DNA from: Granulosicoccus sp.
Lineage (GTDB): Bacteria > Pseudomonadota > Gammaproteobacteria > Granulosicoccales > Granulosicoccaceae
Assembly (NCBI GenBank): GCA_023300375.1
Contig: JALZWO010000014.1
Span: 1 to 64,000, forward strand
Direction of reading: 5' to 3'
DNA: 64,000 nucleotides
In this document: positions 1 through 64,000 of the stretch, one piece after another
Position numbering within the stretch: the stretch's first letter is position 1
Layout of the letters: each line of letters opens with the position of its first letter
The notes under the pieces: model-generated
What the model saw: only the letters and a program-made list of their open reading frames with translations
Databases searched by the model: none
What the model was told of the DNA's origin: nothing
Program-made: the position numbers and the translations under genes

Positions 1-34
1 TCATATATTTAAGCTGGTTTATTTATCTATCTGA

Positions 35-1111
35 TTATAGACCGTTTTTAACTATTCCGCCTTGCATGTGGAACTCCTTACAGGGACGACCGGTTAATAT
101 GCTTAAATCCACACCAGTAACAAACAATTGGCTTTGTAATGTGTGGAGTTGATCTACGAGATAGTTTGTGTGATTTTCATCCAATTCTGATGACAAGTCA
201 TCGCACAGAACCATGGGGCTAGCAATACCGGCCTCTTTGAGCACATCCAACTGTGATAAGTGAAGGACGTAGACTAGCGTTTTTTGTTGGCCTCTTGAAA
301 GCACCTGTTTAGCAGGTTTGTCATCGACCTTAATGGTTAACTCTGCCCGGTGAGGCCCATCTGTTGTGGTTTTCATTCGTCGATGGTAGGTGAGGTTCTT
401 TGTCAGTGCAGTTTCTAACGAATGATTGACGTCCCATCCTGGTCGATAAGAGAGTTCCACGTGGAACACCTCGTTCAATAGACCCCATCTGCGTTGTAAA
501 GCACTGTTGAGTAGAGCAGTGAATTCGGTTCTTGCTTGATGAAGCTCGAGTCCAGCTGCCAATAAGGGCGAATTCCAAGTGTCGATATCTTTATCAAGCG
601 CAGATTCACGCAGTAATTGGTTGCGTTGAGATAGCGAACGTTTGTACTGCCCCCAAACAGGCATAAACCGAGGTTTCACGTGGAACAGTCCCCAATCTAG
701 AAAACGTCTCCTTTCTTCTGGCCCATCCTGAACTAATTGGTGACTTTCAGGAGAGAGAACCTTTACCGGCATTAGCCTGGCAATCTCGGCTTGAGATTTA
801 ATATCTTCAAAATTCAAACGGAAATTAACGCTTCCATCTCTGAGGCGTTCACAACCCACACGATATTCTCGCTCAGATCGCTCATCATAGAACTTGGCCG
901 TGAGTCGAAGGCTGGGCGCATTGTGCGCCATAAGCTCTCGCGGGCGTCGAGTTCTAAAGGTATGTCCAGTAGCAAGGCATTGTATGGCCTCAAGAATAGA
1001 GCTTTTACCCGTTCCATTATTGCCAGTAATGAGGTTCAGAGTAGGGTGAGGTGCTACTGACAGATCAACGAGACAACGAACATCAGTTGCCTCGAAACTT
1101 GACAGAATCAC
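35..1111 (-). CDS. recF: RecF, DNA repair and replication ATPase
   Basis: RecF is an SMC-like ATPase that binds gapped DNA and, with RecO and RecR, loads RecA during recombinational repair. The 358-residue product has the Walker A motif GNNGTGKSS at about residues 30-38 and a C-terminal ABC-type region with LSRGQQKTL and VLCDDLSSELD (Walker B). Length matches the family. The start is GTG at 1111-1109, and it overlaps the dnaN stop TGA (1110-1108) in a GTGA junction, which suggests translational coupling to dnaN. Two parS-like palindromes lie inside the coding sequence (see separate entries). In this class gyrB usually follows, which would lie just left of the window. Confidence 0.97.
   Translation of the reverse strand: MILSSFEATDVRCLVDLSVAPHPTLNLITGNNGTGKSSILEAIQCLATGHTFRTRRPRELMAHNAPSLRLTAKFYDERSEREYRVGCERLRDGSVNFRLNFEDIKSQAEIARLMPVKVLSPESHQLVQDGPEERRRFLDWGLFHVKPRFMPVWGQYKRSLSQRNQLLRESALDKDIDTWNSPLLAAGLELHQARTEFTALLNSALQRRWGLLNEVFHVELSYRPGWDVNHSLETALTKNLTYHRRMKTTTDGPHRAELTIKVDDKPAKQVLSRGQQKTLVYVLHLSQLDVLKEAGIASPMVLCDDLSSELDENHTNYLVDQLHTLQSQLFVTGVDLSILTGRPCKEFHMQGGIVKNGL
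454..467. promoter_or_regulatory. parS-like ParB-binding palindrome
   Basis: GTTCCACGTGGAAC is a perfect 14-bp palindrome that matches the centromere-like parS sequence known from Pseudomonas and relatives. It lies within recF, near oriC and about 14 kb from parAB. ParB binding is inferred, not shown. Confidence 0.75.
673..686. promoter_or_regulatory. second parS-like site
   Basis: GTTTCACGTGGAAC differs at one position from the palindrome at 454-467 and combines the GTTTCAC and GTGGAAC half-sites seen in bacterial parS sequences. It lies 219 bp from the first site, also inside recF. The pair looks like a small ParB loading cluster close to the origin. Confidence 0.65.
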
Positions 1112-2220
1112 AGACGCATAGGCATGACAACATATTTGCTGTCGTTATTATCGTTGGAATCGGGTGTGATCAGTGTGCTGCTATTACCGTCCTTAACGAT
1201 AATTCGAGCATTCTCTACTTCCAGACTATTAAGTACATCCAGCAGATAGGTGACGTTAAACCCTATTTCTGTTGATTCGCCCTGGTAGTCTACTTCGAGT
1301 TCATCAATAGCTTCTTCTTGATCAGGATTGTTACTGGAAACAGTTAAAAGCCCAGCTTGCAGTGCGAAACGCACACCACGAAATTTTTCGTTAGAAAGTA
1401 CTGATGCGCGAACTAATGATTGTTTTAAGGTCTGGCAGTCGATAACTAATTCCTTGTTACCGTCGATTGGGATCACACGATTGTAGTCAGGAAATCGTCC
1501 ATCGATTAACTTTGTAGTGATACGAACACCGCCAACCTGTACTTGAAGGTGTTGAGGACTCACCAATAATCCTACTTTGTCGTTTGTGTCGGTACTTCCC
1601 AACAGACGTTGTAGTTCGCCGACACTTTTCCTTGGAATAATTGCCCTGACAGGCATTTCTGGATCGGCTTCCGTAGTGCACTGAGAATAAGCGAGTCGAT
1701 GACCATCTGTTGCCACACATGACAGTCTGTCTGCACCGATCTCAAGCAACATACCATTAAGATAAAATCTAACATCTTGCTGGGCCATTGAGAACGCAGT
1801 ATTCCGAATGCATCGATGCAGATCGGTGGCTGTGAGTTGAACACTTTGGGGTTCTTTCAGTGGTGCTGTTTTTGGGAACTGATCGGCGGGGAGTGTCGCT
1901 AGAGTGAAACGGCTACGTCCGGATTTAAAAACAACCTTTTCACCTGTCAAGGTAAATTCTATACGCGCTGAGTCTGAGAGGTTCTTACAAATTTCCAATA
2001 GCTTTCGAGCTGGCACAGTGGTCGATCCTGTTTGATCAATGTGCATCTCCACTCTGGCTTGCATCTCTATCTCAGAATCACTGGCTGTGATTGTCAGATA
2101 TCCATCATCTGCTTCGATTAGAACATTGCCTAAAACAGGGGAGGTTTGCTTGCGCTCAACCGCTCCTACTACATGCTGTAGCGGAGAGAGCAAAGATTCA
2201 CGTTGTACACTGAATTTCAT
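1108..2220 (-). CDS. dnaN: DNA polymerase III beta sliding clamp
   Basis: DnaN forms the ring-shaped dimer that tethers DNA polymerase III and other enzymes to DNA. The 370-residue product begins MKFSVQRESLLSPLQHV and ends with VVMPMRL, the typical clamp C-terminus that helps form the binding pocket for partner peptides. Full family length with three clamp domains implied. It lies directly left of the origin and overlaps recF by four bases, so dnaN and recF are probably co-transcribed. Its own start ATG is only about 30 bp from the left origin module, so its promoter must sit within the origin region. Confidence 0.98.
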   Translation of the reverse strand: MKFSVQRESLLSPLQHVVGAVERKQTSPVLGNVLIEADDGYLTITASDSEIEMQARVEMHIDQTGSTTVPARKLLEICKNLSDSARIEFTLTGEKVVFKSGRSRFTLATLPADQFPKTAPLKEPQSVQLTATDLHRCIRNTAFSMAQQDVRFYLNGMLLEIGADRLSCVATDGHRLAYSQCTTEADPEMPVRAIIPRKSVGELQRLLGSTDTNDKVGLLVSPQHLQVQVGGVRITTKLIDGRFPDYNRVIPIDGNKELVIDCQTLKQSLVRASVLSNEKFRGVRFALQAGLLTVSSNNPDQEEAIDELEVDYQGESTEIGFNVTYLLDVLNSLEVENARIIVKDGNSSTLITPDSNDNNDSKYVVMPMRL

Positions 2221-2370
2221 GGGCTAAATAAAGACCGTGTTTTTTTATAAAAGATGTTTACTGTTATTACTCAACAACAACTTTGTTGATAAGTTCGTAA
2301 AGTACTTATATTTCAATAGTTTATATGTAAAAAAGACCCTGTATAAACTGATTTACAAGGTTGCACAAGC

Positions 2371-2379
2371 TGTGGATAA
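2371..2379 (-). promoter_or_regulatory. DnaA box (perfect), left module
   Basis: TGTGGATAA is the exact complement of the DnaA box TTATCCACA. Confidence 0.88.
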
Positions 2380-2439
2380 TTCACCTTCACCATGTCCTCT
2401 GCAAAAGTGTTCTCTTGATGATCGGAAGTTATACGTGAG

Positions 2440-2448
2440 TTATCCACA
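2440..2448 (+). promoter_or_regulatory. DnaA box (perfect), left module
   Basis: TTATCCACA is an exact DnaA box, facing the box at 2371-2379. Confidence 0.88.
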
Positions 2449-2981
2449 GATATACACTATGAGAACGACTTATAACTTGAACCTAGATCAACAGGAATTA
2501 AAGCAGCCTTTGTAATATCGTAAATCGGCCATTTTGGAATACATTTACCTCTATCTCATTGACTTAAGAAAAGTGGCCGACCAATTGCAAAGTAACCTGC
2601 AAGCGCTGACCTCAAATCCTAGAATTCTTCTACTCGTCAATTTGTTAAGGCAACGTTGTTCAAATCCAAGTTAATTTAGAATACAGATTGTTTCTTGAGT
2701 GGCAGAACATATTAGTTAAGTCACTTTTATCTGCTTGAAAAAAATATTGAGGTTGTTGATGTGTTGGATCCAACCGCGCGCTTATTCGCCATAGGGACAA
2801 ACAGATATTGAACTTGTGCACCAAATTTAACAAGCTAATAAGAGAAGAGGTTTTTATACAAAAGATTATTACTACTATTACTGAACAATAACTCCGTGGA
2901 TAAGATGACTAAGAATTTTAAAATCAGTAGCTTGGAAGTGAAAAATGGCATGTATAAACGCCTACTTATTGCCTAATAAGC

Positions 2982-2990
2982 TGTGGATAA
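2982..2990 (-). promoter_or_regulatory. DnaA box (perfect), right module
   Basis: TGTGGATAA is the exact complement of the DnaA box. It is the counterpart of 2371-2379 at an offset of 611 bp. Confidence 0.88.
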
Positions 2991-3049
2991 ATTACAGCCG
3001 AAAGTGCTATTCGAATTTAATCCAACGGTTAAAGCGTTTAATACTAAAG

Positions 3050-3058
3050 TTATCCACA
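3050..3058 (+). promoter_or_regulatory. DnaA box (perfect), right module
   Basis: TTATCCACA is an exact DnaA box, the counterpart of 2440-2448 at an offset of 610 bp. It lies about 30 bp beyond the dnaA stop codon. Confidence 0.88.
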
Positions 3059-3091
3059 GCAGTAAATAGGCAAATTTTGAAGCGTTAACGC

Positions 3092-4498
3092 TCAACTGGA
3101 CAAGGTTCTGTGTAGGTTCTTGTAGTCTTCATTAACATTTTCGTCATTGTCCCGAAGCTCCACTACTTTTTTACAAGCATGCAATACGGTGGTGTGATCT
3201 CTCCCACCAAAAGCCCTACCGATCTCAGGAAGGCTTTTACTGGTCAATTCCTTGGCTAGCGCCATAGCTATTTGACGCGGTCTGGCCAGTGACCGTGCTC
3301 GACTTTTGCCTGACAAATCAGCCAATCTGATTTTGTAGTACTCGGCAACGGTTTTCTGAATATTCTCTATAGATACTGCACGCCCTTGCACTGCTAGTAG
3401 GTCAGCTAACGCTACGCGAGTGGTGTCCAAGTTAATTGGGTCTGCATTCAGTTGACTGTAAGCAATGACACGACGCAATGAGCCCTCGAGCTCTCGTACG
3501 TTGCTGCGAATCCGATTAGCGATAAAAAAGCTGACTTCAGAGGGCAGTTCGATGCCCATGGATTCGGCCTTGCTGTTGAGAATAGCAACCCGCATCTCTA
3601 GCTCAGGGGGCTCAATGGCCACTGATAATCCCCAGCCAAAGCGAGTTTTCAAACGTTCCTCTAATCCATTAATCTCCTTTGGGTACCGATCACACGTGAG
3701 GACAATTTGTTGTTCACCTTCGAACAAGGCATTAAAGTTGTGAAAAAATTCTTCTTGCGTTTGTTCTTTATTTGCAAAGAACTGAATGTCATCCACCAGC
3801 AGGGCGTCTAGGCCACGGTAAAATGCTTTGAAATCTGACATTTTGTTGTGTTGAAGTGCAGATACCATCTCTTGCACGTAGCGTTCAGAGTTGAGATACA
3901 TAACTCGAGCATCAGGTTTGTTGGCGATGATCTCATTACCGATTGCCTGCATCATATGGGTCTTACCCAAACCTGATGCACCGTAAATCAAATACGGATT
4001 GTACGCGGTGCCCGGGCTTGAGCCAATTTGCAGAGCAGCTGCCCGTCCTAGTTGATTGCTTTTTCCGGCGACGAGAGTTTTAAAGCTGAACTGAGGCTTG
4101 AGATTTGAATGTTGTAAGTTGGGCCTAACAGTTTGCGCAATTTGCGACAAGGCAGGCGCATTGCCTGGTCGGGTATGGTTTGGTTTTGCATCCAGCGATA
4201 GATTCGTGTTCTCTTCTTGTTCCTGTTGCGAGGAAGCTTCAACGCCCAAGAGATCAGAACCAATGATGAACATGATTTCGATCTTTTTGGGATGCGCTAG
4301 TTGGGTAATTATTTCCTGTATGCGGGCGAGAAAACTGCTCCGCACCGTGTCAAGTACGAATCGGTTTGGCGCAAGTATGCTCAACACGCCGTCAAGATAA
4401 TGAGCTTGTAATGGTCTGATCCAAGTGTTGAGCTGTTGATCAGACAGTTCGCCTTCTAGCTGCTGAAGACAACGATCCCAAAGTGATTCGCCTAACAA
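3092..4498 (-). CDS. dnaA: Chromosomal replication initiator DnaA
   Basis: DnaA binds DnaA boxes in oriC and, with ATP, melts the origin and loads helicase. The 468-residue product has domain I (MLGESLWDRCLQQLEGEL onward), a Gln/Glu/Asn-rich linker near 90-130, an AAA+ core with Walker A GASGLGKTH at about 173-181 and LLVDDIQFF (Walker B), and the C-terminal DNA-binding signature GRDHTTVLHACKKV near residue 432. The start is TTG at 4498-4496: its upstream GGAGACACGT gives a good ribosome-binding site, and the N-terminus lines up with other DnaA proteins. The gene points towards oriC. Confidence 0.97.
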   Translation of the reverse strand: MLGESLWDRCLQQLEGELSDQQLNTWIRPLQAHYLDGVLSILAPNRFVLDTVRSSFLARIQEIITQLAHPKKIEIMFIIGSDLLGVEASSQQEQEENTNLSLDAKPNHTRPGNAPALSQIAQTVRPNLQHSNLKPQFSFKTLVAGKSNQLGRAAALQIGSSPGTAYNPYLIYGASGLGKTHMMQAIGNEIIANKPDARVMYLNSERYVQEMVSALQHNKMSDFKAFYRGLDALLVDDIQFFANKEQTQEEFFHNFNALFEGEQQIVLTCDRYPKEINGLEERLKTRFGWGLSVAIEPPELEMRVAILNSKAESMGIELPSEVSFFIANRIRSNVRELEGSLRRVIAYSQLNADPINLDTTRVALADLLAVQGRAVSIENIQKTVAEYYKIRLADLSGKSRARSLARPRQIAMALAKELTSKSLPEIGRAFGGRDHTTVLHACKKVVELRDNDENVNEDYKNLHRTLSS

Positions 4499-4803
4499 AC
4501 GTGTCTCCGACTCTGTTGAAATGCAATCGCCTCAATTTCGCAAAAACGTAAATATAGCGAAAAATGAAAGGATTACTGGGGACAAAGAACTTTACGCGAA
4601 TACTCAGTGTATTAACAAGAAATGAGGCGCAATTTTTAAAAACAAACTGCTTCTAACCCCCGAGAATGTCCACGAACAGGGTTCACGTTATTTTCTTACA
4701 TTTCTATCCATGTGAGTGTTGACCTGACTCGTCTTACGAACTATAATTGTGAGTTCGGTAAAACATCTTGTGACGCAGCGCGTTACTAAAGAGAATCATT
4801 AGC
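4499..4803. other. Divergent dnaA/rpmH control region
   Basis: This 305-bp non-coding stretch separates dnaA and rpmH, which are transcribed away from each other. It holds a strong sigma-70 promoter for rpmH (separate entry). I could not pick a convincing dnaA promoter, and I see no perfect DnaA box that would mark autoregulation. Confidence 0.7.
4719..4747 (+). promoter_or_regulatory. Sigma-70 promoter of rpmH
   Basis: TTGACC (4719-4724) and a perfect TATAAT (4742-4747) are separated by exactly 17 bp. This is a near-consensus sigma-70 promoter, as expected for a ribosomal protein gene. The leader to the rpmH start is about 50 bp. Confidence 0.85.
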
Positions 4804-4938
4804 ATGAAAAGAACATTTCAACCTAGCAAAATTAAGCGCGCGCGTACTCATGGTTTTAGAGCACGCAAAGCCACTCGTGGCGGAAGGGCGGTACTTGCTT
4901 CACGTCGCAGAAAAGGTAGAGCGCGCTTAAGCGCCTAA
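4804..4938 (+). CDS. rpmH: 50S ribosomal protein L34
   Basis: L34 is a small, very basic protein of the large ribosomal subunit. The 44-residue product starts [20 protein letters not shown] and ends KGRARLSA, matching the L34 family throughout (E. coli L34 is 46 residues). It is preceded by a near-consensus promoter. In most bacteria rnpA follows immediately; here 286 bp separate the two. Confidence 0.98.
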
Positions 4939-5224
4939 AGGCAATTCTGTGTCTCGGTGTTAGTGGCTGCGGGTTAAACTGCGGCCCATTGTTGCACCGT
5001 TAGATATTGTCCACGAGTGAGGCACTGGCAAATGGTGCGAGAACTCGGGCGCTAAGCAATAAGGTTGCAGCTTAGGCCAATAGCTGTTGGTACACACCAG
5101 TCTTCTATTTAACAGAATCAAGTCAGCGGCCTTTTTTACAGTAAAGACATCGGCCGTGCCGAGGTCATAGCTCGTTTGGTGTTAACAACGAGTGGTTTCA
5201 AAATGCGGTAATTCCTTTGTAGTG

Positions 5225-5581
5225 ATGACAGACGCTATCCAAACCTCCCGCTCTTTCCCCAGATCAGCTCGCCTGCTAACAGCTTCTGACTATTCGGCTG
5301 TCTTTAAGAAGAGCAAGCGCTTTTCTGACAAATACTGGACAGTACTGGTGATGAAAAATGCTGGCTCGCCAGCAAGGCTCGGTTTAGCCATTGCCAAAAA
5401 GCGAGCCAAGCGGGCACTAGATAGAAACCGTATCAAGCGCATAGCTCGTGAAACTTTTCGGCACAATCTAGCTCCGTTAGAAGGCGTAGAGATTGTGGTG
5501 ATGAATCGTGATGCCACAGCTACTGCAACTAGCGCCGTATTGCGAGAGACACTTGAATTATTGCTGGCGAAAGTCTCTTAG
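5225..5581 (+). CDS. rnpA: Ribonuclease P protein component
   Basis: RnpA is the protein subunit of RNase P and helps the catalytic RNA process tRNA 5' ends. The 118-residue product has the family pattern: FPRSARLLTASDYSAVF near the N-terminus and the RNP signature region AKKRAKRALDRNRIKRIARE. ATG at 5225 is preferred because the family similarity starts soon after it. An in-frame GTG at 5192 would add 11 residues, and neither site has a strong ribosome-binding sequence. The gap to rpmH is unusually wide. Confidence 0.93.
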   Translation: MTDAIQTSRSFPRSARLLTASDYSAVFKKSKRFSDKYWTVLVMKNAGSPARLGLAIAKKRAKRALDRNRIKRIARETFRHNLAPLEGVEIVVMNRDATATATSAVLRETLELLLAKVS

Positions 5582-5769
5582 CCATTAAGACTTTATCGAA
5601 CATCTACTCAACAATAATAAGCGAACACTTCTTACAGAAGCCTTTCGCAGCCGCAACATCCAGAATAAAAAACCTTTAGATCGACATCGCATTCGAGTTT
5701 TTGTTCATATTGCAGCCTTAGTCTGCAAGCAAGTGCGCCACGAGGCGATAAAACAGGCGATAATAAGAC

Positions 5770-6072
5770 ATGCTACGTTTGATCGCTTTTTACCAGCGTT
5801 GGGTTAGCCCCATGCTTCCACCACGCTGTCGTTTTATACCAACCTGCTCGTCTTATGCTGCTGAAGCCATTAGCCAATATGGAATGGCTCGCGGAGGATC
5901 ACTCGCAGTAAGGCGAGTGTGCAAGTGCCATCCTTTTCATCCTGGTGGATACGATCCTGTCCCCACTGACGTCAATCTAGACGAATCAACAGTGGTATCA
6001 AAGAAACAAACGATTATGTCAACCAGCCATGATCAGGCTCCCAATCACAGACAGAACACAGTAAATCATTAA
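5770..6072 (+). CDS. yidD: Membrane protein insertion efficiency factor YidD
   Basis: YidD is a small membrane-associated protein that aids insertion of inner-membrane proteins with YidC. The 100-residue product has the conserved core [22 protein letters not shown] and the motif [15 protein letters not shown]. About 32 extra residues follow this core and look hydrophilic and unstructured, so the protein is longer than E. coli YidD (85 residues). Its stop codon overlaps the yidC start by one base (TAATG), so translation of the two is probably coupled. Confidence 0.93.
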
Positions 6073-7766
6073 TGGAAACTCAAAGACTCCTTTTGTACCT
6101 TGCCTTCGGATTTTTGAGTCTGATCATTTATCAGACGTGGGTTCAGGATTACCACACGCCTGTTCCTGTGGCACAGACAAGCTCGCAAGTACCGACTATC
6201 GCAGGGCAACAAGCAACGGGTTCCGTGCCAAATGTAACTCCTGGCGATCTCCCTGATGCCGCAACGGGTGCCACATCTAGTGCGCCTTCGGCTACTAGCT
6301 CAGGCTCAGCCAGAGCAGTAAGCTTCAGTACTGATGTATTTGACGGAGCTATCAGCACTCTAGGCGCAACGATTACTAAAATTGAATTAAAAGATTATCC
6401 AATTTCAATAGAGATGCCAGACACCTCTTTTTCATTGGTCAGTGATGACCCGACTCATTTTTTAGTTGCCGAGTCGGGCCTGCAATCCAAAGCTAACGAG
6501 CCGGCACCGACTCATCGCGAAAACATGTCAGTCGAGGGTGACGATTTTGTTCTAGCTGAAGGACAGGACACATTGTCTATTCCCTTCACTTGGGAATCTG
6601 ATACGGGTATCAAAGTAACGAAAACACTTACTTTCACACGTGGAAGTTATGAGGTGGCAATCGACTATGCCATTGAGAATGGATCGTCAGAGGGCTGGTC
6701 TGTCAATCAATACAGACAGCTCAAGCGAAAGCCGGGTACTAGTGACGAGAAGCAGCAGTTCGTCAATACGTATATCGGTGCTGTAGTCAGTAATGTCGAT
6801 GACCTGTATTCAAAAGTTTCGTTCGGCGATATGGAAGATGAAAACTTAGCTATTGACGCGACTGATGGTTGGGTGGCCATGATTCAGCATTATTTTGCAG
6901 CCGCGTGGATTCCTACCGAAGGAGAAATCAATACCGCATACTCACGGCATATTGCCAATGAAAATCGATACCTGATAGGTATGGTTTCATCGAGCCAGGT
7001 GGTGCCAGCAGGTGGTCAAGGTACGTTTAGTACTCAAGCGTTTATCGGACCGAAGATCCAGAAAAAACTGACAGCTGCCGCTCCAAATCTAGAACTCACT
7101 GTTGATTATGGCTGGCTTACGATTATTGCTCAGCCTTTGTTCTGGCTTCTCAACACCATCCATGGGTTTATTGGTAATTGGGGTTGGTCTATCATTTTCG
7201 TGACTTTTATTATCAAGGCCGTGTTCTACAAACTCTCTGAAGCCAGCTACCGATCTATGGCAAAGATGAAGGTGTTGCAACCCAAACTGGCTTCGCTTAA
7301 AGAACGACATGGTGATGACAGAGCTAAGATGGGACAGGCCACCATGGAACTCTATAAGAAAGAGAAGGTGAATCCTCTGGGCGGTTGTCTGCCTATGATC
7401 ATTCAAATTCCGGTATTTATTGCTCTTTACTGGACATTATTAGAGAGTGTTGAATTGCGGCAGGCTCCTTTTATGCTGTGGATACAAGATCTTTCCATCA
7501 AAGATCCATTCTTTATACTGCCGGTCATTATGGCGGCGACGATGTATTTCCAGCAAAAGCTCAATCCAGCGCCGGTTGATCCAATACAGGCCAAAGTGTT
7601 CCAGTTTTTGCCACTGATATTCGGTATCTTCTTCGCTTTTTTCCCAGCTGGCCTCGTACTCTACTGGGTGGTCAATAACTCGCTGTCGATGGCTCAGCAG
7701 TACTACATTACGCGACATGTACTTGCTGAAAAAAACAACAAAGTCAGTATCAGTAAGTCAAAGTAA
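6072..7766 (+). CDS. yidC: Membrane protein insertase YidC
   Basis: YidC inserts and folds inner-membrane proteins, alone or with SecYEG. The 564-residue product has an N-terminal membrane anchor (LLLYLAFGFLSLIIYQTWV), a low-complexity Ser/Thr/Ala/Gly linker near 35-75, a large periplasmic domain (about 80-340), and a C-terminal hydrophobic core including GWSIIFVTFIIKAVFYKLSE, NPLGGCLPMIIQIPVFIALY and PAGLVLYWVVNN. This is the Gram-negative form with the periplasmic domain. A possible terminator hairpin follows, before mnmE. Confidence 0.97.
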   Translation: METQRLLLYLAFGFLSLIIYQTWVQDYHTPVPVAQTSSQVPTIAGQQATGSVPNVTPGDLPDAATGATSSAPSATSSGSARAVSFSTDVFDGAISTLGATITKIELKDYPISIEMPDTSFSLVSDDPTHFLVAESGLQSKANEPAPTHRENMSVEGDDFVLAEGQDTLSIPFTWESDTGIKVTKTLTFTRGSYEVAIDYAIENGSSEGWSVNQYRQLKRKPGTSDEKQQFVNTYIGAVVSNVDDLYSKVSFGDMEDENLAIDATDGWVAMIQHYFAAAWIPTEGEINTAYSRHIANENRYLIGMVSSSQVVPAGGQGTFSTQAFIGPKIQKKLTAAAPNLELTVDYGWLTIIAQPLFWLLNTIHGFIGNWGWSIIFVTFIIKAVFYKLSEASYRSMAKMKVLQPKLASLKERHGDDRAKMGQATMELYKKEKVNPLGGCLPMIIQIPVFIALYWTLLESVELRQAPFMLWIQDLSIKDPFFILPVIMAATMYFQQKLNPAPVDPIQAKVFQFLPLIFGIFFAFFPAGLVLYWVVNNSLSMAQQYYITRHVLAEKNNKVSISKSK

Positions 7767-7779
7767 TGCAATAGGATGA

Positions 7780-7814
7780 AAAGAGTATTGTTGCTCCGTT
7801 AGGCAATACTCTTT
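7780..7814 (+). terminator. Possible terminator between yidC and mnmE
   Basis: AAAGAGTATTG (7780-7790) pairs with CAATACTCTTT (7804-7814) as an 11-bp stem with a 13-nt loop. Only the short T run within the stem follows, so termination may be partial. Confidence 0.5.
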
Positions 7815-7829
7815 AGCAAGAGACACTTT

Positions 7830-9170
7830 ATGGAGTCAGCAACTGACACTATCGCCGCGATTGCCACTGGATCGGGCAAGGCAGGCATTGGTGTTGTACG
7901 CATCAGTGGCTCGCTTGTCGAAACAATAGCTACGGGTATAACGGCTAAGGCCCTTATGCCTCGGCATGCTCATCACCTTTCGTTTCTAGATGAACACGGC
8001 CAAGTGGTGGACGAGGGGATAGTGATACGCTTTGTTGCTCCGCATTCTTTCACTGGCGAAGATGTTTTAGAACTGCAAGGCCATGGCGGCCCTGTCATTC
8101 TCGATTTATTATTGCAGCGTGTGTTGCAGCTGGGCGCACGTGTTGCCAAGCCAGGCGAATTCTCAGAACGTGCGTTCCACAACGATAAGCTAGATCTTGC
8201 GCAAGCTGAGGCTATCAGCGATCTTATTGAAAGTAGCAGTGTTGCGGCAGCAAGGGCAGCCGTACGCTCTATGCGAGGTGAATTTTCAGCACACATAGAG
8301 CTGATTAATACAGAGCTAGTGGCGCTACGCGTTTGGTTGGAAGCTGCTATGGATTTTTCTGAAGAAGAAATTGATTTCCTAGCAGAACCTCAGTTACAGC
8401 AACGCGCAGTGAATTTAATAGATCAGTTTGGGCTTCTTTTGGCGCGCGCTGAACAAGGACAACGATTACGAGACGGCTTTAATGTCGTCATTGCAGGGTC
8501 TACCAATGCTGGTAAATCCAGTCTCTTGAATCAATTGGCGGGGGATGACACGGCCATCGTGACCAATATTGCAGGCACAACTCGCGACGTGTTGCAAACC
8601 GACATTACCTTACAGGGCGTGCCTATTCATATCACTGATACCGCAGGTATAAGACATACTGAAGATGTTGTTGAGCTAGAAGGTATAAGGCGTGCAACAA
8701 AAGCCATCGCGTCTGCAGATCATGTAATGATTGTATTAGATGCGCTAACCCCTGTGATGCCAGAGTTACCAGAATTAAACGCACAACAAGTCTCTGTAGT
8801 GCTTAATAAATCAGATTTGGTCGATAGATCGACGTTGGATACTTTGCAGCAGCAATTTAATTCAACGCTGCACGTATCGGCTAAGACGGGTAGTAATATG
8901 GACGCTTTGGCAGATCACATACTAAAACTGGCGGGTCACGATCAACAGATAGAGGGCGTTTATCTCTCGCGCCGAAGACACATTGATGCCATTGAGGTGG
9001 CCTTGCTATCAACCAGAGAAGCATTTGAGCGTTTGAAGGTTAATACAATGCCTGAGCTTGCTGCCGAAGAGTTACGGCATGCACAGCAAGCTCTAGAAAT
9101 AATCACTGGACGCTTTGATACAGAAGATCTTTTAGGTGAGATTTTTTCAAATTTCTGTGTCGGTAAATAA
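7830..9170 (+). CDS. mnmE: tRNA modification GTPase MnmE
   Basis: MnmE acts with MnmG to add the 5-carboxymethylaminomethyl group to the wobble uridine of certain tRNAs. The 446-residue product has the N-terminal folate-binding domain (DTIAAIATGSGKAGIGVVR), a helical domain, a GTPase domain inserted in it with P-loop GSTNAGKSS at about 223-231, DTAGIR and NKSD, and the catalytic C-terminal CVGK. All expected elements are present. Its partner mnmG lies about 2.2 kb downstream, separated by a leftward ABC exporter gene. Confidence 0.97.
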   Translation: MESATDTIAAIATGSGKAGIGVVRISGSLVETIATGITAKALMPRHAHHLSFLDEHGQVVDEGIVIRFVAPHSFTGEDVLELQGHGGPVILDLLLQRVLQLGARVAKPGEFSERAFHNDKLDLAQAEAISDLIESSSVAAARAAVRSMRGEFSAHIELINTELVALRVWLEAAMDFSEEEIDFLAEPQLQQRAVNLIDQFGLLLARAEQGQRLRDGFNVVIAGSTNAGKSSLLNQLAGDDTAIVTNIAGTTRDVLQTDITLQGVPIHITDTAGIRHTEDVVELEGIRRATKAIASADHVMIVLDALTPVMPELPELNAQQVSVVLNKSDLVDRSTLDTLQQQFNSTLHVSAKTGSNMDALADHILKLAGHDQQIEGVYLSRRRHIDAIEVALLSTREAFERLKVNTMPELAAEELRHAQQALEIITGRFDTEDLLGEIFSNFCVGK

Positions 9171-9235
9171 CACTAGGGTTCTGGCATAAACATCGCTTAG
9201 GCCGTCAATGAAGTTAGCTTAAACATGATGTTGAA

Positions 9236-11035
9236 TCAGTTTGAAAGGCCAAATTGCATAGCTGCAAGTTTTGCGTACAAGCCGCCATTATCTAACAGCT
9301 CTTGATGCGAACCACTATCTACAACCCGTCCTTGATCCATGACGATGATCTTGTCAGCATTAATAATAGTGGCTAGTCGGTGAGCAATGACCAATGTGGT
9401 TCTACCGCTCATTGCTCTGTCGAGTGCTTTTTGTACTTTGGCTTCACTTTGAGCATCTAAAGCACTAGTGGCTTCATCGAGTAACAGCAGAGGTGGATTT
9501 TTTAATAGTGCTCTGGCTATTGATAAGCGCTGTCTCTGACCGCCCGATAGTCGCACGCCTTTTTCACCAAGGTAGGTGTCGAAGCCCTCTGGAAGTCGAT
9601 CAATAAACTCGAGCGCTTGTGCATCTTTTGCTGCAGCTTGTACCTGTTCAAAGCTAGCATCTAGCTTCCCGTAACGTATATTGTTAGTGACATTGTCGGA
9701 GAACACGATGCTTTCCTGCGACACCAACCCTACAGTATTGCGTAATGCAGATAATGTCAGTGTGTCTATGGCTGAATTATTTAAAAGGATACAACCAGAT
9801 TGAGGGTCGTAAAATCGAGATAATAGCTGCAATACAGTGGTTTTGCCGGCACCTGATGGGCCTACCAATGCAACTGTAGTACCAGGTTGTAAATCAAAAC
9901 TGATGTTTTGTAAGGCAGGAGTATCGGGTCGACTGGGATAGTTAAAAGACACATCCATGAGTTGCAGCGACGCACCAGCCTCACTACTTGTCTTAAGTTT
10001 TTGCTGGCCTGAAGTTATCGTAGCAGAATCTTGCATGAGCTCTACTAATCGCTCGGTAGCACCAGCAGCTCGTTGCACGTCGCCGAATACCTCAGCCAGT
10101 ACACCAGTAGAGCCTGCAACCAAGGCTGCATACAACATAAATTGCGTAAGTAATCCGGCACTCATGCGTTGATCACTCACTGCTTGTGCACCTAGCCATA
10201 GAACAAAAACAATGGAACCAAAAACAAGCGTAATAGCCAACGCTGTAAGGTAGGAGCGATTACGATTTCGTTTAAGTGCACTTTCAAACGCGTGGTCAGC
10301 GGCTAGGTCATAGCGCTGCGATTCCATATCCTCACGCACATAACTTTGAACAGTCTGCATAGCGTTCAAGGTTTCATTGGCCAATGCACCAGTATCTGCT
10401 AGTTTGTCTTGTGAGTCGCGTGATAGTTTTCTAACACGTCTGCCGATGATCAGAATGGGCAGAACCACGACGATTAACAGTGCAACGATAATGCTCGCCA
10501 GTGTGGGACTGGACCAAATCATCATGATTAGTGCACCTGCAAACAACAGGGCGTTTCTTAAGCCAAGCGATATGCTCGAACCAATCAGTGATTGAATCAA
10601 TGTGGTATCGCTTGATAAGCGAGACTGCACTTCACCTGTGCGTAAGGTTTCGAAAAACACAGGGTCCTGTCGTAACACTTTCGAAAAAACGCGTTTGCGT
10701 AGATCGGCAGTGATTCTATCTCCCAGCCACGATACGCAGTAAAAGCGCGTGGCTGTCGCTAAGGCCAATACGATTGCCACACCGAACAGCGTAAGAAATA
10801 CACGGTTTATATCTGCTGAACCAATGCCTTGTAGATTGTCGGCAGTGCTGAAGCCTCGGTCAATCAGTAATCTAAAGACGGCAGGAATGGTCAGCGTAGC
10901 CGCAGCCGCCACTAACAACGCTGTGGCTGCAACCAATACTCTTAGCCGATAGGGTCTCAAAAAAGGCTGTAGTTGTTTTAACGTGTCCCAAGTTGATTTC
11001 TCAGAAGCCGAGGGTGTTTTTTTGCTAATTTTCAA
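9236..11035 (-). CDS. ABC exporter, MsbA-related (fused TM and ATPase)
   Basis: This is a half-size ABC exporter that would work as a homodimer in the inner membrane. The 599-residue product has a six-helix transmembrane domain in its first 330 residues, then an ATPase domain with Walker A GPSGAGKTT, signature LSGGQRQRLSIARAL, Walker B LLLLDEATSALD and the switch histidine in LVIAHRLAT. It resembles the MsbA-related subfamily found in many proteobacteria; the substrate is unknown and lipid or drug export is only a guess. The start appears to be TTG at 11035 without a clear ribosome-binding site, so the N-terminus is uncertain. It lies alone and opposite to its neighbours. Confidence 0.88.
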   Translation of the reverse strand: MKISKKTPSASEKSTWDTLKQLQPFLRPYRLRVLVAATALLVAAAATLTIPAVFRLLIDRGFSTADNLQGIGSADINRVFLTLFGVAIVLALATATRFYCVSWLGDRITADLRKRVFSKVLRQDPVFFETLRTGEVQSRLSSDTTLIQSLIGSSISLGLRNALLFAGALIMMIWSSPTLASIIVALLIVVVLPILIIGRRVRKLSRDSQDKLADTGALANETLNAMQTVQSYVREDMESQRYDLAADHAFESALKRNRNRSYLTALAITLVFGSIVFVLWLGAQAVSDQRMSAGLLTQFMLYAALVAGSTGVLAEVFGDVQRAAGATERLVELMQDSATITSGQQKLKTSSEAGASLQLMDVSFNYPSRPDTPALQNISFDLQPGTTVALVGPSGAGKTTVLQLLSRFYDPQSGCILLNNSAIDTLTLSALRNTVGLVSQESIVFSDNVTNNIRYGKLDASFEQVQAAAKDAQALEFIDRLPEGFDTYLGEKGVRLSGGQRQRLSIARALLKNPPLLLLDEATSALDAQSEAKVQKALDRAMSGRTTLVIAHRLATIINADKIIVMDQGRVVDSGSHQELLDNGGLYAKLAAMQFGLSN

Positions 11036-11409
11036 CGGTGCTTTTTTGCCAGTTTATTCGCAGGTGATTACCCATTTTTTACAGTGCGCTAATCAGTTGC
11101 TCAGCAGCCAGTGTAACTCTCGGGATGTATTGCATTTGATACGCTATTGCTAGCCTGAACAATTTCTAGAACCTAGAGCACGCCCAGTCCAGATTTTAGC
11201 GGGTGCGTGTCCTGTTGCAGGCTGAAGGTCGTTTGTTTGGATCTTTCTTTCTAGCTCCCCCCATGAGTGCAGGCAGTGCCATAGAGAACTGGCCGTTGTT
11301 TCACCCGCTGCCAAACATTGAGACTTAAGGTTTGCCACGGCGTTTGCAAACAGGTATTGATGACTTGCGTATACTTTACGCAATTAGAGTCAATTTAAGA
11401 GTCAGATTC
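11036..11409. other. Divergent region upstream of mnmG
   Basis: This 374-bp stretch separates the ABC exporter gene from mnmG. No gene is supported in it. Near the mnmG end there is a TATACT hexamer (11370-11375) that could be a -10 element. It overlaps an inverted repeat with arms TTGCGTA (11365-11371) and TACGCAA (11377-11383), which could be an operator. No good -35 is visible at the right distance. Confidence 0.4.
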
Positions 11410-13320
11410 ATGCAGTACCCCGTTACATTTGATGTCATTGTGGTTGGTGGCGGTCATGCGGGCACGGAAGCGGCGCTGGCCTCAGCACGTTCAGGTGCCA
11501 ATACATTACTGCTAACGCACAATATAGACACACTCGGTCAGATGAGCTGTAACCCTGCTATTGGCGGTATTGGAAAAGGACATCTGGTTAAGGAAATTGA
11601 TGCTCTGGGCGGTGCTATGGGTATCGCCGCAGACAAAGCTGGTATCCACTTTCGTACGTTGAATTCACGCAAAGGTCCAGCGGTGAGGGCCACTCGTGCA
11701 CAGGCCGATCGTGTGCTTTACCGAGGAGCGATTAGAGAAATTCTTGAGAATCAGGATGGCCTGACAATCTTCCAGCAAGCGGTGGATGATCTGGTGCTCA
11801 CTGAGGTCTCTGCCACCGGCCTTGAGCAAGCTCGGGTCAGTGGTGTCATTACTCAGATGGGTGTTCAGTTTAATGCGAAAACGGTGGTACTCACAGTAGG
11901 GACTTTTCTGGCTGGAAAAATCCATGTAGGTGAAGCCAATCAGTCAGCAGGGCGGGCTGGTGACCCTCCGTCTATGACGCTAGCAGCAAAGCTTCGTGAA
12001 ATGCCCTTTGATACCGGTAGGCTGAAAACAGGTACCCCGCCACGCATAGATGGCCGGTCAATAGACTACAGTTCACTTCAGAGCCAACCGGGTGATGAGC
12101 CACGTCCTGTGTTCTCTTATCTGGGGAGCATTGATGATCATCCGCAGCAGGTGCATTGCCACATTACCCATACCAATGAAAAAACGCACGATTTAATACG
12201 CAATGCATTGCATCGCTCACCGCTATTTTCTGGTGATATTGAAGGCGTTGGGCCTCGCTATTGCCCATCTATAGAAGACAAAGTAGTGCGCTTCAGTGAC
12301 AAGGATTCCCACCAGATTTTTATCGAACCCGAAGGCTTGAGCACACACGAGGTTTACCCCAACGGCATTTCAACCAGCTTGCCTTTCGATGTACAGCTGG
12401 CCTATGTGCAATCCATACGCGGTTTTGAAAAAGCGCATATTACACGGCCGGGGTACGCCATCGAATATGATTTTTTTGATCCTCGAGGACTGCGAGCCTC
12501 ATTGCAGACAAAAAGCGTAGCGGGTTTGTTTTTTGCTGGCCAGATAAATGGCACCACTGGGTACGAAGAGGCGGCCGCACAAGGACTTATCGCAGGGCTT
12601 AATGCTGCCCGGCAGGTACAAGATCTTGAACCTTGGTCCCCACGTCGACATGAAGCTTATATCGGTGTTCTTATCGATGATCTGACAACGCGAGGCACCC
12701 TTGAGCCTTACCGCATGTTTACAAGTCGGGCCGAATATCGCTTGATGTTGCGAGAGGATAATGCTGATCTACGTCTGTGTGAGATCGGCCGAAAATTGCA
12801 ACTGGTAGACGATGTGAGATGGCAAGCTTTCAGCGAAAAACGTGAAGCTATTGAAAAGCTTAAGTCGCATATTCACACCTTATGGGTTAGGCCCAAAACC
12901 CCAGAATCAGACGCATTACAAGCGGCTACAGACATGAGCTTTCCACGGGAAAAGCGACTTACAGACCTTCTAAAAATGCCTGAAATGACGCTTGCCACTC
13001 TATTATCCATCGTGGAACCTGGACAGCAAACTCCTGCCGCAGCCGTTGTTGAGCAAGTAGAGATACAGGGAAAATACGCCGGTTATCTCGACAGACAGCA
13101 GGCTGATATCGATAAAACCTTGACGCAGCAGCAGATCGCGTTGCCTGACAGTCTCAACTATGACCAAGTCAACGGCCTGTCCAATGAGGTTCGACAGAAA
13201 TTTACCGATCATCGGCCGGGAACCATTGGTCAGGCATCGCGGATTTCTGGAGTGACGCCAGCTGCTATCTCTCTATTGTTGGTTCATCTCAAAAAGCATC
13301 CACTTCGGCAAAGTGCCTAG
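11410..13320 (+). CDS. mnmG: tRNA wobble-uridine modification enzyme MnmG
   Basis: MnmG (GidA) is the FAD-dependent partner of MnmE in cmnm5U34 modification of tRNA. The 636-residue product begins with the FAD-binding motif [14 protein letters not shown], followed by the family signature [20 protein letters not shown] and [16 protein letters not shown] at 11410 is chosen because it places the dinucleotide-binding fold at the N-terminus, as in E. coli (629 residues); an upstream in-frame extension to 11332 has no family support. It heads the group mnmG-rsmG-parA-parB, all in one direction with short gaps. Confidence 0.97.
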
Positions 13321-13349
13321 CCTGTGCTCTTCATGACACCAGCCATCGA

Positions 13350-14039
13350 ATGCAGCCATTGAGTAACGTTAGCGAGCTGTCAGAAACATTTGATTCAGGG
13401 TTGCTACAGCTGTCCGCATCAATACCGTTTGAGCTGGATACCAGTGTTCGCGAGCAAATGCTGCAATTCGTGTTCTTGCTGCAAAAATGGAACCGCGTGT
13501 ATAACCTCACTGCAGTTCGTGAGACCCGCGCGATGGTGCAACGACATCTGCTCGATAGCCTGGTGCTGTGTGCGTGGCTGCCTCCTGAGTCTGGTTTGAG
13601 CGATGCGAATACAGATGTCATTGACGTGGGTAGCGGTGCAGGATTGCCCGTTTTACCATTGGCACTAGCTCGACCGGATTTGCACTTTATTTCCATAGAG
13701 TCCAACGGAAAAAAAACCCGTTTTCAGCAGCAAGTGTTGGTAGAACTGGGCATCAAGAATGTAAAAGTTCTCAATAAGCGCGTACAAGATGTTGCTGCGC
13801 AGGACAAATTGCGCGCAACAATCATTACTTCCAGAGCCTTTTCAGCGCCGCACGATTTCCTGCGAATAGCGTCTCCATTGTGTGCATCAGATGCTCAAGC
13901 GATCATCATGTTGGGCCAAGTGGAGCGTTTGGAGATGCCGTTACCCCAGCCGTTTCACCTAGAAGAACTGGTTCCGGTCGACATACCTGGCAATTCAGCT
14001 GCTCGACATGTGGCTGTGTGTCGCTGTAAAGAGGTTTAA
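13350..14039 (+). CDS. rsmG: 16S rRNA m7G527 methyltransferase RsmG
   Basis: RsmG (GidB) methylates G527 of 16S rRNA using S-adenosylmethionine. The 229-residue product has the family segment FLLQKWNRVYNLTAVRE, the SAM-binding motif VIDVGSGAGLPVLPLALARP and the conserved TSRAFS segment. It lies 29 bp after mnmG and 18 bp before parA, the usual arrangement mnmG-rsmG-parA-parB. Confidence 0.95.
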   Translation: MQPLSNVSELSETFDSGLLQLSASIPFELDTSVREQMLQFVFLLQKWNRVYNLTAVRETRAMVQRHLLDSLVLCAWLPPESGLSDANTDVIDVGSGAGLPVLPLALARPDLHFISIESNGKKTRFQQQVLVELGIKNVKVLNKRVQDVAAQDKLRATIITSRAFSAPHDFLRIASPLCASDAQAIIMLGQVERLEMPLPQPFHLEELVPVDIPGNSAARHVAVCRCKEV

Positions 14040-14057
14040 TGGATTACACTGGCAGAC

Positions 14058-14996
14058 ATGAGTCGGATAATTGCCATTGCAAACCAAAAGGGTGGGGTTG
14101 GAAAAACCACCACTACCGTCAATTTGTCGGCTGCACTTGTCAGCATGAACAAGCGTGTACTGCTGATCGATCTAGATCCGCAAGGCAATGCCACTATGGG
14201 GTGTGGCATTGATAAGCACGAGGTAGAAAAAGGCATATTCGATGTGTTGGTCGACGGCATGAGCGTGAATGAAGCTCAGCAAAAGGCGGCCGAAAACACA
14301 TGCGCTGTATTGGCAGCTAATAGCGATCTGACTGCAGCTGAGGTTGAGCTCATGGATATGGACGAGCGAGAACAGCGATTAAACAATGCGCTGCAGCTTG
14401 TTCGCCAAGACTATGATTTCATCTTAATTGACTGTCCGCCGTCGCTGAACATCCTGACTTTGAACGCATTTGTAGCCGCTGACAGCGTTTTGGTCCCCGT
14501 TCAATGTGAATACTATGCACTTGAAGGGCTGTCAGCTCTACTAGAGACCGTTGAAGGTGTTCGTGAAAGCGTTAATCCTGACATCGAGATTGAAGGTTTG
14601 CTGCGAACCATGTACGACGGACGGAATAAGCTAGGGGTGGAAGTATCGGCCCAGCTTATTGAGCACTTCGGTGAACAGGTGTTCAAAACCGTAGTGCCGC
14701 GTAATGTTCGATTGGCAGAAGCCCCTAGTCACGGCCTTTCAATCATGGAATACGACAACACCTCCAGGGGAGCGCTGGCGTATCTGGCCCTTGCCGGAGA
14801 AATAGTACGCAAGCTAGCGCGCGCTGTGCATAGCGTTGCACAAACGCCTTCTCTAGTTGAGCCAGCGGCTGACTCGGCCGACACACCGTCAACCGAGGTG
14901 GCAAACCTTTCATCTGCGGAGGTTGCAGATTCCCTTCCGAGCACTGCAACTACTGACCAACCTTCCTTAAACGATACCGAGTCTGTCAATGGCTAA
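14058..14996 (+). CDS. parA: Chromosome partition ATPase ParA (Soj)
   Basis: ParA is a deviant Walker ATPase whose gradient on the nucleoid moves ParB-parS complexes apart after replication. The 312-residue product has the deviant Walker A motif KGGVGKTT at residues 11-18, LLIDLDPQGNAT and LIDCPPSLN. After about residue 255 the sequence becomes a Ser/Thr/Pro/Ala-rich tail of roughly 55 residues that is longer than typical chromosomal ParA proteins (about 260 residues) and is probably disordered. Its end overlaps the parB start by 8 bp. Confidence 0.95.
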   Translation: MSRIIAIANQKGGVGKTTTTVNLSAALVSMNKRVLLIDLDPQGNATMGCGIDKHEVEKGIFDVLVDGMSVNEAQQKAAENTCAVLAANSDLTAAEVELMDMDEREQRLNNALQLVRQDYDFILIDCPPSLNILTLNAFVAADSVLVPVQCEYYALEGLSALLETVEGVRESVNPDIEIEGLLRTMYDGRNKLGVEVSAQLIEHFGEQVFKTVVPRNVRLAEAPSHGLSIMEYDNTSRGALAYLALAGEIVRKLARAVHSVAQTPSLVEPAADSADTPSTEVANLSSAEVADSLPSTATTDQPSLNDTESVNG

Positions 14997-16053
14997 ACGA
15001 CCTCGTATGGGCCGTAACCTCAATGCGTTGCTCGGCAGTAATGCCAAGGATCGGAAAACTCAAACAGCTGCGCAAGCCGATACCACAGCCGATACAGATG
15101 CTGACAGTGTTGCAGGTGTGGATTTTACAACGGCTCCTTTGGACAAGACAGAGCCTGAAGTTGCTGTAAAACAAGAAAAGCCGCAGCAGGAGGTTAGCGT
15201 TTCTACTGTGGTGAGCGGTGAGGCCAAAGAGCCCGAAAAAGATAATAATAAAGCACTTACCAGCAGCACATCAGAACAGCTGATTATGCTTGGCGTTGAG
15301 AAAATCCGCCGTGGAACCTATCAGCCGCGACGCCTGTTTGATCAGGAACTTTTACAAGAGCTAGCTGATTCAATCAGAGCCGAAGGCATGATCCAACCGA
15401 TCATCGTACGACCGTTTGCTGACGGCTACGAGTTGGTTGCGGGTGAACGACGCTGGCGTGCTTCACAGTTAGCAGGTATCGATCGTATTCCTGCCATTGT
15501 GCGTGAAATGGAAGACCGATCGGTGGCGGCAGTGTCTGTCATAGAGAACATTCAACGTAAAGATCTCAATCCATTAGAGGAAGCCGAAGCATTTGCGCGT
15601 CTTTGTGACGAATTCGGAATGACTCATAAAGCGGTCGCTGAAGCGGTCGGGCGTTCAAGAGCCTCGGTAACCAATCTGATGCGCTTGTTAGAGCTGCATG
15701 ATGAGGTTAAGGTCATGGTCGACAAGAGCGAGTTAGAGATGGGACATGCCCGCGCTTTACTAGGTGCGCCACGTCACGTCCAGCGTGATGTCGCTAGGCG
15801 CGTAGTCCAGCAGGCAATGACAGTACGAGCCACAGAGGCCTACGTTCGCTCATTGGATGAAGACGGTCAAGAGGTACGTGCTAGCCCTACTGATTCAGCT
15901 TTTGATCCAGATATTGAGCGCTTAAGCAAAAAGCTGGGAGAAACCCTAGGGGCGAAGGTGCAGATTTCACACAAGGGAAACGGGGCGGGAAAACTTCAGA
16001 TCAGCTACTCCTCTGTCAGCGAGCTTCAGGGAATACTAGCGCACATTAAATAA
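14989..16053 (+). CDS. parB: Chromosome partition protein ParB
   Basis: ParB is a CTP-dependent clamp that loads at parS sites and spreads along DNA. The 354-residue product has a basic N-terminal ParA-contact segment (AKRPRMGRNLNALLGS), an Ala/Thr/Glu/Lys-rich linker near 20-95, then the ParB core with EKIRRGTYQPRR, the CTPase motif region AGERRWRASQLAG and VIENIQRKDLNPLEEA, a helix-turn-helix (VAEAVGRSRASVTNLMRLL), and a C-terminal dimer domain. It starts inside the parA stop region, so the pair is coupled. Its likely targets are the parS-like sites in recF. Confidence 0.96.
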   Translation: MAKRPRMGRNLNALLGSNAKDRKTQTAAQADTTADTDADSVAGVDFTTAPLDKTEPEVAVKQEKPQQEVSVSTVVSGEAKEPEKDNNKALTSSTSEQLIMLGVEKIRRGTYQPRRLFDQELLQELADSIRAEGMIQPIIVRPFADGYELVAGERRWRASQLAGIDRIPAIVREMEDRSVAAVSVIENIQRKDLNPLEEAEAFARLCDEFGMTHKAVAEAVGRSRASVTNLMRLLELHDEVKVMVDKSELEMGHARALLGAPRHVQRDVARRVVQQAMTVRATEAYVRSLDEDGQEVRASPTDSAFDPDIERLSKKLGETLGAKVQISHKGNGAGKLQISYSSVSELQGILAHIK

Positions 16054-16383
16054 TCTGTAATCAGGACTCGAGCCGCCGGTACAGCGCTGTTCTAAGGTCG
16101 ACTTGCGGTATTCGAAAACGATTAAGCCGGTTCAATGTTCAGTTAAGTGATTTCTTCACTAAACCAGAAAAAAGGCAATATATTGCACACATTGATCAAA
16201 GAACACGTTAATAACCCTGTGTTTGTGCCTTCCTTCAAAGGCCTTGTGATTACCCTGCACTCAATATATTGATCCGTTTGAGCGTTCGTAGCGAAAAAAC
16301 GCTGGTATACTCGCGCTGCTAAAAGTCAGGTCTTAAGGTCACTATCCGATCTGCCGATACATTCACGTCCCCAAGGCATGTAC
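16054..16383. other. ATP synthase operon leader region
   Basis: This 330-bp stretch separates parB from atpI and has no supported gene. It holds an extended -10 element (separate entry) and a small inverted repeat with arms AGCGTT (16281-16286) and AACGCT just upstream of it. Confidence 0.55.
16303..16311 (+). promoter_or_regulatory. Probable extended -10 promoter of the atp operon
   Basis: TGGTATACT fits an extended -10 element (TG, one base, then TATACT). A TTGAGC at 16278-16283 is 22 bp away, too far for a standard -35, so the TG extension may compensate. It lies about 70 bp before atpI. Confidence 0.55.
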
Positions 16384-16764
16384 ATGCGACAAGCAGAGCA
16401 ACGTTTGCAGGTCGTTAAAACATTACTCAAAGCACAGCTGGTTGGTGCTTTAGTAGCGGGGGTTGTTGGTGGTGTTTGGGGATTAAATGGAGCCTTAGGT
16501 GCTTTATCTGGAGGCATGATTGCGTTTTTGCCGAATGCATATTTTGCTTATCGAGCGTTTCGGTTTACTGGAGCTCGAGCAGCTAGAAAAATAGTGCATT
16601 CGTTCTATGCTGGTGTGACAGGAAAGATTGTTATTACAGCCAGTTTGTTTGTCATTGTTTTTATTAACCTCAGGCCTCTTAATGCACCCGCTGTTTTTTT
16701 GGGGTTTATTGGTGTTCAGAGCTTGAGTTGGTTAGTGCCACTACTTGCAGCGCGCAAACAATAG
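16384..16764 (+). CDS. atpI: ATP synthase accessory protein I
   Basis: AtpI is a small membrane protein encoded first in many atp operons; it helps assembly of the c-ring but is not part of the final enzyme. The 126-residue product has four hydrophobic segments, including AQLVGALVAGVVGGVWGLNG and ITASLFVIVFINL, with the conserved FLPNAYFAYRAFRFTGARAA segment between them. ATG at 16384 is preferred because AAGG at 16373-16376 is then spaced 7 nt away; an in-frame ATG at 16378 would add two residues. Confidence 0.88.
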   Translation: MRQAEQRLQVVKTLLKAQLVGALVAGVVGGVWGLNGALGALSGGMIAFLPNAYFAYRAFRFTGARAARKIVHSFYAGVTGKIVITASLFVIVFINLRPLNAPAVFLGFIGVQSLSWLVPLLAARKQ

Positions 16765-16877
16765 TGTAAGAAGCAGTACATAGACAGTAGTTACTAAACG
16801 CAAAGCTAAAGTATATTGATCTGCCGAGTTATTTCAAACGGCGCATTGATAAGTACAAACGCAAGGTAAATTGTTGA

Positions 16878-17726
<849 letters not shown>

Positions 17727-17772
17727 TTTGATTTAGTTCTTCCGTCGTATCTTTTTTCTCAATAACTTTTAA

Positions 17773-18054
<282 letters not shown>

Positions 18055-18085
18055 TCGACACTTCGACTAACGAGAGGCAAGGCAC

Positions 18086-18556
18086 ATGAACGTTAACCTG
18101 ACAGTACTAGGCCAGGCTATTTCGTTTGCTGTGTTCGTTTACTTCTGCATGAAGTACGTCTGGCCACCTATTATCAACGGCTTGCGTGAGCGCCAGGCGT
18201 TGATAGCTGGCGGCTTAGCAGATGCAGAAAAAAGCTCACAGAAACGCGAAGAAGCAGAGGCTGAGATCGCAACTATGTTGCAGGATGCGAAATCGCAGGC
18301 TGCCGAGATAGTTGCTCAAGCTCAAAAGCGTAGTAACGAGATTGTTGAGTCATCTAAAGACACTGCTCGCAGTGAAGGTGACCGACTGAAGCAAAGCGCA
18401 CAAGCTGAAATCGAGCAGGAAATTGTGGGTGCTAAAGAGGGCTTGCGTCAGCAGGTTGGGGCATTGGCAGTGGAAGGTGCACGACGAATTCTTGGCACTG
18501 AAATCGATCAAAACAAGCACAACTCGGTCATTGACGACTTAGTAAAGCAACTTTAG
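18086..18556 (+). CDS. atpF: ATP synthase Fo subunit b
   Basis: Subunit b is the peripheral stalk. The 156-residue product has one N-terminal membrane helix (ISFAVFVYFCMKYVWPPI) and then a long charged Ala/Glu/Lys/Gln-rich helix suited to a coiled coil. This matches E. coli subunit b in length (156). A very stable hairpin starts 19 bp after its stop codon, and an unusual 261-bp gap follows before atpH. Confidence 0.96.
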   Translation: MNVNLTVLGQAISFAVFVYFCMKYVWPPIINGLRERQALIAGGLADAEKSSQKREEAEAEIATMLQDAKSQAAEIVAQAQKRSNEIVESSKDTARSEGDRLKQSAQAEIEQEIVGAKEGLRQQVGALAVEGARRILGTEIDQNKHNSVIDDLVKQL

Positions 18557-18574
18557 ATCAACAGTACCCGAAGA

Positions 18575-18599
18575 GTGTGTGGCGCAACGCGCCGCGCAC
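18575..18599 (+). other. Stable hairpin after atpF
   Basis: Bases 18575-18585 pair with 18589-18599 as an 11-bp, GC-rich stem (two G-U pairs) closed by a 3-nt loop. No T tract follows, so it is not a standard terminator. It may protect the 3' end of the atpBEF part of the message or act as a processing or attenuation site; that role is inferred. The rest of the gap to 18817 has no supported gene: a short frame there is Ser/Arg-rich and does not resemble a known protein. Confidence 0.65.
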
Positions 18600-18817
18600 C
18601 TTCAAGCAGAGTCACCAGTAATCCATTGGTGTTGATGGCGAGCGCCCGTCATTCGATAGTAACTCATCGGAATGTAGGGTCGTCTATCAACCGCAGGGCT
18701 AACTCGGTGGTTCAGAAACACTGGAAAGCTTTGATGTCTTCATTTGCTTGGTCATCTTGGCAGGGAACAAATTGTGAGCACAGCCGCGCGAGTGGTTGTC
18801 AACAGGTAGTCACTTAA

Positions 18818-19351
18818 ATGGCATCAGAATCGACAACAGCAAGACCATACGCAAGAGCTATTTTCGAGCTGGCCTCGGAACGTGGCGGCTATGACATGTG
18901 GGAAAACCGGCTCGCCTACTGGGGTTCGGTTGTGCAAGACGACGTCATTCGTACACGTCTGGGTGAACCAGGTGTAACTGCTCAGGCAAAAGCAGATCTC
19001 ATTGCCAGCGTCTCTGACGGTTTGGACGAGGACAGTAAAGGTTTACTTGGCCTGTTAGCAGAAAATGACCGATTGTCAGCGCTACCTAACATCCACCAGC
19101 AGTTCGGATTACTACGACGCGAAGCAGAAGGCGAGCTCGATGCTCACATTATCAGTGCTTACGAGCTAACGAGTGATCAAGAAGCAAGCATTGAGGAAGC
19201 CTTAGGTAAACGGCTTTCGCGCAAGATCAGAATAACCAGTGAAGTCGATCCCGAACTCATCGGTGGTGCCATTATTCGTGCAGGTGATCTCGTCATTGAC
19301 GGGTCGTTGCGCGGCCGACTATCCGGACTAGAACAGAGCGTAGCCAGTTAG
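18818..19351 (+). CDS. atpH: ATP synthase F1 subunit delta
   Basis: Subunit delta joins the peripheral stalk to the top of F1. The 177-residue product starts with ARPYARAIFELA, the family N-terminal motif, and ends with the conserved segment DPELIGGAIIRAGDLVIDGSLRGRL. Length matches E. coli delta (177). AGGT about 12 nt before the ATG is a modest ribosome-binding site. Confidence 0.96.
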   Translation: MASESTTARPYARAIFELASERGGYDMWENRLAYWGSVVQDDVIRTRLGEPGVTAQAKADLIASVSDGLDEDSKGLLGLLAENDRLSALPNIHQQFGLLRREAEGELDAHIISAYELTSDQEASIEEALGKRLSRKIRITSEVDPELIGGAIIRAGDLVIDGSLRGRLSGLEQSVAS

Positions 19352-19427
19352 AACGCTCAAGGCCGAACTGTCGGTCAATTCGTAAACCGATTCGAACTAA
19401 ATAGAATTTCAAGAGAACACGATACTC

Positions 19428-20972
19428 ATGCAACAACTGAATCCATCCGAGATCAGTGACCTGATCCGAGAAAAAATTGGCAAAACGGATACGTCAGCCA
19501 ACGTTCGTACCGAAGGTACTATCGTAAGCCTGAACGACGGTATTGTTCGTATTCATGGACTTAACGACGCGTTGTCAGGCGAGATGATCGCTTTTGATGA
19601 TGGCCTATTTGGGCTGGCATTGAACCTTGAGCGTGACTCGGTAGGTGCGGTTGTATTGGGCAACTACGAAAATTTGTCAGAAGGCGACAAAGTCCGTTGT
19701 ACCGGTAAGGTACTCGAAGTGCCTGTTGGACCAGAGCTTCTAGGACGCGTTGTAAATGCACTAGGCGAGCCAATTGACGGTAAAGGCCCAATAAACGCCA
19801 AGTTATCATCACCTGTAGAGAAAATTGCGCCAGGCGTTATCGATCGGCAATCAGTCGATGAGCCAGTTCAAACTGGTTTAAAAGCTATCGATGCGATGGT
19901 ACCCGTGGGCCGCGGCCAACGTGAACTGATCATTGGTGACCGCCAGACAGGCAAGACAGCAGTTGCTATCGACGCAATCATTGCCCAGAAAGGTACTGGT
20001 ATCAAGTGTGTCTACGTAGCGATCGGTCAGAAGCAATCTACTATCGCGAACGTTGTTACCAAGCTCGAAGAGCATGGTGCTTTGGAAAACACCATCATTG
20101 TTGCGGCTGGTGCAGCAGACTCTGCAGCCATGCAGTTTGTCGCTCCATACGCTGGATGTTCAATGGGTGAATATTTCCGTGATCGTGGTGAAGATGCACT
20201 GATCGTATATGACGATCTTACAAAACAAGCATGGGCGTACCGTCAGGTATCACTGCTGCTACGTCGTCCTCCAGGTCGCGAAGCTTATCCTGGTGACGTT
20301 TTCTACCTTCACTCTCGATTGCTTGAAAGAGCGTCTCGAGTTAACGCAGCGTACGTAGAAAAATTCACCAACGGTGAAGTGAAAGGCAAGACCGGTTCAC
20401 TAACTGCACTGCCAATCATTGAAACGCAAGCGGGTGATGTATCGGCTTTCGTACCGACGAACGTGATATCTATCACTGATGGTCAGATCTTCCTAGAAAC
20501 TGACTTGTTTAATGCGGGTGTTCGTCCAGCAATAAACGCGGGTTTGTCTGTATCTCGTGTTGGTGGTGCGGCGCAAACCAAAATCATCAAGAAGTTGGGC
20601 GGTGGTGTTCGACTTGCACTTGCCCAGTATCGTGAGTTGGCAGCTTTCGCCCAGTTCGCATCAGATCTTGATGAAACTACGCGTAAGCAGCTCGAGCGTG
20701 GTCAACGTGTCACAGAACTCATGAAGCAAAAGCAATATGCGCCTCTGTCAGTGGGTGAAATGGGCGTTTCATTGTTCGCAGCTAACGAAGGCTACATCGA
20801 CGACGTGGAAGTAAGCAAAGTCGTAGCTTTTGAAGAAGCTATGCATGATTACTTCCGATCTAATCATCAAGAACTTATTGATCAAGTTGATCAGTCGGGT
20901 GATTGGAACGAGAATATCCAAGCAGCGTTCGCCAAAGGCCTAGACGCCTTTAAGGCAAACGGAAGCTGGTAA
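19428..20972 (+). CDS. atpA: ATP synthase F1 subunit alpha
   Basis: Subunit alpha holds the non-catalytic nucleotide sites of F1. The 514-residue product has the P-loop GDRQTGKT at 170-177, the alpha/beta signature [13 protein letters not shown] with the arginine finger, and the C-terminal helical domain. Length matches the family (513 in E. coli). It sits six bases before atpG. Confidence 0.98.
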
Positions 20973-20978
20973 GGGCTC

Positions 20979-23263
<2,285 letters not shown>

Positions 23264-23265
23264 TC

Positions 23266-23685
23266 ATGGCTGCTTCACTCAAAGTTGAAATTGTTAGCGC
23301 TGAGAAAAGCATCTATAGCGGCGAGGCTTCCATGGTGGTTGCTTCAGCGCAAATGGGTGAAGTAGGCATCGCTCCTGGTCACACACCGTTCATCACTCGC
23401 ATTAGACCGGGTGAAATACATGTGCGTCCGGTTGGCGAAGGCGAAGCGTTAGATATCTATGTATCTGGCGGCTTGCTTGAAGTACAGCCTGACGTGGTAA
23501 CGATCTTGGCTGACACGGCGCTTCGTGCTGATGATATTGATGAAGCTGCAGCGCAAAAATCGAAAGAAGAAGCGGAAACTGCCCTTGCCGGTGGCCAAGT
23601 TGGAACGATCGATTATGCAGCGGTTCAAGCCCAGTTGGCAGAGGCTGCAGCACAGCTAGAATTTATCAAGAAACTGCGTAAGTAA
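23266..23685 (+). CDS. atpC: ATP synthase F1 subunit epsilon
   Basis: Subunit epsilon sits on the central shaft and inhibits ATP hydrolysis. The 139-residue product has the N-terminal beta-sandwich (LKVEIVSAEKSIYSGEA, GEVGIAPGHTPFITRIRPGE) and a helical C-terminus rich in Ala and Glu. It ends the operon and is followed after about 30 bp by a strong terminator. Confidence 0.97.
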   Translation: MAASLKVEIVSAEKSIYSGEASMVVASAQMGEVGIAPGHTPFITRIRPGEIHVRPVGEGEALDIYVSGGLLEVQPDVVTILADTALRADDIDEAAAQKSKEEAETALAGGQVGTIDYAAVQAQLAEAAAQLEFIKKLRK

Positions 23686-23713
23686 TACAAAGCAATTCGT
23701 TGTTTACAGAAAC

Positions 23714-23743
23714 AAAAAAGCCAGCAATATTGCTGGCTTTTTT
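23714..23743 (+). terminator. Intrinsic terminator of the atp operon
   Basis: AAAAAAGCCAGCAAT pairs with ATTGCTGGCTTTTTT as a perfect inverted repeat; the stem GCCAGCAA/TTGCTGGC is followed by a T run. It has a matching A run on the other side and could work in both directions. It is the clearest terminator in the window. Confidence 0.93.
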
Positions 23744-24361
23744 GATTTTTGACGTTGTAAATGAATGGCACCATTCACCATAGACAGGTGAAATAAATCG
23801 AGCACTTGGTGGTGATGAATCCAGTTCTGTTACCTCTAACACTGCCGCCAGTGTACTGAACGTGCCAGCACCTGTTGGCTATATCTACAATGCCGTTTTA
23901 TTGCCATCAGCAAAGACTACCGGTTACAGTACCAAGCTATCTACTAGTAGACCAAAACGTTTTAGACGAACCCCATTTGATCAGTGTTGATTGGACGCTG
24001 AGTCTGAGTTTACGCAACGTTTTCATAGGCAGATGCTAAACTTTAGTCTCTTTTAATCAAAGATCACATCTTGGAAAAATGCTTGATCTGGTGGCATTAT
24101 CAGTGTCACAGATCGTCATGAAATTGACTATTGAGTGTTCGCCTTAAATATCAAACAAATCCACTGATAACAATGGTAAACACTACAACGTTAACGTACC
24201 TTGCTCAAACGTTGTCACATGGCCGATTTAGTGCTTCCATCTTGGCTTTGCAAGTCAATCAGTGTATTTAACCGCTGTTCCTGCCGATACGAAGACGAGC
24301 GTGTCTATAACCAGCTGCATTTCTCATGTGATAATGCGCTGCATCAATTCAGGAAGTCCAC
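23744..24361. other. Gap between atpC and glmU
   Basis: No intact gene is supported in this stretch. One frame (23784 to about 23987) stays open for 68 codons with no start codon of its own frame near its left end, and includes a VPAPVGY segment and a basic stretch RPKRFRR near its end. It could be the remains of an exported protein, but the evidence is thin. I see no clear promoter for glmU. Confidence 0.35.
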
Positions 24362-25729
24362 ATGTCAACCCGATTTATCGTACTTGCCGCTGGCAAGGGT
24401 ACCCGCATGAAATCTGCGATGCCCAAAGTTTTGCATCCACTGGCTGGTAAGCCGCTACTAACCCATGTTCTGGATACATTGGCAGCGCTTGATCCTGCTG
24501 GTGTCACTGTGGTGGTGGGTCACGAGGCAGAGCAGGTAAAAACCACGATAGACAAAGATACCGATCATTCGGTTCAATGGGCTGCACAAGAACAACAACT
24601 GGGAACAGGCCATGCTGTGCAGCAGGCACTCGAAGGCATAGCTGAAGACGACACTGTTTTAATTACTTATGGGGATGTGCCCCTTACGCGTGCCTCGACT
24701 TACAAAGCTTTGCTCGATGTCTGCGATGATCAGACTATTGGCCTACTGACGTTAATGATGGATGACCCATCAGGTTACGGGCGAATTGTTCGTGAAGGTG
24801 GTGCGATTGTCGGTGTGGTTGAACAAAAAGACGCAAGCCCTGATCAACTAACCATCACTGAAGTTAATGCCGGTGTTGTGTCTATTAAAGGTAGAAATCT
24901 AATCAGTTTGCTAGCTGATCTGGATAACAACAACGCTCAAGGCGAGTACTACCTGACAGATATCCATGCACAGGCTGTACGGCAAGGGCTTAGTGTTCAG
25001 GCTGTGCACCCCGAGGACGCATCAGAAACAGATGGTGTAAACAGCCGGGTGCAGCTTGCAGCGCTTGAACGTGTGCATCAACTCTACTTGGCAGAGCAAC
25101 TGATGAATTCTGGTGTCACACTGGCGGATCCAGCCCGCATTGATATTAGAGGAACACTTGTGACTGGAACAGATATCAGCATTGATATCAACTGTGTGTT
25201 TACAGGCCATTGCACTTTGGGCAATAACGTGGTGATAGGTCCTAACTGTGTTATCACAGACTCACATATTGAGGACAACTCAATCATACATGCCAATTGC
25301 GTACTCGAATCTGCAAGACTGGGCCAAGCAACTAATGTAGGTCCGTTTGCAAGGCTGCGTCCTGGAACCGAACTTGCTAAGGCTGCGCGCATTGGTAATT
25401 TTGTTGAGACAAAAAATACTCAGGTTGGGGCAGGCAGCAAAATCAATCATTTGAGTTACGTTGGCGACTCCGTGCTAGGGGAAAATGTGAACGTTGGGGC
25501 CGGTACCATTACGTGTAATTATGATGGTGCAAACAAGCATCAGACAGTTTTGGAAGACAATGTGCATATAGGATCAAATACGGCGTTAGTTGCGCCCGTT
25601 AAGGTCGGAGCTGGTGCCACTATCGGTGCTGGATCAACTATCTCACGTGATGTACCTGCAAAGAAGCTCTCACTGACGCGTTCGAAACAGACCGATATCG
25701 ATAATTGGACAAGACCTTCCAAGAACTAG
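24362..25729 (+). CDS. glmU: Bifunctional UDP-GlcNAc synthase GlmU
   Basis: GlmU acetylates glucosamine-1-phosphate and then couples it to UTP, giving UDP-GlcNAc for peptidoglycan and lipopolysaccharide. The 455-residue product has the N-terminal uridylyltransferase motif LAAGKGTRMKS, with a TYGDVPLT segment, and a C-terminal left-handed beta-helix acetyltransferase made of hexapeptide repeats (GPNCVITDSHIEDNS, NVGAGTITCNYDG). Length matches E. coli (456). It is followed by glmS, the enzyme that makes its precursor pathway's first intermediate. Confidence 0.97.
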   Translation: MSTRFIVLAAGKGTRMKSAMPKVLHPLAGKPLLTHVLDTLAALDPAGVTVVVGHEAEQVKTTIDKDTDHSVQWAAQEQQLGTGHAVQQALEGIAEDDTVLITYGDVPLTRASTYKALLDVCDDQTIGLLTLMMDDPSGYGRIVREGGAIVGVVEQKDASPDQLTITEVNAGVVSIKGRNLISLLADLDNNNAQGEYYLTDIHAQAVRQGLSVQAVHPEDASETDGVNSRVQLAALERVHQLYLAEQLMNSGVTLADPARIDIRGTLVTGTDISIDINCVFTGHCTLGNNVVIGPNCVITDSHIEDNSIIHANCVLESARLGQATNVGPFARLRPGTELAKAARIGNFVETKNTQVGAGSKINHLSYVGDSVLGENVNVGAGTITCNYDGANKHQTVLEDNVHIGSNTALVAPVKVGAGATIGAGSTISRDVPAKKLSLTRSKQTDIDNWTRPSKN

Positions 25730-25803
25730 CAAACAATCAGCAACAGTGGTCAGGCTATAGACGTCTGTTCATATCGTCTCTGACAAACTCGGATTAATGA
25801 CAC

Positions 25804-27636
25804 ATGTGTGGAATAGTAGGCGCGGTAGCGCAGCGTGATATCTCAGAAATTCTGTTAAAGGGATTACAGAGCCTTGAATACCGTGGCTATGACTCAGCGG
25901 GTATCGCCACCGTTGGCGCCGATGGTGAACTCAACCGTCTACGTCGAGTGGGCAAGGTTAAAGAGCTGGTCGAAGCAGTGGATCAGTTTGGAATGCAAGG
26001 TGGAACGGGGATTGCGCACACACGTTGGGCGACCCATGGCGAACCCAACGAAGCCAACGCTCACCCACATGTATCCTCTGATCGTATTGCCGTGGTGCAC
26101 AACGGTATTATTGAAAATCACTCAGAGTTACGTGAGCGGCTTCAAGGCTTGGGTTACACCTTTGAATCTGACACTGACACAGAAGTTATTGCGCACTTGG
26201 TAGAGCATGAACTCAAAACTGCTAGCAATTTATTTGAGGCGGTAAGAGTCGCGGTACCTCAACTCGATGGTGCCTACGGCACTGTCATCATGGACCGTAC
26301 TCAGCCAGAACAATTGATTGTTGCTCGCTCTGGAAGTCCTCTGGTTATCGGTTATGGCATCGGTGAGCACTTTATTGCTTCAGATCAATTAGCCTTGTTA
26401 CCAGTAACACGTCGGTTCGCTTATCTTGAAGAAGGCGATGTGGCAAAGATCACCCGCGACTCTGTGCATGTTGTTGATGTACAAGGTAATGAGGTTGACA
26501 GGCCCGTTGAAGAATCCACACTGTCGAATGATGCCAGTGACAAAGGCAATTACCGCCACTACATGCTTAAGGAAATCTATGAGCAACCAGTAGCCATTCA
26601 GCGCACCCTAGACGATCGCTTAGCAGATGGCCAGGTGCTGGATGCCGCCTTTGGTGAAAACGCTGCAACCTTACTAAGTCAGGCTGAGCATGTACAAATC
26701 ATTGCTTGTGGTACTAGTTATCATGCTGGTATGACTGCGCGTTATTGGTTCGAAGATTTTGGTGGTGTGTCGTGTAATGTAGAAATTGCGTCAGAGTATC
26801 GCTACCGCAAGTCGTTTGTTCGCCCTAACAGTCTACTGGTCACCATCTCTCAGTCGGGAGAAACAGCTGACACGTTGGCCGCCTTGCGTCTCGCAAAAGA
26901 GCAAGGATTCATGGCCAGTTTGACTATCTGCAACGTGGCAGGATCATCCCTGACCCGTGAGTCGGACATGACCTATCTAATGCGAGCAGGTTCCGAAATC
27001 GGTGTTGCTTCTACTAAGGCATTTACTGTTCAATTATCAGCGTTGCTTATGCTGGCCACAGCTGTTGGTCACCACAAGACATTAGGGCGTGAGCAAGAGA
27101 AAAACATTGTCAGCGCTCTACAAAGCCTGCCTGCAAAAATAGAACAAGTGCTCGGTATGGATGAAGCTATCGCGGGAATGGCTGAAGATTTTGCCGATAA
27201 GCATCATAGCTTGTTCCTTGGGCGTGGTGATCAGTATCCGATTGCTATGGAAGGTGCTCTCAAGCTCAAGGAAATTTCCTATATTCACGCTGAAGCCTAT
27301 GCTGCGGGAGAACTCAAGCATGGCCCGCTAGCGTTGATCGATGCTGATATGCCGGTGATAGTGGTCGCTCCAAACAACGAGTTGGTTGAGAAGCTTAAAT
27401 CCAATGTGGAAGAAGTACGTGCACGTGGTGGCTTGATGTATGTGTTCGCTGATAAGGATGCCAAGTTCGCGAGCGATACCTCCATGAAAGTACTGGAAGT
27501 ACCGCACTGTGATGCTTTAATTGCACCCATCATCTACACCTTGCCTTTGCAGCTGCTTTCGTATCATGTGGCAGTGATCAAAGGTACAGACGTGGATCAG
27601 CCGCGTAACTTGGCAAAGTCTGTGACTGTTGAATAA
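25804..27636 (+). CDS. glmS: Glutamine-fructose-6-phosphate aminotransferase
   Basis: GlmS makes glucosamine-6-phosphate from fructose-6-phosphate and glutamine. The 610-residue product starts [12 protein letters not shown]; Cys2 is the nucleophile of the glutaminase domain after Met removal. Two sugar isomerase (SIS) domains follow, with SQSGETADT and TKAFT, and it ends with [11 protein letters not shown], the family C-terminus. I see no glmS ribozyme in its 74-bp leader, as expected outside Gram-positive bacteria. Confidence 0.98.
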
Positions 27637-27656
27637 GTTTAAAAACTTTAGAGTGG

Positions 27657-27686
27657 CTGGCGGATAGTTCTAGAATTATCCGCCAG
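27657..27686. other. Hairpin after glmS
   Basis: CTGGCGGATA (27657-27666) pairs with TATCCGCCAG (27677-27686), and the inner bases TTCTAGAA are themselves self-complementary, so a long stem can form. No T tract follows. It could be a mRNA-stabilising end or processing site for glmS; termination is uncertain. Confidence 0.6.
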
Positions 27687-27754
27687 TTACCGCTTGTCAA
27701 AACCATAGCGTAATCAGTCTTGTTAAGTCTTAATACAAAGCTCGACATCGTGTT

Positions 27755-27934
27755 ATGAGAGCTAGAACCAAAGCCTGCGATTCGTGTAGTGAGAACCACG
27801 AAGTTCTATATAGGTGCAGATACGCCAATTCTAAGAATTGGTTATTTCTGTGTGGGAAGTGCTTAACAAACGTAAAAACTGAATTTGCACCCACCTACCA
27901 ATACGGTGGGACTTGGAAGAGTAAGAAAAATTAG
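27755..27934 (+). CDS. Small two-CxxC protein, likely zinc-binding
   Basis: This 59-residue gene starts ATG at 27755 and ends with TAG at 27932-27934. The product has two cysteine pairs, CDSC (residues 8-11) and CGKC (33-36), which together can bind one zinc ion, with YRCRYANSKNWLFLC between them and a basic end, YQYGGTWKSKKN. I recall similar small proteins with the same YxYGGTWK ending from other bacteria, but their function is unknown to me. It ends five bases before the convergent MFS gene. No strong ribosome-binding site is visible. Confidence 0.75.
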   Translation: MRARTKACDSCSENHEVLYRCRYANSKNWLFLCGKCLTNVKTEFAPTYQYGGTWKSKKN

Positions 27935-27939
27935 CTACG

Positions 27940-29325
27940 CTAATTTCTCTGCTCGGCATGTCTATCCTGCGTCTCTTCCTCCTCCTCATACGGTGCCCTA
28001 AGCTCGAAGCTTTCTTCAGCTTCCTCCAACTCGTCTTGGTATTGCTCTTCGGCGGCGTCTATGGCGTAGCCTGTGGCAAGACCTGAAGTTCGAGCTGAAA
28101 TAGGTAAGTACGGTGCTTGCTCGTCAACCACAACATGCTCTCGTTGGCTCATCCGGTAAATGCCATACAGGCAGATTGCGCTCATCAGCAGTAGTAATGT
28201 GATGAAGAACCATTCAACGCCAAGCTTTGACATCGCGTAGCCCACAATGATGGGGCCAAGCATTGCACCAAAGCCATTGATAAACAGGAGGCCACCTGCA
28301 GCTGCAGACATCTGATCATATTCAAGATAGTCGTTGGCGTACGCTACCAGTAGCGAATACAACGGGTTGGCCATTCCGCCCAGAAGAAAGGCACCTATTA
28401 GTAAGGGTGTGATGCTGTCGTTTGCATACAGGCAAGCCATAGCAACCATAGCGCCGATGCCGGTTACACTAACTATGAGTATTCTTCGATCAAATTTGTC
28501 TGATAGCCAACCTATCGGGATTTGAAATAGCATGGCACCCGTAAATATAGCGCCAATGAAATAGGACGTTTGCTGAATATCGAGGCCACGCTCGGTGGCG
28601 TACACAGGAGACATAGCATATAACACAGCATAAATACCCCCTAGCAGCAGCATGCCAAAGCAGGCTAACGGCGACGTTTTTGCCAACTCTTTAAGTGGCA
28701 TTGAGCGCGGTGACTCCTCTATAGGCGCCGTGACTGAAGTTGATAACAAAATGGGCGCTATGGACAACGACACCATGACGGTCATCAACACAAACAAACT
28801 GTAGTCGGTGGGATCGCCTAGGTTCAGCAACAATTGCCCGAGTACCATGCCTGCCATTTGCACAATCAAGTACATGGACAACGATTTGCCGCGTGTCTCA
28901 TTGGTTGAGGCATGGTTCATCCAACTCTCGGCAACTACATAGATACCCGAAAAGAAGAAGCCAACTAAAACACGTAAAGCCCACCAGGCATAGGGATTAA
29001 CAACTGCTGCATATAATATGAAAGCGGCCGAAACGAGTGAGCCAAACGCTGCGAACACGCGAACGTGGCCGACACGCTGTATGAGCAGAGGCGTCAGTTT
29101 CGAGCCACCTAGAAAGCCGACAAAATAGCCTGCCATGATATAGCCCATGGTGGCAGAGTCGATTTGCTCCATAGAGCCACGCACACCGAGTAATGTGCCT
29201 TGTAAGCTGTTGCCAAGCATGAGCAACAGTATGCCAAGCATCAACGGCCATGATTGTCTGAGTACAAGCAGCATGCGAAATACAAAAAACCCAATTTTCC
29301 GCATTGTACCCATGAGCTGTGCCAT
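27940..29325 (-). CDS. MFS transporter with acidic C-terminal tail
   Basis: This is a major facilitator superfamily permease with about 12 hydrophobic helices. The 461-residue product has the MFS loop signature GWLSDKFDRR between the two halves and SGIYVVAESWMNHASTNETRG after the first ones, resembling the YcaD-type subgroup of unknown substrate. The last 60 or so residues are hydrophilic and rich in Glu, Asp and Gln (for example EEAEESFELR), a likely cytoplasmic tail. The start is uncertain: ATG codons at 29325, 29313 and 29304 are in frame and none has a clear ribosome-binding site; an upstream TTG at 29337 is less likely. Confidence 0.85.
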   Translation of the reverse strand: MAQLMGTMRKIGFFVFRMLLVLRQSWPLMLGILLLMLGNSLQGTLLGVRGSMEQIDSATMGYIMAGYFVGFLGGSKLTPLLIQRVGHVRVFAAFGSLVSAAFILYAAVVNPYAWWALRVLVGFFFSGIYVVAESWMNHASTNETRGKSLSMYLIVQMAGMVLGQLLLNLGDPTDYSLFVLMTVMVSLSIAPILLSTSVTAPIEESPRSMPLKELAKTSPLACFGMLLLGGIYAVLYAMSPVYATERGLDIQQTSYFIGAIFTGAMLFQIPIGWLSDKFDRRILIVSVTGIGAMVAMACLYANDSITPLLIGAFLLGGMANPLYSLLVAYANDYLEYDQMSAAAGGLLFINGFGAMLGPIIVGYAMSKLGVEWFFITLLLLMSAICLYGIYRMSQREHVVVDEQAPYLPISARTSGLATGYAIDAAEEQYQDELEEAEESFELRAPYEEEEETQDRHAEQRN

Positions 29326-29697
29326 TTCGCATGGCAATTTTGTATGGTGTGTACCTTAGGTCGCAGTCAAGACAAGCTGATGGGTAACGTGACGTGCCAG
29401 GAACAATTTGTTTAGGGTGGCTGGCGATTCAATGTGTAATCAAGGTCGCTGGTGTGTGTCACATTGTTTGACGGCTGTGTATTATTGTTTACGTGGTCAG
29501 GGCGGCGTGCACGCGTGTGTTTGTGTATCCTCGTGGTCTGTTGGTGAGTTACGGTCAGTACCAAACGGTCGGTTACCAACGATAGGCTAGTAATTGCTAT
29601 TTGCGCCAGTTGTGGCGGCTTTTAGTTGTTGCCGGCCTCTGGGTCGATATTCAAGGTAGTCAATCGATTGCCTTAACATTCAAAAGAGGATTGTATT
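29326..29697. other. Gap between the MFS gene and the YidB-like gene
   Basis: This 372-bp divergent gap has no supported gene. A small hairpin CGCCA-GTTG-TGGCG (29604-29617) followed by a short T run lies 80 bp upstream of the YidB-like gene and could be an attenuator. No near-consensus promoter stands out. Confidence 0.4.
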
Positions 29698-30093
29698 ATG
29701 GATTTATTAAAAATGGGGCAGGAGCTTCTTGGCGATAAAGTGGGCGATATGGGTGGCATCATGGATGCTCTATCCGGCTTAACTAGTGGTGAAGGACTCG
29801 ATGTTGGCGGTATTGCTGAAAAGCTAAAAGCTGGTGGCCTGGGCGATCAAGTCAGCTCGTGGATGGGTGATGGAGACAACGCTCCTGTATCTGCTGATGA
29901 ATTAACCAGCGCATTAGGTGAAGACAAAATTGCTGAAATGGCTGGAAAGATGGGAATTGAGCCTGGTAAAGCTGCTGAGTCTTTGTCTCAGGCAATGCCT
30001 GCATTGATGGACAAAATGAGCTCTGGTGGCAGTCTGTTAGAAGGTATGGCGTCGGGTAATCCACTCGATGCGGCTAAAGGTCTGTTCAAGTAA
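29698..30093 (+). CDS. yidB: YidB family protein (DUF937)
   Basis: The 131-residue product matches the DUF937/YidB family, small soluble proteins of unknown function. It is rich in Gly, Met, Ala and Ser, and has repeated amphipathic helices (MDALSGLTSGEGLDVGGIAE, DELTSALGEDKIAEMAGKMG, AESLSQAMPALMDKMSSGG). GAGG lies 8 nt upstream of the ATG, a good ribosome-binding site. It is alone on this strand. Confidence 0.88.
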   Translation: MDLLKMGQELLGDKVGDMGGIMDALSGLTSGEGLDVGGIAEKLKAGGLGDQVSSWMGDGDNAPVSADELTSALGEDKIAEMAGKMGIEPGKAAESLSQAMPALMDKMSSGGSLLEGMASGNPLDAAKGLFK

Positions 30094-30178
30094 GTTAATA
30101 AGTCAATGTCGCCTCTGTAAGGGTTATTGGGTTCGCGAAAGTGAACTAACCATTGTGCTTTTGCCAGAATGCGATGCT

Positions 30179-30206
30179 CGTCCGTACTGCACTAGCGGTA
30201 CGGACG
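30179..30206. other. Hairpin after the YidB-like gene
   Basis: CGTCCGTAC (30179-30187) pairs with GTACGGACG (30198-30206) as a 9-bp stem with a 10-nt loop. It lies between the YidB-like gene and the remnant kinase, which point towards each other, and may end one or both transcripts, but no T tract is present. Confidence 0.5.
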
Positions 30207-30210
30207 TGCC

Positions 30211-31010
30211 TTATTTCACTGATGATTTCAACGCTGAATCTCTGAATCTCTGAATCTTTGAGGTCGAGGTCTCTAAGTTAGGTAGGCGTACATGGAAAAT
30301 ACTGCCACCTGATGTGCCTGGTGTTACCCATAGCGAGCCCTTCAACGCGTGCGCAGTGATCGTATACAACGCTAGGCCCAGACCAGCACCCGCATACTCT
30401 GCACGGGTGACCAAGCGTCCCATGGGTTTGAAGAGCTTTTCTACTCTCTGCGGCGCTACGCCAATACCTTGATCTTCAAACTGAAACTCAGCGTGTTGTT
30501 CGTGTTGCTCGCAGCGGATGTTGATTGTCTGTGTTGGTTATCCGAAGGATTAAATTTAAGCGCATTATCCAGAAATTGGGAAAACAAGTTAGTTAAGGCA
30601 TCGGCGTTGCTGATTATGGGTGCTATCTCGCCTACATTAACTGTGATGTTCTGTTTTTGGACCTGTCCTTCGTAAGAACTTACGACATCAGATATCATGA
30701 GCGCCGTGTCCACAGTTTCTCGAACACTGGACGAGCGACACTGCTGGGAATATGTCAGAAGCCCTGTAGATAAGCCGTGCGCTCTTGTCGCTGATAGCAA
30801 GGTCACATCCAAGACTTCTTGACAGTGCTCATCTAGGTGTTCGTAATGGCTAATGGCTTTCGTGCAGCATTTCCAGTAATTGCTTCAGTGTGGAAATAGG
30901 TGAATTGATGTCATGGGAAATAACATGGGTGAATGTCGACAAACAACTGTAATCGTGCCTGACATGATAAGCATCGAGCCAGCGATAGGTCATATTGACA
31001 GGGGTTGTTG
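30211..31010 (-). pseudogene. Decayed sensor histidine kinase
   Basis: On the minus strand the reading frame of a histidine kinase is broken into at least three pieces. An H-box, FTHVISHDINSPISTLKQLL, is read from 30933 downwards and runs into a stop at 30852-30850. A frame shift joins it to the dimer-helix and N-box piece (HLDEHCQEVLDV, LFSQFLDNALKFN), and a second shift, between about 30549 and 30475, leads to the ATPase end with DQGIGVAP (G1), LFKPMGRL and AGAGLGLALY (F and G2 boxes). Order and spacing match one kinase core. No sensor region or intact start is visible, so this is a remnant rather than a live gene; sequencing error is the main alternative. Confidence 0.82.
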
Positions 31011-31127
31011 ACGATCGTTGCTCTCAAGTAAGCCTTACGCTGCTAATTCAGCACTAGTGGCGTTAACCTGCAAACATGGCAAAGATCGATTACAACATTC
31101 GTCAGGCAATAAAACCCGATTTGCGTT

Positions 31128-32432
31128 CTACCAGTAACTGAGCGCTTTACCGTACAGATTTTCCAGATCGACAAGGTTCGAGTCACGTGGGGCATTAGCA
31201 ATTGCACGGCCTTGACGTATAGAAGAGTTCGCAAGCGCTGTGGTGTGTGTCTTATCAAATCCGATACCACTAATGCCATTAGGCATATGCGTGGCTTTCA
31301 TCAAATGTATCAGTCTTTTCGACAATACTTCTCCGGCATCATCAGCAGTTGCTCCCTTGTCATCAGCCCCTAATAAATGGGCACATTCGAGATGGCGAGT
31401 GGGTGTAGCTTCAGCCGTATAGCGGAAAATGGCGGGCGCTGTGACTATCACGCTAATGCCGTGAGGCACAAAAGGATCTTTTACTGGGTAACCTTTGGTT
31501 GTGATGTCAGCCATCAGGTGTGTAATACCATAAGACATCGCATGAGGAAGATGGGTGCCAGAGTTGCCAAATGCGATGCCTGCCAGAGTAGCGCCCCACA
31601 TGAGTTGATCGCGTGCCTGTGTATCGCTGGCGTCATTCACACCGCGTTCAAGATACTGTCCAACTATCTGAATAGCCTCACGTGCGGCTATGTCGCTGAA
31701 GGGGTTCGCGCCTTGAATGTATTGTCGTGAGTTGGGAGATGCAATTTTTTCATGCTGGGTATAGGCTCTTGCGGTATAACATTCCAATGCATGACAACAC
31801 AGATCAAAGCCTGTGGATGCGATGGCATTGACTGGCAGAGAGTCGCATACTTGTGGATCAACAATAGCCAGTGTGGGTAACAGGCTAGGATGCGCGATAA
31901 CAAATTTGGTGTTTAATTCGTTAATGCGCAGCACAGAGATGGAGGTGCATTCTGAGCCTGTACCTGAAGTTGTCGGGCAGGCAATATGAGGTAGCAGCGG
32001 AGCTGTGATGGCTTTGCCACCACCAATGGGTGGGGCCAAGTAGTCGATGACTCGTCCACCTTGGTTGTGAAGTACCAGGGAGCCTTTTGCGGCGTCTATC
32101 ACTGATCCACCACCCACCGATACTAAGGCTTCACAAGCAGTCTGTTGTAGAAATGCTGCGCCCCGGCTAACGCATTCGTCGTCTGGCTCTACGCGGATGT
32201 CTGAAAATATCGTAAACGATATTCCTGCCTTTTTTAAGGAGTCTTTAGCAATAGCGACTAAGGGGCCATCTAGCAGGTAAGGGTCTGTGAAAAGAGCAAC
32301 TTTCTTGGCACTTAACGCGGCTGTGCGCTCACCTAATTCGTGTAAGGTGCCGCGGCCCACTGTTAATCGAGGCATGGCAACTGTAAATGAATCGGCACCG
32401 TGAGTAGACGGTGCGAAATACTGACAACCCAT
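31128..32432 (-). CDS. Iron-type alcohol dehydrogenase, transhydrogenase-like
   Basis: This is a group III, metal-dependent alcohol dehydrogenase. Of that family it most resembles hydroxyacid-oxoacid transhydrogenase (the mitochondrial ADHFE1 type), which passes hydride between 4-hydroxybutyrate and 2-oxoglutarate without free NAD. The 434-residue product has the nucleotide motif VSVGGGSVIDAAKG, CPTTSGTGSECT, GFDLCCHALECY, GTHLPHAMSYGI and PFVPHGISV; the histidines and aspartate fit the metal ligands. The extra segment SRQYIQGANPFSDIAA is typical of the transhydrogenase branch. ATG at 32432 has AGGG 7 nt upstream. The substrate is not provable from sequence. Confidence 0.83.
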   Translation of the reverse strand: MGCQYFAPSTHGADSFTVAMPRLTVGRGTLHELGERTAALSAKKVALFTDPYLLDGPLVAIAKDSLKKAGISFTIFSDIRVEPDDECVSRGAAFLQQTACEALVSVGGGSVIDAAKGSLVLHNQGGRVIDYLAPPIGGGKAITAPLLPHIACPTTSGTGSECTSISVLRINELNTKFVIAHPSLLPTLAIVDPQVCDSLPVNAIASTGFDLCCHALECYTARAYTQHEKIASPNSRQYIQGANPFSDIAAREAIQIVGQYLERGVNDASDTQARDQLMWGATLAGIAFGNSGTHLPHAMSYGITHLMADITTKGYPVKDPFVPHGISVIVTAPAIFRYTAEATPTRHLECAHLLGADDKGATADDAGEVLSKRLIHLMKATHMPNGISGIGFDKTHTTALANSSIRQGRAIANAPRDSNLVDLENLYGKALSYW

Positions 32433-32588
32433 ACTGAAACCCTATTGATTTACTGGCAGTTGCGAAGCAACACAGCCTTCAGCCGTTGAGCTTTATGATA
32501 GCACTTAAGACAAGCGCAGATGTTTTACGGGCAGGGTGCCATTTGCTCATTTTATGCAGAGTGCAAGCCGTGCACAGAGTTCTTGCTG

Positions 32589-32634
32589 CGCTAACGACTG
32601 ATCCTCTGATACGTGAGGACCAGTCGTTGCAGCG
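32589..32634. other. Long hairpin between ctpA and the alcohol dehydrogenase
   Basis: AACGACTG (32593-32600) pairs with CAGTCGTT (32621-32628), extended inward by TCCTC/GAGGA after one mismatch and outward by CGCT/AGCG after a 2-nt bulge. It lies 33 bp after the ctpA stop. There is no T tract in either direction, so its role (partial terminator or mRNA end protection) is unproven. Confidence 0.55.
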
Positions 32635-32666
32635 TGAGCTGCGCTAAGCTGATTTTACCGCTCTGT

Positions 32667-33974
32667 TTAGCCGGACTTCTTGCTAAGGATAGTGAGTCCC
32701 TTGAGTAAATTCAAAGCTTCAAACAACTGGTAATCGTCGTACACCAGATTGTCTTCAGCGTCTACGACTTCCTCGCCTTCATCCGCTCCATCATTTTCGT
32801 TAGTGAGCGATCCGCGTAAGCTGGATTCCGTGAGTGGTGTGAAGTTATTCTCTTGATCTGGACGTACCCATGAACCTGGCCGTGTTTTAACATCAGGCTC
32901 TATACCCAAGGCTTGAATAGAACGGCCATTGGGTGTGTAGTAGCGTGATGTGGTCAGCTTAACGGCACCGCCTGAGGACAAGTCTTGGATAGTTTGGACC
33001 GAGCCTTTGCCAAATGTCTTGCTGCCCAGAACCACGGCTCTGCCGTGATCCTGCATGGCGCCCGCCACGATTTCAGAAGCCGAAGCAGAGCCTCCGTTTA
33101 CCAGAACTACCAACGGTGCACCATTTAGGATGTCACCATTGGTGGCGTCATAGCGAAGTTTTGAATCGCTCTCGCGGCCGTCTGTGTAGACAATCATGCC
33201 GTCGTTCAAGAATGCGTCGGATACTCCCACCGCACCTGATAGCACGCCGCCTGGGTTGTTGCGCAAGTCAAGTACGAGGCCTCGTAGTTTCTCGTCACCT
33301 GCTTCTTTTTGCATGGTGTTGATAGCCTTGAGCATATCGGCTGTTGTTTTTGTTTGGAAGTTGGAGATCCGGAGGTATCCGTACTTGTCGTCAAGCATTC
33401 GGGTGCGCACACTGGTGACTTTGATGACAGCGCGCTCTATGTCGATGCTCAATGGTTGGTCTGCGCCCTCTCGGATAACCGTTAGAGTGAGAATGCTACC
33501 CGGCTTGCCGCGCATGAGTTTGACTGCGTCATTGAGCGACAACCCTTTGGTTGGCGTATCGTCGAGGCGAATAATCAAATCTCCGGATTGCATGCCAGCG
33601 CGTGCGGCTGGGGTATCGTCGATCGGCGCTACGACTTTTACGAATCCGTCCTCCATACCCACTTCGATGCCTAAACCACCGAATTCTCCAGTGGTGCCAA
33701 TACGCAGCTCATTGAATTCTTCGGTGTTCAAATAAGCTGAATGCGGATCTAGGCCATTGAGCATGCCACGGATCGCATACTCGAGAAGTTCCTCATCGGA
33801 TACTTCTTCGACGTAATCATTCTTTATTCGACTGAACACATCGGTGAAAGTGCGCATCTGTTCAAGAGGCAATTCACTACTTCGGGCCCCCATTACGTGT
33901 TGTGTGAGCGTTAGTGAGCCACCGATAATGGCACCTGCTAGTACTAGGCCAACCGAGCGTGTGTTTACCTTCAT
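32667..33974 (-). CDS. ctpA: C-terminal processing protease (S41)
   Basis: CtpA-family proteases cut periplasmic proteins near their C-terminus and help control cell-wall enzymes. The 435-residue product has an N-terminal signal or anchor (VGLVLAGAIIGGSLTLTQHV), a PDZ domain (GGLGIEVGMEDGFVKV), and the S41 catalytic core with GGSASASEIVAGAMQDHGRA (catalytic Ser) and KTFGKGSVQ (catalytic Lys). ATG at 33974 has GGAG upstream; a longer frame to 34022 lacks support. It lies downstream of envC on the same strand, as in many proteobacteria. Confidence 0.94.
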   Translation of the reverse strand: MKVNTRSVGLVLAGAIIGGSLTLTQHVMGARSSELPLEQMRTFTDVFSRIKNDYVEEVSDEELLEYAIRGMLNGLDPHSAYLNTEEFNELRIGTTGEFGGLGIEVGMEDGFVKVVAPIDDTPAARAGMQSGDLIIRLDDTPTKGLSLNDAVKLMRGKPGSILTLTVIREGADQPLSIDIERAVIKVTSVRTRMLDDKYGYLRISNFQTKTTADMLKAINTMQKEAGDEKLRGLVLDLRNNPGGVLSGAVGVSDAFLNDGMIVYTDGRESDSKLRYDATNGDILNGAPLVVLVNGGSASASEIVAGAMQDHGRAVVLGSKTFGKGSVQTIQDLSSGGAVKLTTSRYYTPNGRSIQALGIEPDVKTRPGSWVRPDQENNFTPLTESSLRGSLTNENDGADEGEEVVDAEDNLVYDDYQLFEALNLLKGLTILSKKSG

Positions 33975-34180
33975 GCAATGCTTCTCCAATTGAGGATGAC
34001 TTTTCGGGGATTGCAATGACACAGGCCATTGACCACCTCGGTGGGCATTTGTGTTGATGTTCTTCTTAACAATGTCATAACAATACCTGTCCTATCGTCG
34101 TTCAGACCATATCAGACGGACACTGTTCCGTGAGGCTTCCTCTTTTTGAAAGTTTCACCGTTGTTGTACATTTGGCTAGC

Positions 34181-35347
34181 CTATGCTCCTGAACTTACGT
34201 CCGACAGCCATTCAGCTGGGTCTAGTGCACGTGCGTTGTGGCGAATTTCGAAATATAACCCGCTAGCGTTCTGACCACCCGAATCACCTACAGATGCAAT
34301 GGTTGTTCCACTGGATACCCATGCGCCAACAGTCGCTGTGACCTCACTGTTTCCACCATAAAGCGTCATATAACCGTCACCATGGTCTATGACGACTAAC
34401 ATTCCAAAGCCCTGTAACCAGGCACTGTAGACAACTTCTCCATCCGCTATCGCTTGTACGGGATTGCCAGCCACTGCGTTTATATACATGCCATCCCACA
34501 GTAGCGTGCCTAACGATTTCTTAGTTCCAAACCGAGCGGCAATGGTGCCTTCTACTGGCATTGTGAACTGACCTTTAAAGGCTGCAAAATATCCTGAGCC
34601 GGATCGCTGTAGTCTTTCTAGTTCTTCCATAAGCAATTGCAGGCGCTGTTGGTCCTGTTCTAGCTCGGCTACTGAGCGAGTGGTCTGCTCTAACTCGTTA
34701 TTGACCGATTCAATTTTCACGCGAGTTGAATCTTCGGCCTTTGCAAACGCATCGCGTTGACCTGTCGCTTTGGCTCTGATGTGCTCCAGCCAATTTTTAT
34801 CCTTCAACGTGCTAAGCCGAGCATCTTCAATTTGCTGCAGGAATGCGATGGCGATCTGCAATTGCTCACTTTGGGCGCGAAACAAATAGTCGGTGAATGT
34901 GGAGAGGCGCAGTGCCGCGACTGGGTCGCTGTGCTGCAATAGGGCTTTCAGCCGAGTATCAGTGCCGACAATTTGAGCGTTAATCAGTGCTTGCGAAAGT
35001 GTAGATTGGTATTTGGTGATGTTGTCGCCTGCCGCCTTAACTGTTGCATCCATCTCGTCAAGGCGTGCGCTGAAAACACCAATACGTTGATCCAGTTCGG
35101 CCAAGCGTTGGTCGCGTTCTCCACGCTTTTCCTGACTTGCCGCAAATACCGATTGCAAATCGTTTTTCAAAGACTGGTTCTGTTCTAGTTGCTGTTTGAG
35201 TACCTCCAGCTGCTGTTCGGCTATGTCGATATCGTCAGCCAGTTGTTCAAGGCTGCGAGCATTTTCTGCCAGCACAACGGGTGCAGGCAATGCTAAAAAT
35301 AGAAAGCATAGGCAAAACGCTGTACGTGATGTAGAAATCAGGCTCAT
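34181..35347 (-). CDS. envC: EnvC-type murein hydrolase activator
   Basis: EnvC activates amidases that split daughter-cell peptidoglycan at division. The 388-residue product has a signal peptide (TAFCLCFLFLALPAPVVLA), a long Gln/Glu/Leu-rich coiled coil up to about 260, and a LytM (M23) domain. In the LytM domain the usual metal ligands are partly gone: the first His position reads LLWDGMYI and the end reads YFEIRHN instead of HxH. This matches EnvC, which is catalytically dead. ATG at 35347 gives a good signal peptide; a TTG at 35374 is an alternative. It precedes ctpA on the same strand. Confidence 0.9.
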   Translation of the reverse strand: MSLISTSRTAFCLCFLFLALPAPVVLAENARSLEQLADDIDIAEQQLEVLKQQLEQNQSLKNDLQSVFAASQEKRGERDQRLAELDQRIGVFSARLDEMDATVKAAGDNITKYQSTLSQALINAQIVGTDTRLKALLQHSDPVAALRLSTFTDYLFRAQSEQLQIAIAFLQQIEDARLSTLKDKNWLEHIRAKATGQRDAFAKAEDSTRVKIESVNNELEQTTRSVAELEQDQQRLQLLMEELERLQRSGSGYFAAFKGQFTMPVEGTIAARFGTKKSLGTLLWDGMYINAVAGNPVQAIADGEVVYSAWLQGFGMLVVIDHGDGYMTLYGGNSEVTATVGAWVSSGTTIASVGDSGGQNASGLYFEIRHNARALDPAEWLSDVSSGA

Positions 35348-35511
35348 GAGGGAGAGTGTAGTTGTCAGGCTCAAATTTAGCAGGCGCGAAAAGTGAGTAA
35401 AGAGTAATCAAGTACCATTGTTGGTGTTGAATTGCACAAAGTCGACTCTGTGACGTCTGTCTGCTCTTAAAAACTGTCTCATAACTGCTCTCCAAAGATC
35501 AATAGAAAATT

Positions 35512-38166
35512 ATGGTTGCTCATATGCCCAATACGATTCTGCGAAAAGATTATCAGGAATCTTCATGGCAGATTTTAAAAACCAGTCTGTATTTTTCACT
35601 GGAAGCTGATGCCACCACAGTGGTGAGCCAGTTGCATCTACAACGCTCCACAGCGAGCATCAACAACTCGCCGCTGGTGCTTCAAGGGGTGGGCTTGCAA
35701 CTGCAAGAGGTGAAAGTGGACGGTGTCGTACAAAGTGATGATGACTATGAGATCGACGCGACCAGTTTGACCTTACGCACTTTGCCAGATACTTGCGTTT
35801 TGAGTATCGAGACACTAATAAATCCAAAGGCCAATCTGGCGCTGGAAGGCTTGTATCAATCCAGTGGGAATTTCTGCACGCAGTGTGAAGCGGAAGGATT
35901 CCGCAAAATCACTTACTACCTTGATCGCCCAGACGTATTGTCGGTTTTTGATGTGGCCATTGAAGCCGACGCCGAGGCTTGTCCTGTGGTGCTAAGCAAT
36001 GGCAATCTGGTCTCCAGTGACATTCTTGATAGTGGGCGGCATGTGACGCACTGGCACGATCCACACCCTAAACCTTGCTATCTCTTTGCGTTGGTGGCAG
36101 GTAAGTTATCGGTGATCGAAGACACGTTTGTTACAGCTTCTGGCCAGTCGGTGTTGTTACAGATTTACGTTCAGGCTCACAACGTCATGCTGTGTGACTA
36201 CGCGATGGGTGCTTTAAAGCGCTCAATGCTTTGGGATGAACAGATGTATGGTTTTGAGTACGACCTTGAGCGTTTTATGATTGTGGCTGTTGACGATTTC
36301 ACTATGGGAGCCATGGAAAATAAGGGTCTTAATATTTTCAACTCGCGATACGTGCTGGCTGATATCAATACCGCCACAGATGCAGATTTTCTCGGTGTTG
36401 AAGCAGTCATCGCGCACGAATATTTTCACAACTGGACGGGCAACCGGATTACTTGCAAGGATTGGTTTCAGCTCAGTTTGAAGGAGGGCTTAACAGTATT
36501 CCGTGATCAATGCTTCTCTAGTGATATGCACTCTGCAACGGTAAAGCGCATTGCTGATGTGCGCTTACTACGCGCTCGGCAATTTGCTGAGGATGCTAGC
36601 CCCATGGCACATCCGATTCGTCCTGATAGTTTTATCGAAATTAATAATTTCTACACCGTTACGGTGTATGAAAAAGGTGCAGAGGTTATTCGTATGTTGC
36701 ATACCTTGCTGGGAGAAAAATCGTGGCGAGCCGGTATGGATGAATATGTCCGTCGGCATGATGGAACCGCGACCACGTGTGATGCTTTCATTGATGCCAT
36801 GCAAAGTGTAACCAGCATTGAGCTTGAACAATTCAGACTCTGGTATAGCCAAGCAGGTACGCCCAGAGTGAGCGTTCAGGAGCAATATGATGAGCAAGCT
36901 CACCGGTACACACTGCGTATAGAGCAAAGCAATCCTGACACCCCTGGTCAGTGCAATAAGCCGGCGCTACATCTACCAATACGCATGGGGTTGCTAGATG
37001 CATCGGGCAAGCCCATAGCGCTGCAAGCGCGTGATGTGGAGGGTGCTACAGCTGATATACAGGACAACAAAAGTATCTTGTTAAATGTGACTAGTCAGGC
37101 TCAGACGTTTGTTTTTGAAGGTATTGCGCAAAAGCCTGTTGCCTCATTGCTACGGGGTTTTTCAGCGCCTGTAAAACTTGAACACAATTTGACAGATGAG
37201 GAGCTCGGTCTATTGGTGGCTCATGACTCTGATGCGTTTAATCGTTGGGAAGCTTTGCAGCGCTTGGCCACACGAGCCGTGATGGCACAGCTTGATAATA
37301 CTAATGTTGATAAAAAGCTGACTCATTTAAATTTGGCCCTGAGTACGCTGTTAAGCGATGCTAGTTTGGAGCCTGCATTCAAAGCCGACGCCTTGCAGTT
37401 CCCTTCAATTGATACCATAGCAGAGGAGCTCGATCAGGTTGACTATCAGCGATTAGGCCATGCAAGTGAGGCTGTGCAAATTGGCTTTGCCAAGCACAGT
37501 CAAGCACGATTACTTGATTTGGTTGCAAGGCAAAGCGATATACAAGCTAGTGTTCTTGACGATAATGCAATGGGTGCTCGGCGTTTGGCTAATGCTGCAC
37601 TGAACTTGCTGAGTTTGTTGCCAGAGACTTTGTGGCTGCGAACTGCCAGAGCACAGTTTGTTAACGCTAACAACATGACTGACAAATTGGCAGCATTGTC
37701 TTGTCTATGTCATACCCACAGTGATTTTCGTGATCAAAGTTTACAAGAATTTTTTGACTTATCGCTTGATAACAAACTTGTCCTAGACAAGTGGTTTGCG
37801 ATACAAGCAAGTTCAAGGCGTGAGCAGGTTCTTGATGACGTGCTTGCACTATTCGAGCACGAGCAATTTGATAATCGGAATCCTAATCGGGTGCGAGCCT
37901 TGGTGGCAAGTTTTGCACTCAACAATCCTGTTGCATTTCATGCAAGTGATGGTCGTGGGTACGCTTTTGTAGCGCAGCGAGTGATAGAACTGGATGCTAT
38001 AAACCCGCAAGTAGCCGCAGCACTGGTTAAGTCGCTGACACGTTGGGATAGGCTAGTAAATTCATCTCAACATCTGATGCGCGAACAGCTTGTGAATATC
38101 ATGAAAATCAAGCCGTTATCTGCTGATGTGTACGAACTGGTAAGTAAGTCATTGGCAGAACGTTGA
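35512..38166 (+). CDS. pepN: Aminopeptidase N (M1)
   Basis: PepN is a cytoplasmic zinc aminopeptidase that finishes protein breakdown. The 884-residue product has the substrate-binding GAMENKGLNIFNSRYVLAD and the zinc motif HEYFHNWTGNR (HExxH with a downstream Glu in LKEGLTVFRDQ). The length is close to E. coli PepN (870). ATG at 35512 or 35524 could serve as start; no clear ribosome-binding site decides it. It is divergent from envC with a 164-bp shared upstream region. Confidence 0.97.
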   Translation: MVAHMPNTILRKDYQESSWQILKTSLYFSLEADATTVVSQLHLQRSTASINNSPLVLQGVGLQLQEVKVDGVVQSDDDYEIDATSLTLRTLPDTCVLSIETLINPKANLALEGLYQSSGNFCTQCEAEGFRKITYYLDRPDVLSVFDVAIEADAEACPVVLSNGNLVSSDILDSGRHVTHWHDPHPKPCYLFALVAGKLSVIEDTFVTASGQSVLLQIYVQAHNVMLCDYAMGALKRSMLWDEQMYGFEYDLERFMIVAVDDFTMGAMENKGLNIFNSRYVLADINTATDADFLGVEAVIAHEYFHNWTGNRITCKDWFQLSLKEGLTVFRDQCFSSDMHSATVKRIADVRLLRARQFAEDASPMAHPIRPDSFIEINNFYTVTVYEKGAEVIRMLHTLLGEKSWRAGMDEYVRRHDGTATTCDAFIDAMQSVTSIELEQFRLWYSQAGTPRVSVQEQYDEQAHRYTLRIEQSNPDTPGQCNKPALHLPIRMGLLDASGKPIALQARDVEGATADIQDNKSILLNVTSQAQTFVFEGIAQKPVASLLRGFSAPVKLEHNLTDEELGLLVAHDSDAFNRWEALQRLATRAVMAQLDNTNVDKKLTHLNLALSTLLSDASLEPAFKADALQFPSIDTIAEELDQVDYQRLGHASEAVQIGFAKHSQARLLDLVARQSDIQASVLDDNAMGARRLANAALNLLSLLPETLWLRTARAQFVNANNMTDKLAALSCLCHTHSDFRDQSLQEFFDLSLDNKLVLDKWFAIQASSRREQVLDDVLALFEHEQFDNRNPNRVRALVASFALNNPVAFHASDGRGYAFVAQRVIELDAINPQVAAALVKSLTRWDRLVNSSQHLMREQLVNIMKIKPLSADVYELVSKSLAER

Positions 38167-38435
38167 TGGCTTATTCGGTCAGCGAGTTAACGTGTTACAT
38201 GCTGTTTAGTTGCTTAAGCAATGGGTGAGCTTTATCAGTTAAAAATGGTAAAACGTAGGTGTAAAAACAGCTAGGGCATAATGCAAGCCCTGAGCAAAGT
38301 AACTGGTATTGTGAACAAGAGTTACATAGTTGTAGCTTTGCTAGATTCTGCCAATGACTGCATGGTAGCTTGTTAGTCTACAGGGTTGGGTCGATTGTTT
38401 TGCCCCAAGAGTTTAAGATTGGAACGGAGGTTTGC

Positions 38436-38645
38436 ATGTCAGAGCGACAGCAAGGTACGGTTAAGTGGTTTGATAACGCCAAAGGATATGGGTTTATTAT
38501 TAGCCCTGCCGGTGAAGATGTTTTTGTTCATTACCGTGTCATTGAAGGAGAGGGTTATCGTTCCTTGAGTGAGGGTCAGGTGGTCGAGTTTGAAGCCACT
38601 GAAAGTGACAAAGGCTGGCAGGCGTCGGTTGTTACGGCTGCTTGA
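38436..38645 (+). CDS. Cold-shock domain protein
   Basis: This is a single cold-shock domain that binds RNA or single-stranded DNA. The 69-residue product begins MSERQQGTVKWFDNAKGYGF and has the RNP1-like KGYGFI and RNP2-like VFVHY motifs. ATG at 38436 is preceded by a strong GGAACGGAGG 5 nt away; an upstream in-frame start at 38370 lacks family support. About 270 bp of non-coding leader precede it, as in genes whose mRNA leader controls expression. Whether it is cold-induced is not shown. Confidence 0.94.
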   Translation: MSERQQGTVKWFDNAKGYGFIISPAGEDVFVHYRVIEGEGYRSLSEGQVVEFEATESDKGWQASVVTAA

Positions 38646-38709
38646 ATTCAGGCGGTAATGCCGTAAACTCAGCGCAGGGGTCTACCGACCGAAAAATGAC
38701 GTTGAATTG

Positions 38710-39129
38710 ATGGACAAACTGGACGGGCACGTAGAGGGGAATTTCCTGCATCAGGTTCAATTCCCTGTGCGTTGGGGTGACATGGATGCTCTGGGTCACG
38801 TCAACAATATCGTCTACTTCCAGTATTTCGAAATAGCCCGTTTGCAATGGTATGAGCTAGCGGGTTTTTCTCCTTTGGCTGGCTCCTCCGCCGAAGGCAT
38901 GGTGATTGTTGATAATCACGCCCAATACATTAAACCGGTGGTCTATCCGGCCACAGTGTGTATTAAAATGTACGGACATTCGCCCGGTAGAAGTTCATTT
39001 GTCAGTACCTATTCGCTCACCATTGGCGAAGAGTTGTATACCATGGGAAGCTCACGCGTAGTTTGGGTGAACACAGCGATCGGCAAGTCTGTGCCGCTGC
39101 CTGATGCCATTCGGGTTATGTTGAAATAG
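38710..39129 (+). CDS. Acyl-CoA thioesterase, hotdog fold (4HBT)
   Basis: The 139-residue product has the 4HBT family pattern VRWGDMDALGHVNNIVYFQYFE, with the conserved Asp and the HVNN turn, so it likely cleaves an acyl-CoA thioester; substrate chain length cannot be told. The short HDS-like C-terminal region ends in AIRVMLK. ATG at 38710 is preferred over the adjacent TTG at 38707. It lies between the cold-shock gene and a Nudix gene, all on one strand. Confidence 0.88.
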   Translation: MDKLDGHVEGNFLHQVQFPVRWGDMDALGHVNNIVYFQYFEIARLQWYELAGFSPLAGSSAEGMVIVDNHAQYIKPVVYPATVCIKMYGHSPGRSSFVSTYSLTIGEELYTMGSSRVVWVNTAIGKSVPLPDAIRVMLK

Positions 39130-39156
39130 CTTTCTCCCAGAACAAGGTGTACTAGC

Positions 39157-39735
39157 ATGTCAACAGGTTTTTGCGTTCAGTGCGGTCAGTCCTGCACAAG
39201 CCGTGTGCCAGAGGGTGACAATCGACTGCGTCGAGTGTGTTCTCAGTGTGAACATATACATTATGAAAACCCCACCAACGTAGTAGGCTGCCTTCTTGAG
39301 TGGCAAAACAAGGTTCTTTTATGCAAGCGAGCTATTGAGCCCAGATTGGGTTACTGGACCTTGCCAGCCGGTTTCATGGAGAATAAAGAAACAACTCTGG
39401 AAGGCGCAGCCCGAGAAGCGCTAGAAGAGGCGTCTGCGGTAGGTGATGATTTGCGACTATTCGGTATTTACAATCTGCCGCACATCAGTCAGGTTTATCT
39501 CATGTACCAAGGTACCCTGCGGGATGGCTTTGCAAAGGCCAACGAAGAAACTCTGGAGGTGGCTCTTTTTGCCGAAGCTGACATACCTTGGGAGGAGTTG
39601 GCATTTCCGGTGGTTGTGGATACGCTGCAACGCTATTTCGAGCGCGCCAATACCGATACTGACAGGCAGGATGTGATCGTGGCTGATATTAGTAGCCGAC
39701 CGGGTGAGGCACTAAACATAGTGCGCCACCCGTAG
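39157..39735 (+). CDS. Nudix hydrolase with N-terminal zinc ribbon
   Basis: Nudix enzymes cleave nucleoside diphosphates linked to another group. The 192-residue product has a zinc-ribbon start with Cys pairs CVQCGQ and CSQCEH, then a Nudix box in GFMENKETTLEGAAREALEE that keeps the Gly, the first Glu and the REALEE catalytic core. This layout is like the NADH-pyrophosphatase-type Nudix proteins, but the exact substrate is unknown. It ends five bases before convergent fadD. Confidence 0.87.
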   Translation: MSTGFCVQCGQSCTSRVPEGDNRLRRVCSQCEHIHYENPTNVVGCLLEWQNKVLLCKRAIEPRLGYWTLPAGFMENKETTLEGAAREALEEASAVGDDLRLFGIYNLPHISQVYLMYQGTLRDGFAKANEETLEVALFAEADIPWEELAFPVVVDTLQRYFERANTDTDRQDVIVADISSRPGEALNIVRHP

Positions 39736-39740
39736 TGGAG

Positions 39741-41405
39741 TCATAGCTCCCTAAGTTCCCTACGCAGAATCTTACCCACATTGGTCTTTGGAAGTTCATC
39801 GACAAACTGAATGACCTTAGGGCGTTTATAGCCGGTTAGCTCCTCTTTGCAGTAAGCGGTAATGTCTTCTTCTGTCAGCGCTTCGTCCTTTTTTACGATG
39901 ACCACCTTTACCACTTCGCCAGAGTGCTCATCTGGTACACCAATAGCTCCCACCTCTAGAACACCAGGCATACAGGCAATAACGCCCTCTATCTCGTTGG
40001 GATAGACATTGAATCCTGATACCAAAATCATATCCTTGAGTCGGTCAACAATTTTGAAAAATCCTTTTTCATTCATAACGGCGACATCACCAGTGTGTAA
40101 CCAACCCTCGCTGTCGATAGTCTCGGCAGTGGCTTCTGGACGCTGCCAGTAGCCTTTCATAACCTGAGGTCCGCGTATACACAGCTCGCCCCTTTCGCCG
40201 ATGGGCAATGCGTTGTTATCAGGGTCACGTATTGACGCATCGGTGGAGGACAGGGGTAAGCCGATGGAATCATTGTACTTGCCGATACCCATAGGGTTGA
40301 TACAGGCAGCGGGGCTTGTTTCAGTCAGTCCATAGGCCTCAATGAGGGTGCTGCCCGTTACATCGTGCCATTGCTCGGCTACCGATTTTTGTACCGCCAT
40401 GCCACCCCCAAGAGTCAGTTTGAGTTTGGAGAAGTCAATGGTGTCGAATCCGGGTGTGTTTAATAAGGCATTAAATAGTGTGTTCACACCTGTGAAGGCT
40501 GTGAATTTGAATTTTTTCAATTCCTTGACAAAACCGGGCATGTCACGTGGATTAGTGATGAGTAAGTTCATCGCGCCCAACTTCATGTAAGTCAGGCAGT
40601 TGGCTGTTAGGGCAAAGATGTGATAGAGCGGCAGAGCGGTGACGATAAGCTCGCGGCCTTCATCCTGGTCCACGGCATTGATCCAATTCCACGCCTGCAA
40701 AATATTGGCGACCATGTTGCCATGCGTCAGCATGGCGCCTTTAGCTACGCCAGTGGTCCCACCTGTGTATTGCAGAAAAGCGACGTCATCGTGATTTAAG
40801 TCAGCCTGCGCTTGGGGTAAATGTACGCCCTTGGCAAGCACCTCTTTCATGCTGAACGAGCCTGGCAGAGAAAATGGAGGCACCATTTTCTTGACGTGTT
40901 TCAGGACAAAATTTACGAGGATCGATTTGGGAAAACTGAGCATGTCTCCAAAGCGGGTTGTTATGACTGTTTTAATTTCTGTGTCATCAATAACATCCGC
41001 CAAGGTGTGTGCAAATGCCTCAACAACCACAATGGCTTTAGCGCCTGAATCTTTCAGCTGGTGTTTGAGTTCGCGGTCGGTATACAGCGGATTGGTGTTC
41101 ACAACCACCAGACCGGCACGCAGTGCGCCAAACACAGCGACCGGGTACTGTAGCAGGTTGGGCATCATGATAGCGATGCGGTCTCCTTTGACTAGGCCGG
41201 CTTCATGTTGGCACCACGAGGCAAAGGCATCAGTTGCCTCTTCTAGTTCCTGAAAGCTAATCGTTGTGCCCAGATTGTGAAACGAGGGCCGATCAGCGAA
41301 GCGTTTACAGCTTTCGTGAAAGATATCGACAACCGATGCGTAGGCGCTGATATCAATTTCGGCAGGAACTGACTCGGGGTAGGATTTTAGCCAAGGTTTT
41401 TCCAT
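39741..41405 (-). CDS. fadD: Long-chain fatty acid-CoA ligase
   Basis: FadD activates fatty acids with ATP and coenzyme A for beta-oxidation or lipid use. The 554-residue product has the AMP-binding motifs YTGGTTGVAKGAMLTHGN and YGLTETSPAA, and the fatty-acyl signature GWLHTGDVAVMNEKGFFKIV. It ends KTNVGKILRRELREL with the conserved lysine near the C-terminus. ATG at 41405 has GAGG upstream; a longer frame to 41465 is less likely. No other beta-oxidation gene lies next to it. Confidence 0.93.
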   Translation of the reverse strand: MEKPWLKSYPESVPAEIDISAYASVVDIFHESCKRFADRPSFHNLGTTISFQELEEATDAFASWCQHEAGLVKGDRIAIMMPNLLQYPVAVFGALRAGLVVVNTNPLYTDRELKHQLKDSGAKAIVVVEAFAHTLADVIDDTEIKTVITTRFGDMLSFPKSILVNFVLKHVKKMVPPFSLPGSFSMKEVLAKGVHLPQAQADLNHDDVAFLQYTGGTTGVAKGAMLTHGNMVANILQAWNWINAVDQDEGRELIVTALPLYHIFALTANCLTYMKLGAMNLLITNPRDMPGFVKELKKFKFTAFTGVNTLFNALLNTPGFDTIDFSKLKLTLGGGMAVQKSVAEQWHDVTGSTLIEAYGLTETSPAACINPMGIGKYNDSIGLPLSSTDASIRDPDNNALPIGERGELCIRGPQVMKGYWQRPEATAETIDSEGWLHTGDVAVMNEKGFFKIVDRLKDMILVSGFNVYPNEIEGVIACMPGVLEVGAIGVPDEHSGEVVKVVIVKKDEALTEEDITAYCKEELTGYKRPKVIQFVDELPKTNVGKILRRELREL

Positions 41406-41514
41406 GATGCATCCTCGAAGTGTGGGCGATGAAGGACAGTGCTGTCCGATACGACGATTAGTCAAAAGCCATCGTCGCCACCAAGGTCACAACGATAGTT
41501 CACTGTACAACGAA

Positions 41515-42006
41515 TCAGGCAGCGCAACATTTCTTATGCTTTTTACCACTGCCGCACGCGCAAGCCTCATTACGCCCTTGTTTGACAGTATCGCGCCGAA
41601 ATTGATCAACATCGGGTACTTCAGCATCCCGAAAGTACCATTGGCCATGATATTTCTCGAATACACCGCGTTCATGGTGGGCATGACGCCGACGCGCTGA
41701 ATCTCTGTAACGCGCAATGAATTCAATACGCGCAGAGGTGTCTTCGGCAGTTCCACCGTCGACCTTGATGATTTCCAGGCCTAGCCATGTGGATTCGTTG
41801 GCCCATCGGCGCGTGGCTACTTCATCGACCTCAGCGCGAGTGGAGGGATGATGGGTCGCTAATATGAACTCCATGTTATCCCGTGTGTGTGCTGTGTAGC
41901 GCGCACGAATAAGCTCTTCTGCGCTTAAGGCGCGGCTATCGCCGTTGATAATGGGTTGGCAGCATTCGCTCAAATCGCGGCTGGAGCCGCAAGGACATTC
42001 ATTCAT
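41515..42006 (-). CDS. ychJ: YchJ family protein with two SEC-C motifs
   Basis: The 163-residue product has SEC-C zinc-binding motifs at both ends: CPCGSSRDLSECC near the N-terminus and CACGSGKKHKKCC at the C-terminus. The middle (STWLGLEIIKVDGG, FIARYRDSARRRHAHHERG) matches the YchJ NTF2-like domain. Function is not known; a chaperone-linked or RNA-linked role is only a guess from SEC-C elsewhere. ATG at 42006 fits the family start although no ribosome-binding site is clear. Confidence 0.88.
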   Translation of the reverse strand: MNECPCGSSRDLSECCQPIINGDSRALSAEELIRARYTAHTRDNMEFILATHHPSTRAEVDEVATRRWANESTWLGLEIIKVDGGTAEDTSARIEFIARYRDSARRRHAHHERGVFEKYHGQWYFRDAEVPDVDQFRRDTVKQGRNEACACGSGKKHKKCCAA

Positions 42007-42080
42007 AGGTGATGGGTATTTTTCAAGCTGTTTCAGATAGCGACATGGTAACGCACTCAACACGGTTCAATGCGTGCGAT

Positions 42081-42428
42081 TCACTGCACATAGATACGAT
42101 TGCCATCAATGTCGCGTGTGTAAGGGATCAGTACCTCTTTTAACTTCTGGCCGTGCAGGGTGACCGTGCCCGTATCTCGGAACTGGCCCTGGTCGGTAAA
42201 TTCGAATTGATACGTGCGTTGCCAGCAAAATACCCCTTTGATATCGCGGGTAGGCTTTAATTGGGTCAGAGCTGTGGTCTGATCCAAAAGCTGAAGCTGA
42301 CGTTGTTTGCACGCCTGTCGTGCAACAGCTGTGGCAAGCTCGTGGGCTTTTGAGCCTGTCCACCACCCAATAAACGCTAATACTGGCAGCGCAATAACAA
42401 GTAAGTCCAACAGCGCGTTTCCGGTCAT
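42081..42428 (-). CDS. DUF3301 family membrane protein
   Basis: The 115-residue product has one N-terminal membrane helix (LLDLLVIALPVLAFIGWW) and a soluble part with HELATAVARQACKQRQLQLLDQT and RTYQFEFTDQGQFRDTG, which fit the DUF3301 family. The function is unknown. It lies just upstream of ychJ on the same strand and may be co-transcribed with it. Confidence 0.78.
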   Translation of the reverse strand: MTGNALLDLLVIALPVLAFIGWWTGSKAHELATAVARQACKQRQLQLLDQTTALTQLKPTRDIKGVFCWQRTYQFEFTDQGQFRDTGTVTLHGQKLKEVLIPYTRDIDGNRIYVQ

Positions 42429-42516
42429 TTCGTTCCAACTGTGTCGTTATGGTGGAGATGAGATCGAATGTTACTTTATTGACATGTACAGTTGCAGCCA
42501 ATGTAAATCCCAGTCT

Positions 42517-42546
42517 TTGACACCAGGCTTGTGTATCTGGTTTATT
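42517..42546 (+). promoter_or_regulatory. Possible promoter upstream of the DUF1244 gene
   Basis: A perfect TTGACA (42517-42522) is followed 18 bp later by TTTATT (42541-42546), which keeps four of six -10 bases. The call is moderate because the -10 is imperfect. Confidence 0.4.
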
Positions 42547-42654
42547 TTTCTGTATGTGGAGCTATATGCTCGACTGCGCTGTTCTCACGCGCCGTCGTGT
42601 GGTCTATAGTGTCAACCCTACGACTCGGAATCAACCCTAGGGGTTCTACAAAAA

Positions 42655-42963
42655 ATGAATAGCATCGACTTTCTGGACGAGCAAGCGCGCACTGAGCTTG
42701 AGGCAGCGGCGTTCCGGACATTGGTTGCACATCTGCAAGAACGCACGGACGTGCAGAACATCGACCTGATGAACTTGGCTGGATTTTGCCGAAACTGCCT
42801 GTCGAAATATTATGTGGCTGCAGCACTAGAACGTGACATCGACGTGCCCTACGAAGAGGCCAGGGAACATATCTACGGCGAGCCGTTTAGCCAATGGAAG
42901 CAAAAACACCAGACAGAAGCCACTGCTGAACAAAAAGCCGCCTTTAAAGAAACCCACGGCTAA
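42655..42963 (+). CDS. DUF1244 family protein
   Basis: The 102-residue product matches the DUF1244 family: helical proteins with the conserved segment RTDVQNIDLMNLAGFCRNCL and a following KYYVAAALER. The paired Cys in FCRNC might bind metal. Its function is unknown. It lies upstream of an acidic unknown gene on the same strand. Confidence 0.83.
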   Translation: MNSIDFLDEQARTELEAAAFRTLVAHLQERTDVQNIDLMNLAGFCRNCLSKYYVAAALERDIDVPYEEAREHIYGEPFSQWKQKHQTEATAEQKAAFKETHG

Positions 42964-43040
42964 CTATTCGCGGCGAATGCCACTGCGCGCGTTAAGTAAT
43001 AATGAACAAACCCGCACCGTGTTCGCAAGGTGACTGAATC

Positions 43041-43601
43041 ATGGCTAAAATCGACACAAGCAAAGAACAGAAATTTCTTGGTGACTATCTATTAGTCGAC
43101 CCGCAAATAAAGATGGTAATTGTTGGGTCTTTGGATAGCCGACTCGTTGAGTCTGCTGGAACCGCCAATGCTCCTGTCAAGCTGGCTGAACTGAGTGCGG
43201 CGGAACAATTTGCGAGGGAACTCCGTGGGGCTAGCTCCTCTGAGGTCATGCTGGTGTGGGTGATTGATACGCTCGGCACTGAGCTTGAGCAGCAATTGGG
43301 CAAGGCAATTCGAGCTTTTCCCTATCGGGTTGTGGTCGCTTGTCGCAGTGGTCAAAGTCAATCTGGCAATCTGGATACACTGTTTTTTTCTCTGGGATTT
43401 AAGAAATTAACCATGCTGGATGCTGGTGGGCTCGATACACAGCTTTGGTACGAATACCGTCTCAGCCAATACAAGGCTGCACCGGATTGGCTAAATGCCA
43501 GATTCTGGGCTAACCCTGAGAGGTTTGGTGATGATGAGGATCCTGACAGCGACTACGAAGATTTTGATGAATCTGACATGGAAGCCGATGATGAACCCTA
43601 G
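43041..43601 (+). CDS. Hypothetical protein with acidic C-terminal tail
   Basis: I do not recognise this 186-residue product with confidence. The N-terminal two-thirds look like an alpha/beta fold, with IKMVIVGSLDSRLVE, VMLVWVIDTLGTELE and YRVVVACRSG as likely beta strands. The last 30 residues are very acidic (Asp/Glu runs such as DDEDPDSDYEDFDESD) and probably flexible. It lies between the DUF1244 gene and the IDH-like gene. No catalytic motif is evident. Confidence 0.72.
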   Translation: MAKIDTSKEQKFLGDYLLVDPQIKMVIVGSLDSRLVESAGTANAPVKLAELSAAEQFARELRGASSSEVMLVWVIDTLGTELEQQLGKAIRAFPYRVVVACRSGQSQSGNLDTLFFSLGFKKLTMLDAGGLDTQLWYEYRLSQYKAAPDWLNARFWANPERFGDDEDPDSDYEDFDESDMEADDEP

Positions 43602-43728
43602 TAGCCGCTTTAGCTCGGCAAACCGGCTCTATGGCTGCTATCGTTGCGCCTCTAGATGCTTCGTCAGTTTGAGCTACAGGAATTAACAGGAGCGCTTGTG
43701 TGCCAGCTTACGAAGAGAAGCATGGCAC

Positions 43729-44796
43729 ATGGGTAAACAGGAGACTAAGTTGAGCAACACAAAGACCATTCAGATAACAGAACTTCAAGGGGATGGTATT
43801 GGCCCCGAATTGGCTGATTCGGTCAGAGCTGTGGCTGAAGCTCTACCCGTGGATGTCAATTTTATAGCTGTGGACTGGAGTCTGGACAATCGCGAGAAGC
43901 GTGGTGATGAGGTCATTGACGAGGCTGAGGCCTCGATGCGTCAGACAAAGCTGGCTGTCAAATACCCCACTGTTACTCGAGACAGTAGCCCGAATGCGCT
44001 GATCCGTCGACGCTGTGACTTCAGTGTCATTTATCGGCCTGCTATTTCCATAAAAGGCATACACAGTAATTTCAAGGAAGATGTCAATTTACACATCGTG
44101 CGAATTGCAACCGGCGGCACTTACGATGATCCTGGCCAGTTAATAGGTAAAGACGCTGCAGTCTCTTTGCGTATGGTTGAAAGACGTCCCTGCGAACAAG
44201 CCGCCAGATTTGCGTTCAAGCTGGCACGCCGCAAAGGCCTCGCCTATGGCAACGGCCACTATTCAATGACCAGTTCATCCAAGCACACTATTCAGCGAGT
44301 GACTGATGGATTATTCGAGTCGGTTGTCGCCGATATCCACCAACAGTTCGACGATGTCGAGCATCACGTGGAATTGTTTGACGCCTTGCTGGCTAAAATC
44401 ATCATTAACCCATCGGCCTACGAGGTGGTTCTGGTGCTGAACGAATACGGCGATTTTTTGTCTGACATGGCGTCTGGGTTGGTGGGCAGTCTGGGTACGG
44501 GTGCCTCGGGAAATTACTCTTTTGACGACAACAACGAAGTCGACATCGCCATGTTTGATCCCGCTGGAGGCACTGCACCTGACATAGCCGGAAAAAATAT
44601 CGCTAATCCGGCCGCAGCCTTGCTTGCATTTGGCATGTTGCTTGATCATGTTGATCGGTACGATCTGGGCCACGCCTTACGAATGAGTCTTCTGGGTTGT
44701 ATCGAAACCGGGCAGAGTACTCGTGACTTGGGGGGTAAGCTCAATACCGATGAATTCACCCGTGCTGTCATTGACAGCATCCCTGCACATTTATAG
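43729..44796 (+). CDS. Divergent isocitrate/isopropylmalate dehydrogenase-family protein
   Basis: This belongs to the beta-decarboxylating dehydrogenase family (isocitrate, isopropylmalate, tartrate). The 355-residue product has the start GDGIGPELAD, the substrate-loop remnant SPNALIRRR, RPAISIKG, a retained catalytic Lys in SSKHTIQRVTDGLF, and the metal aspartates in NEYGDFLSDMAS. Two usual hallmarks are changed: the family ENTEG-type loop reads IATGGTYDDPG, and the cofactor loop HGSAPDIAG reads GGTAPDIAG with the histidine gone. Its substrate is therefore uncertain. ATG at 43729 with GAGAAG upstream is preferred. The sucA start lies 49 bp after its stop, so it is probably in the same operon as sucAB. 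Confidence 0.8.
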   Translation: MGKQETKLSNTKTIQITELQGDGIGPELADSVRAVAEALPVDVNFIAVDWSLDNREKRGDEVIDEAEASMRQTKLAVKYPTVTRDSSPNALIRRRCDFSVIYRPAISIKGIHSNFKEDVNLHIVRIATGGTYDDPGQLIGKDAAVSLRMVERRPCEQAARFAFKLARRKGLAYGNGHYSMTSSSKHTIQRVTDGLFESVVADIHQQFDDVEHHVELFDALLAKIIINPSAYEVVLVLNEYGDFLSDMASGLVGSLGTGASGNYSFDDNNEVDIAMFDPAGGTAPDIAGKNIANPAAALLAFGMLLDHVDRYDLGHALRMSLLGCIETGQSTRDLGGKLNTDEFTRAVIDSIPAHL

Positions 44797-44845
44797 CTAA
44801 CATCATTCAAGCCTGCGAGTGGCAGGTAAGGTCAGGAAAGAACCA

Positions 44846-47725
44846 ATGAGTGCATCATCAAAATCCGTGGATCATAAACAATCAATGCAAGAGCACTGGG
44901 ATCTTTCCGTGCTTGCGGGGGGGAACTCGCCGTGGTTGGAGCAGCAGTACGAGCAGTATCTGAAAGATCCCAACTCGGTTGATGAATCATGGCGGGATTA
45001 CTTTGGTAATCTCCCCATGGTTGATGAGAACACTCGCGAGGCGATGCATTCCGAAATTCGAACTAAATTTCAGCAAATTACTAAAGGATCGCAAAGGCCC
45101 AGCGCGGGTTCAACTGCTGCAGCGAGCTCAGGTTCAACTGCTGAGTTAAAGCAGATTTATGTCACGCAGCTCATCAACGCTTATCGTGTTCGTGGTCACC
45201 AGCTAGCCAAGACTGACCCTTTGGGCCAGCAAAGCGATGCCATGGTTCGCGAAGTCCGATTGCGTGAAAACGGACTCTCCGATGCTGATCTTGACACCGT
45301 TTTTCCAACCCCATCCCTGGAAGGCATTGATCAAGCGCCACTGCGCGACATCATCACGCATCTGGAGAAGTGTTATTGCAGCTCTATCGGTTATGAGTTC
45401 ATGTACATCGATTACACGCCTCAAAAAGATTGGCTTCAGCAGCGCATAGAGAGCGTGGCGTCAGCACCTGCATTGAATGCTGAAACCCGTGAATGGATTC
45501 TACAACGTATCACTGCGGCCGAGAGCATGGAAAGACATCTTGGTTCACGCTACGTGGGTCAGAAGCGTTTCTCATTGGAAGGTGGTGAAAGCCTGATTGT
45601 AGTGATGAGCGAGCTGGTGCGTCGATCAGGTGCAGCCGGCGTAAAAGATATTGTTATCGGTATGGCCCATCGTGGCCGCCTCAATGTGCTGGTCAATATT
45701 CTGGGTAAAAATCCTGCCGATCTATTTTCTGAATTCGAAGGCAAGAAGTACAACGAGAGTTTGTCCTCGGGTGATGTGAAATACCATCAGGGATTCAGCT
45801 CCGATATCAAAACCGCGCACGGACACATGCATTTGTCATTGGCGTTTAACCCCTCACATCTGGAAATCGTATCGCCGGTAGTGGAAGGTTCTGTGCGCTC
45901 TCGACAAGATCGCTACGGTGACAAGGAAGGCGATAAGGTGCTGCCCATAGCGATTCACGGCGATGCAGCATTTGCTGGTCAAGGAGTTGTCATGGAAACA
46001 TTCAACATGGCTGACTCGCGCGGGTTCTCCACCAAGGGTACCGTGCATATCATCGTCAACAACCAAATTGGTTTTACCACGAGTAATGTGGATGATGTGC
46101 GCTCCACGCTATATGCCACCGACGTGGCGAAAATGATCAACGCACCCATCTTCCATGTTAACGGTGACGATCCAGAAGCTGTGTACTTTGTTACTCAGCT
46201 GGCGTTGGATTTCCGTATGGCGTTTAAGAAAGATGTGGTCATCGATATGGTGTGCTACCGACGTCATGGGCATAACGAAACTGATGAACCTTCAGTGACT
46301 CAGCCCATGATGTACAAGCTGATTAAAGCATTGCCAACCACTCGATCGTTATACGCGAACGCGCTGAATGAATCCGGTGTTTTTGCAACCGCTGATGCTG
46401 ACAGCATGGTGGAGAACTATCGAAAAGATCTTGATGATGGAAAAAATGTGGCTCCCGGTGTGATTGAAGGTTTAGCTGGGGCGCCCGAACTTGCTATTGA
46501 TTGGTCGAAGTACGCCGCCACTGACTGGAAAATACCTTATTCCTCTAAGTTTGATCTTGCCACGTTGCAATCATTAGCCACACAGCTAACGACTCTACCG
46601 GATGGGTTAGCTTTGCATTCGCGCGTTAATAAAATTGTCCAAGATCGACGCAAAATGACAGCCGGTGCATTGCCGTTAGATTGGGGTTATGCCGAAACCA
46701 TGGCGTATGCAACGCTTGTGCATGAGGGTTATTCAGTACGACTATCAGGACAAGATTGTGGCCGAGGCACATTTGCTCATCGTCATGCTGTACTCCACAA
46801 CCAAGCGACTATGGGGGCCTATGTGCCATTGCGTGAGCTTGATGGTAAGGGTAACTTTTTGGTTATCGATTCTGTACTGTCAGAAGAGGCAGTACTCGGA
46901 TTTGAATATGGTTATGCAACAGCTGATCCCAACACCTTGGTTATATGGGAAGGGCAATTTGGTGATTTTGCCAATGGTGCGCAAGTAGTCATCGACCAGT
47001 TCATCAGTTCAGGTGAAACTAAATGGGGACGCTTATGTGGGCTAACTATGTTGTTGCCACACGGCTATGAAGGGCAGGGTCCTGAGCATTCGTCAGCCCG
47101 ACTTGAGCGCTTTTTGCAATTGTGTGCTGAAGACAACATGCAAGTGTTAGTGCCCAGTACGCCGGCACAGGCCTACCATATGCTACGCCGGCAGATGATT
47201 CGCCCCATGCGCCGCCCTATGATTGTTATGTCTCCTAAGAGCTTACTGCGGCACCGTCTTGCAACATCCACCTTAGAAGATCTTGCCGAGGGCACCTTCC
47301 TGCCAGTATTGGGTGAGCTCGACGATCTCAAACCTTCGAAGGTAGACAGGGTTGTACTGTGTAGTGGCAAGGTTTACTACGATTTGTTAGAGGCCAGACG
47401 TGGTGCAGAAATCGACAACGTGGCGTTGATCCGCCTCGAGCAGTTGTATCCGTTTCCTTACGATGCCATGACAGAGGTGATCAAAACCTACCCGAATGCC
47501 AAAACGGTTGTGTGGTGTCAGGAAGAGCCGCGTAATCAAGGTGCGTGGCGATCCAATCGACACCGCATTGAGCGAGTGTTACCTAAGAAGGTGAAAACAC
47601 TAGAATTTGCCGGTAGAGCGCCTTCGGCATCTCCTGCTAGTGGTTACATGAGCCAACATCTGATTGAACAGAAGCGCCTGGTTGAAGAAGCCTTAGGTGT
47701 GATTCCCAACAAGCCGGCGCAATAA
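44846..47725 (+). CDS. sucA: 2-oxoglutarate dehydrogenase E1
   Basis: SucA is the thiamine-dependent E1 of the 2-oxoglutarate dehydrogenase complex in the citric acid cycle. The 959-residue product has the E1 features AHRGRLNVLVNILGK, GDAAFAGQGVV and GHNETDEPS. It ends HLIEQKRLVEEALGV. ATG at 44846 is preferred: AGGAAAG lies 5 nt upstream; a GTG at 44819 would add nine residues. sucB follows after 58 bp, and lpd comes about 250 bp after sucB. The usual sdh and sucCD genes are not adjacent. Confidence 0.97.
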   Translation: MSASSKSVDHKQSMQEHWDLSVLAGGNSPWLEQQYEQYLKDPNSVDESWRDYFGNLPMVDENTREAMHSEIRTKFQQITKGSQRPSAGSTAAASSGSTAELKQIYVTQLINAYRVRGHQLAKTDPLGQQSDAMVREVRLRENGLSDADLDTVFPTPSLEGIDQAPLRDIITHLEKCYCSSIGYEFMYIDYTPQKDWLQQRIESVASAPALNAETREWILQRITAAESMERHLGSRYVGQKRFSLEGGESLIVVMSELVRRSGAAGVKDIVIGMAHRGRLNVLVNILGKNPADLFSEFEGKKYNESLSSGDVKYHQGFSSDIKTAHGHMHLSLAFNPSHLEIVSPVVEGSVRSRQDRYGDKEGDKVLPIAIHGDAAFAGQGVVMETFNMADSRGFSTKGTVHIIVNNQIGFTTSNVDDVRSTLYATDVAKMINAPIFHVNGDDPEAVYFVTQLALDFRMAFKKDVVIDMVCYRRHGHNETDEPSVTQPMMYKLIKALPTTRSLYANALNESGVFATADADSMVENYRKDLDDGKNVAPGVIEGLAGAPELAIDWSKYAATDWKIPYSSKFDLATLQSLATQLTTLPDGLALHSRVNKIVQDRRKMTAGALPLDWGYAETMAYATLVHEGYSVRLSGQDCGRGTFAHRHAVLHNQATMGAYVPLRELDGKGNFLVIDSVLSEEAVLGFEYGYATADPNTLVIWEGQFGDFANGAQVVIDQFISSGETKWGRLCGLTMLLPHGYEGQGPEHSSARLERFLQLCAEDNMQVLVPSTPAQAYHMLRRQMIRPMRRPMIVMSPKSLLRHRLATSTLEDLAEGTFLPVLGELDDLKPSKVDRVVLCSGKVYYDLLEARRGAEIDNVALIRLEQLYPFPYDAMTEVIKTYPNAKTVVWCQEEPRNQGAWRSNRHRIERVLPKKVKTLEFAGRAPSASPASGYMSQHLIEQKRLVEEALGVIPNKPAQ

Positions 47726-47783
47726 GTTTTACAATTGCGTATCAAACCCGACATTTTAAAAACTTAAATAAGAGACTCTCTAG

Positions 47784-49037
47784 ATGACTTCTGAGATCAA
47801 AGTGCCAACACTGCCTGAATCAATTGCTGATGCATTGATCGTCACTTGGCACAAGCAGGAAGGCGATGCGGTAAGTCGAGACGAAGTCTTGGTTGACATC
47901 GAGACCGACAAGGTTGTCTTGGAAGTGCCAGCTGCCGAAGACGGAGTTCTCGGTAAAATTATAGAACCTGAGGGCACCACTGTTGCTGCCCACCAGGTTA
48001 TCGGTTCTATCGAGAAGGCCTCCGCTGCTGCAAAACCTGCAGCTGCGGCGGCGGCTCCTGTGGCACCAGAGGCCGCTGCAGTTGATTCTGGTAGTGCTGG
48101 TGGTAGTGATAGTGCGGGGCAAACTAGTCCGTCAGTGCGTAAGCTGTTGGATCAACACGGTCTCACTGCTGCGCAAGTTAATGGCACAGGCAAAAACGGT
48201 CGGATCTCACAGGCTGATGTGAATGCACATATTGCTGGTGGTGCAAGTCCTGCGGTAGTACCTGCCGCTGCTGTGGCAACACCCGCTAAGGCGCCTGCAA
48301 CCGTAGCTGCCGCCGCACCTGCTGTGCCACAAGGCGAGCGCCTTGAGGAGCGGGTTCCTATGACTCGCTTGCGCGCGCGCATTGCTGAGCGCTTATTAAC
48401 AGCGACTCAGACGACTGCCATGCTCACCACCTTCAATGAGGTAGACATGAGTGCGTTCATCGCACTACGCAATCAGTATAAGGCGCAATTTGAAAAATCC
48501 CACGGTATCAAGCTTGGCTTCATGTCAATTTTTCTCAAAGCCGCTACTGAGGCGCTCAAGCGCTACCCAGACATCAACGCCTCGATAGATGGTGACGATG
48601 TGGTTTACCACGGATACTGCGATATCGGTGTCGCTGTGTCTTCAGAGCGTGGTCTTGTGGTGCCGGTGTTACGCAACACAGAATTCATGTCATTGGCAGA
48701 TGTCGAAAAAACAATTGGTGTTTACGCCGAGAAGGCGCGAGACGGCAAGCTGTCTCTTGAAGAGATGACCGGCGGTACCTTCACAGTTTCTAACGGTGGT
48801 GTGTTTGGTTCATTGTTATCAACGCCTATTCTTAATCCACCGCAGAGTGCCATTCTGGGAATGCATGCAACACAGGATCGGCCAGTGGCTGTCGATGGTC
48901 AGGTGGTTATCCGGCCTATGATGTACATCGCTCTGAGCTATGATCACCGAATTGTTGATGGCAAGGGCGCGGTTGGATTCCTCAAGGCGATCAAGGAAAT
49001 GGTTGAAGATCCAGCCAGAATCGTTCTTGATCTATAA
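47784..49037 (+). CDS. sucB: Dihydrolipoamide succinyltransferase E2
   Basis: SucB is the E2 core of the complex. The 417-residue product has an N-terminal lipoyl domain with the lipoyl-lysine in [12 protein letters not shown] (residue 43), an Ala/Pro-rich linker, a subunit-binding domain ([19 protein letters not shown]), a second linker, and the acyltransferase domain ending [19 protein letters not shown] with catalytic His388 and Asp392. A terminator follows 60 bp downstream. Confidence 0.97.
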
Positions 49038-49096
49038 GTCAGCGGTGCTCAGCGCAATGGCATTGAGTTGACACGCACAGACTAGTTGTTTTGCAT

Positions 49097-49118
49097 AACC
49101 GCCCTATGGGCGGTTTTT
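49097..49118 (+). terminator. Intrinsic terminator after sucB
   Basis: AACCGCCC (49097-49104) pairs with GGGCGGTT (49108-49115) around a 3-nt loop, and is followed by TTT and GCG. The stem is GC-rich. It separates sucB from lpd, so lpd may have its own promoter. Confidence 0.85.
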
Positions 49119-49271
49119 GCGTTTTAGGCGTGAATTTATCAATCGCCCATGAACCCACAGATAAGCTGCCAGCGTAGACAAGAGAGCGCCAGGTTGTGGC
49201 CGTGTAATTGCTTCAACGAAAAACTAAGTGTGATGCGCGATATACTGTGTACCACAATATTCACAATCTAA

Positions 49272-50723
<1,452 letters not shown>

Positions 50724-50756
50724 ACATGTACTAGCTTTTAAGAACAGGGCGCTGTC

Positions 50757-51941
50757 TTGAAAATTCGTTCTATGAGTTTGCTGGTCCTGGCGGAAGTCTG
50801 CGCGATGTCATTGTGGTTTGTGACATCGGCTATTCTCGTAGACCTACGTCAGGAAATTACTCTTGGCACGGTGCAGGAGGCGCTGTTAATCGCTGGAGTG
50901 GCTGCAGGCTTCGTCGTAGGCGCACTGTTTGTTGCTATTTCAGGTATCGCTGATAGGTTTGATGCTCGACGCGTGTTTGCAAGCGCAGCTGTGCTTGCGG
51001 CTCTTGCTAACGGTGGTCTGTTGTTGGTAGAGCCTGGTGGCGTTGTAGCCATTGGTTTGCGTATTGTTACGGGGTTTGCTCTAGCCGGCGTTTATCCGGT
51101 AGGAATGAAAATCGCTGTGGGCTGGGGAGTTGCAGATCGTGGCTGGCTAGTGGGCTTACTGGTGGGTGGTTTAACACTAGGCTCCGCAGCCCCGCATTTG
51201 TTGGCCTTCATGGGCGGAAGCAACTGGCGTCTAACAACCGGAGTGGCCAGTATGCTCGCGTTGTTAGCGGCTATCATGATTCTCTTTACTCGGTTAGGCC
51301 CACATCATGTTGTGGGTGCCAAGTTGAATCCGCGTGCCATAACGGTGGCGTGGACCGATAAACGACTACGTCGAGCTTTTCTGGGTTATCTAGGGCACAT
51401 GTGGGAGCTCTATGCTTTATGGGCGTGGATTGCGCCAGCAGCCGCTGCCTCCTACCTGCTTCAAGTAGATGCAGCAACCGCTACCCAGTGGTCAAAGCTG
51501 ACAGCGTTTGTTGCCATCGGCATGGGCGCTGTGCTTTGCCCGTTCGCTGGTAAATTAGCTGATGCTGTTGGTAAGGCAGAATTGACTATCATTGTCATGT
51601 GTTTCAGCGGTGCGTCTGCGCTGTTGGCTGCTCTGGTTTTTGGTGGACCGGTGTGGCTGGTGTCTTTGGTATTCGTGCTTTGGGGGTTATCTGTGATTCC
51701 CGATTCAGCTCAATTTTCTGCCATGGTCGCTGACCTTTCACCACCAGAGATCAGCGGTAGTCTGATGTCCTTGCAAACTGCGTTAGGATTTTGTCTCACT
51801 ATCTTTACTGTTCAATTAACACCACAGCTTGCAGCAGCTTTCGGTTGGCCTGTCTTGTTTTGTATTCTTGCCTTGGGTCCTTTAGTGGGTATTATCTCCA
51901 TGGCAGGCCTCACTCGATCCAAACTTGACGCTGGTGCTTAG
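50757..51941 (+). CDS. MFS transporter
   Basis: This is a major facilitator permease with about 12 hydrophobic helices. The 394-residue product has GALFVAISGIADRFDARRV after helix 2, the family loop motif, and TGFALAGVYPVGMKIAVGW. The substrate cannot be named; the general pattern recalls small-molecule permeases. The start is TTG at 50757 with AGGG about 9 nt upstream; an in-frame ATG at 50772 would remove five residues and has no ribosome-binding site. It lies 33 bp after lpd. Confidence 0.82.
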   Translation: MKIRSMSLLVLAEVCAMSLWFVTSAILVDLRQEITLGTVQEALLIAGVAAGFVVGALFVAISGIADRFDARRVFASAAVLAALANGGLLLVEPGGVVAIGLRIVTGFALAGVYPVGMKIAVGWGVADRGWLVGLLVGGLTLGSAAPHLLAFMGGSNWRLTTGVASMLALLAAIMILFTRLGPHHVVGAKLNPRAITVAWTDKRLRRAFLGYLGHMWELYALWAWIAPAAAASYLLQVDAATATQWSKLTAFVAIGMGAVLCPFAGKLADAVGKAELTIIVMCFSGASALLAALVFGGPVWLVSLVFVLWGLSVIPDSAQFSAMVADLSPPEISGSLMSLQTALGFCLTIFTVQLTPQLAAAFGWPVLFCILALGPLVGIISMAGLTRSKLDAGA

Positions 51942-52085
51942 TTAAGCAAGCGTTCTATCTGATTCAAGTCAAGCTTGTCTCTTAATAGATACGCTTTAAG
52001 ACTTGATGTCAGTCAATGAAAGGGTCGTTACCTGTGAGCTAAGAACGTATAAGATGAGACCTAATGAAATTGACGCTGTTTACTT

Positions 52086-52655
52086 ATGTCTATGTCGCAC
52101 CCTGTAAAAAACGCCCCGCCTACGGGCATTATCATTTGTGATCATGGCAGCAGGCGCGCGCAGTCGAACGACAATCTCAACGATCTTGCCATACGTTTTG
52201 CGTCACGCTTCAACGAGCAATGTCAGATAGTGGAGCCCGCACATATGGAGCTTGCAATGCCTGATATTGCCGGTGCTTATGCCAGTTGTGTAAAAAAAGG
52301 CGCAACACATATTGTCGTGTTGCCTTTATTTCTGGCGAAGGGTAAGCACTGGACGCGCGACATACCCAGTCTTACATCGCAAGCAGCTGCTAGATTTCCA
52401 GGGACCACGTACCAGATTGCTGAGCCGTTGGGGATTGATGATCTTTTGCTAGATCTGTTGAAAAAGCGTTTTGATGCAGGTGATCAGCCGCTCCTTGCCA
52501 GTGGAGATGCCGATCCAAGGCTTAGCGCAGTGCCACCCACGCAGAGGCGTGTTCAATGTAGCGCTTGCCCGTTTGAATTTGATCAGCAATCAGGTGCGAT
52601 CAATATTAAGCCGGGTGGTGCTCTGGATGAGGTTGTTGGGTTGTCTGATTCTTGA
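52086..52655 (+). CDS. CbiX/SirB-type sirohydrochlorin chelatase-like protein
   Basis: The N-terminal 125 residues match the CbiX family, which inserts cobalt, iron or nickel into sirohydrochlorin: TGIIICDHGSR with the metal-binding His, ATHIVVLPLFLAKGKHW with a second His, and TRDIPSL. A tail of about 45 residues extends past the usual end and holds a CSAC cysteine pair, which could bind metal or iron-sulfur. The start may be either of the two Met codons. Metal and pathway cannot be told from sequence, and other porphyrin genes are not adjacent. Confidence 0.8.
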   Translation: MSMSHPVKNAPPTGIIICDHGSRRAQSNDNLNDLAIRFASRFNEQCQIVEPAHMELAMPDIAGAYASCVKKGATHIVVLPLFLAKGKHWTRDIPSLTSQAAARFPGTTYQIAEPLGIDDLLLDLLKKRFDAGDQPLLASGDADPRLSAVPPTQRRVQCSACPFEFDQQSGAINIKPGGALDEVVGLSDS

Positions 52656-52675
52656 AGGCGACAAAGACAGGCTCA

Positions 52676-53728
52676 ATGGCGAAGGTGTTGAGTCTCAGTG
52701 TCTCGCTCGGTTTAGGGGCTTGTGCGCTGGTGAAAACTCCTGTGGCCTACGAACAGCCTGAAATTGTAGCGTCTGCGAGTACTTCACCTGCACCGTCGAA
52801 CCAGGATGTGCCGATCGTTCCCATCGGTATCGATGCAGTGGGGTTTCCCGCTGAGGCGGTTCTAGCGGGCGAAGTAGACGATCAAACTGTAGAGTCCTCT
52901 GCCAACTCAACGCCGGGAGCGCTGACAAAGCGCGTACTCCTGGAGCGTAAGACAGCCTTTAATCCCTATGTGCTTACTGCGCATAAACACAATTTTTTTC
53001 TACCTGTCAGTTATACCTCGTCAGTGAATGAGGAGGCCTATCAGTTAAACGATGTGGCACTGCGTGAAGGGCTGCGATCGACAGAGGTGAAATTTCAGAT
53101 AAGCCTTAAAACACGACTCAATGAGAACAATCTATTGTTTGCTAACGATGCGTTATCGGTAGGTATAACGCTTAAAGCTTGGTGGCAACTCTATTCTGAA
53201 GATTTGTCCAGTCCGTTTCGGGAGACGAACTATCAACCGGAAATATTTTATCTAGTTCCCTTGTTGTGGGGGCCATTGGGTGGGAAGACAGCGGTTGTGT
53301 TGGGATTGGAGCACGAATCCAATGGACAAGTGCAAGGGCTGTCAAGAAGTTGGAATAGAGTTTATACGCAGCTTATTTACGAGAAAGGAAATCTGGTGAT
53401 GGGGATTCGTCCTTGGTATCGCCTACCAGAAGATGAGAAAGAAAACCCCGGAGATGCTGAAGGTGATGACAACCCCGATATTCTCGATTTTATGGGCCAC
53501 GGTGAATTCACTGCCGCATGGAGAACGACCAATTACGAGTATTCTGCATTGGTGCGCGGCAATACAGCGACAGGTAATGGTGCCATAGAGCTGGGTATGA
53601 CGTTTCCGTTGTTCGCCAAGTTTCGAGGTTTCGTTCAGTACTTCAATGGCTATGGTGAATCACTTATCGAGTACGACCACCGTCAGCATCGTATTGGCAT
53701 AGGCGTAGCATTGACAAATATTTACTGA
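52676..53728 (+). CDS. pldA: Outer-membrane phospholipase A, lipoprotein-like
   Basis: PldA (OMPLA) is an outer-membrane beta-barrel that hydrolyses phospholipids, calcium-dependent and active as a dimer. The 350-residue product has the family core GLEHESNGQVQGLSRSWNRV, with catalytic His213 and Ser215 and the nearby Asn227 (numbering from this start), FVQYFNGYGESLIEYD and a barrel-type C-terminus ending GIGVALTNIY. Unusually, the N-terminus has a short signal ending LGLGAC, a plausible lipobox with Cys16. About 80 low-complexity residues then precede the barrel. An ACAGG ribosome-binding site precedes the ATG. Confidence 0.88.
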   Translation: MAKVLSLSVSLGLGACALVKTPVAYEQPEIVASASTSPAPSNQDVPIVPIGIDAVGFPAEAVLAGEVDDQTVESSANSTPGALTKRVLLERKTAFNPYVLTAHKHNFFLPVSYTSSVNEEAYQLNDVALREGLRSTEVKFQISLKTRLNENNLLFANDALSVGITLKAWWQLYSEDLSSPFRETNYQPEIFYLVPLLWGPLGGKTAVVLGLEHESNGQVQGLSRSWNRVYTQLIYEKGNLVMGIRPWYRLPEDEKENPGDAEGDDNPDILDFMGHGEFTAAWRTTNYEYSALVRGNTATGNGAIELGMTFPLFAKFRGFVQYFNGYGESLIEYDHRQHRIGIGVALTNIY

Positions 53729-53764
53729 ACTCAACTGACGTAATTGCACCCTTCGCCCACAGCG

Positions 53765-54748
53765 TTAATCGATAAGTGCAGGCGCATCGATTGCGGGTAC
53801 GTCCCAGGCGGCCCCATTGTCGAGTGTGATAAAGCGAGTGTCATCAATAGAGTGTTCTTGCAACGCTTTGGCTAAAGCGATCACAGGCTCATCGTGTCCT
53901 TCATCGGTGAGTTGAAAAGTGCCGTGATGAATGCCAAGTGCGTATTGGCATTGCAGATCGTTAAATGCGCGCACGGCCTCCTCTGGGTTCATGTGTTGAG
54001 GCTTCATAAACCAGCGTGGCTCGTAAGCACCAATAGGAATGAAGGCACACCTGAACGGCCCAAGCTGAGCTGCAGCTTGCCGAAAGTGCTCCCCATCACC
54101 ATAGCCGGTATCACCGGCAAAATAGACAGAGCCGGAATCAAAGTTAATAACAAACCCTCCCCATAGACATTTGTTTTCATCACCTAGGCTTCTTGATGTC
54201 CAATGCCTGGCAGGTACTAGGGTGACATCGATGCTTTCGTTAATTGAATGTGAATCCCACCAAGACAGCTCAATTGCGCTGTTAGCTGATACTTTGTTGA
54301 TGAACTGGCCATTTTTTAAAGGCGCAAAGATCTGCGGTGCGTCGCGTTCACATAGTTGCTTTATAGAGCGTAGATCCATGTGGTCGTAATGCGTGTGACT
54401 AATCAAAATAGCGTCAATTTTTGGCAGAGACTCTAACGTTAAACCTGCAGCTCGCAAGCGCTTTGGACCAGCAAAGCGAGAAGGGCTAACTCGGAATGAA
54501 AAAACTGGATCAGTAATGATATTCAAGCCATCGCATTGGATTAAAACAGTGGCGTGGTTGATAAACGTTACCCGAAGCTCACCATCGCTTGCGCGCGACT
54601 GCACCTTTGCCGCCGGAGGGTTCGTTAGGTCCCGCGGCCACCGTGTTTTTTTGCGTGTTGTTAGCCAGCGTAAAACATCCCATCTTGACCCTTGGTCAGC
54701 ATTGTCAGGGTAGCTGAAGCGCTTGCCATCGAAATTTGGTTTTATCAT
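53765..54748 (-). CDS. NAPE-PLD-like metallo-beta-lactamase-fold hydrolase
   Basis: The 327-residue product has the metallo-beta-lactamase fold motif SHTHYDHMD with two zinc-binding His pairs, GDTGYGDGEHFR and IHHGTFQLTDEGHDEP. The order and spacing resemble the NAPE-type phospholipase D family, which acts on N-acyl phosphatidylethanolamines in some bacteria. The substrate is inferred. It is convergent with pldA, so two putative lipid-acting genes stand tail to tail. Confidence 0.8.
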   Translation of the reverse strand: MIKPNFDGKRFSYPDNADQGSRWDVLRWLTTRKKTRWPRDLTNPPAAKVQSRASDGELRVTFINHATVLIQCDGLNIITDPVFSFRVSPSRFAGPKRLRAAGLTLESLPKIDAILISHTHYDHMDLRSIKQLCERDAPQIFAPLKNGQFINKVSANSAIELSWWDSHSINESIDVTLVPARHWTSRSLGDENKCLWGGFVINFDSGSVYFAGDTGYGDGEHFRQAAAQLGPFRCAFIPIGAYEPRWFMKPQHMNPEEAVRAFNDLQCQYALGIHHGTFQLTDEGHDEPVIALAKALQEHSIDDTRFITLDNGAAWDVPAIDAPALID

Positions 54749-54848
54749 GATTTATGAGAAGAGTGCGAGTGCCACTGGGTGTATCTGAATGCTCTGTTGG
54801 GCGCTATAGTATCAAGCTGTAGAATTCATTCCGTCCAAGGCTGAGACC

Positions 54849-55472
54849 ATGCAAAGCAATCAGGCTACTATCTTTATTGTGTCCGCTCCATCAGGTGCAG
54901 GCAAGACCTCGCTGGTAAGACAAGCAATCGAGGAGTTGAAAGAGCTCACTGTCGCGGTGTCCCACACCACGCGTGCACAGCGTCCGGGTGAGATAAATGG
55001 CGTGCATTATCACTTTGTGTCTCGAGAACAGTTCGAGCAAATGATCGATTCTGATCAGTTTCTTGAATACGCTGAAGTGTTTGGCAATTTTTACGGCACG
55101 AGTATGGATTCGGTGAACACCTCGTTGGGCCGGGGTTTGGATGTGATTCTGGAAATCGATTGGCAAGGCGCAAAACAGGTAAGAAAAATGTTGTCGGAGG
55201 TTATATCGGTGTTCATTTTGCCTCCCTCGCGCCAGACGCTTATTGAGAGGCTACAGGGGCGAGGTCAGGATTCTGCCGATGTCATTGAACGTCGCACTGC
55301 CGAGGCCGTATTGGAAATGAAGCAGTATCACCGAGCCGACTACCTGATAATAAACGACAGCTTTGACGATGCCTTGGCAGAGCTCAAAGCGGTTATTTTG
55401 AGTCATCGGGTTCTCAAATCACGCCAGGCGCATCGTCATGCAGGCCTGATAACCAGCCTGACACACGAATAA
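54849..55472 (+). CDS. gmk: Guanylate kinase
   Basis: Gmk phosphorylates GMP to GDP. The 207-residue product has the P-loop SAPSGAGKTSL, VSHTTRAQRPGEINGVHYHF for GMP binding, and the segment LEIDWQGAKQVRK. Length matches E. coli (207). It starts the group gmk-rpoZ-spoT-ridA-recG. Confidence 0.97.
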   Translation: MQSNQATIFIVSAPSGAGKTSLVRQAIEELKELTVAVSHTTRAQRPGEINGVHYHFVSREQFEQMIDSDQFLEYAEVFGNFYGTSMDSVNTSLGRGLDVILEIDWQGAKQVRKMLSEVISVFILPPSRQTLIERLQGRGQDSADVIERRTAEAVLEMKQYHRADYLIINDSFDDALAELKAVILSHRVLKSRQAHRHAGLITSLTHE

Positions 55473-55656
55473 TTGGCCTATTGTTGTCAAAGTGTCAAAA
55501 GTGATTTTCCAAATATATCGGTTATTTCAAGCAATAAATACCAGTAAATTACATGTAAGTGGCATAGTTTGCGCGTAACGAGTGGTAATGTGCTAGCGGA
55601 GTGGAGCGCAAAGCGTTAAACTAAGCGGTTATCTTTATAAATAGGTTTGAATGTTC

Positions 55657-55914
55657 ATGGCTCGAGTTACTGTTGAAGATAGTTTGTCGATGGTCAACAA
55701 CCGGTTTGATCTGGTGTTGATCGCATCGAAACGTGCTCGTAACATTTCAATGGGTGCTGAGCCGCTTGTCCCAGAAGATGACGACAAGCCCACCGTTATT
55801 GCTCTGCGAGAAATCGCTGACGGCCTTATTGGCGAAGACATCCTGCAGGAATCTCCACCTCCTGCCCCCGTTGAACCCGTAATGTATGACAAAGACCTGC
55901 GAGCAGAATTCTGA
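55657..55914 (+). CDS. rpoZ: RNA polymerase omega subunit
   Basis: Omega stabilises the beta' subunit of RNA polymerase and takes part in ppGpp binding. The 85-residue product begins [20 protein letters not shown] and has [20 protein letters not shown] and [18 protein letters not shown], as in the family. ATG at 55657 gives the canonical MARVTV start; ATG at 55651 would add two residues. Its end overlaps the open frame of spoT by up to 29 bp. Confidence 0.96.
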
Positions 55915-58258
55915 TTCTGTGAATAAGCGATCCCGCACCGAATCGGGATCGCAATCTGTGTCTGACAAGCGATCTGTTGAAAGAGCGCTTGTTGTCGATT
56001 CCAGTCAATCTCTTGCCAGTGCAGCAGATCTGACCGAATCCTCGTCGTCCCTTCTTGGCGACCCACCAATGCAGTGCGACAGTAACAGTGTCCCACCGCC
56101 ACCTCTTGAGCAGCCAAAGTCCACCGTATCAGACGTGTTGCAGGCTTACTCGGCACTGCAGGACAAGCTCAGCAGCCGGTTTACCAGTGAACAACTAGCC
56201 GATGTGTCACGTGCCTTTGTGCTTGCCAGAGATGCCCATAGCACGCAAGTCAGGCAATCGGGTGACCCTTACATCACGCACCCCATAGCTGTTGCGGGCA
56301 TTGTGTTCGACATGGGTCTTGACCACTCCAGTGTCATGGCTGCACTGATGCACGATGTGCTTGAAGACACCCCGGTTACGCGCGATACCCTTGTGCAAGC
56401 CTTTGGCGAAGAGGTTACACATATCGTTGACGGTGTCAGCAAGCTCAATCATATGGAGTACCGTTCAAAAGAGGAGGCACAGGCTGAGAGCTTTGTGAAA
56501 ATGTTGCTGGCGATGGTCACAGACATTCGTGTTGTTGTGATTAAGTTGGGTGACCGCTTGCATAACATGCGTACCATTGGCGCTTGTAGCGCTGATAAGC
56601 AACGGCGAATAGGTAAAGAGACGCTTCAGGTTTACGCACCTATCGCCTCAAGGCTGGGCATGTATTTGATAAAAAGCGAGCTTGAGGTGCTGAGCTTTGC
56701 CGCTTGTTATCCCATGCGTAGTCGAGTGCTTGAGGCAACCGTTGCACGACTAACGCACCATAATCAGATTCTTGAACGAGTCATTGATCGGATTCAGGCA
56801 AGCCTGAGTGAAAAAGGTATCAATGCACGCGTGTACGGGCGTGAAAAACACCTGTACAGCTTGTACAAAAAAATGGAAAAAAAGCGCATCAGTGTGCAAC
56901 GCGTGTTCGACATGCTAGCTTTGCGCATACTGGTGGACGATGCCAACGACTGTTACCGAGCACTGGGTATTATTCATCAGTTGTTTCCTCCCATTTTTTC
57001 GCGCTTCAAAGATTACATAGCTCTGCCGAAACAAAACGGCTATCAGTCTTTGCATACGGTGTTGCAGCATGGCGCTGAAAACACCCCGCTAGAGGTGCAG
57101 ATTCGCACGCGCGATATGCATACCACCGCCGAGTCTGGGATAGCGGCACACTGGATTTACAAAAATGATTCCACTGGTGCAGACCAGTTATCAACACCGG
57201 TCTGGCTTGAGAAGCTGGTGGATGTTCAGCAATCAGCCACAGACTCAATGGAGTTTGTGGAGAGCGTCAAGATCGATCTTTTCCCAGAAGAGATCTACGT
57301 GTTCACTCCAAAGGGGCGCATTGTGCAGTTGCCGCGTAAGGCCACGCCGGTGGATTTCGCCTACGCTGTTCACTCTGAGGTTGGCGATCGATGTGTGTCA
57401 GCCAGAGTCGACATGCGTACTGTTTCGCTCAGCAGTCAGCTTGAGAATGGCCAGACTGTGGATATCATTACTGACACAAACATCGCCATTAGTCCTATGT
57501 GGCTGCACACGGTGGTTACAGCTAAAGCGAGAACAGCAATACGCCATTATTTACGGGCTATGGATCGAGGTGAGGCTGTAAGCTTCGGCAAGCGTCTGCT
57601 AAAGCGTGCGCTGGCGCGTCACGATATATTGCCTGAAGCCATAACCGAAAAAACGCACAACGCTTTGTTGGCCGAATGGCGTCTACTAGATAGCGATGCG
57701 CTGTACGCCGATATCGGTTTAGGTAATTATCTTCCCAGTCAGATAGCCCAACGATTGATCGATTTGCAAGAAGGCAATGAGGCCGCCTCGATCGCACTGC
57801 AACCCGTAAAAGAGGTCGCACCCATTGTGATTGATACGGCTAATAGCTCTGCCTTGTATATGGCCAGGTGCTGTCGCCCTATTCCTGATGACAATGTTCA
57901 AGGCTTTTTTACTCCGGGCAAGGGCGTAGCGGTGCATCGTGCAGGTTGTCGTAATATTCGCAAGTTTCGCCGACGGCCAAAGGAGTGGGTGGCTGTTGCT
58001 TGGGCGGCAGATATCGACGAGCAGTTTGAAGTTGTTCTGATTTGCCATCTGGTTCATCAACCAGGAGCGCTAGCGAGTGTCACCAGTACGATGTCATTAA
58101 TGAACGTCAACATCGAGCAACTGGATTTTGAGAACCGTAGTACAGATGACATTAACATCACATTTGTACTCTCGGTTGAAAATCGAAAGCAACTAGCGCG
58201 TATCGTACGGCGATTGCGTAATCTGCCTGCGGTCAGAAGTGTAAAGCGCGGCTCGTAG
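55886..58258 (+). CDS. spoT: (p)ppGpp synthetase/hydrolase SpoT
   Basis: SpoT makes and breaks down the alarmone (p)ppGpp in response to starvation. The open frame is 790 codons. An HD hydrolase domain has [13 protein letters not shown] and [10 protein letters not shown]; the synthetase domain has [19 protein letters not shown] and [15 protein letters not shown]; then come TGS ([19 protein letters not shown]), helical and ACT domains ([27 protein letters not shown]). Both catalytic halves look intact. The N-terminus has about 80 extra Ser/Gln-rich residues; the start is unresolved because ATG at 55886 lies inside rpoZ and has no ribosome-binding site. Confidence 0.95.
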
Positions 58259-58385
58259 ACTGATGTAGGGTCTTGGGGGAGTTCAGGGCCTTCGGGCGTG
58301 GTGGTTTGTTCTCAGCGCAAGTGCATAATGGAATACCGGCCGGTTTATACTAGCGGCATCGTCAATTCCCTTATTCGAGAACATC

Positions 58386-58769
58386 ATGTCGCGACAAACC
58401 TTCCACACTGACAACGCTCCTGCTGCCATTGGAGCCTATTCACAAGCTGTACGGGCTGGTGATACGGTCTATTTGTCTGGTTCAATTCCATTGGTGCCCA
58501 GCACTATGGAGTTAGTCAGCGATGATGTGCGTAAACAAGTGGTGCAGGTTTTCGATAATCTGGAAGCTGTTTGTCTTGCCGCTGGTGGTTCATTTGATCA
58601 AGTCGTCAAGCTCACTGTATTTCTGACCGATTTGACTGATTTTCCTATTGTGAATGAGGTTATGGAAGAGCGCTTTTCAAAGCCTTTTCCGGCTCGAGCT
58701 GCTATTGGTGTTGCGTCATTGCCGCGCAATGTCGCTGTTGAAGTAGAAGGCGTGATGTTTCTGGGTTAG
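58386..58769 (+). CDS. ridA: Reactive intermediate deaminase RidA
   Basis: RidA hydrolyses reactive enamine and imine intermediates made by PLP enzymes such as threonine dehydratase. The 127-residue product has [21 protein letters not shown] near the start and ends with [20 protein letters not shown], including the conserved arginine that binds the substrate carboxylate. It lies in spoT-ridA-recG order, as in pseudomonads. Confidence 0.94.
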
Positions 58770-58829
58770 TTCGACGCCCACCCAATGAGTCAAGCGCAGT
58801 CTCTACGATTGGCTTTGTTGTGAATAGTC

Positions 58830-60920
58830 ATGACCGATAGCTTGGAAAGCATGAGTGTTGAAACACTCAAGGGTGTGGGTGCGGCGGTGTCTGCTCGGCT
58901 AGAAAAGCTTGGCATACACACGCTGCAAGATGTTTTGTTTCATCTGCCATTTCGGTATCAGGACAGAACTCGGCTTAGCCGTATTGGCGAGCTAAGACCC
59001 GGTGTTGAGGCTCTGGTGTGTGGTGAGGTCCTGCTGGCAGAGGTTGTTCTTCGGCAACGCCGCTCATTGCTTGTGCGGATTAACGATGGCACGGGGTCTA
59101 TCACCTTGCGCTTCTTTCACTTCACGCAAGGGCAAGTGTCTCAATTTGCAAAGGGCAAATCAGTACAGTGTTTTGCCGAAGTGCGTAGAGGGGCGGGGAT
59201 GCCTGAAATGGTGCACCCGGAATACAAAATACTGAGTGACGATACACCCACCAATGTATCGCTTAGCAACACACTCACGCCGTTTTATCACACCACTGAG
59301 GGTGTTCAACAGGGCACGCTCAGGAAGCTCACTGATCAGGCGCTTGCGTTATTGGATCAGCAATTGTTGCATGATCATATTCCCCATAATCATCTTAACG
59401 ACAGGCAGCTACCGGATTTAGCCTCAGCGTTGCGTATTGTGCATCGGCCTCCGCCCGATGCTGATGTGTCGGCTCTAATGGACGGATTGCATCCTGCGCA
59501 TCAGCGCTTAGCTCTCGAGGAGCTGGTTGCTCATCGACTGGGCTTGCGACTGCTTCGAGTGGAGGCTCAGACATATCAAGCGCCATTGGTTCGGCCGCCA
59601 GGAAAATTACTGGCAGATTTGCGATCGTCACTTAGTTTTGAGCTAACCCATGCGCAGCAACGTGTGCTGAAAGATGTGCTGGATGACATGGGCAATGCTG
59701 AACCTATGCTGCGATTGGTTCAGGGTGATGTGGGTTCTGGTAAAACCGTCGTAGCTGCATTGGCTGCCGCACAGGCCGTAGAGGCGGGGTATCAAGTAGC
59801 GATGATGGCACCGACTGAACTCCTGGCTGAGCAGCACATGCTGAATTTCACGCAGTGGTTTGAATCGTTGGGCATCAGGGTGGCTTGGTTAACGGGTAAG
59901 CTGCGAGTTGCGGCACGGCGGGCCAGTATTGAAGCAATTGCCACAGGTACGCATCAGGTCGTTGTGGGCACACACGCTCTTTTCCAGAAAGATGTGCAAT
60001 TCTCCAACCTGGGGCTTGCCATTATTGATGAGCAACATCGTTTTGGCGTGCATCAGCGTATGGCACTGCGTAATAAGGGAGCTAATACTGCAAGCCTGCC
60101 ACATCAATTGGTTATGACGGCAACGCCTATTCCACGCACTTTGGCTATGACCGCTTACGCTGATCTTGATGTGTCTGTCATCGATGAGTTACCGCCGGGT
60201 CGTAAGCCTGTCACAACAGTGGCTTTAGACAACGTGCGCCGCGACGAAATTGTTACCCGTGTAGGTGCAGCCATAGAGCAGGGGCGTCAGGTCTATTGGG
60301 TCTGTACTTTGATTGAAGAATCTGATTCTTTGCAGGCAGAAGCTGCTGAGGATACGCTGCAGATTTTGCGCGAGCAGTTGCCCCAGCACCGTATCGGCTT
60401 GATACATGGTCGACTCAAATCAAGCGAGAAAGAACAACTCATGCAGTCGTTCAAACAGCAAGAGATTGATTTGCTGGTAGCCACCACCGTCATTGAGGTG
60501 GGCGTTGATGTGCCCAATGCCTCGCTAATGATTATTGAAAATTCTGAAAGATTAGGGCTTTCGCAGTTGCATCAGTTGCGAGGCCGGGTAGGTCGAGGCA
60601 GCGCTCAAAGCAGTTGTATGTTGCTGTATCAGTCGCCTTTGTCTAGCAATGCTCGAGAGCGTTTAGGCATTATGCGCCAGACCAATGATGGTTTTCTGGT
60701 TGCACAAAAAGACCTTGAATTGCGAGGTGCAGGCGAGGTGTTGGGTACTCGCCAAACAGGCCTTGCAGAATTTCGTATTGCTCGCCTAGGTCGCGATGAT
60801 GGCCTGCTCGATGATGTCACGCTTATCGCAGACGACTTACTTACCAACAGCCGTAACAGTGTTGATGCCCTCGTACGTCGCTGGATTGGAGAAGGCAAGC
60901 AAGAATATGGTGGTGTTTAA
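58830..60920 (+). CDS. recG: ATP-dependent DNA helicase RecG
   Basis: RecG remodels stalled replication forks and recombination intermediates. The 696-residue product has the N-terminal wedge domain ([20 protein letters not shown]), the OB-like segment [19 protein letters not shown], the P-loop [13 protein letters not shown], the helicase motif [13 protein letters not shown] and LRGRVGRG. Length is close to E. coli (693). It is the last gene of the gmk-rpoZ-spoT-ridA-recG group. Confidence 0.97.
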
Positions 60921-60960
60921 CCGTAACTAGTGGGTGATAACGGTAACTTGGTAGCTCACA

Positions 60961-62394
60961 CTATCCCTTGCGCTCTTTCTGGAATTGGGTTGGATAACTG
61001 GCCAGTAGCAGTTCCCATTCCCGTCGTTGTTCTGTTGTGCCCAGTTTTCGTGTGATGTGTGACCATTTTTGAGCACAGATATCCAGCGATTCTTTGGCGC
61101 TAAATTCGCCATTCATCGTAGCCAATATTTGTTGACGCAGTACATCAAGATAGCTAGTTTGCCCGCGTATGTATAAGTCAGGCACGCAATTTTCCAGACT
61201 CTGTTTTTGCGCGTTGAGATACGAAGCACCGTATACAGATTTCACGGTTTCATCTTCATGATGGCTTGCTCTGAAGGGGTCAAAAAATCCTTCCGCCTCG
61301 CGAATGGCTATCGTTGATACCGTAGGGGTTGTACAAAATAGTGCCAGTAAGTAGGCAAGTTCCTTTTGCGTCGAGCCCGAGCTTACGGTGTAATTCCAGC
61401 CCCAATTAAAATAGCCCATTGTGCTCGGAAGTCCGTTAATAGATGGCCCTGGCAGAGAGCTGGTGATAACGTTGTCGCGCATCTTGTCTTGTGTTTGCAA
61501 GAACTTTTGCGTTCCTCCCCATCCCATATTGCAAAAAGTATTGCCTTGCGCATAACTTTTCCAATTGTCGAATATACCGTTACTTGTTACGTCCGGACTG
61601 AGCGATTCTGTCGCTGTCATCATTTGGTTAAGTACATCAACACCTGCTGCGCTGTTAACATTAGGTTTCATGGAGTTGGTGAACGGCAAGCTACCGGTTG
61701 CGTGAAAACGTGCCCACCATTCCCATATAGGGTATTGAGGGTCTCTATACAGAGCGCCACCGTATTGTTGTTGATCGGGTCTGTGGAAGAACGCCATCAT
61801 GCTATCAAGCTCTGCCCATGTGGTAGCAGGCTCTAGATTTTTACCGGTCAGTTCAAAATAGGCGGCTTGTTCTTTTGGATCGTCCAGCATCGCTTTGTTG
61901 TAAAACAACATGTAAACGTCGCCGTCAGTTTGGTAACCGTAAGTAGAGTCGTTAAATTTATCGCCTGTTTGATACAGGTAGTCATCGCGAAATCCTTCAG
62001 GTTCATGACGTATAGCGAACTCATCCAAATTGGCAATAGCGTTTGCTTGCACAAGATCGGCAAGGCCAAAAGAGGCGGGTAATGCCAGATCAACAGAGGT
62101 TTCTCCAGCGTTGCTGCGCAGTATCAGTTCCAGATTGACATCGTTGGTGGGCACCTCTTCAATGACACAGCTTATGCCACTGACTTTGGTGAAAAACGAT
62201 GTGGCTGCTTGTATGTTGGCACGAGAGCCGTTGGGGATGAGTATCTGTAATGCTCGTCCATCTGAGATGTCTCGCGCTTTTTTCGCTAAAGTTTCATGCC
62301 AAGGTGTTAATGGTGAAGCGTATGGTACGGCCGTTGCGGGTATAACGCTTCCCGCAATCAGGGTTCTGATGAAATTACGTCTTGTTGATTTCAT
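60961..62394 (-). CDS. Extracellular substrate-binding protein (Tat signal)
   Basis: This is a periplasmic solute-binding protein of the ABC sugar/oligosaccharide-binding type. The 477-residue product starts with a twin-arginine signal, TRRNFIRTLIAGS, and then a two-lobe fold including NVNSAAGVDVLNQMMTATES, MGWGGTQKFLQTQ and TMGYFNWGWNYTV. No permease or ATPase gene is next to it in the window. Its start is about 127 bp from a divergent membrane histidine kinase, so it may supply the ligand for that sensor instead of a transporter. The ligand is unknown. Confidence 0.83.
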   Translation of the reverse strand: MKSTRRNFIRTLIAGSVIPATAVPYASPLTPWHETLAKKARDISDGRALQILIPNGSRANIQAATSFFTKVSGISCVIEEVPTNDVNLELILRSNAGETSVDLALPASFGLADLVQANAIANLDEFAIRHEPEGFRDDYLYQTGDKFNDSTYGYQTDGDVYMLFYNKAMLDDPKEQAAYFELTGKNLEPATTWAELDSMMAFFHRPDQQQYGGALYRDPQYPIWEWWARFHATGSLPFTNSMKPNVNSAAGVDVLNQMMTATESLSPDVTSNGIFDNWKSYAQGNTFCNMGWGGTQKFLQTQDKMRDNVITSSLPGPSINGLPSTMGYFNWGWNYTVSSGSTQKELAYLLALFCTTPTVSTIAIREAEGFFDPFRASHHEDETVKSVYGASYLNAQKQSLENCVPDLYIRGQTSYLDVLRQQILATMNGEFSAKESLDICAQKWSHITRKLGTTEQRREWELLLASYPTQFQKERKG

Positions 62395-62521
62395 AACGCT
62401 TTGATTGGTTGAATACGATGAATGACACTAACATCGGAAAGGCTTTGTGTCGCTTACTGTTCACTGTACGACGTTATTAGTTTCGCACTATTCAAGCCAT
62501 GTAATTTGAGACGTGAAAAGG
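62395..62521. promoter_or_regulatory. Shared divergent region of the binding protein and kinase
   Basis: This 127-bp region separates two divergent starts, so both promoters must lie in or near it. No near-consensus promoter stands out. The divergent layout could let one regulator control both genes, but no operator was identified. Confidence 0.4.
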
Positions 62522-64000
62522 ATGAGTCAGTCGAACGGTCAACTAAGTACCACGTTATTTAGTTCATTTCTTTTTTGCTTGGTTGGTGTTGCCTGTGTCT
62601 TTCTTACCCTGGTCTCTGTTGTGTGGTTTTACAGCTCGACGATGCTTGAGCGCGAACAGGAGATGGCGTTTGATCTGTTGCCAGGGCTGGATGCGGCGCA
62701 GCAGCTAACCTCGGCCGCTGCTGACCTGCAGTCGCAAGGCTTATTGCTCAGTATTGCACAGGATACACAACAGCTTGATCTACGACGCGAGCAGTTGGAT
62801 GACACAATGTTTCGGGTTAGGCAAGCTTCAGCTTTACTAGAACTTGATTCATCTGATGACCAATTCCAGCTTATTGATGAGATATCGTTAATGAGCACAT
62901 CAATAATGGAAATTGAACAGTCAAAGTCTGCAGAATTACGGTTGCAGAACCTTATTGATATTAAAGAACAGTCTTTGCTGCAATTCCTACAACAGTTAGA
63001 GAAAACCCTGCAAGCAGGCATAGTGACTGTTGGAAATGAGTTGTTAGTGGTGAGTGATACCATGACAGGATTTAATTCATCGGTAGGCGCCTCGTCCAGC
63101 GTTGATGATATTGCCAAGCTTGCAGAGCAGGTGTTGGTATACGAAAAAAGTAATCTTGAATTGCAGGACTATCTTCTGATGATTCAGGATCTAGCATCAC
63201 TTTCAGCTGTCGTTGAACGTGTTCCTTTGCTCACCAATGCAAAGCAAGTCACGCAAGCTGAGAAAAATAGAGACCTGTTATTTAGTGCATTGATAGCGCG
63301 TAGCATCTACCTCAGTGATAAGAGTACATCAGCGAATATGATTGCATCAATACGCGAGCTACGCGGGCGTCTTGGTCGGCAAGGTGGCCTCTTTGCGATG
63401 CAGAGCGAAGCGTTGCTTCGCAGCGAAACTCAAAAAGAATTAAATGAGTATTTGAGTACTCGTATAAGCAGTATCTTCGCTATCACTGATTCACTACGAT
63501 CGGAATCTAGTGACAGTGTAAATAGACTAGCTGTAAACACATTGAATTCTGTGCGGCAATATCGTTTTAATTTACTGGGTATTAGTTTTGTGGCTTTGCT
63601 GATACTAGCAGCCGTTGGCTACTGGTTGCTTTATCGTCGAACAGTGCAACCGCTTGTAGCTATTTCACAGCGCATTTCAGATGTGGGTACCGAGCGCTTC
63701 CCAACACATCAACAGTCTTATTTTCTTAGTGAGCTGAACATTCTATCTACCGCTGTTGCTCAATTAGATACAGCTCAAAGGGGGCAGCAAGAGCAAGAAC
63801 AAAAACTAAAGCAGGCTAACAAGAATTTGCTGCAGGCCAATAGTGAGCTGCATCAGTTTGCGCATGTGGCGTCACACGATTTACAGGAGCCCTTGCGTAA
63901 GTTGCAACAATTCAGTGATCTACTCGAAGAAGAATATTGTTCGGTGATTGACGGTGAGGGTCTTTATTATCTAACCTCCATACGCACAGCCTCTCGACGC
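62522..64000 (+). CDS. Membrane sensor histidine kinase (cut off by window end)
   Basis: Only the first 493 residues are in the window. Two membrane helices (LFCLVGVACVFLTLVSVVWF near 18-37 and ISFVALLILAAVGYWLL near 353-369) enclose a large helical periplasmic sensor of about 310 residues. A linker follows, with QQEQEQKLKQANKNLLQANS, and then the H-box FAHVASHDLQEPLRKLQQFS with the phosphorylation-site His near residue 452. The kinase ATPase domain lies beyond 64000. A size and layout like TorS-type kinases suggests sensing through a binding protein; the divergent periplasmic protein at 60961-62394 is the candidate. AAAAGG abuts the ATG, so ribosome spacing is poor. Confidence 0.85.
   Translation, partial: MSQSNGQLSTTLFSSFLFCLVGVACVFLTLVSVVWFYSSTMLEREQEMAFDLLPGLDAAQQLTSAAADLQSQGLLLSIAQDTQQLDLRREQLDDTMFRVRQASALLELDSSDDQFQLIDEISLMSTSIMEIEQSKSAELRLQNLIDIKEQSLLQFLQQLEKTLQAGIVTVGNELLVVSDTMTGFNSSVGASSSVDDIAKLAEQVLVYEKSNLELQDYLLMIQDLASLSAVVERVPLLTNAKQVTQAEKNRDLLFSALIARSIYLSDKSTSANMIASIRELRGRLGRQGGLFAMQSEALLRSETQKELNEYLSTRISSIFAITDSLRSESSDSVNRLAVNTLNSVRQYRFNLLGISFVALLILAAVGYWLLYRRTVQPLVAISQRISDVGTERFPTHQQSYFLSELNILSTAVAQLDTAQRGQQEQEQKLKQANKNLLQANSELHQFAHVASHDLQEPLRKLQQFSDLLEEEYCSVIDGEGLYYLTSIRTASRR

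Follow-up and report, generated by a model that had tools for sequence, protein, structure and literature searches.

The stretch of DNA analysed here, 64,000 nucleotides in its entirety and referred to as the window, carries within its recF gene two exact parS sites, A and B, which very probably serve this gammaproteobacterium as its chromosomal centromere (parS); binding of ParB, its sliding and segregation at these sites are extrapolated from established ParB biology. As far as can be read from sequence, the designation of A and B as parS is supported by the sites themselves, their scarcity in the genome, their proximity to oriC, the presence of a cognate ParB and codon-level conservation across the class. 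The element would be one of a known kind with a lineage-specific relocation, in which A stands at the known place, B at a new place, and a third position, C, retains a putative relic.

Two exact parS sites in recF

Site A (positions 673 to 686, minus strand) reads GTTTCACGTGGAAC on the forward strand; its sense 16-mer is TGTTCCACGTGAAACC, and it encodes the F-H-V-K in DWGLFHVKP of RecF. Site B (454 to 467, minus strand; forward GTTCCACGTGGAAC, sense 16-mer TGTTCCACGTGGAACT) encodes the F-H-V-E in NEVFHVEL. In recF sense, A is divided into codons as G-TTC-CAC-GTG-AAA-C and B as G-TTC-CAC-GTG-GAA-C, the reading frame being shared by both. The stretch at position C (61 to 74, minus strand; forward CTTGCATGTGGAAC, sense GTTCCACATGCAAG) encodes F-H-M-Q near the RecF C terminus. 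Compared with the 14-mer consensus GTTYCACGTGRAAC, A and B showed 0 mismatches and C showed 3. Both the coordinates of the two parS 14-mers and the third, degenerate match at 11 of 14 bases had been given in a preliminary description of this DNA, and they were borne out by these counts.

The draft genome (4.58 Mb in 247 contigs, 97.5% complete) was then searched for parS. Exact 14-mers occurred twice, as A and B, both in recF; with up to one mismatch to GTTNCACGTGNAAC, 10 places were found (2 only with 0 mismatches), as compared to 20 for a reversed control pattern. The preliminary description had named many scattered sites as the outcome that would speak against its reading, and the genome-wide search returned only these two. 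By our own arithmetic, about 0.07 exact occurrences of GTTYCACGTGRAAC are expected by chance in 4.58 Mb, and two were observed within 233 bp, which makes a chance origin untenable; chance was consequently rejected as the source of A and B, the only two exact matches in the genome being close together. A shuffle control (0.77 expected) tolerates 2 mismatches and is uninformative on exact sites. It is important to add that the first base of the window is base 1 of the contig and that gyrB is not on this contig. Because gyrB and its downstream flank are absent from it, another parS could be missing from the draft.

Surroundings of recF, oriC and parAB

The gene carrying the sites, recF (35 to 1111, minus strand), encodes 358 amino acids with a GTG start as called and matches Pfam SMC_N and TIGR00611. 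Next to it are dnaN, encoding the DNA polymerase III beta clamp (1108 to 2220, minus strand), the dnaN-dnaA gap of 871 bases (2221 to 3091, no strand assigned), which is the probable oriC, and dnaA (3092 to 4498, minus strand). Four perfect TTATCCACA DnaA boxes lie in the gap as two inverted pairs, starting at 2371, 2440, 2982 and 3050. Their distance to A and B is about 1.7-2.6 kb, so that the closeness to oriC described earlier holds, at a slightly shorter distance than the 2-3 kb then proposed. Farther away are parA (14058 to 14996, plus strand; AAA_31, CbiA) and a parB of chromosomal type (14989 to 16053, plus strand; ParB_N, HTH_ParB, ParB_C; TIGR00180 with an E-value of 5.9e-55). These lie about 13.4-14.5 kb from the sites, in agreement with the earlier estimate of about 14 kb.

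Two other features were observed in this region. Firstly, the dnaN-dnaA gap contains two diverged copies of an oriC-like segment (2221-2480 and 2830-3091), about 610 bases apart, with perfect DnaA boxes forming one inverted pair in each; the copies are identical at 153 of 256 aligned bases, as compared to a mean of 38% and a maximum of 43% in base-shuffled controls. Secondly, an ABC exporter gene (9236-11035, minus strand) is located between mnmE and mnmG and interrupts the otherwise conserved order yidC-mnmE-mnmG-rsmG-parAB.

Conservation of sites A and C across Gammaproteobacteria

For comparison, recF was taken from 256 gammaproteobacterial genomes, each counted once. The class sample consisted of the better-scoring matches listed (30 loci and 100 fetched), 8 entries from another search, and entries of the order (30 loci and 40 of the remaining listed full-length recF), lower-scoring and unlisted RecF entries being left out. 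Among the matches listed, 186 ParB-positive genomes lie outside the window's genus. Site A was exact in 130 of these and site C in 155; exact A or C was present in 166 and both in 119, 20 genomes had neither, and exact B was found in none (0/186). When one mismatch was tolerated, no site was present in 12 of 187 ParB-positive genomes, a scored set to which the genome of the window also belongs. Regarding density, 100 loci showed 1.43 exact parS per kb of recF (160 in 111,648 bases) and 0.031 per kb of flank (23 in 734,054 bases).

Altogether, judged from these sequences, placement of parS in recF is old and widespread in the class, with A and C as the probable ancestral positions, and one of the two sites would have moved within the gene in the window's genus. 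The comparison of recF codons in relatives that the preliminary description had proposed revealed parS at fixed codon positions across the class. In the case of one gammaproteobacterial metagenome-assembled genome (L319), an exact parS was observed at offset 720 of the recF ORF, which is not position A, B or C; this suggests another independent intragenic gain.

Codon constraint on recF

Sites A and C are both read in one frame as Phe-His-Val-Glu/Lys. The 14-mers could be by-products of RecF residues, meaning that the protein needs Phe-His-Val-Glu and that the usual codons for these residues spell a parS-like palindrome. Codon usage gives a measure of this. Among the ParB-positive class entries of the matches listed in which FHV[EK] is kept, parS was exact in 111 of 113 at A and likewise in 111 of 113 at C, whereas recF codon usage predicts 2.94 and 4.59, respectively (a duplicate, L189, from the same genome as L079, was dropped from this test). 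In the larger ParB-positive set with FHV[EK] kept, 130 of 140 were exact at A and 155 of 164 at C. The genus showed the same, with 12 of 13 exact at A and 16 of 17 at B where the residues are kept, against 0.20 and 0.31 expected by codon usage. The DNA at the sites is thus conserved beyond the requirement of the encoded protein. The earlier proposal that these codons are constrained by two functions gains its footing here, since DNA with FHV[EK] kept is exact parS far above the codon-usage expectation.

Genomes without chromosomal ParB bear on the same question. None of the 41 genomes assigned to the group without chromosomal ParB, of which 30 belong to one family and 11 to its order including E. 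coli, showed an exact A, B or C. The label of the family follows from a strong ParB match in 0 of 31 genomes (best 8.1e-16), and that of E. coli from the accessible part of PMC3909081, the E. coli control genome itself having matched the parB_part query. In these genomes, the residues at A have drifted to FHHH, FHQH or FHNE and those at C to FSVK, FRVE or FTVE; one of them (G423) keeps FHVK at C in DNA 4 mismatches from parS. Val and Glu are mostly gone at A, as is His-Val-Glu at C, which speaks against a need of the protein for the whole motif, but F and H at A and F at C are still common in ParB-negative RecF, which gives part of the motif a reason on the protein side. Since F is mostly retained there, as is H at A, parS seems to have arisen on residues already in use by RecF. 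In the matches listed, ParB was not called in 7 class genomes, several of which are incomplete assemblies, and 5 of the 7 had an exact site. When loss of parS was compared with loss of ParB on the tree, only 4 supported independent pairs were obtained and the sign test was not significant; six incomplete ParB-less genomes, G363 and 21 genus entries had been named for exclusion from this comparison and were dropped where present.

FHVE is also sometimes retained without parS, as in the ParB-positive genomes L208, L250 and L256, where parS has decayed, and residues can therefore persist for other reasons. Beyond the class, 20 recF of the other classes in this phylum, read with about 1.5 kb on each side, contained no parS 14-mer within one mismatch, and FHVE was present at C in just one of these. 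Pure protein constraint was rejected by the codon test, and we consider an origin of the 14-mers as by-products of RecF residues extremely improbable. We lean towards the view that FHVE-type motifs in gammaproteobacterial RecF mostly reflect translated parS and not a need of RecF, being released on loss of parS and with a new motif arising when the centromere moves, as in this genus. Codon-phased parS in recF throughout the class and RecF residues following a centromere appear to be undescribed; the literature searched, which did not cover Livny 2007, contained no prior account of a recF parS that is class-wide or codon-phased.

Turnover of sites within the genus

In 22 genomes of the window's genus (ParB was checked in 3 of them), the numbers of exact sites were 12 for A, 16 for B and 0 for C, and those of sites within one mismatch 20, 19 and 3, respectively. 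The RecF proteins of these genomes are as little as 43% identical to that of the window. At position C, the relatives L013, L014 and L017 show GTTCCACATGGAAC, and most of the class has exact parS there; positions 61-74 are best read as a decayed relic of an ancestral site C.

One could argue that only one site is functional in this organism, A being the real one and B a palindrome next to it that is transient and due to chance, all the more as a single parS near oriC suffices in P. aeruginosa (available part of PMC4368675). The absence of B from all 186 ParB-positive genomes outside the genus, among the matches listed, would fit with this, as would its absence from a clade of three genomes inside the genus. 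However, a transient palindrome is hard to reconcile with a site that, at RecF identities down to 43%, is exact in 16 of 22 genomes and differs by no more than one base in 19 of them, that is retained within one mismatch in L019 and L020, where A is lost, and whose codons are among the better conserved columns. We therefore regard a single functional site as very unlikely and retain A and B together as the candidate centromere.

With the sites masked, a tree of RecF called for at least two changes for B, three for C and one for A. In the sister genus (G168), A is exact, B is absent and C has decayed; in one of its members (L090), four exact GTTTCACGTGAAAC lie downstream of recF, spaced about 0.5-1.2 kb from one another. 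Three genomes of the genus that lack B group in a single clade, and two of these have parS or near-parS downstream of recF, the third ending at a contig end. The likely history is that C was lost or weakened early in the family or genus, that B was gained in the genus, and that one later loss of B occurred. This goes beyond the preliminary description in that 673-686 would be ancestral, 454-467 gained within the genus, and 61-74 the remnant of a second ancestral site.

Proposed explanation

In the mechanism that we propose, the parAB operon, at a distance of about 14 kb, would supply the ParB that loads at A and B. Loaded ParB would slide onto the flanking DNA, giving a complex that ParA would use to segregate the newly copied origin. 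The sites would lie inside recF because parS was anchored there, at positions A and C, early in the class. In this genus, C would have decayed and a new B would have arisen, in frame with A and 219 bp from it. Each site would fix RecF codons and, in part, RecF residues (F-H-V-E/K).

With respect to what is known, parS in recF has been published for P. aeruginosa; the arrangement described here is class-wide and codon-phased, with one lineage in which the centromere would have been relocated inside the gene. FHVE in RecF may serve as a warning against reading it as a functional protein motif. The recF sites may also offer a clear example from nature in which selection for a protein and for a centromere acts on one DNA stretch, and the class-wide arrangement allows to ask why parS was anchored in recF and not in nearby non-coding DNA.

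Comparison with known parS systems

According to the available part of PMC5521831, parS1 and parS2 of P. aeruginosa are located in recF. The accessible text of PMC3909081 likewise places the parS closest to oriC in recF, and describes par genes as absent from Enterobacteriaceae and Pasteurellaceae. Ten putative parS sites in PAO1 are given in the excerpts of PMC4368675, where intragenic parS were altered with the protein kept and one of parS1-4 sufficed. In the portion of PMC5098823 at hand, ParB ChIP-seq enrichment lay around the parS1-4 region and was gone once all four sites had been inactivated.

From these partial sources, parS1 (TGTTCCACGTGGAACC) fits site A, the codon after E beginning with CC, and parS2 (TGTTCCACGTGGAACA) fits site C, the next codon beginning with CA. 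The bases changed in Table 1 of PMC4368675, as far as available, are the third codon positions of x-FHVE. They would match the reading frame of A in the case of parS1 and of C in that of parS2, and in parS2 the G of the preceding codon was left unchanged, as a Met codon would require.

Among 25 Pseudomonas-titled loci, C was exact in 25 and A in 21, which is not a frequency since the search favours site A: the 80 named loci were fetched with DWG[VLT]FH[VEM][EKH] as one of two seeds, favouring recF with site A. In these named loci A was located by DW..F, and L300, L301, L302, L307, L340 and L369 score None despite matches near A. In Pseudomonas L332, L333 and L335, we observed recF with FHVE kept at A, two base changes that break parS, and an exact C.

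Like the window, P. aeruginosa has two parS inside recF near oriC, those of P. aeruginosa being of high affinity. In contrast to Pseudomonas, the window has A, retains no more than a relic at C (3 mismatches), and has an extra B that Pseudomonas lacks; compared to the ten putative sites of PAO1, no further exact parS was found in the window's draft genome. The perfect parS palindrome is TGTTTCACGTGAAACA, from which the window's 16-mers differ at the outer base and within the arms. The window resembles the consensus parS/ParB (Spo0J) system in its CACGTG-based palindrome, in the few copies by oriC and in the cognate parAB beside rsmG/mnmG, but differs from it in that its sites are wholly intragenic and codon-phased in recF.

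Follow-up and report, generated by a model that had tools for sequence, protein, structure and literature searches.

Can a bacterium keep two adjacent origins of replication? A rare natural test of this question may be offered by a locus of a marine bacterium, in one metagenome assembly of the Granulosicoccus type, a 247-contig draft of 4.58 Mb. The window analysed here is the whole of a stretch of 64,000 nucleotides from that assembly (GCA_023300375.1, contig JALZWO010000014.1, positions 1 to 64,000). Named from order and sequence, the genes at its start are recF, in which the window begins, dnaN, then a gap, dnaA, and rpmH, rnpA and yidC. The dnaA-dnaN gap measures 871 bp (2221-3091) and holds two candidate oriC copies on the same strand, copy A proximal to dnaN and copy B proximal to dnaA. 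The cumulative GC skew climbs steadily rightward, and the contig end lies only 2.2 kb to the left of the locus. Four genes of the HU/IHF family are present, and a search for RNA families at the dnaA-dnaN locus found none.

Two modules in one intergenic gap

The preliminary description of this DNA proposed two copies of a DnaA-box module of roughly 200 bp, both between dnaA and dnaN. The coordinates confirm this placement and the two copies are real, but the true modules, as delimited by a profile, are larger (Table 1). An exact count agrees with the reported 35 identical positions of 44 between 2250-2293 and 2861-2904. The recurrence of elements at an offset of 610-611 bp also holds for the perfect TTATCCACA boxes, of which there are four, in the pairs 2371/2982 and 2440/3050. 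At an offset of 611 bp, 127 of the 275 positions over 2225-2499 are identical, against 77 at 609 and 82 at 612. The best local alignment of one half of the gap with the other scores 115, and the maximum among 1000 dinucleotide shuffles was 60. A looser scoring scheme discriminated less, with 4 of 1000 shuffles reaching the score of the gap self-alignment.

A second line of support comes from relatives, those with named records being Granulosicoccus and Granulosicoccaceae. The profile, built from the origins of relatives only, recovers exactly two modules in the window, on the same strand, with the E-values given in Table 1. The duplication is well supported. Both copies are located between dnaA and dnaN and are homologous to the dnaA-dnaN origins of relatives. 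The two modules are tandem, same-strand copies of a predicted oriC of the genus type.

Table 1. Genes, origin copies and predicted sites at the locus (positions in the window)
Feature	Position	Strand	Remarks
dnaN (beta clamp), intact, 370 aa	1108..2220	-	ORF; 95% aa identity to sister L032
oriC copy A, dnaN-proximal	2226..2461	-	Orthologue of the sister's single origin; profile E 1.9e-28
A DnaA-trios TAATAACAGTAAACA	2255..2269	-	3/5 match TA[AG]
A DnaA box 3 TTATCAACA	2284..2292	-	1 mismatch
A IHF-like site TAAACTATTGAAA	2311..2323	-	1 mismatch to YAANNNNTTGATW; several relatives perfect here
A weak DnaA box TTATACAGG	2338..2346	-	TTATACA word; conserved in genus alignment
A DnaA box 2 TTATCCACA	2371..2379	-	Read dnaA-to-dnaN
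A DnaA box 1 TGTGGATAA	2440..2448	-	Read dnaA-to-dnaN
Spacer of ~260 bp between dnaN remnant and copy A	2462..2721	.	Without detectable dnaN/dnaA homology
Decayed copy, first ~110 bp of dnaN	2722..2833	-	Directly behind B, where dnaN follows in single-origin genomes
oriC copy B, dnaA-proximal	2843..3059	-	Profile E 7.4e-22
B DnaA-trios TAATAGTAGTAATAATCT	2863..2880	-	First five all TA[AG]; sole strong BUS match of the window
B DnaA box 3 TTATCCACG	2895..2903	-	1 mismatch
B IHF-like site CAAGCTACTGATT	2922..2934	-	1 mismatch; by eye against consensus
B weak DnaA box TTATACATG	2949..2957	-
B DnaA box 2 TTATCCACA	2982..2990	-	Read dnaA-to-dnaN
B DnaA box 1 TGTGGATAA	3050..3058	-	Read dnaA-to-dnaN
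dnaA, intact, single	3092..4498	-	ORF

Read from dnaA towards dnaN, A and B follow one plan. This begins with box 1 (reverse), box 2 (forward), a weak TTATACA box and an IHF-like site, and continues with box 3, a 14-bp spacer, DnaA-trios and AT-rich DNA. The word TGTATAAAC singled out in the preliminary description is the complement of the conserved weak DnaA box, and the segment that matches around 2250 and 2861 corresponds to the DnaA-trios and box 3. Counting boxes with at most one mismatch, A has three and B has three plus one extra. Apart from the four gap boxes, a single TTATNCACA match occurs in the 64-kb window, at 55918. A perfect IHF consensus and a perfect box 3 are absent from A and from B alike. 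Each copy constitutes a complete predicted DnaA platform.

The arrangement usual in the genus is a dnaA-dnaN gap of ~240-270 bp with one box set: TGTGGATAA, then TTATCCACA ~47 bp on, a third box ~99 bp later, and trios. The nearest sister (L032/L003; 95% and 92% amino-acid identity in dnaN and dnaA) has a gap of 262 bp with one module. One module is also what the origin profile finds in every other genus locus examined, three with longer gaps included. Second duplications had been suspected in these three and were rejected; the gaps measure 714 bp (L049), 353 bp (L041) and 343 bp (L052), and the extra DNA lies upstream of box 1. The preliminary description had named relatives lacking one module as a possible refutation, and this check came out positive, all relatives examined having one. 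The duplication itself is not refuted by this; the second copy is instead a lineage-specific addition, not a conserved architecture.

Some variation in the box set is worth recording. The distance from box 1 to box 2 is 69 bp in A and 68 bp in both B and the sister, against the genus norm of ~47 bp. Box 2 in the window copies and the sister has apparently shifted to the position of a neighbouring degenerate box. A distance of 69 bp is also seen in L053, through a different change. The IHF consensus YAANNNNTTGATW, perfect or near-perfect, is found at the same place, between box 2 and box 3, in many Granulosicoccaceae origins (L034-L055).

The segment from box 3 to the trios can be compared with the published signature of the basal origin unwinding system (BUS), which comprises a DnaA box, a spacer of up to 16 bp and at least three trios (PMC8287927). 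The published spacer lengths peak at 10-13 bp, 16 bp being the search maximum, and the trio rule requires NAN only (PMC8287927). Allowing at most two mismatches in the box, the segments of both copies satisfy these rules, with a spacer of 14 bp in each and a run of TA[AG] trios that leads into AT-rich DNA. The locus differs from the published signature in having two units ~610 bp apart in one intergenic region, with the trios of A degenerate. A stricter variant of the rules, termed strong BUS, requires at least 4 of 5 trios to be TA[AG]. In 1.32 Mb of DNA from relatives, searched on both strands, 20 of the 21 strong matches fall within the dnaA-dnaN gap, so the signature is specific; in the 64-kb window, copy B is the only match. 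For the Granulosicoccus oriC, the locus provides a clear comparative view in which a BUS can be recognised.

Proposed function of the two copies

If the copies work as the known system does, boxes 1 and 2 together with the weak box would be the loading sites of DnaA, and the DNA would be bent by IHF. DnaA would arrive at box 3, extend onto the trios next to it and open up the AT-rich stretch that lies towards dnaN. In many Granulosicoccaceae origins the unwinding side, box and IHF site come in the same order as in E. coli oriC. We infer the binding of DnaA and IHF, the unwinding and the firing copy from these predicted sites. Both copies can most likely bind DnaA and either could be opened. 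The unwinding signature is stronger in B, and A sits next to dnaN, the ancestral position.

The interpretation favoured here, with rather more confidence than doubt, is that of a duplicated oriC, in which two tandem origins would be DnaA-competent and the second copy would be kept under selection. A more demanding version is advanced tentatively, as possible rather than probable. It would have one bacterium stably maintain two complete, independently competent origins separated by ~600 bp. Purifying selection would act on each, and in every cell cycle one, the other or both could fire; such a pair would be a natural redundancy of oriC.

The main rival is a division of labour, in which a single copy is the origin and the other a DnaA-binding regulatory cluster, for titration, timing or control of dnaN/dnaA transcription, in a bipartite arrangement. 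At the level of sequence, an origin and a DnaA-binding regulatory site would look alike for either copy. The trios of the copies are unequal, 3/5 and degenerate in A and 5/5 and perfect in B, while both have perfect boxes 1 and 2, as the rival would have it. Bipartite origins are moreover known, those of B. subtilis and H. pylori being so named (PMC4403523). The segment of box 3, spacer and trios is nevertheless kept in both copies, and a pure titration site would not need it. The sister shares the A-type trio segment and has no other in its single origin, so A-type trios apparently suffice there. A division of labour is considered rather doubtful.

Descent and retention of the copies

Copy A and the origin of sister L032 are identical at 189 of 231 positions, the last ~60 bp being nearly identical. 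Copy B matches L032 at 171 of 242 positions and shares ~70% identity with A and with the sister alike; A and B are about 66% identical. In the tree, A, B and the sister form a clade with support of 100/100, within which A groups with the sister (98/95) and B falls just outside. Diagnostic sites are split, B being like the sister at 26 and like A at 20.

A decayed copy of the start of dnaN directly behind B indicates that a segment of the origin together with the 5′ part of dnaN was duplicated. The duplicated segment would have run from just before DnaA box 1, across the origin, into the start of dnaN. The call of this remnant rests on an anchored extension, whose score of 99 was reached by none of 1000 shuffles, the highest of these being 54. 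An unanchored comparison was borderline, with 24 of 500 codon-shuffled genes scoring equally high, and a dnaN profile at the DNA level missed the fragment. The alignment is loose, ~51% identical ungapped where the window's own dnaN and that of the sister agree. Within the genus, the best match of the remnant is the window's own dnaN, and at diagnostic sites it resembles the sister's dnaN seven times and the window's own five times.

A simple duplication unit would hold ~370 bp of dnaN. Tested towards the junction with A (~370 bp), homology to dnaN past ~110 bp did not rise above shuffles. As only ~110 bp is detectable, ~260 bp is left unexplained. The sequence upstream of box 1 of A does not match the dnaA-side flank. 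A phage or plasmid insertion was rejected as the source of this spacer, since a search of 2462-2721 against genus relatives, phages and plasmids gave no matches. A remnant of the dnaA 3′ end in the spacer was also rejected, with no signal at any register tested.

The divergence of B, which exceeds that of the species pair, and its branching outside both A and the sister might suggest that B and the dnaN fragment were acquired from a relative, through recombination or horizontal transfer, instead of arising by tandem duplication in place. Such a transfer is judged unlikely. The derived box 1 to box 2 distance of 68-69 bp is common to A, B and the sister and to few other relatives, the three form the fully supported clade, and the remnant best matches the window's own dnaN over 110 bp.

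Whether B is maintained was judged from the positions that 95% or more of relatives conserve. Of 30 such positions, B keeps 26, A 24 and the sister 25; the dnaN remnant keeps 28 of 52. The difference between B and the remnant is significant (Fisher p 0.002), the remnant being a rough and imprecise neutral yardstick of ~110 bp with a loose alignment. A and B agree in 25 of 30 conserved columns against 60 of 133 variable columns (p 1e-4). The 40 bp at the trios of B are 95% identical to those of a relative, G016, whose dnaN is only 79% identical in amino acids. The DnaA elements of B were thus kept while the co-duplicated dnaN fragment decayed, and B has therefore probably been retained by selection. 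On these comparisons, copy B probably stays under selection.

The preliminary description had instead argued for selection on geometry, an argument that finds partial support. Two distances are exactly the same in A, in B and in the sister, 87 bp from box 2 to box 3 and 14 bp from box 3 to the trios. Spacing is copied along with the sequence in any duplication that has seen few indels, however, so equal distances alone prove little, and the retained positions are the better evidence.

Could one copy, B or A, be a non-functional relic of the duplication that is now disappearing, as a second copy apparently did from the sister lineage? Bootstrap support (98/95) favours a duplication before the split from the sister, which implies loss there, although a later duplication remains compatible with the AU test (p 0.245). 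Two copies are retained in no relative examined, and one mutation is visible in box 3 of B. The relic explanation is nevertheless quite unlikely. B keeps the conserved positions at least as well as A and significantly better than the fragment duplicated with it. The branch of B in the tree (0.48) is no longer than the path to A (about 0.6) and near that of the sister (about 0.4), which also argues against a fast-decaying relic. An assembly chimera of two strains' origins might be suspected in so fragmented a draft, but it is highly improbable, as copies only ~66% identical, a decayed dnaN fragment between them and intact, single dnaA and dnaN genes on either side are unlike a strain chimera.

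Comparison with known double origins

The pair of A and B recalls the bipartite origins of B. subtilis and H. pylori in having two DnaA-box clusters near dnaA. In those bacteria dnaA lies between the two sub-regions, which complement each other and are not duplicates.

A single origin per bacterial chromosome is the norm, and, according to a review by Gao, evidence that one chromosome uses two functional origins was lacking (PMC4403523). The natural double origins it covers are large duplications, predicted pairs and bipartite sites (PMC4403523). In the literature searched, a limited library, no natural micro-duplicated oriC of the present kind was found, only large-scale cases. The locus is an isolated variant, in one metagenome assembly, of a known kind.

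In Acidaminococcus fermentans, a putative double oriC was described by Gao in 2015 (PMC4403523). It likewise consists of adjacent predicted origins in the dnaA region ascribed to duplication, but there dnaA is also duplicated and each origin is split by a dnaA (PMC4403523). Here there is a single dnaA.

The DU1 duplication of Mycobacterium bovis BCG Pasteur gives two oriC copies on one chromosome, and is, as here, a natural tandem duplication (PMC2448323). The BCG unit is ~30 kb and its copies are described as identical (PMC4403523), whereas the present unit is ~0.6 kb, duplicates no complete gene and has diverged strongly with its elements preserved. What sets the locus apart is this combination of a small unit, a single dnaA, strong divergence with preserved elements and the location of both copies in the dnaA-dnaN gap. 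With its origin elements kept and the start of dnaN decayed, a small duplication of this sort would serve as an experiment of nature on whether origins can be redundant and on what makes one sufficient.
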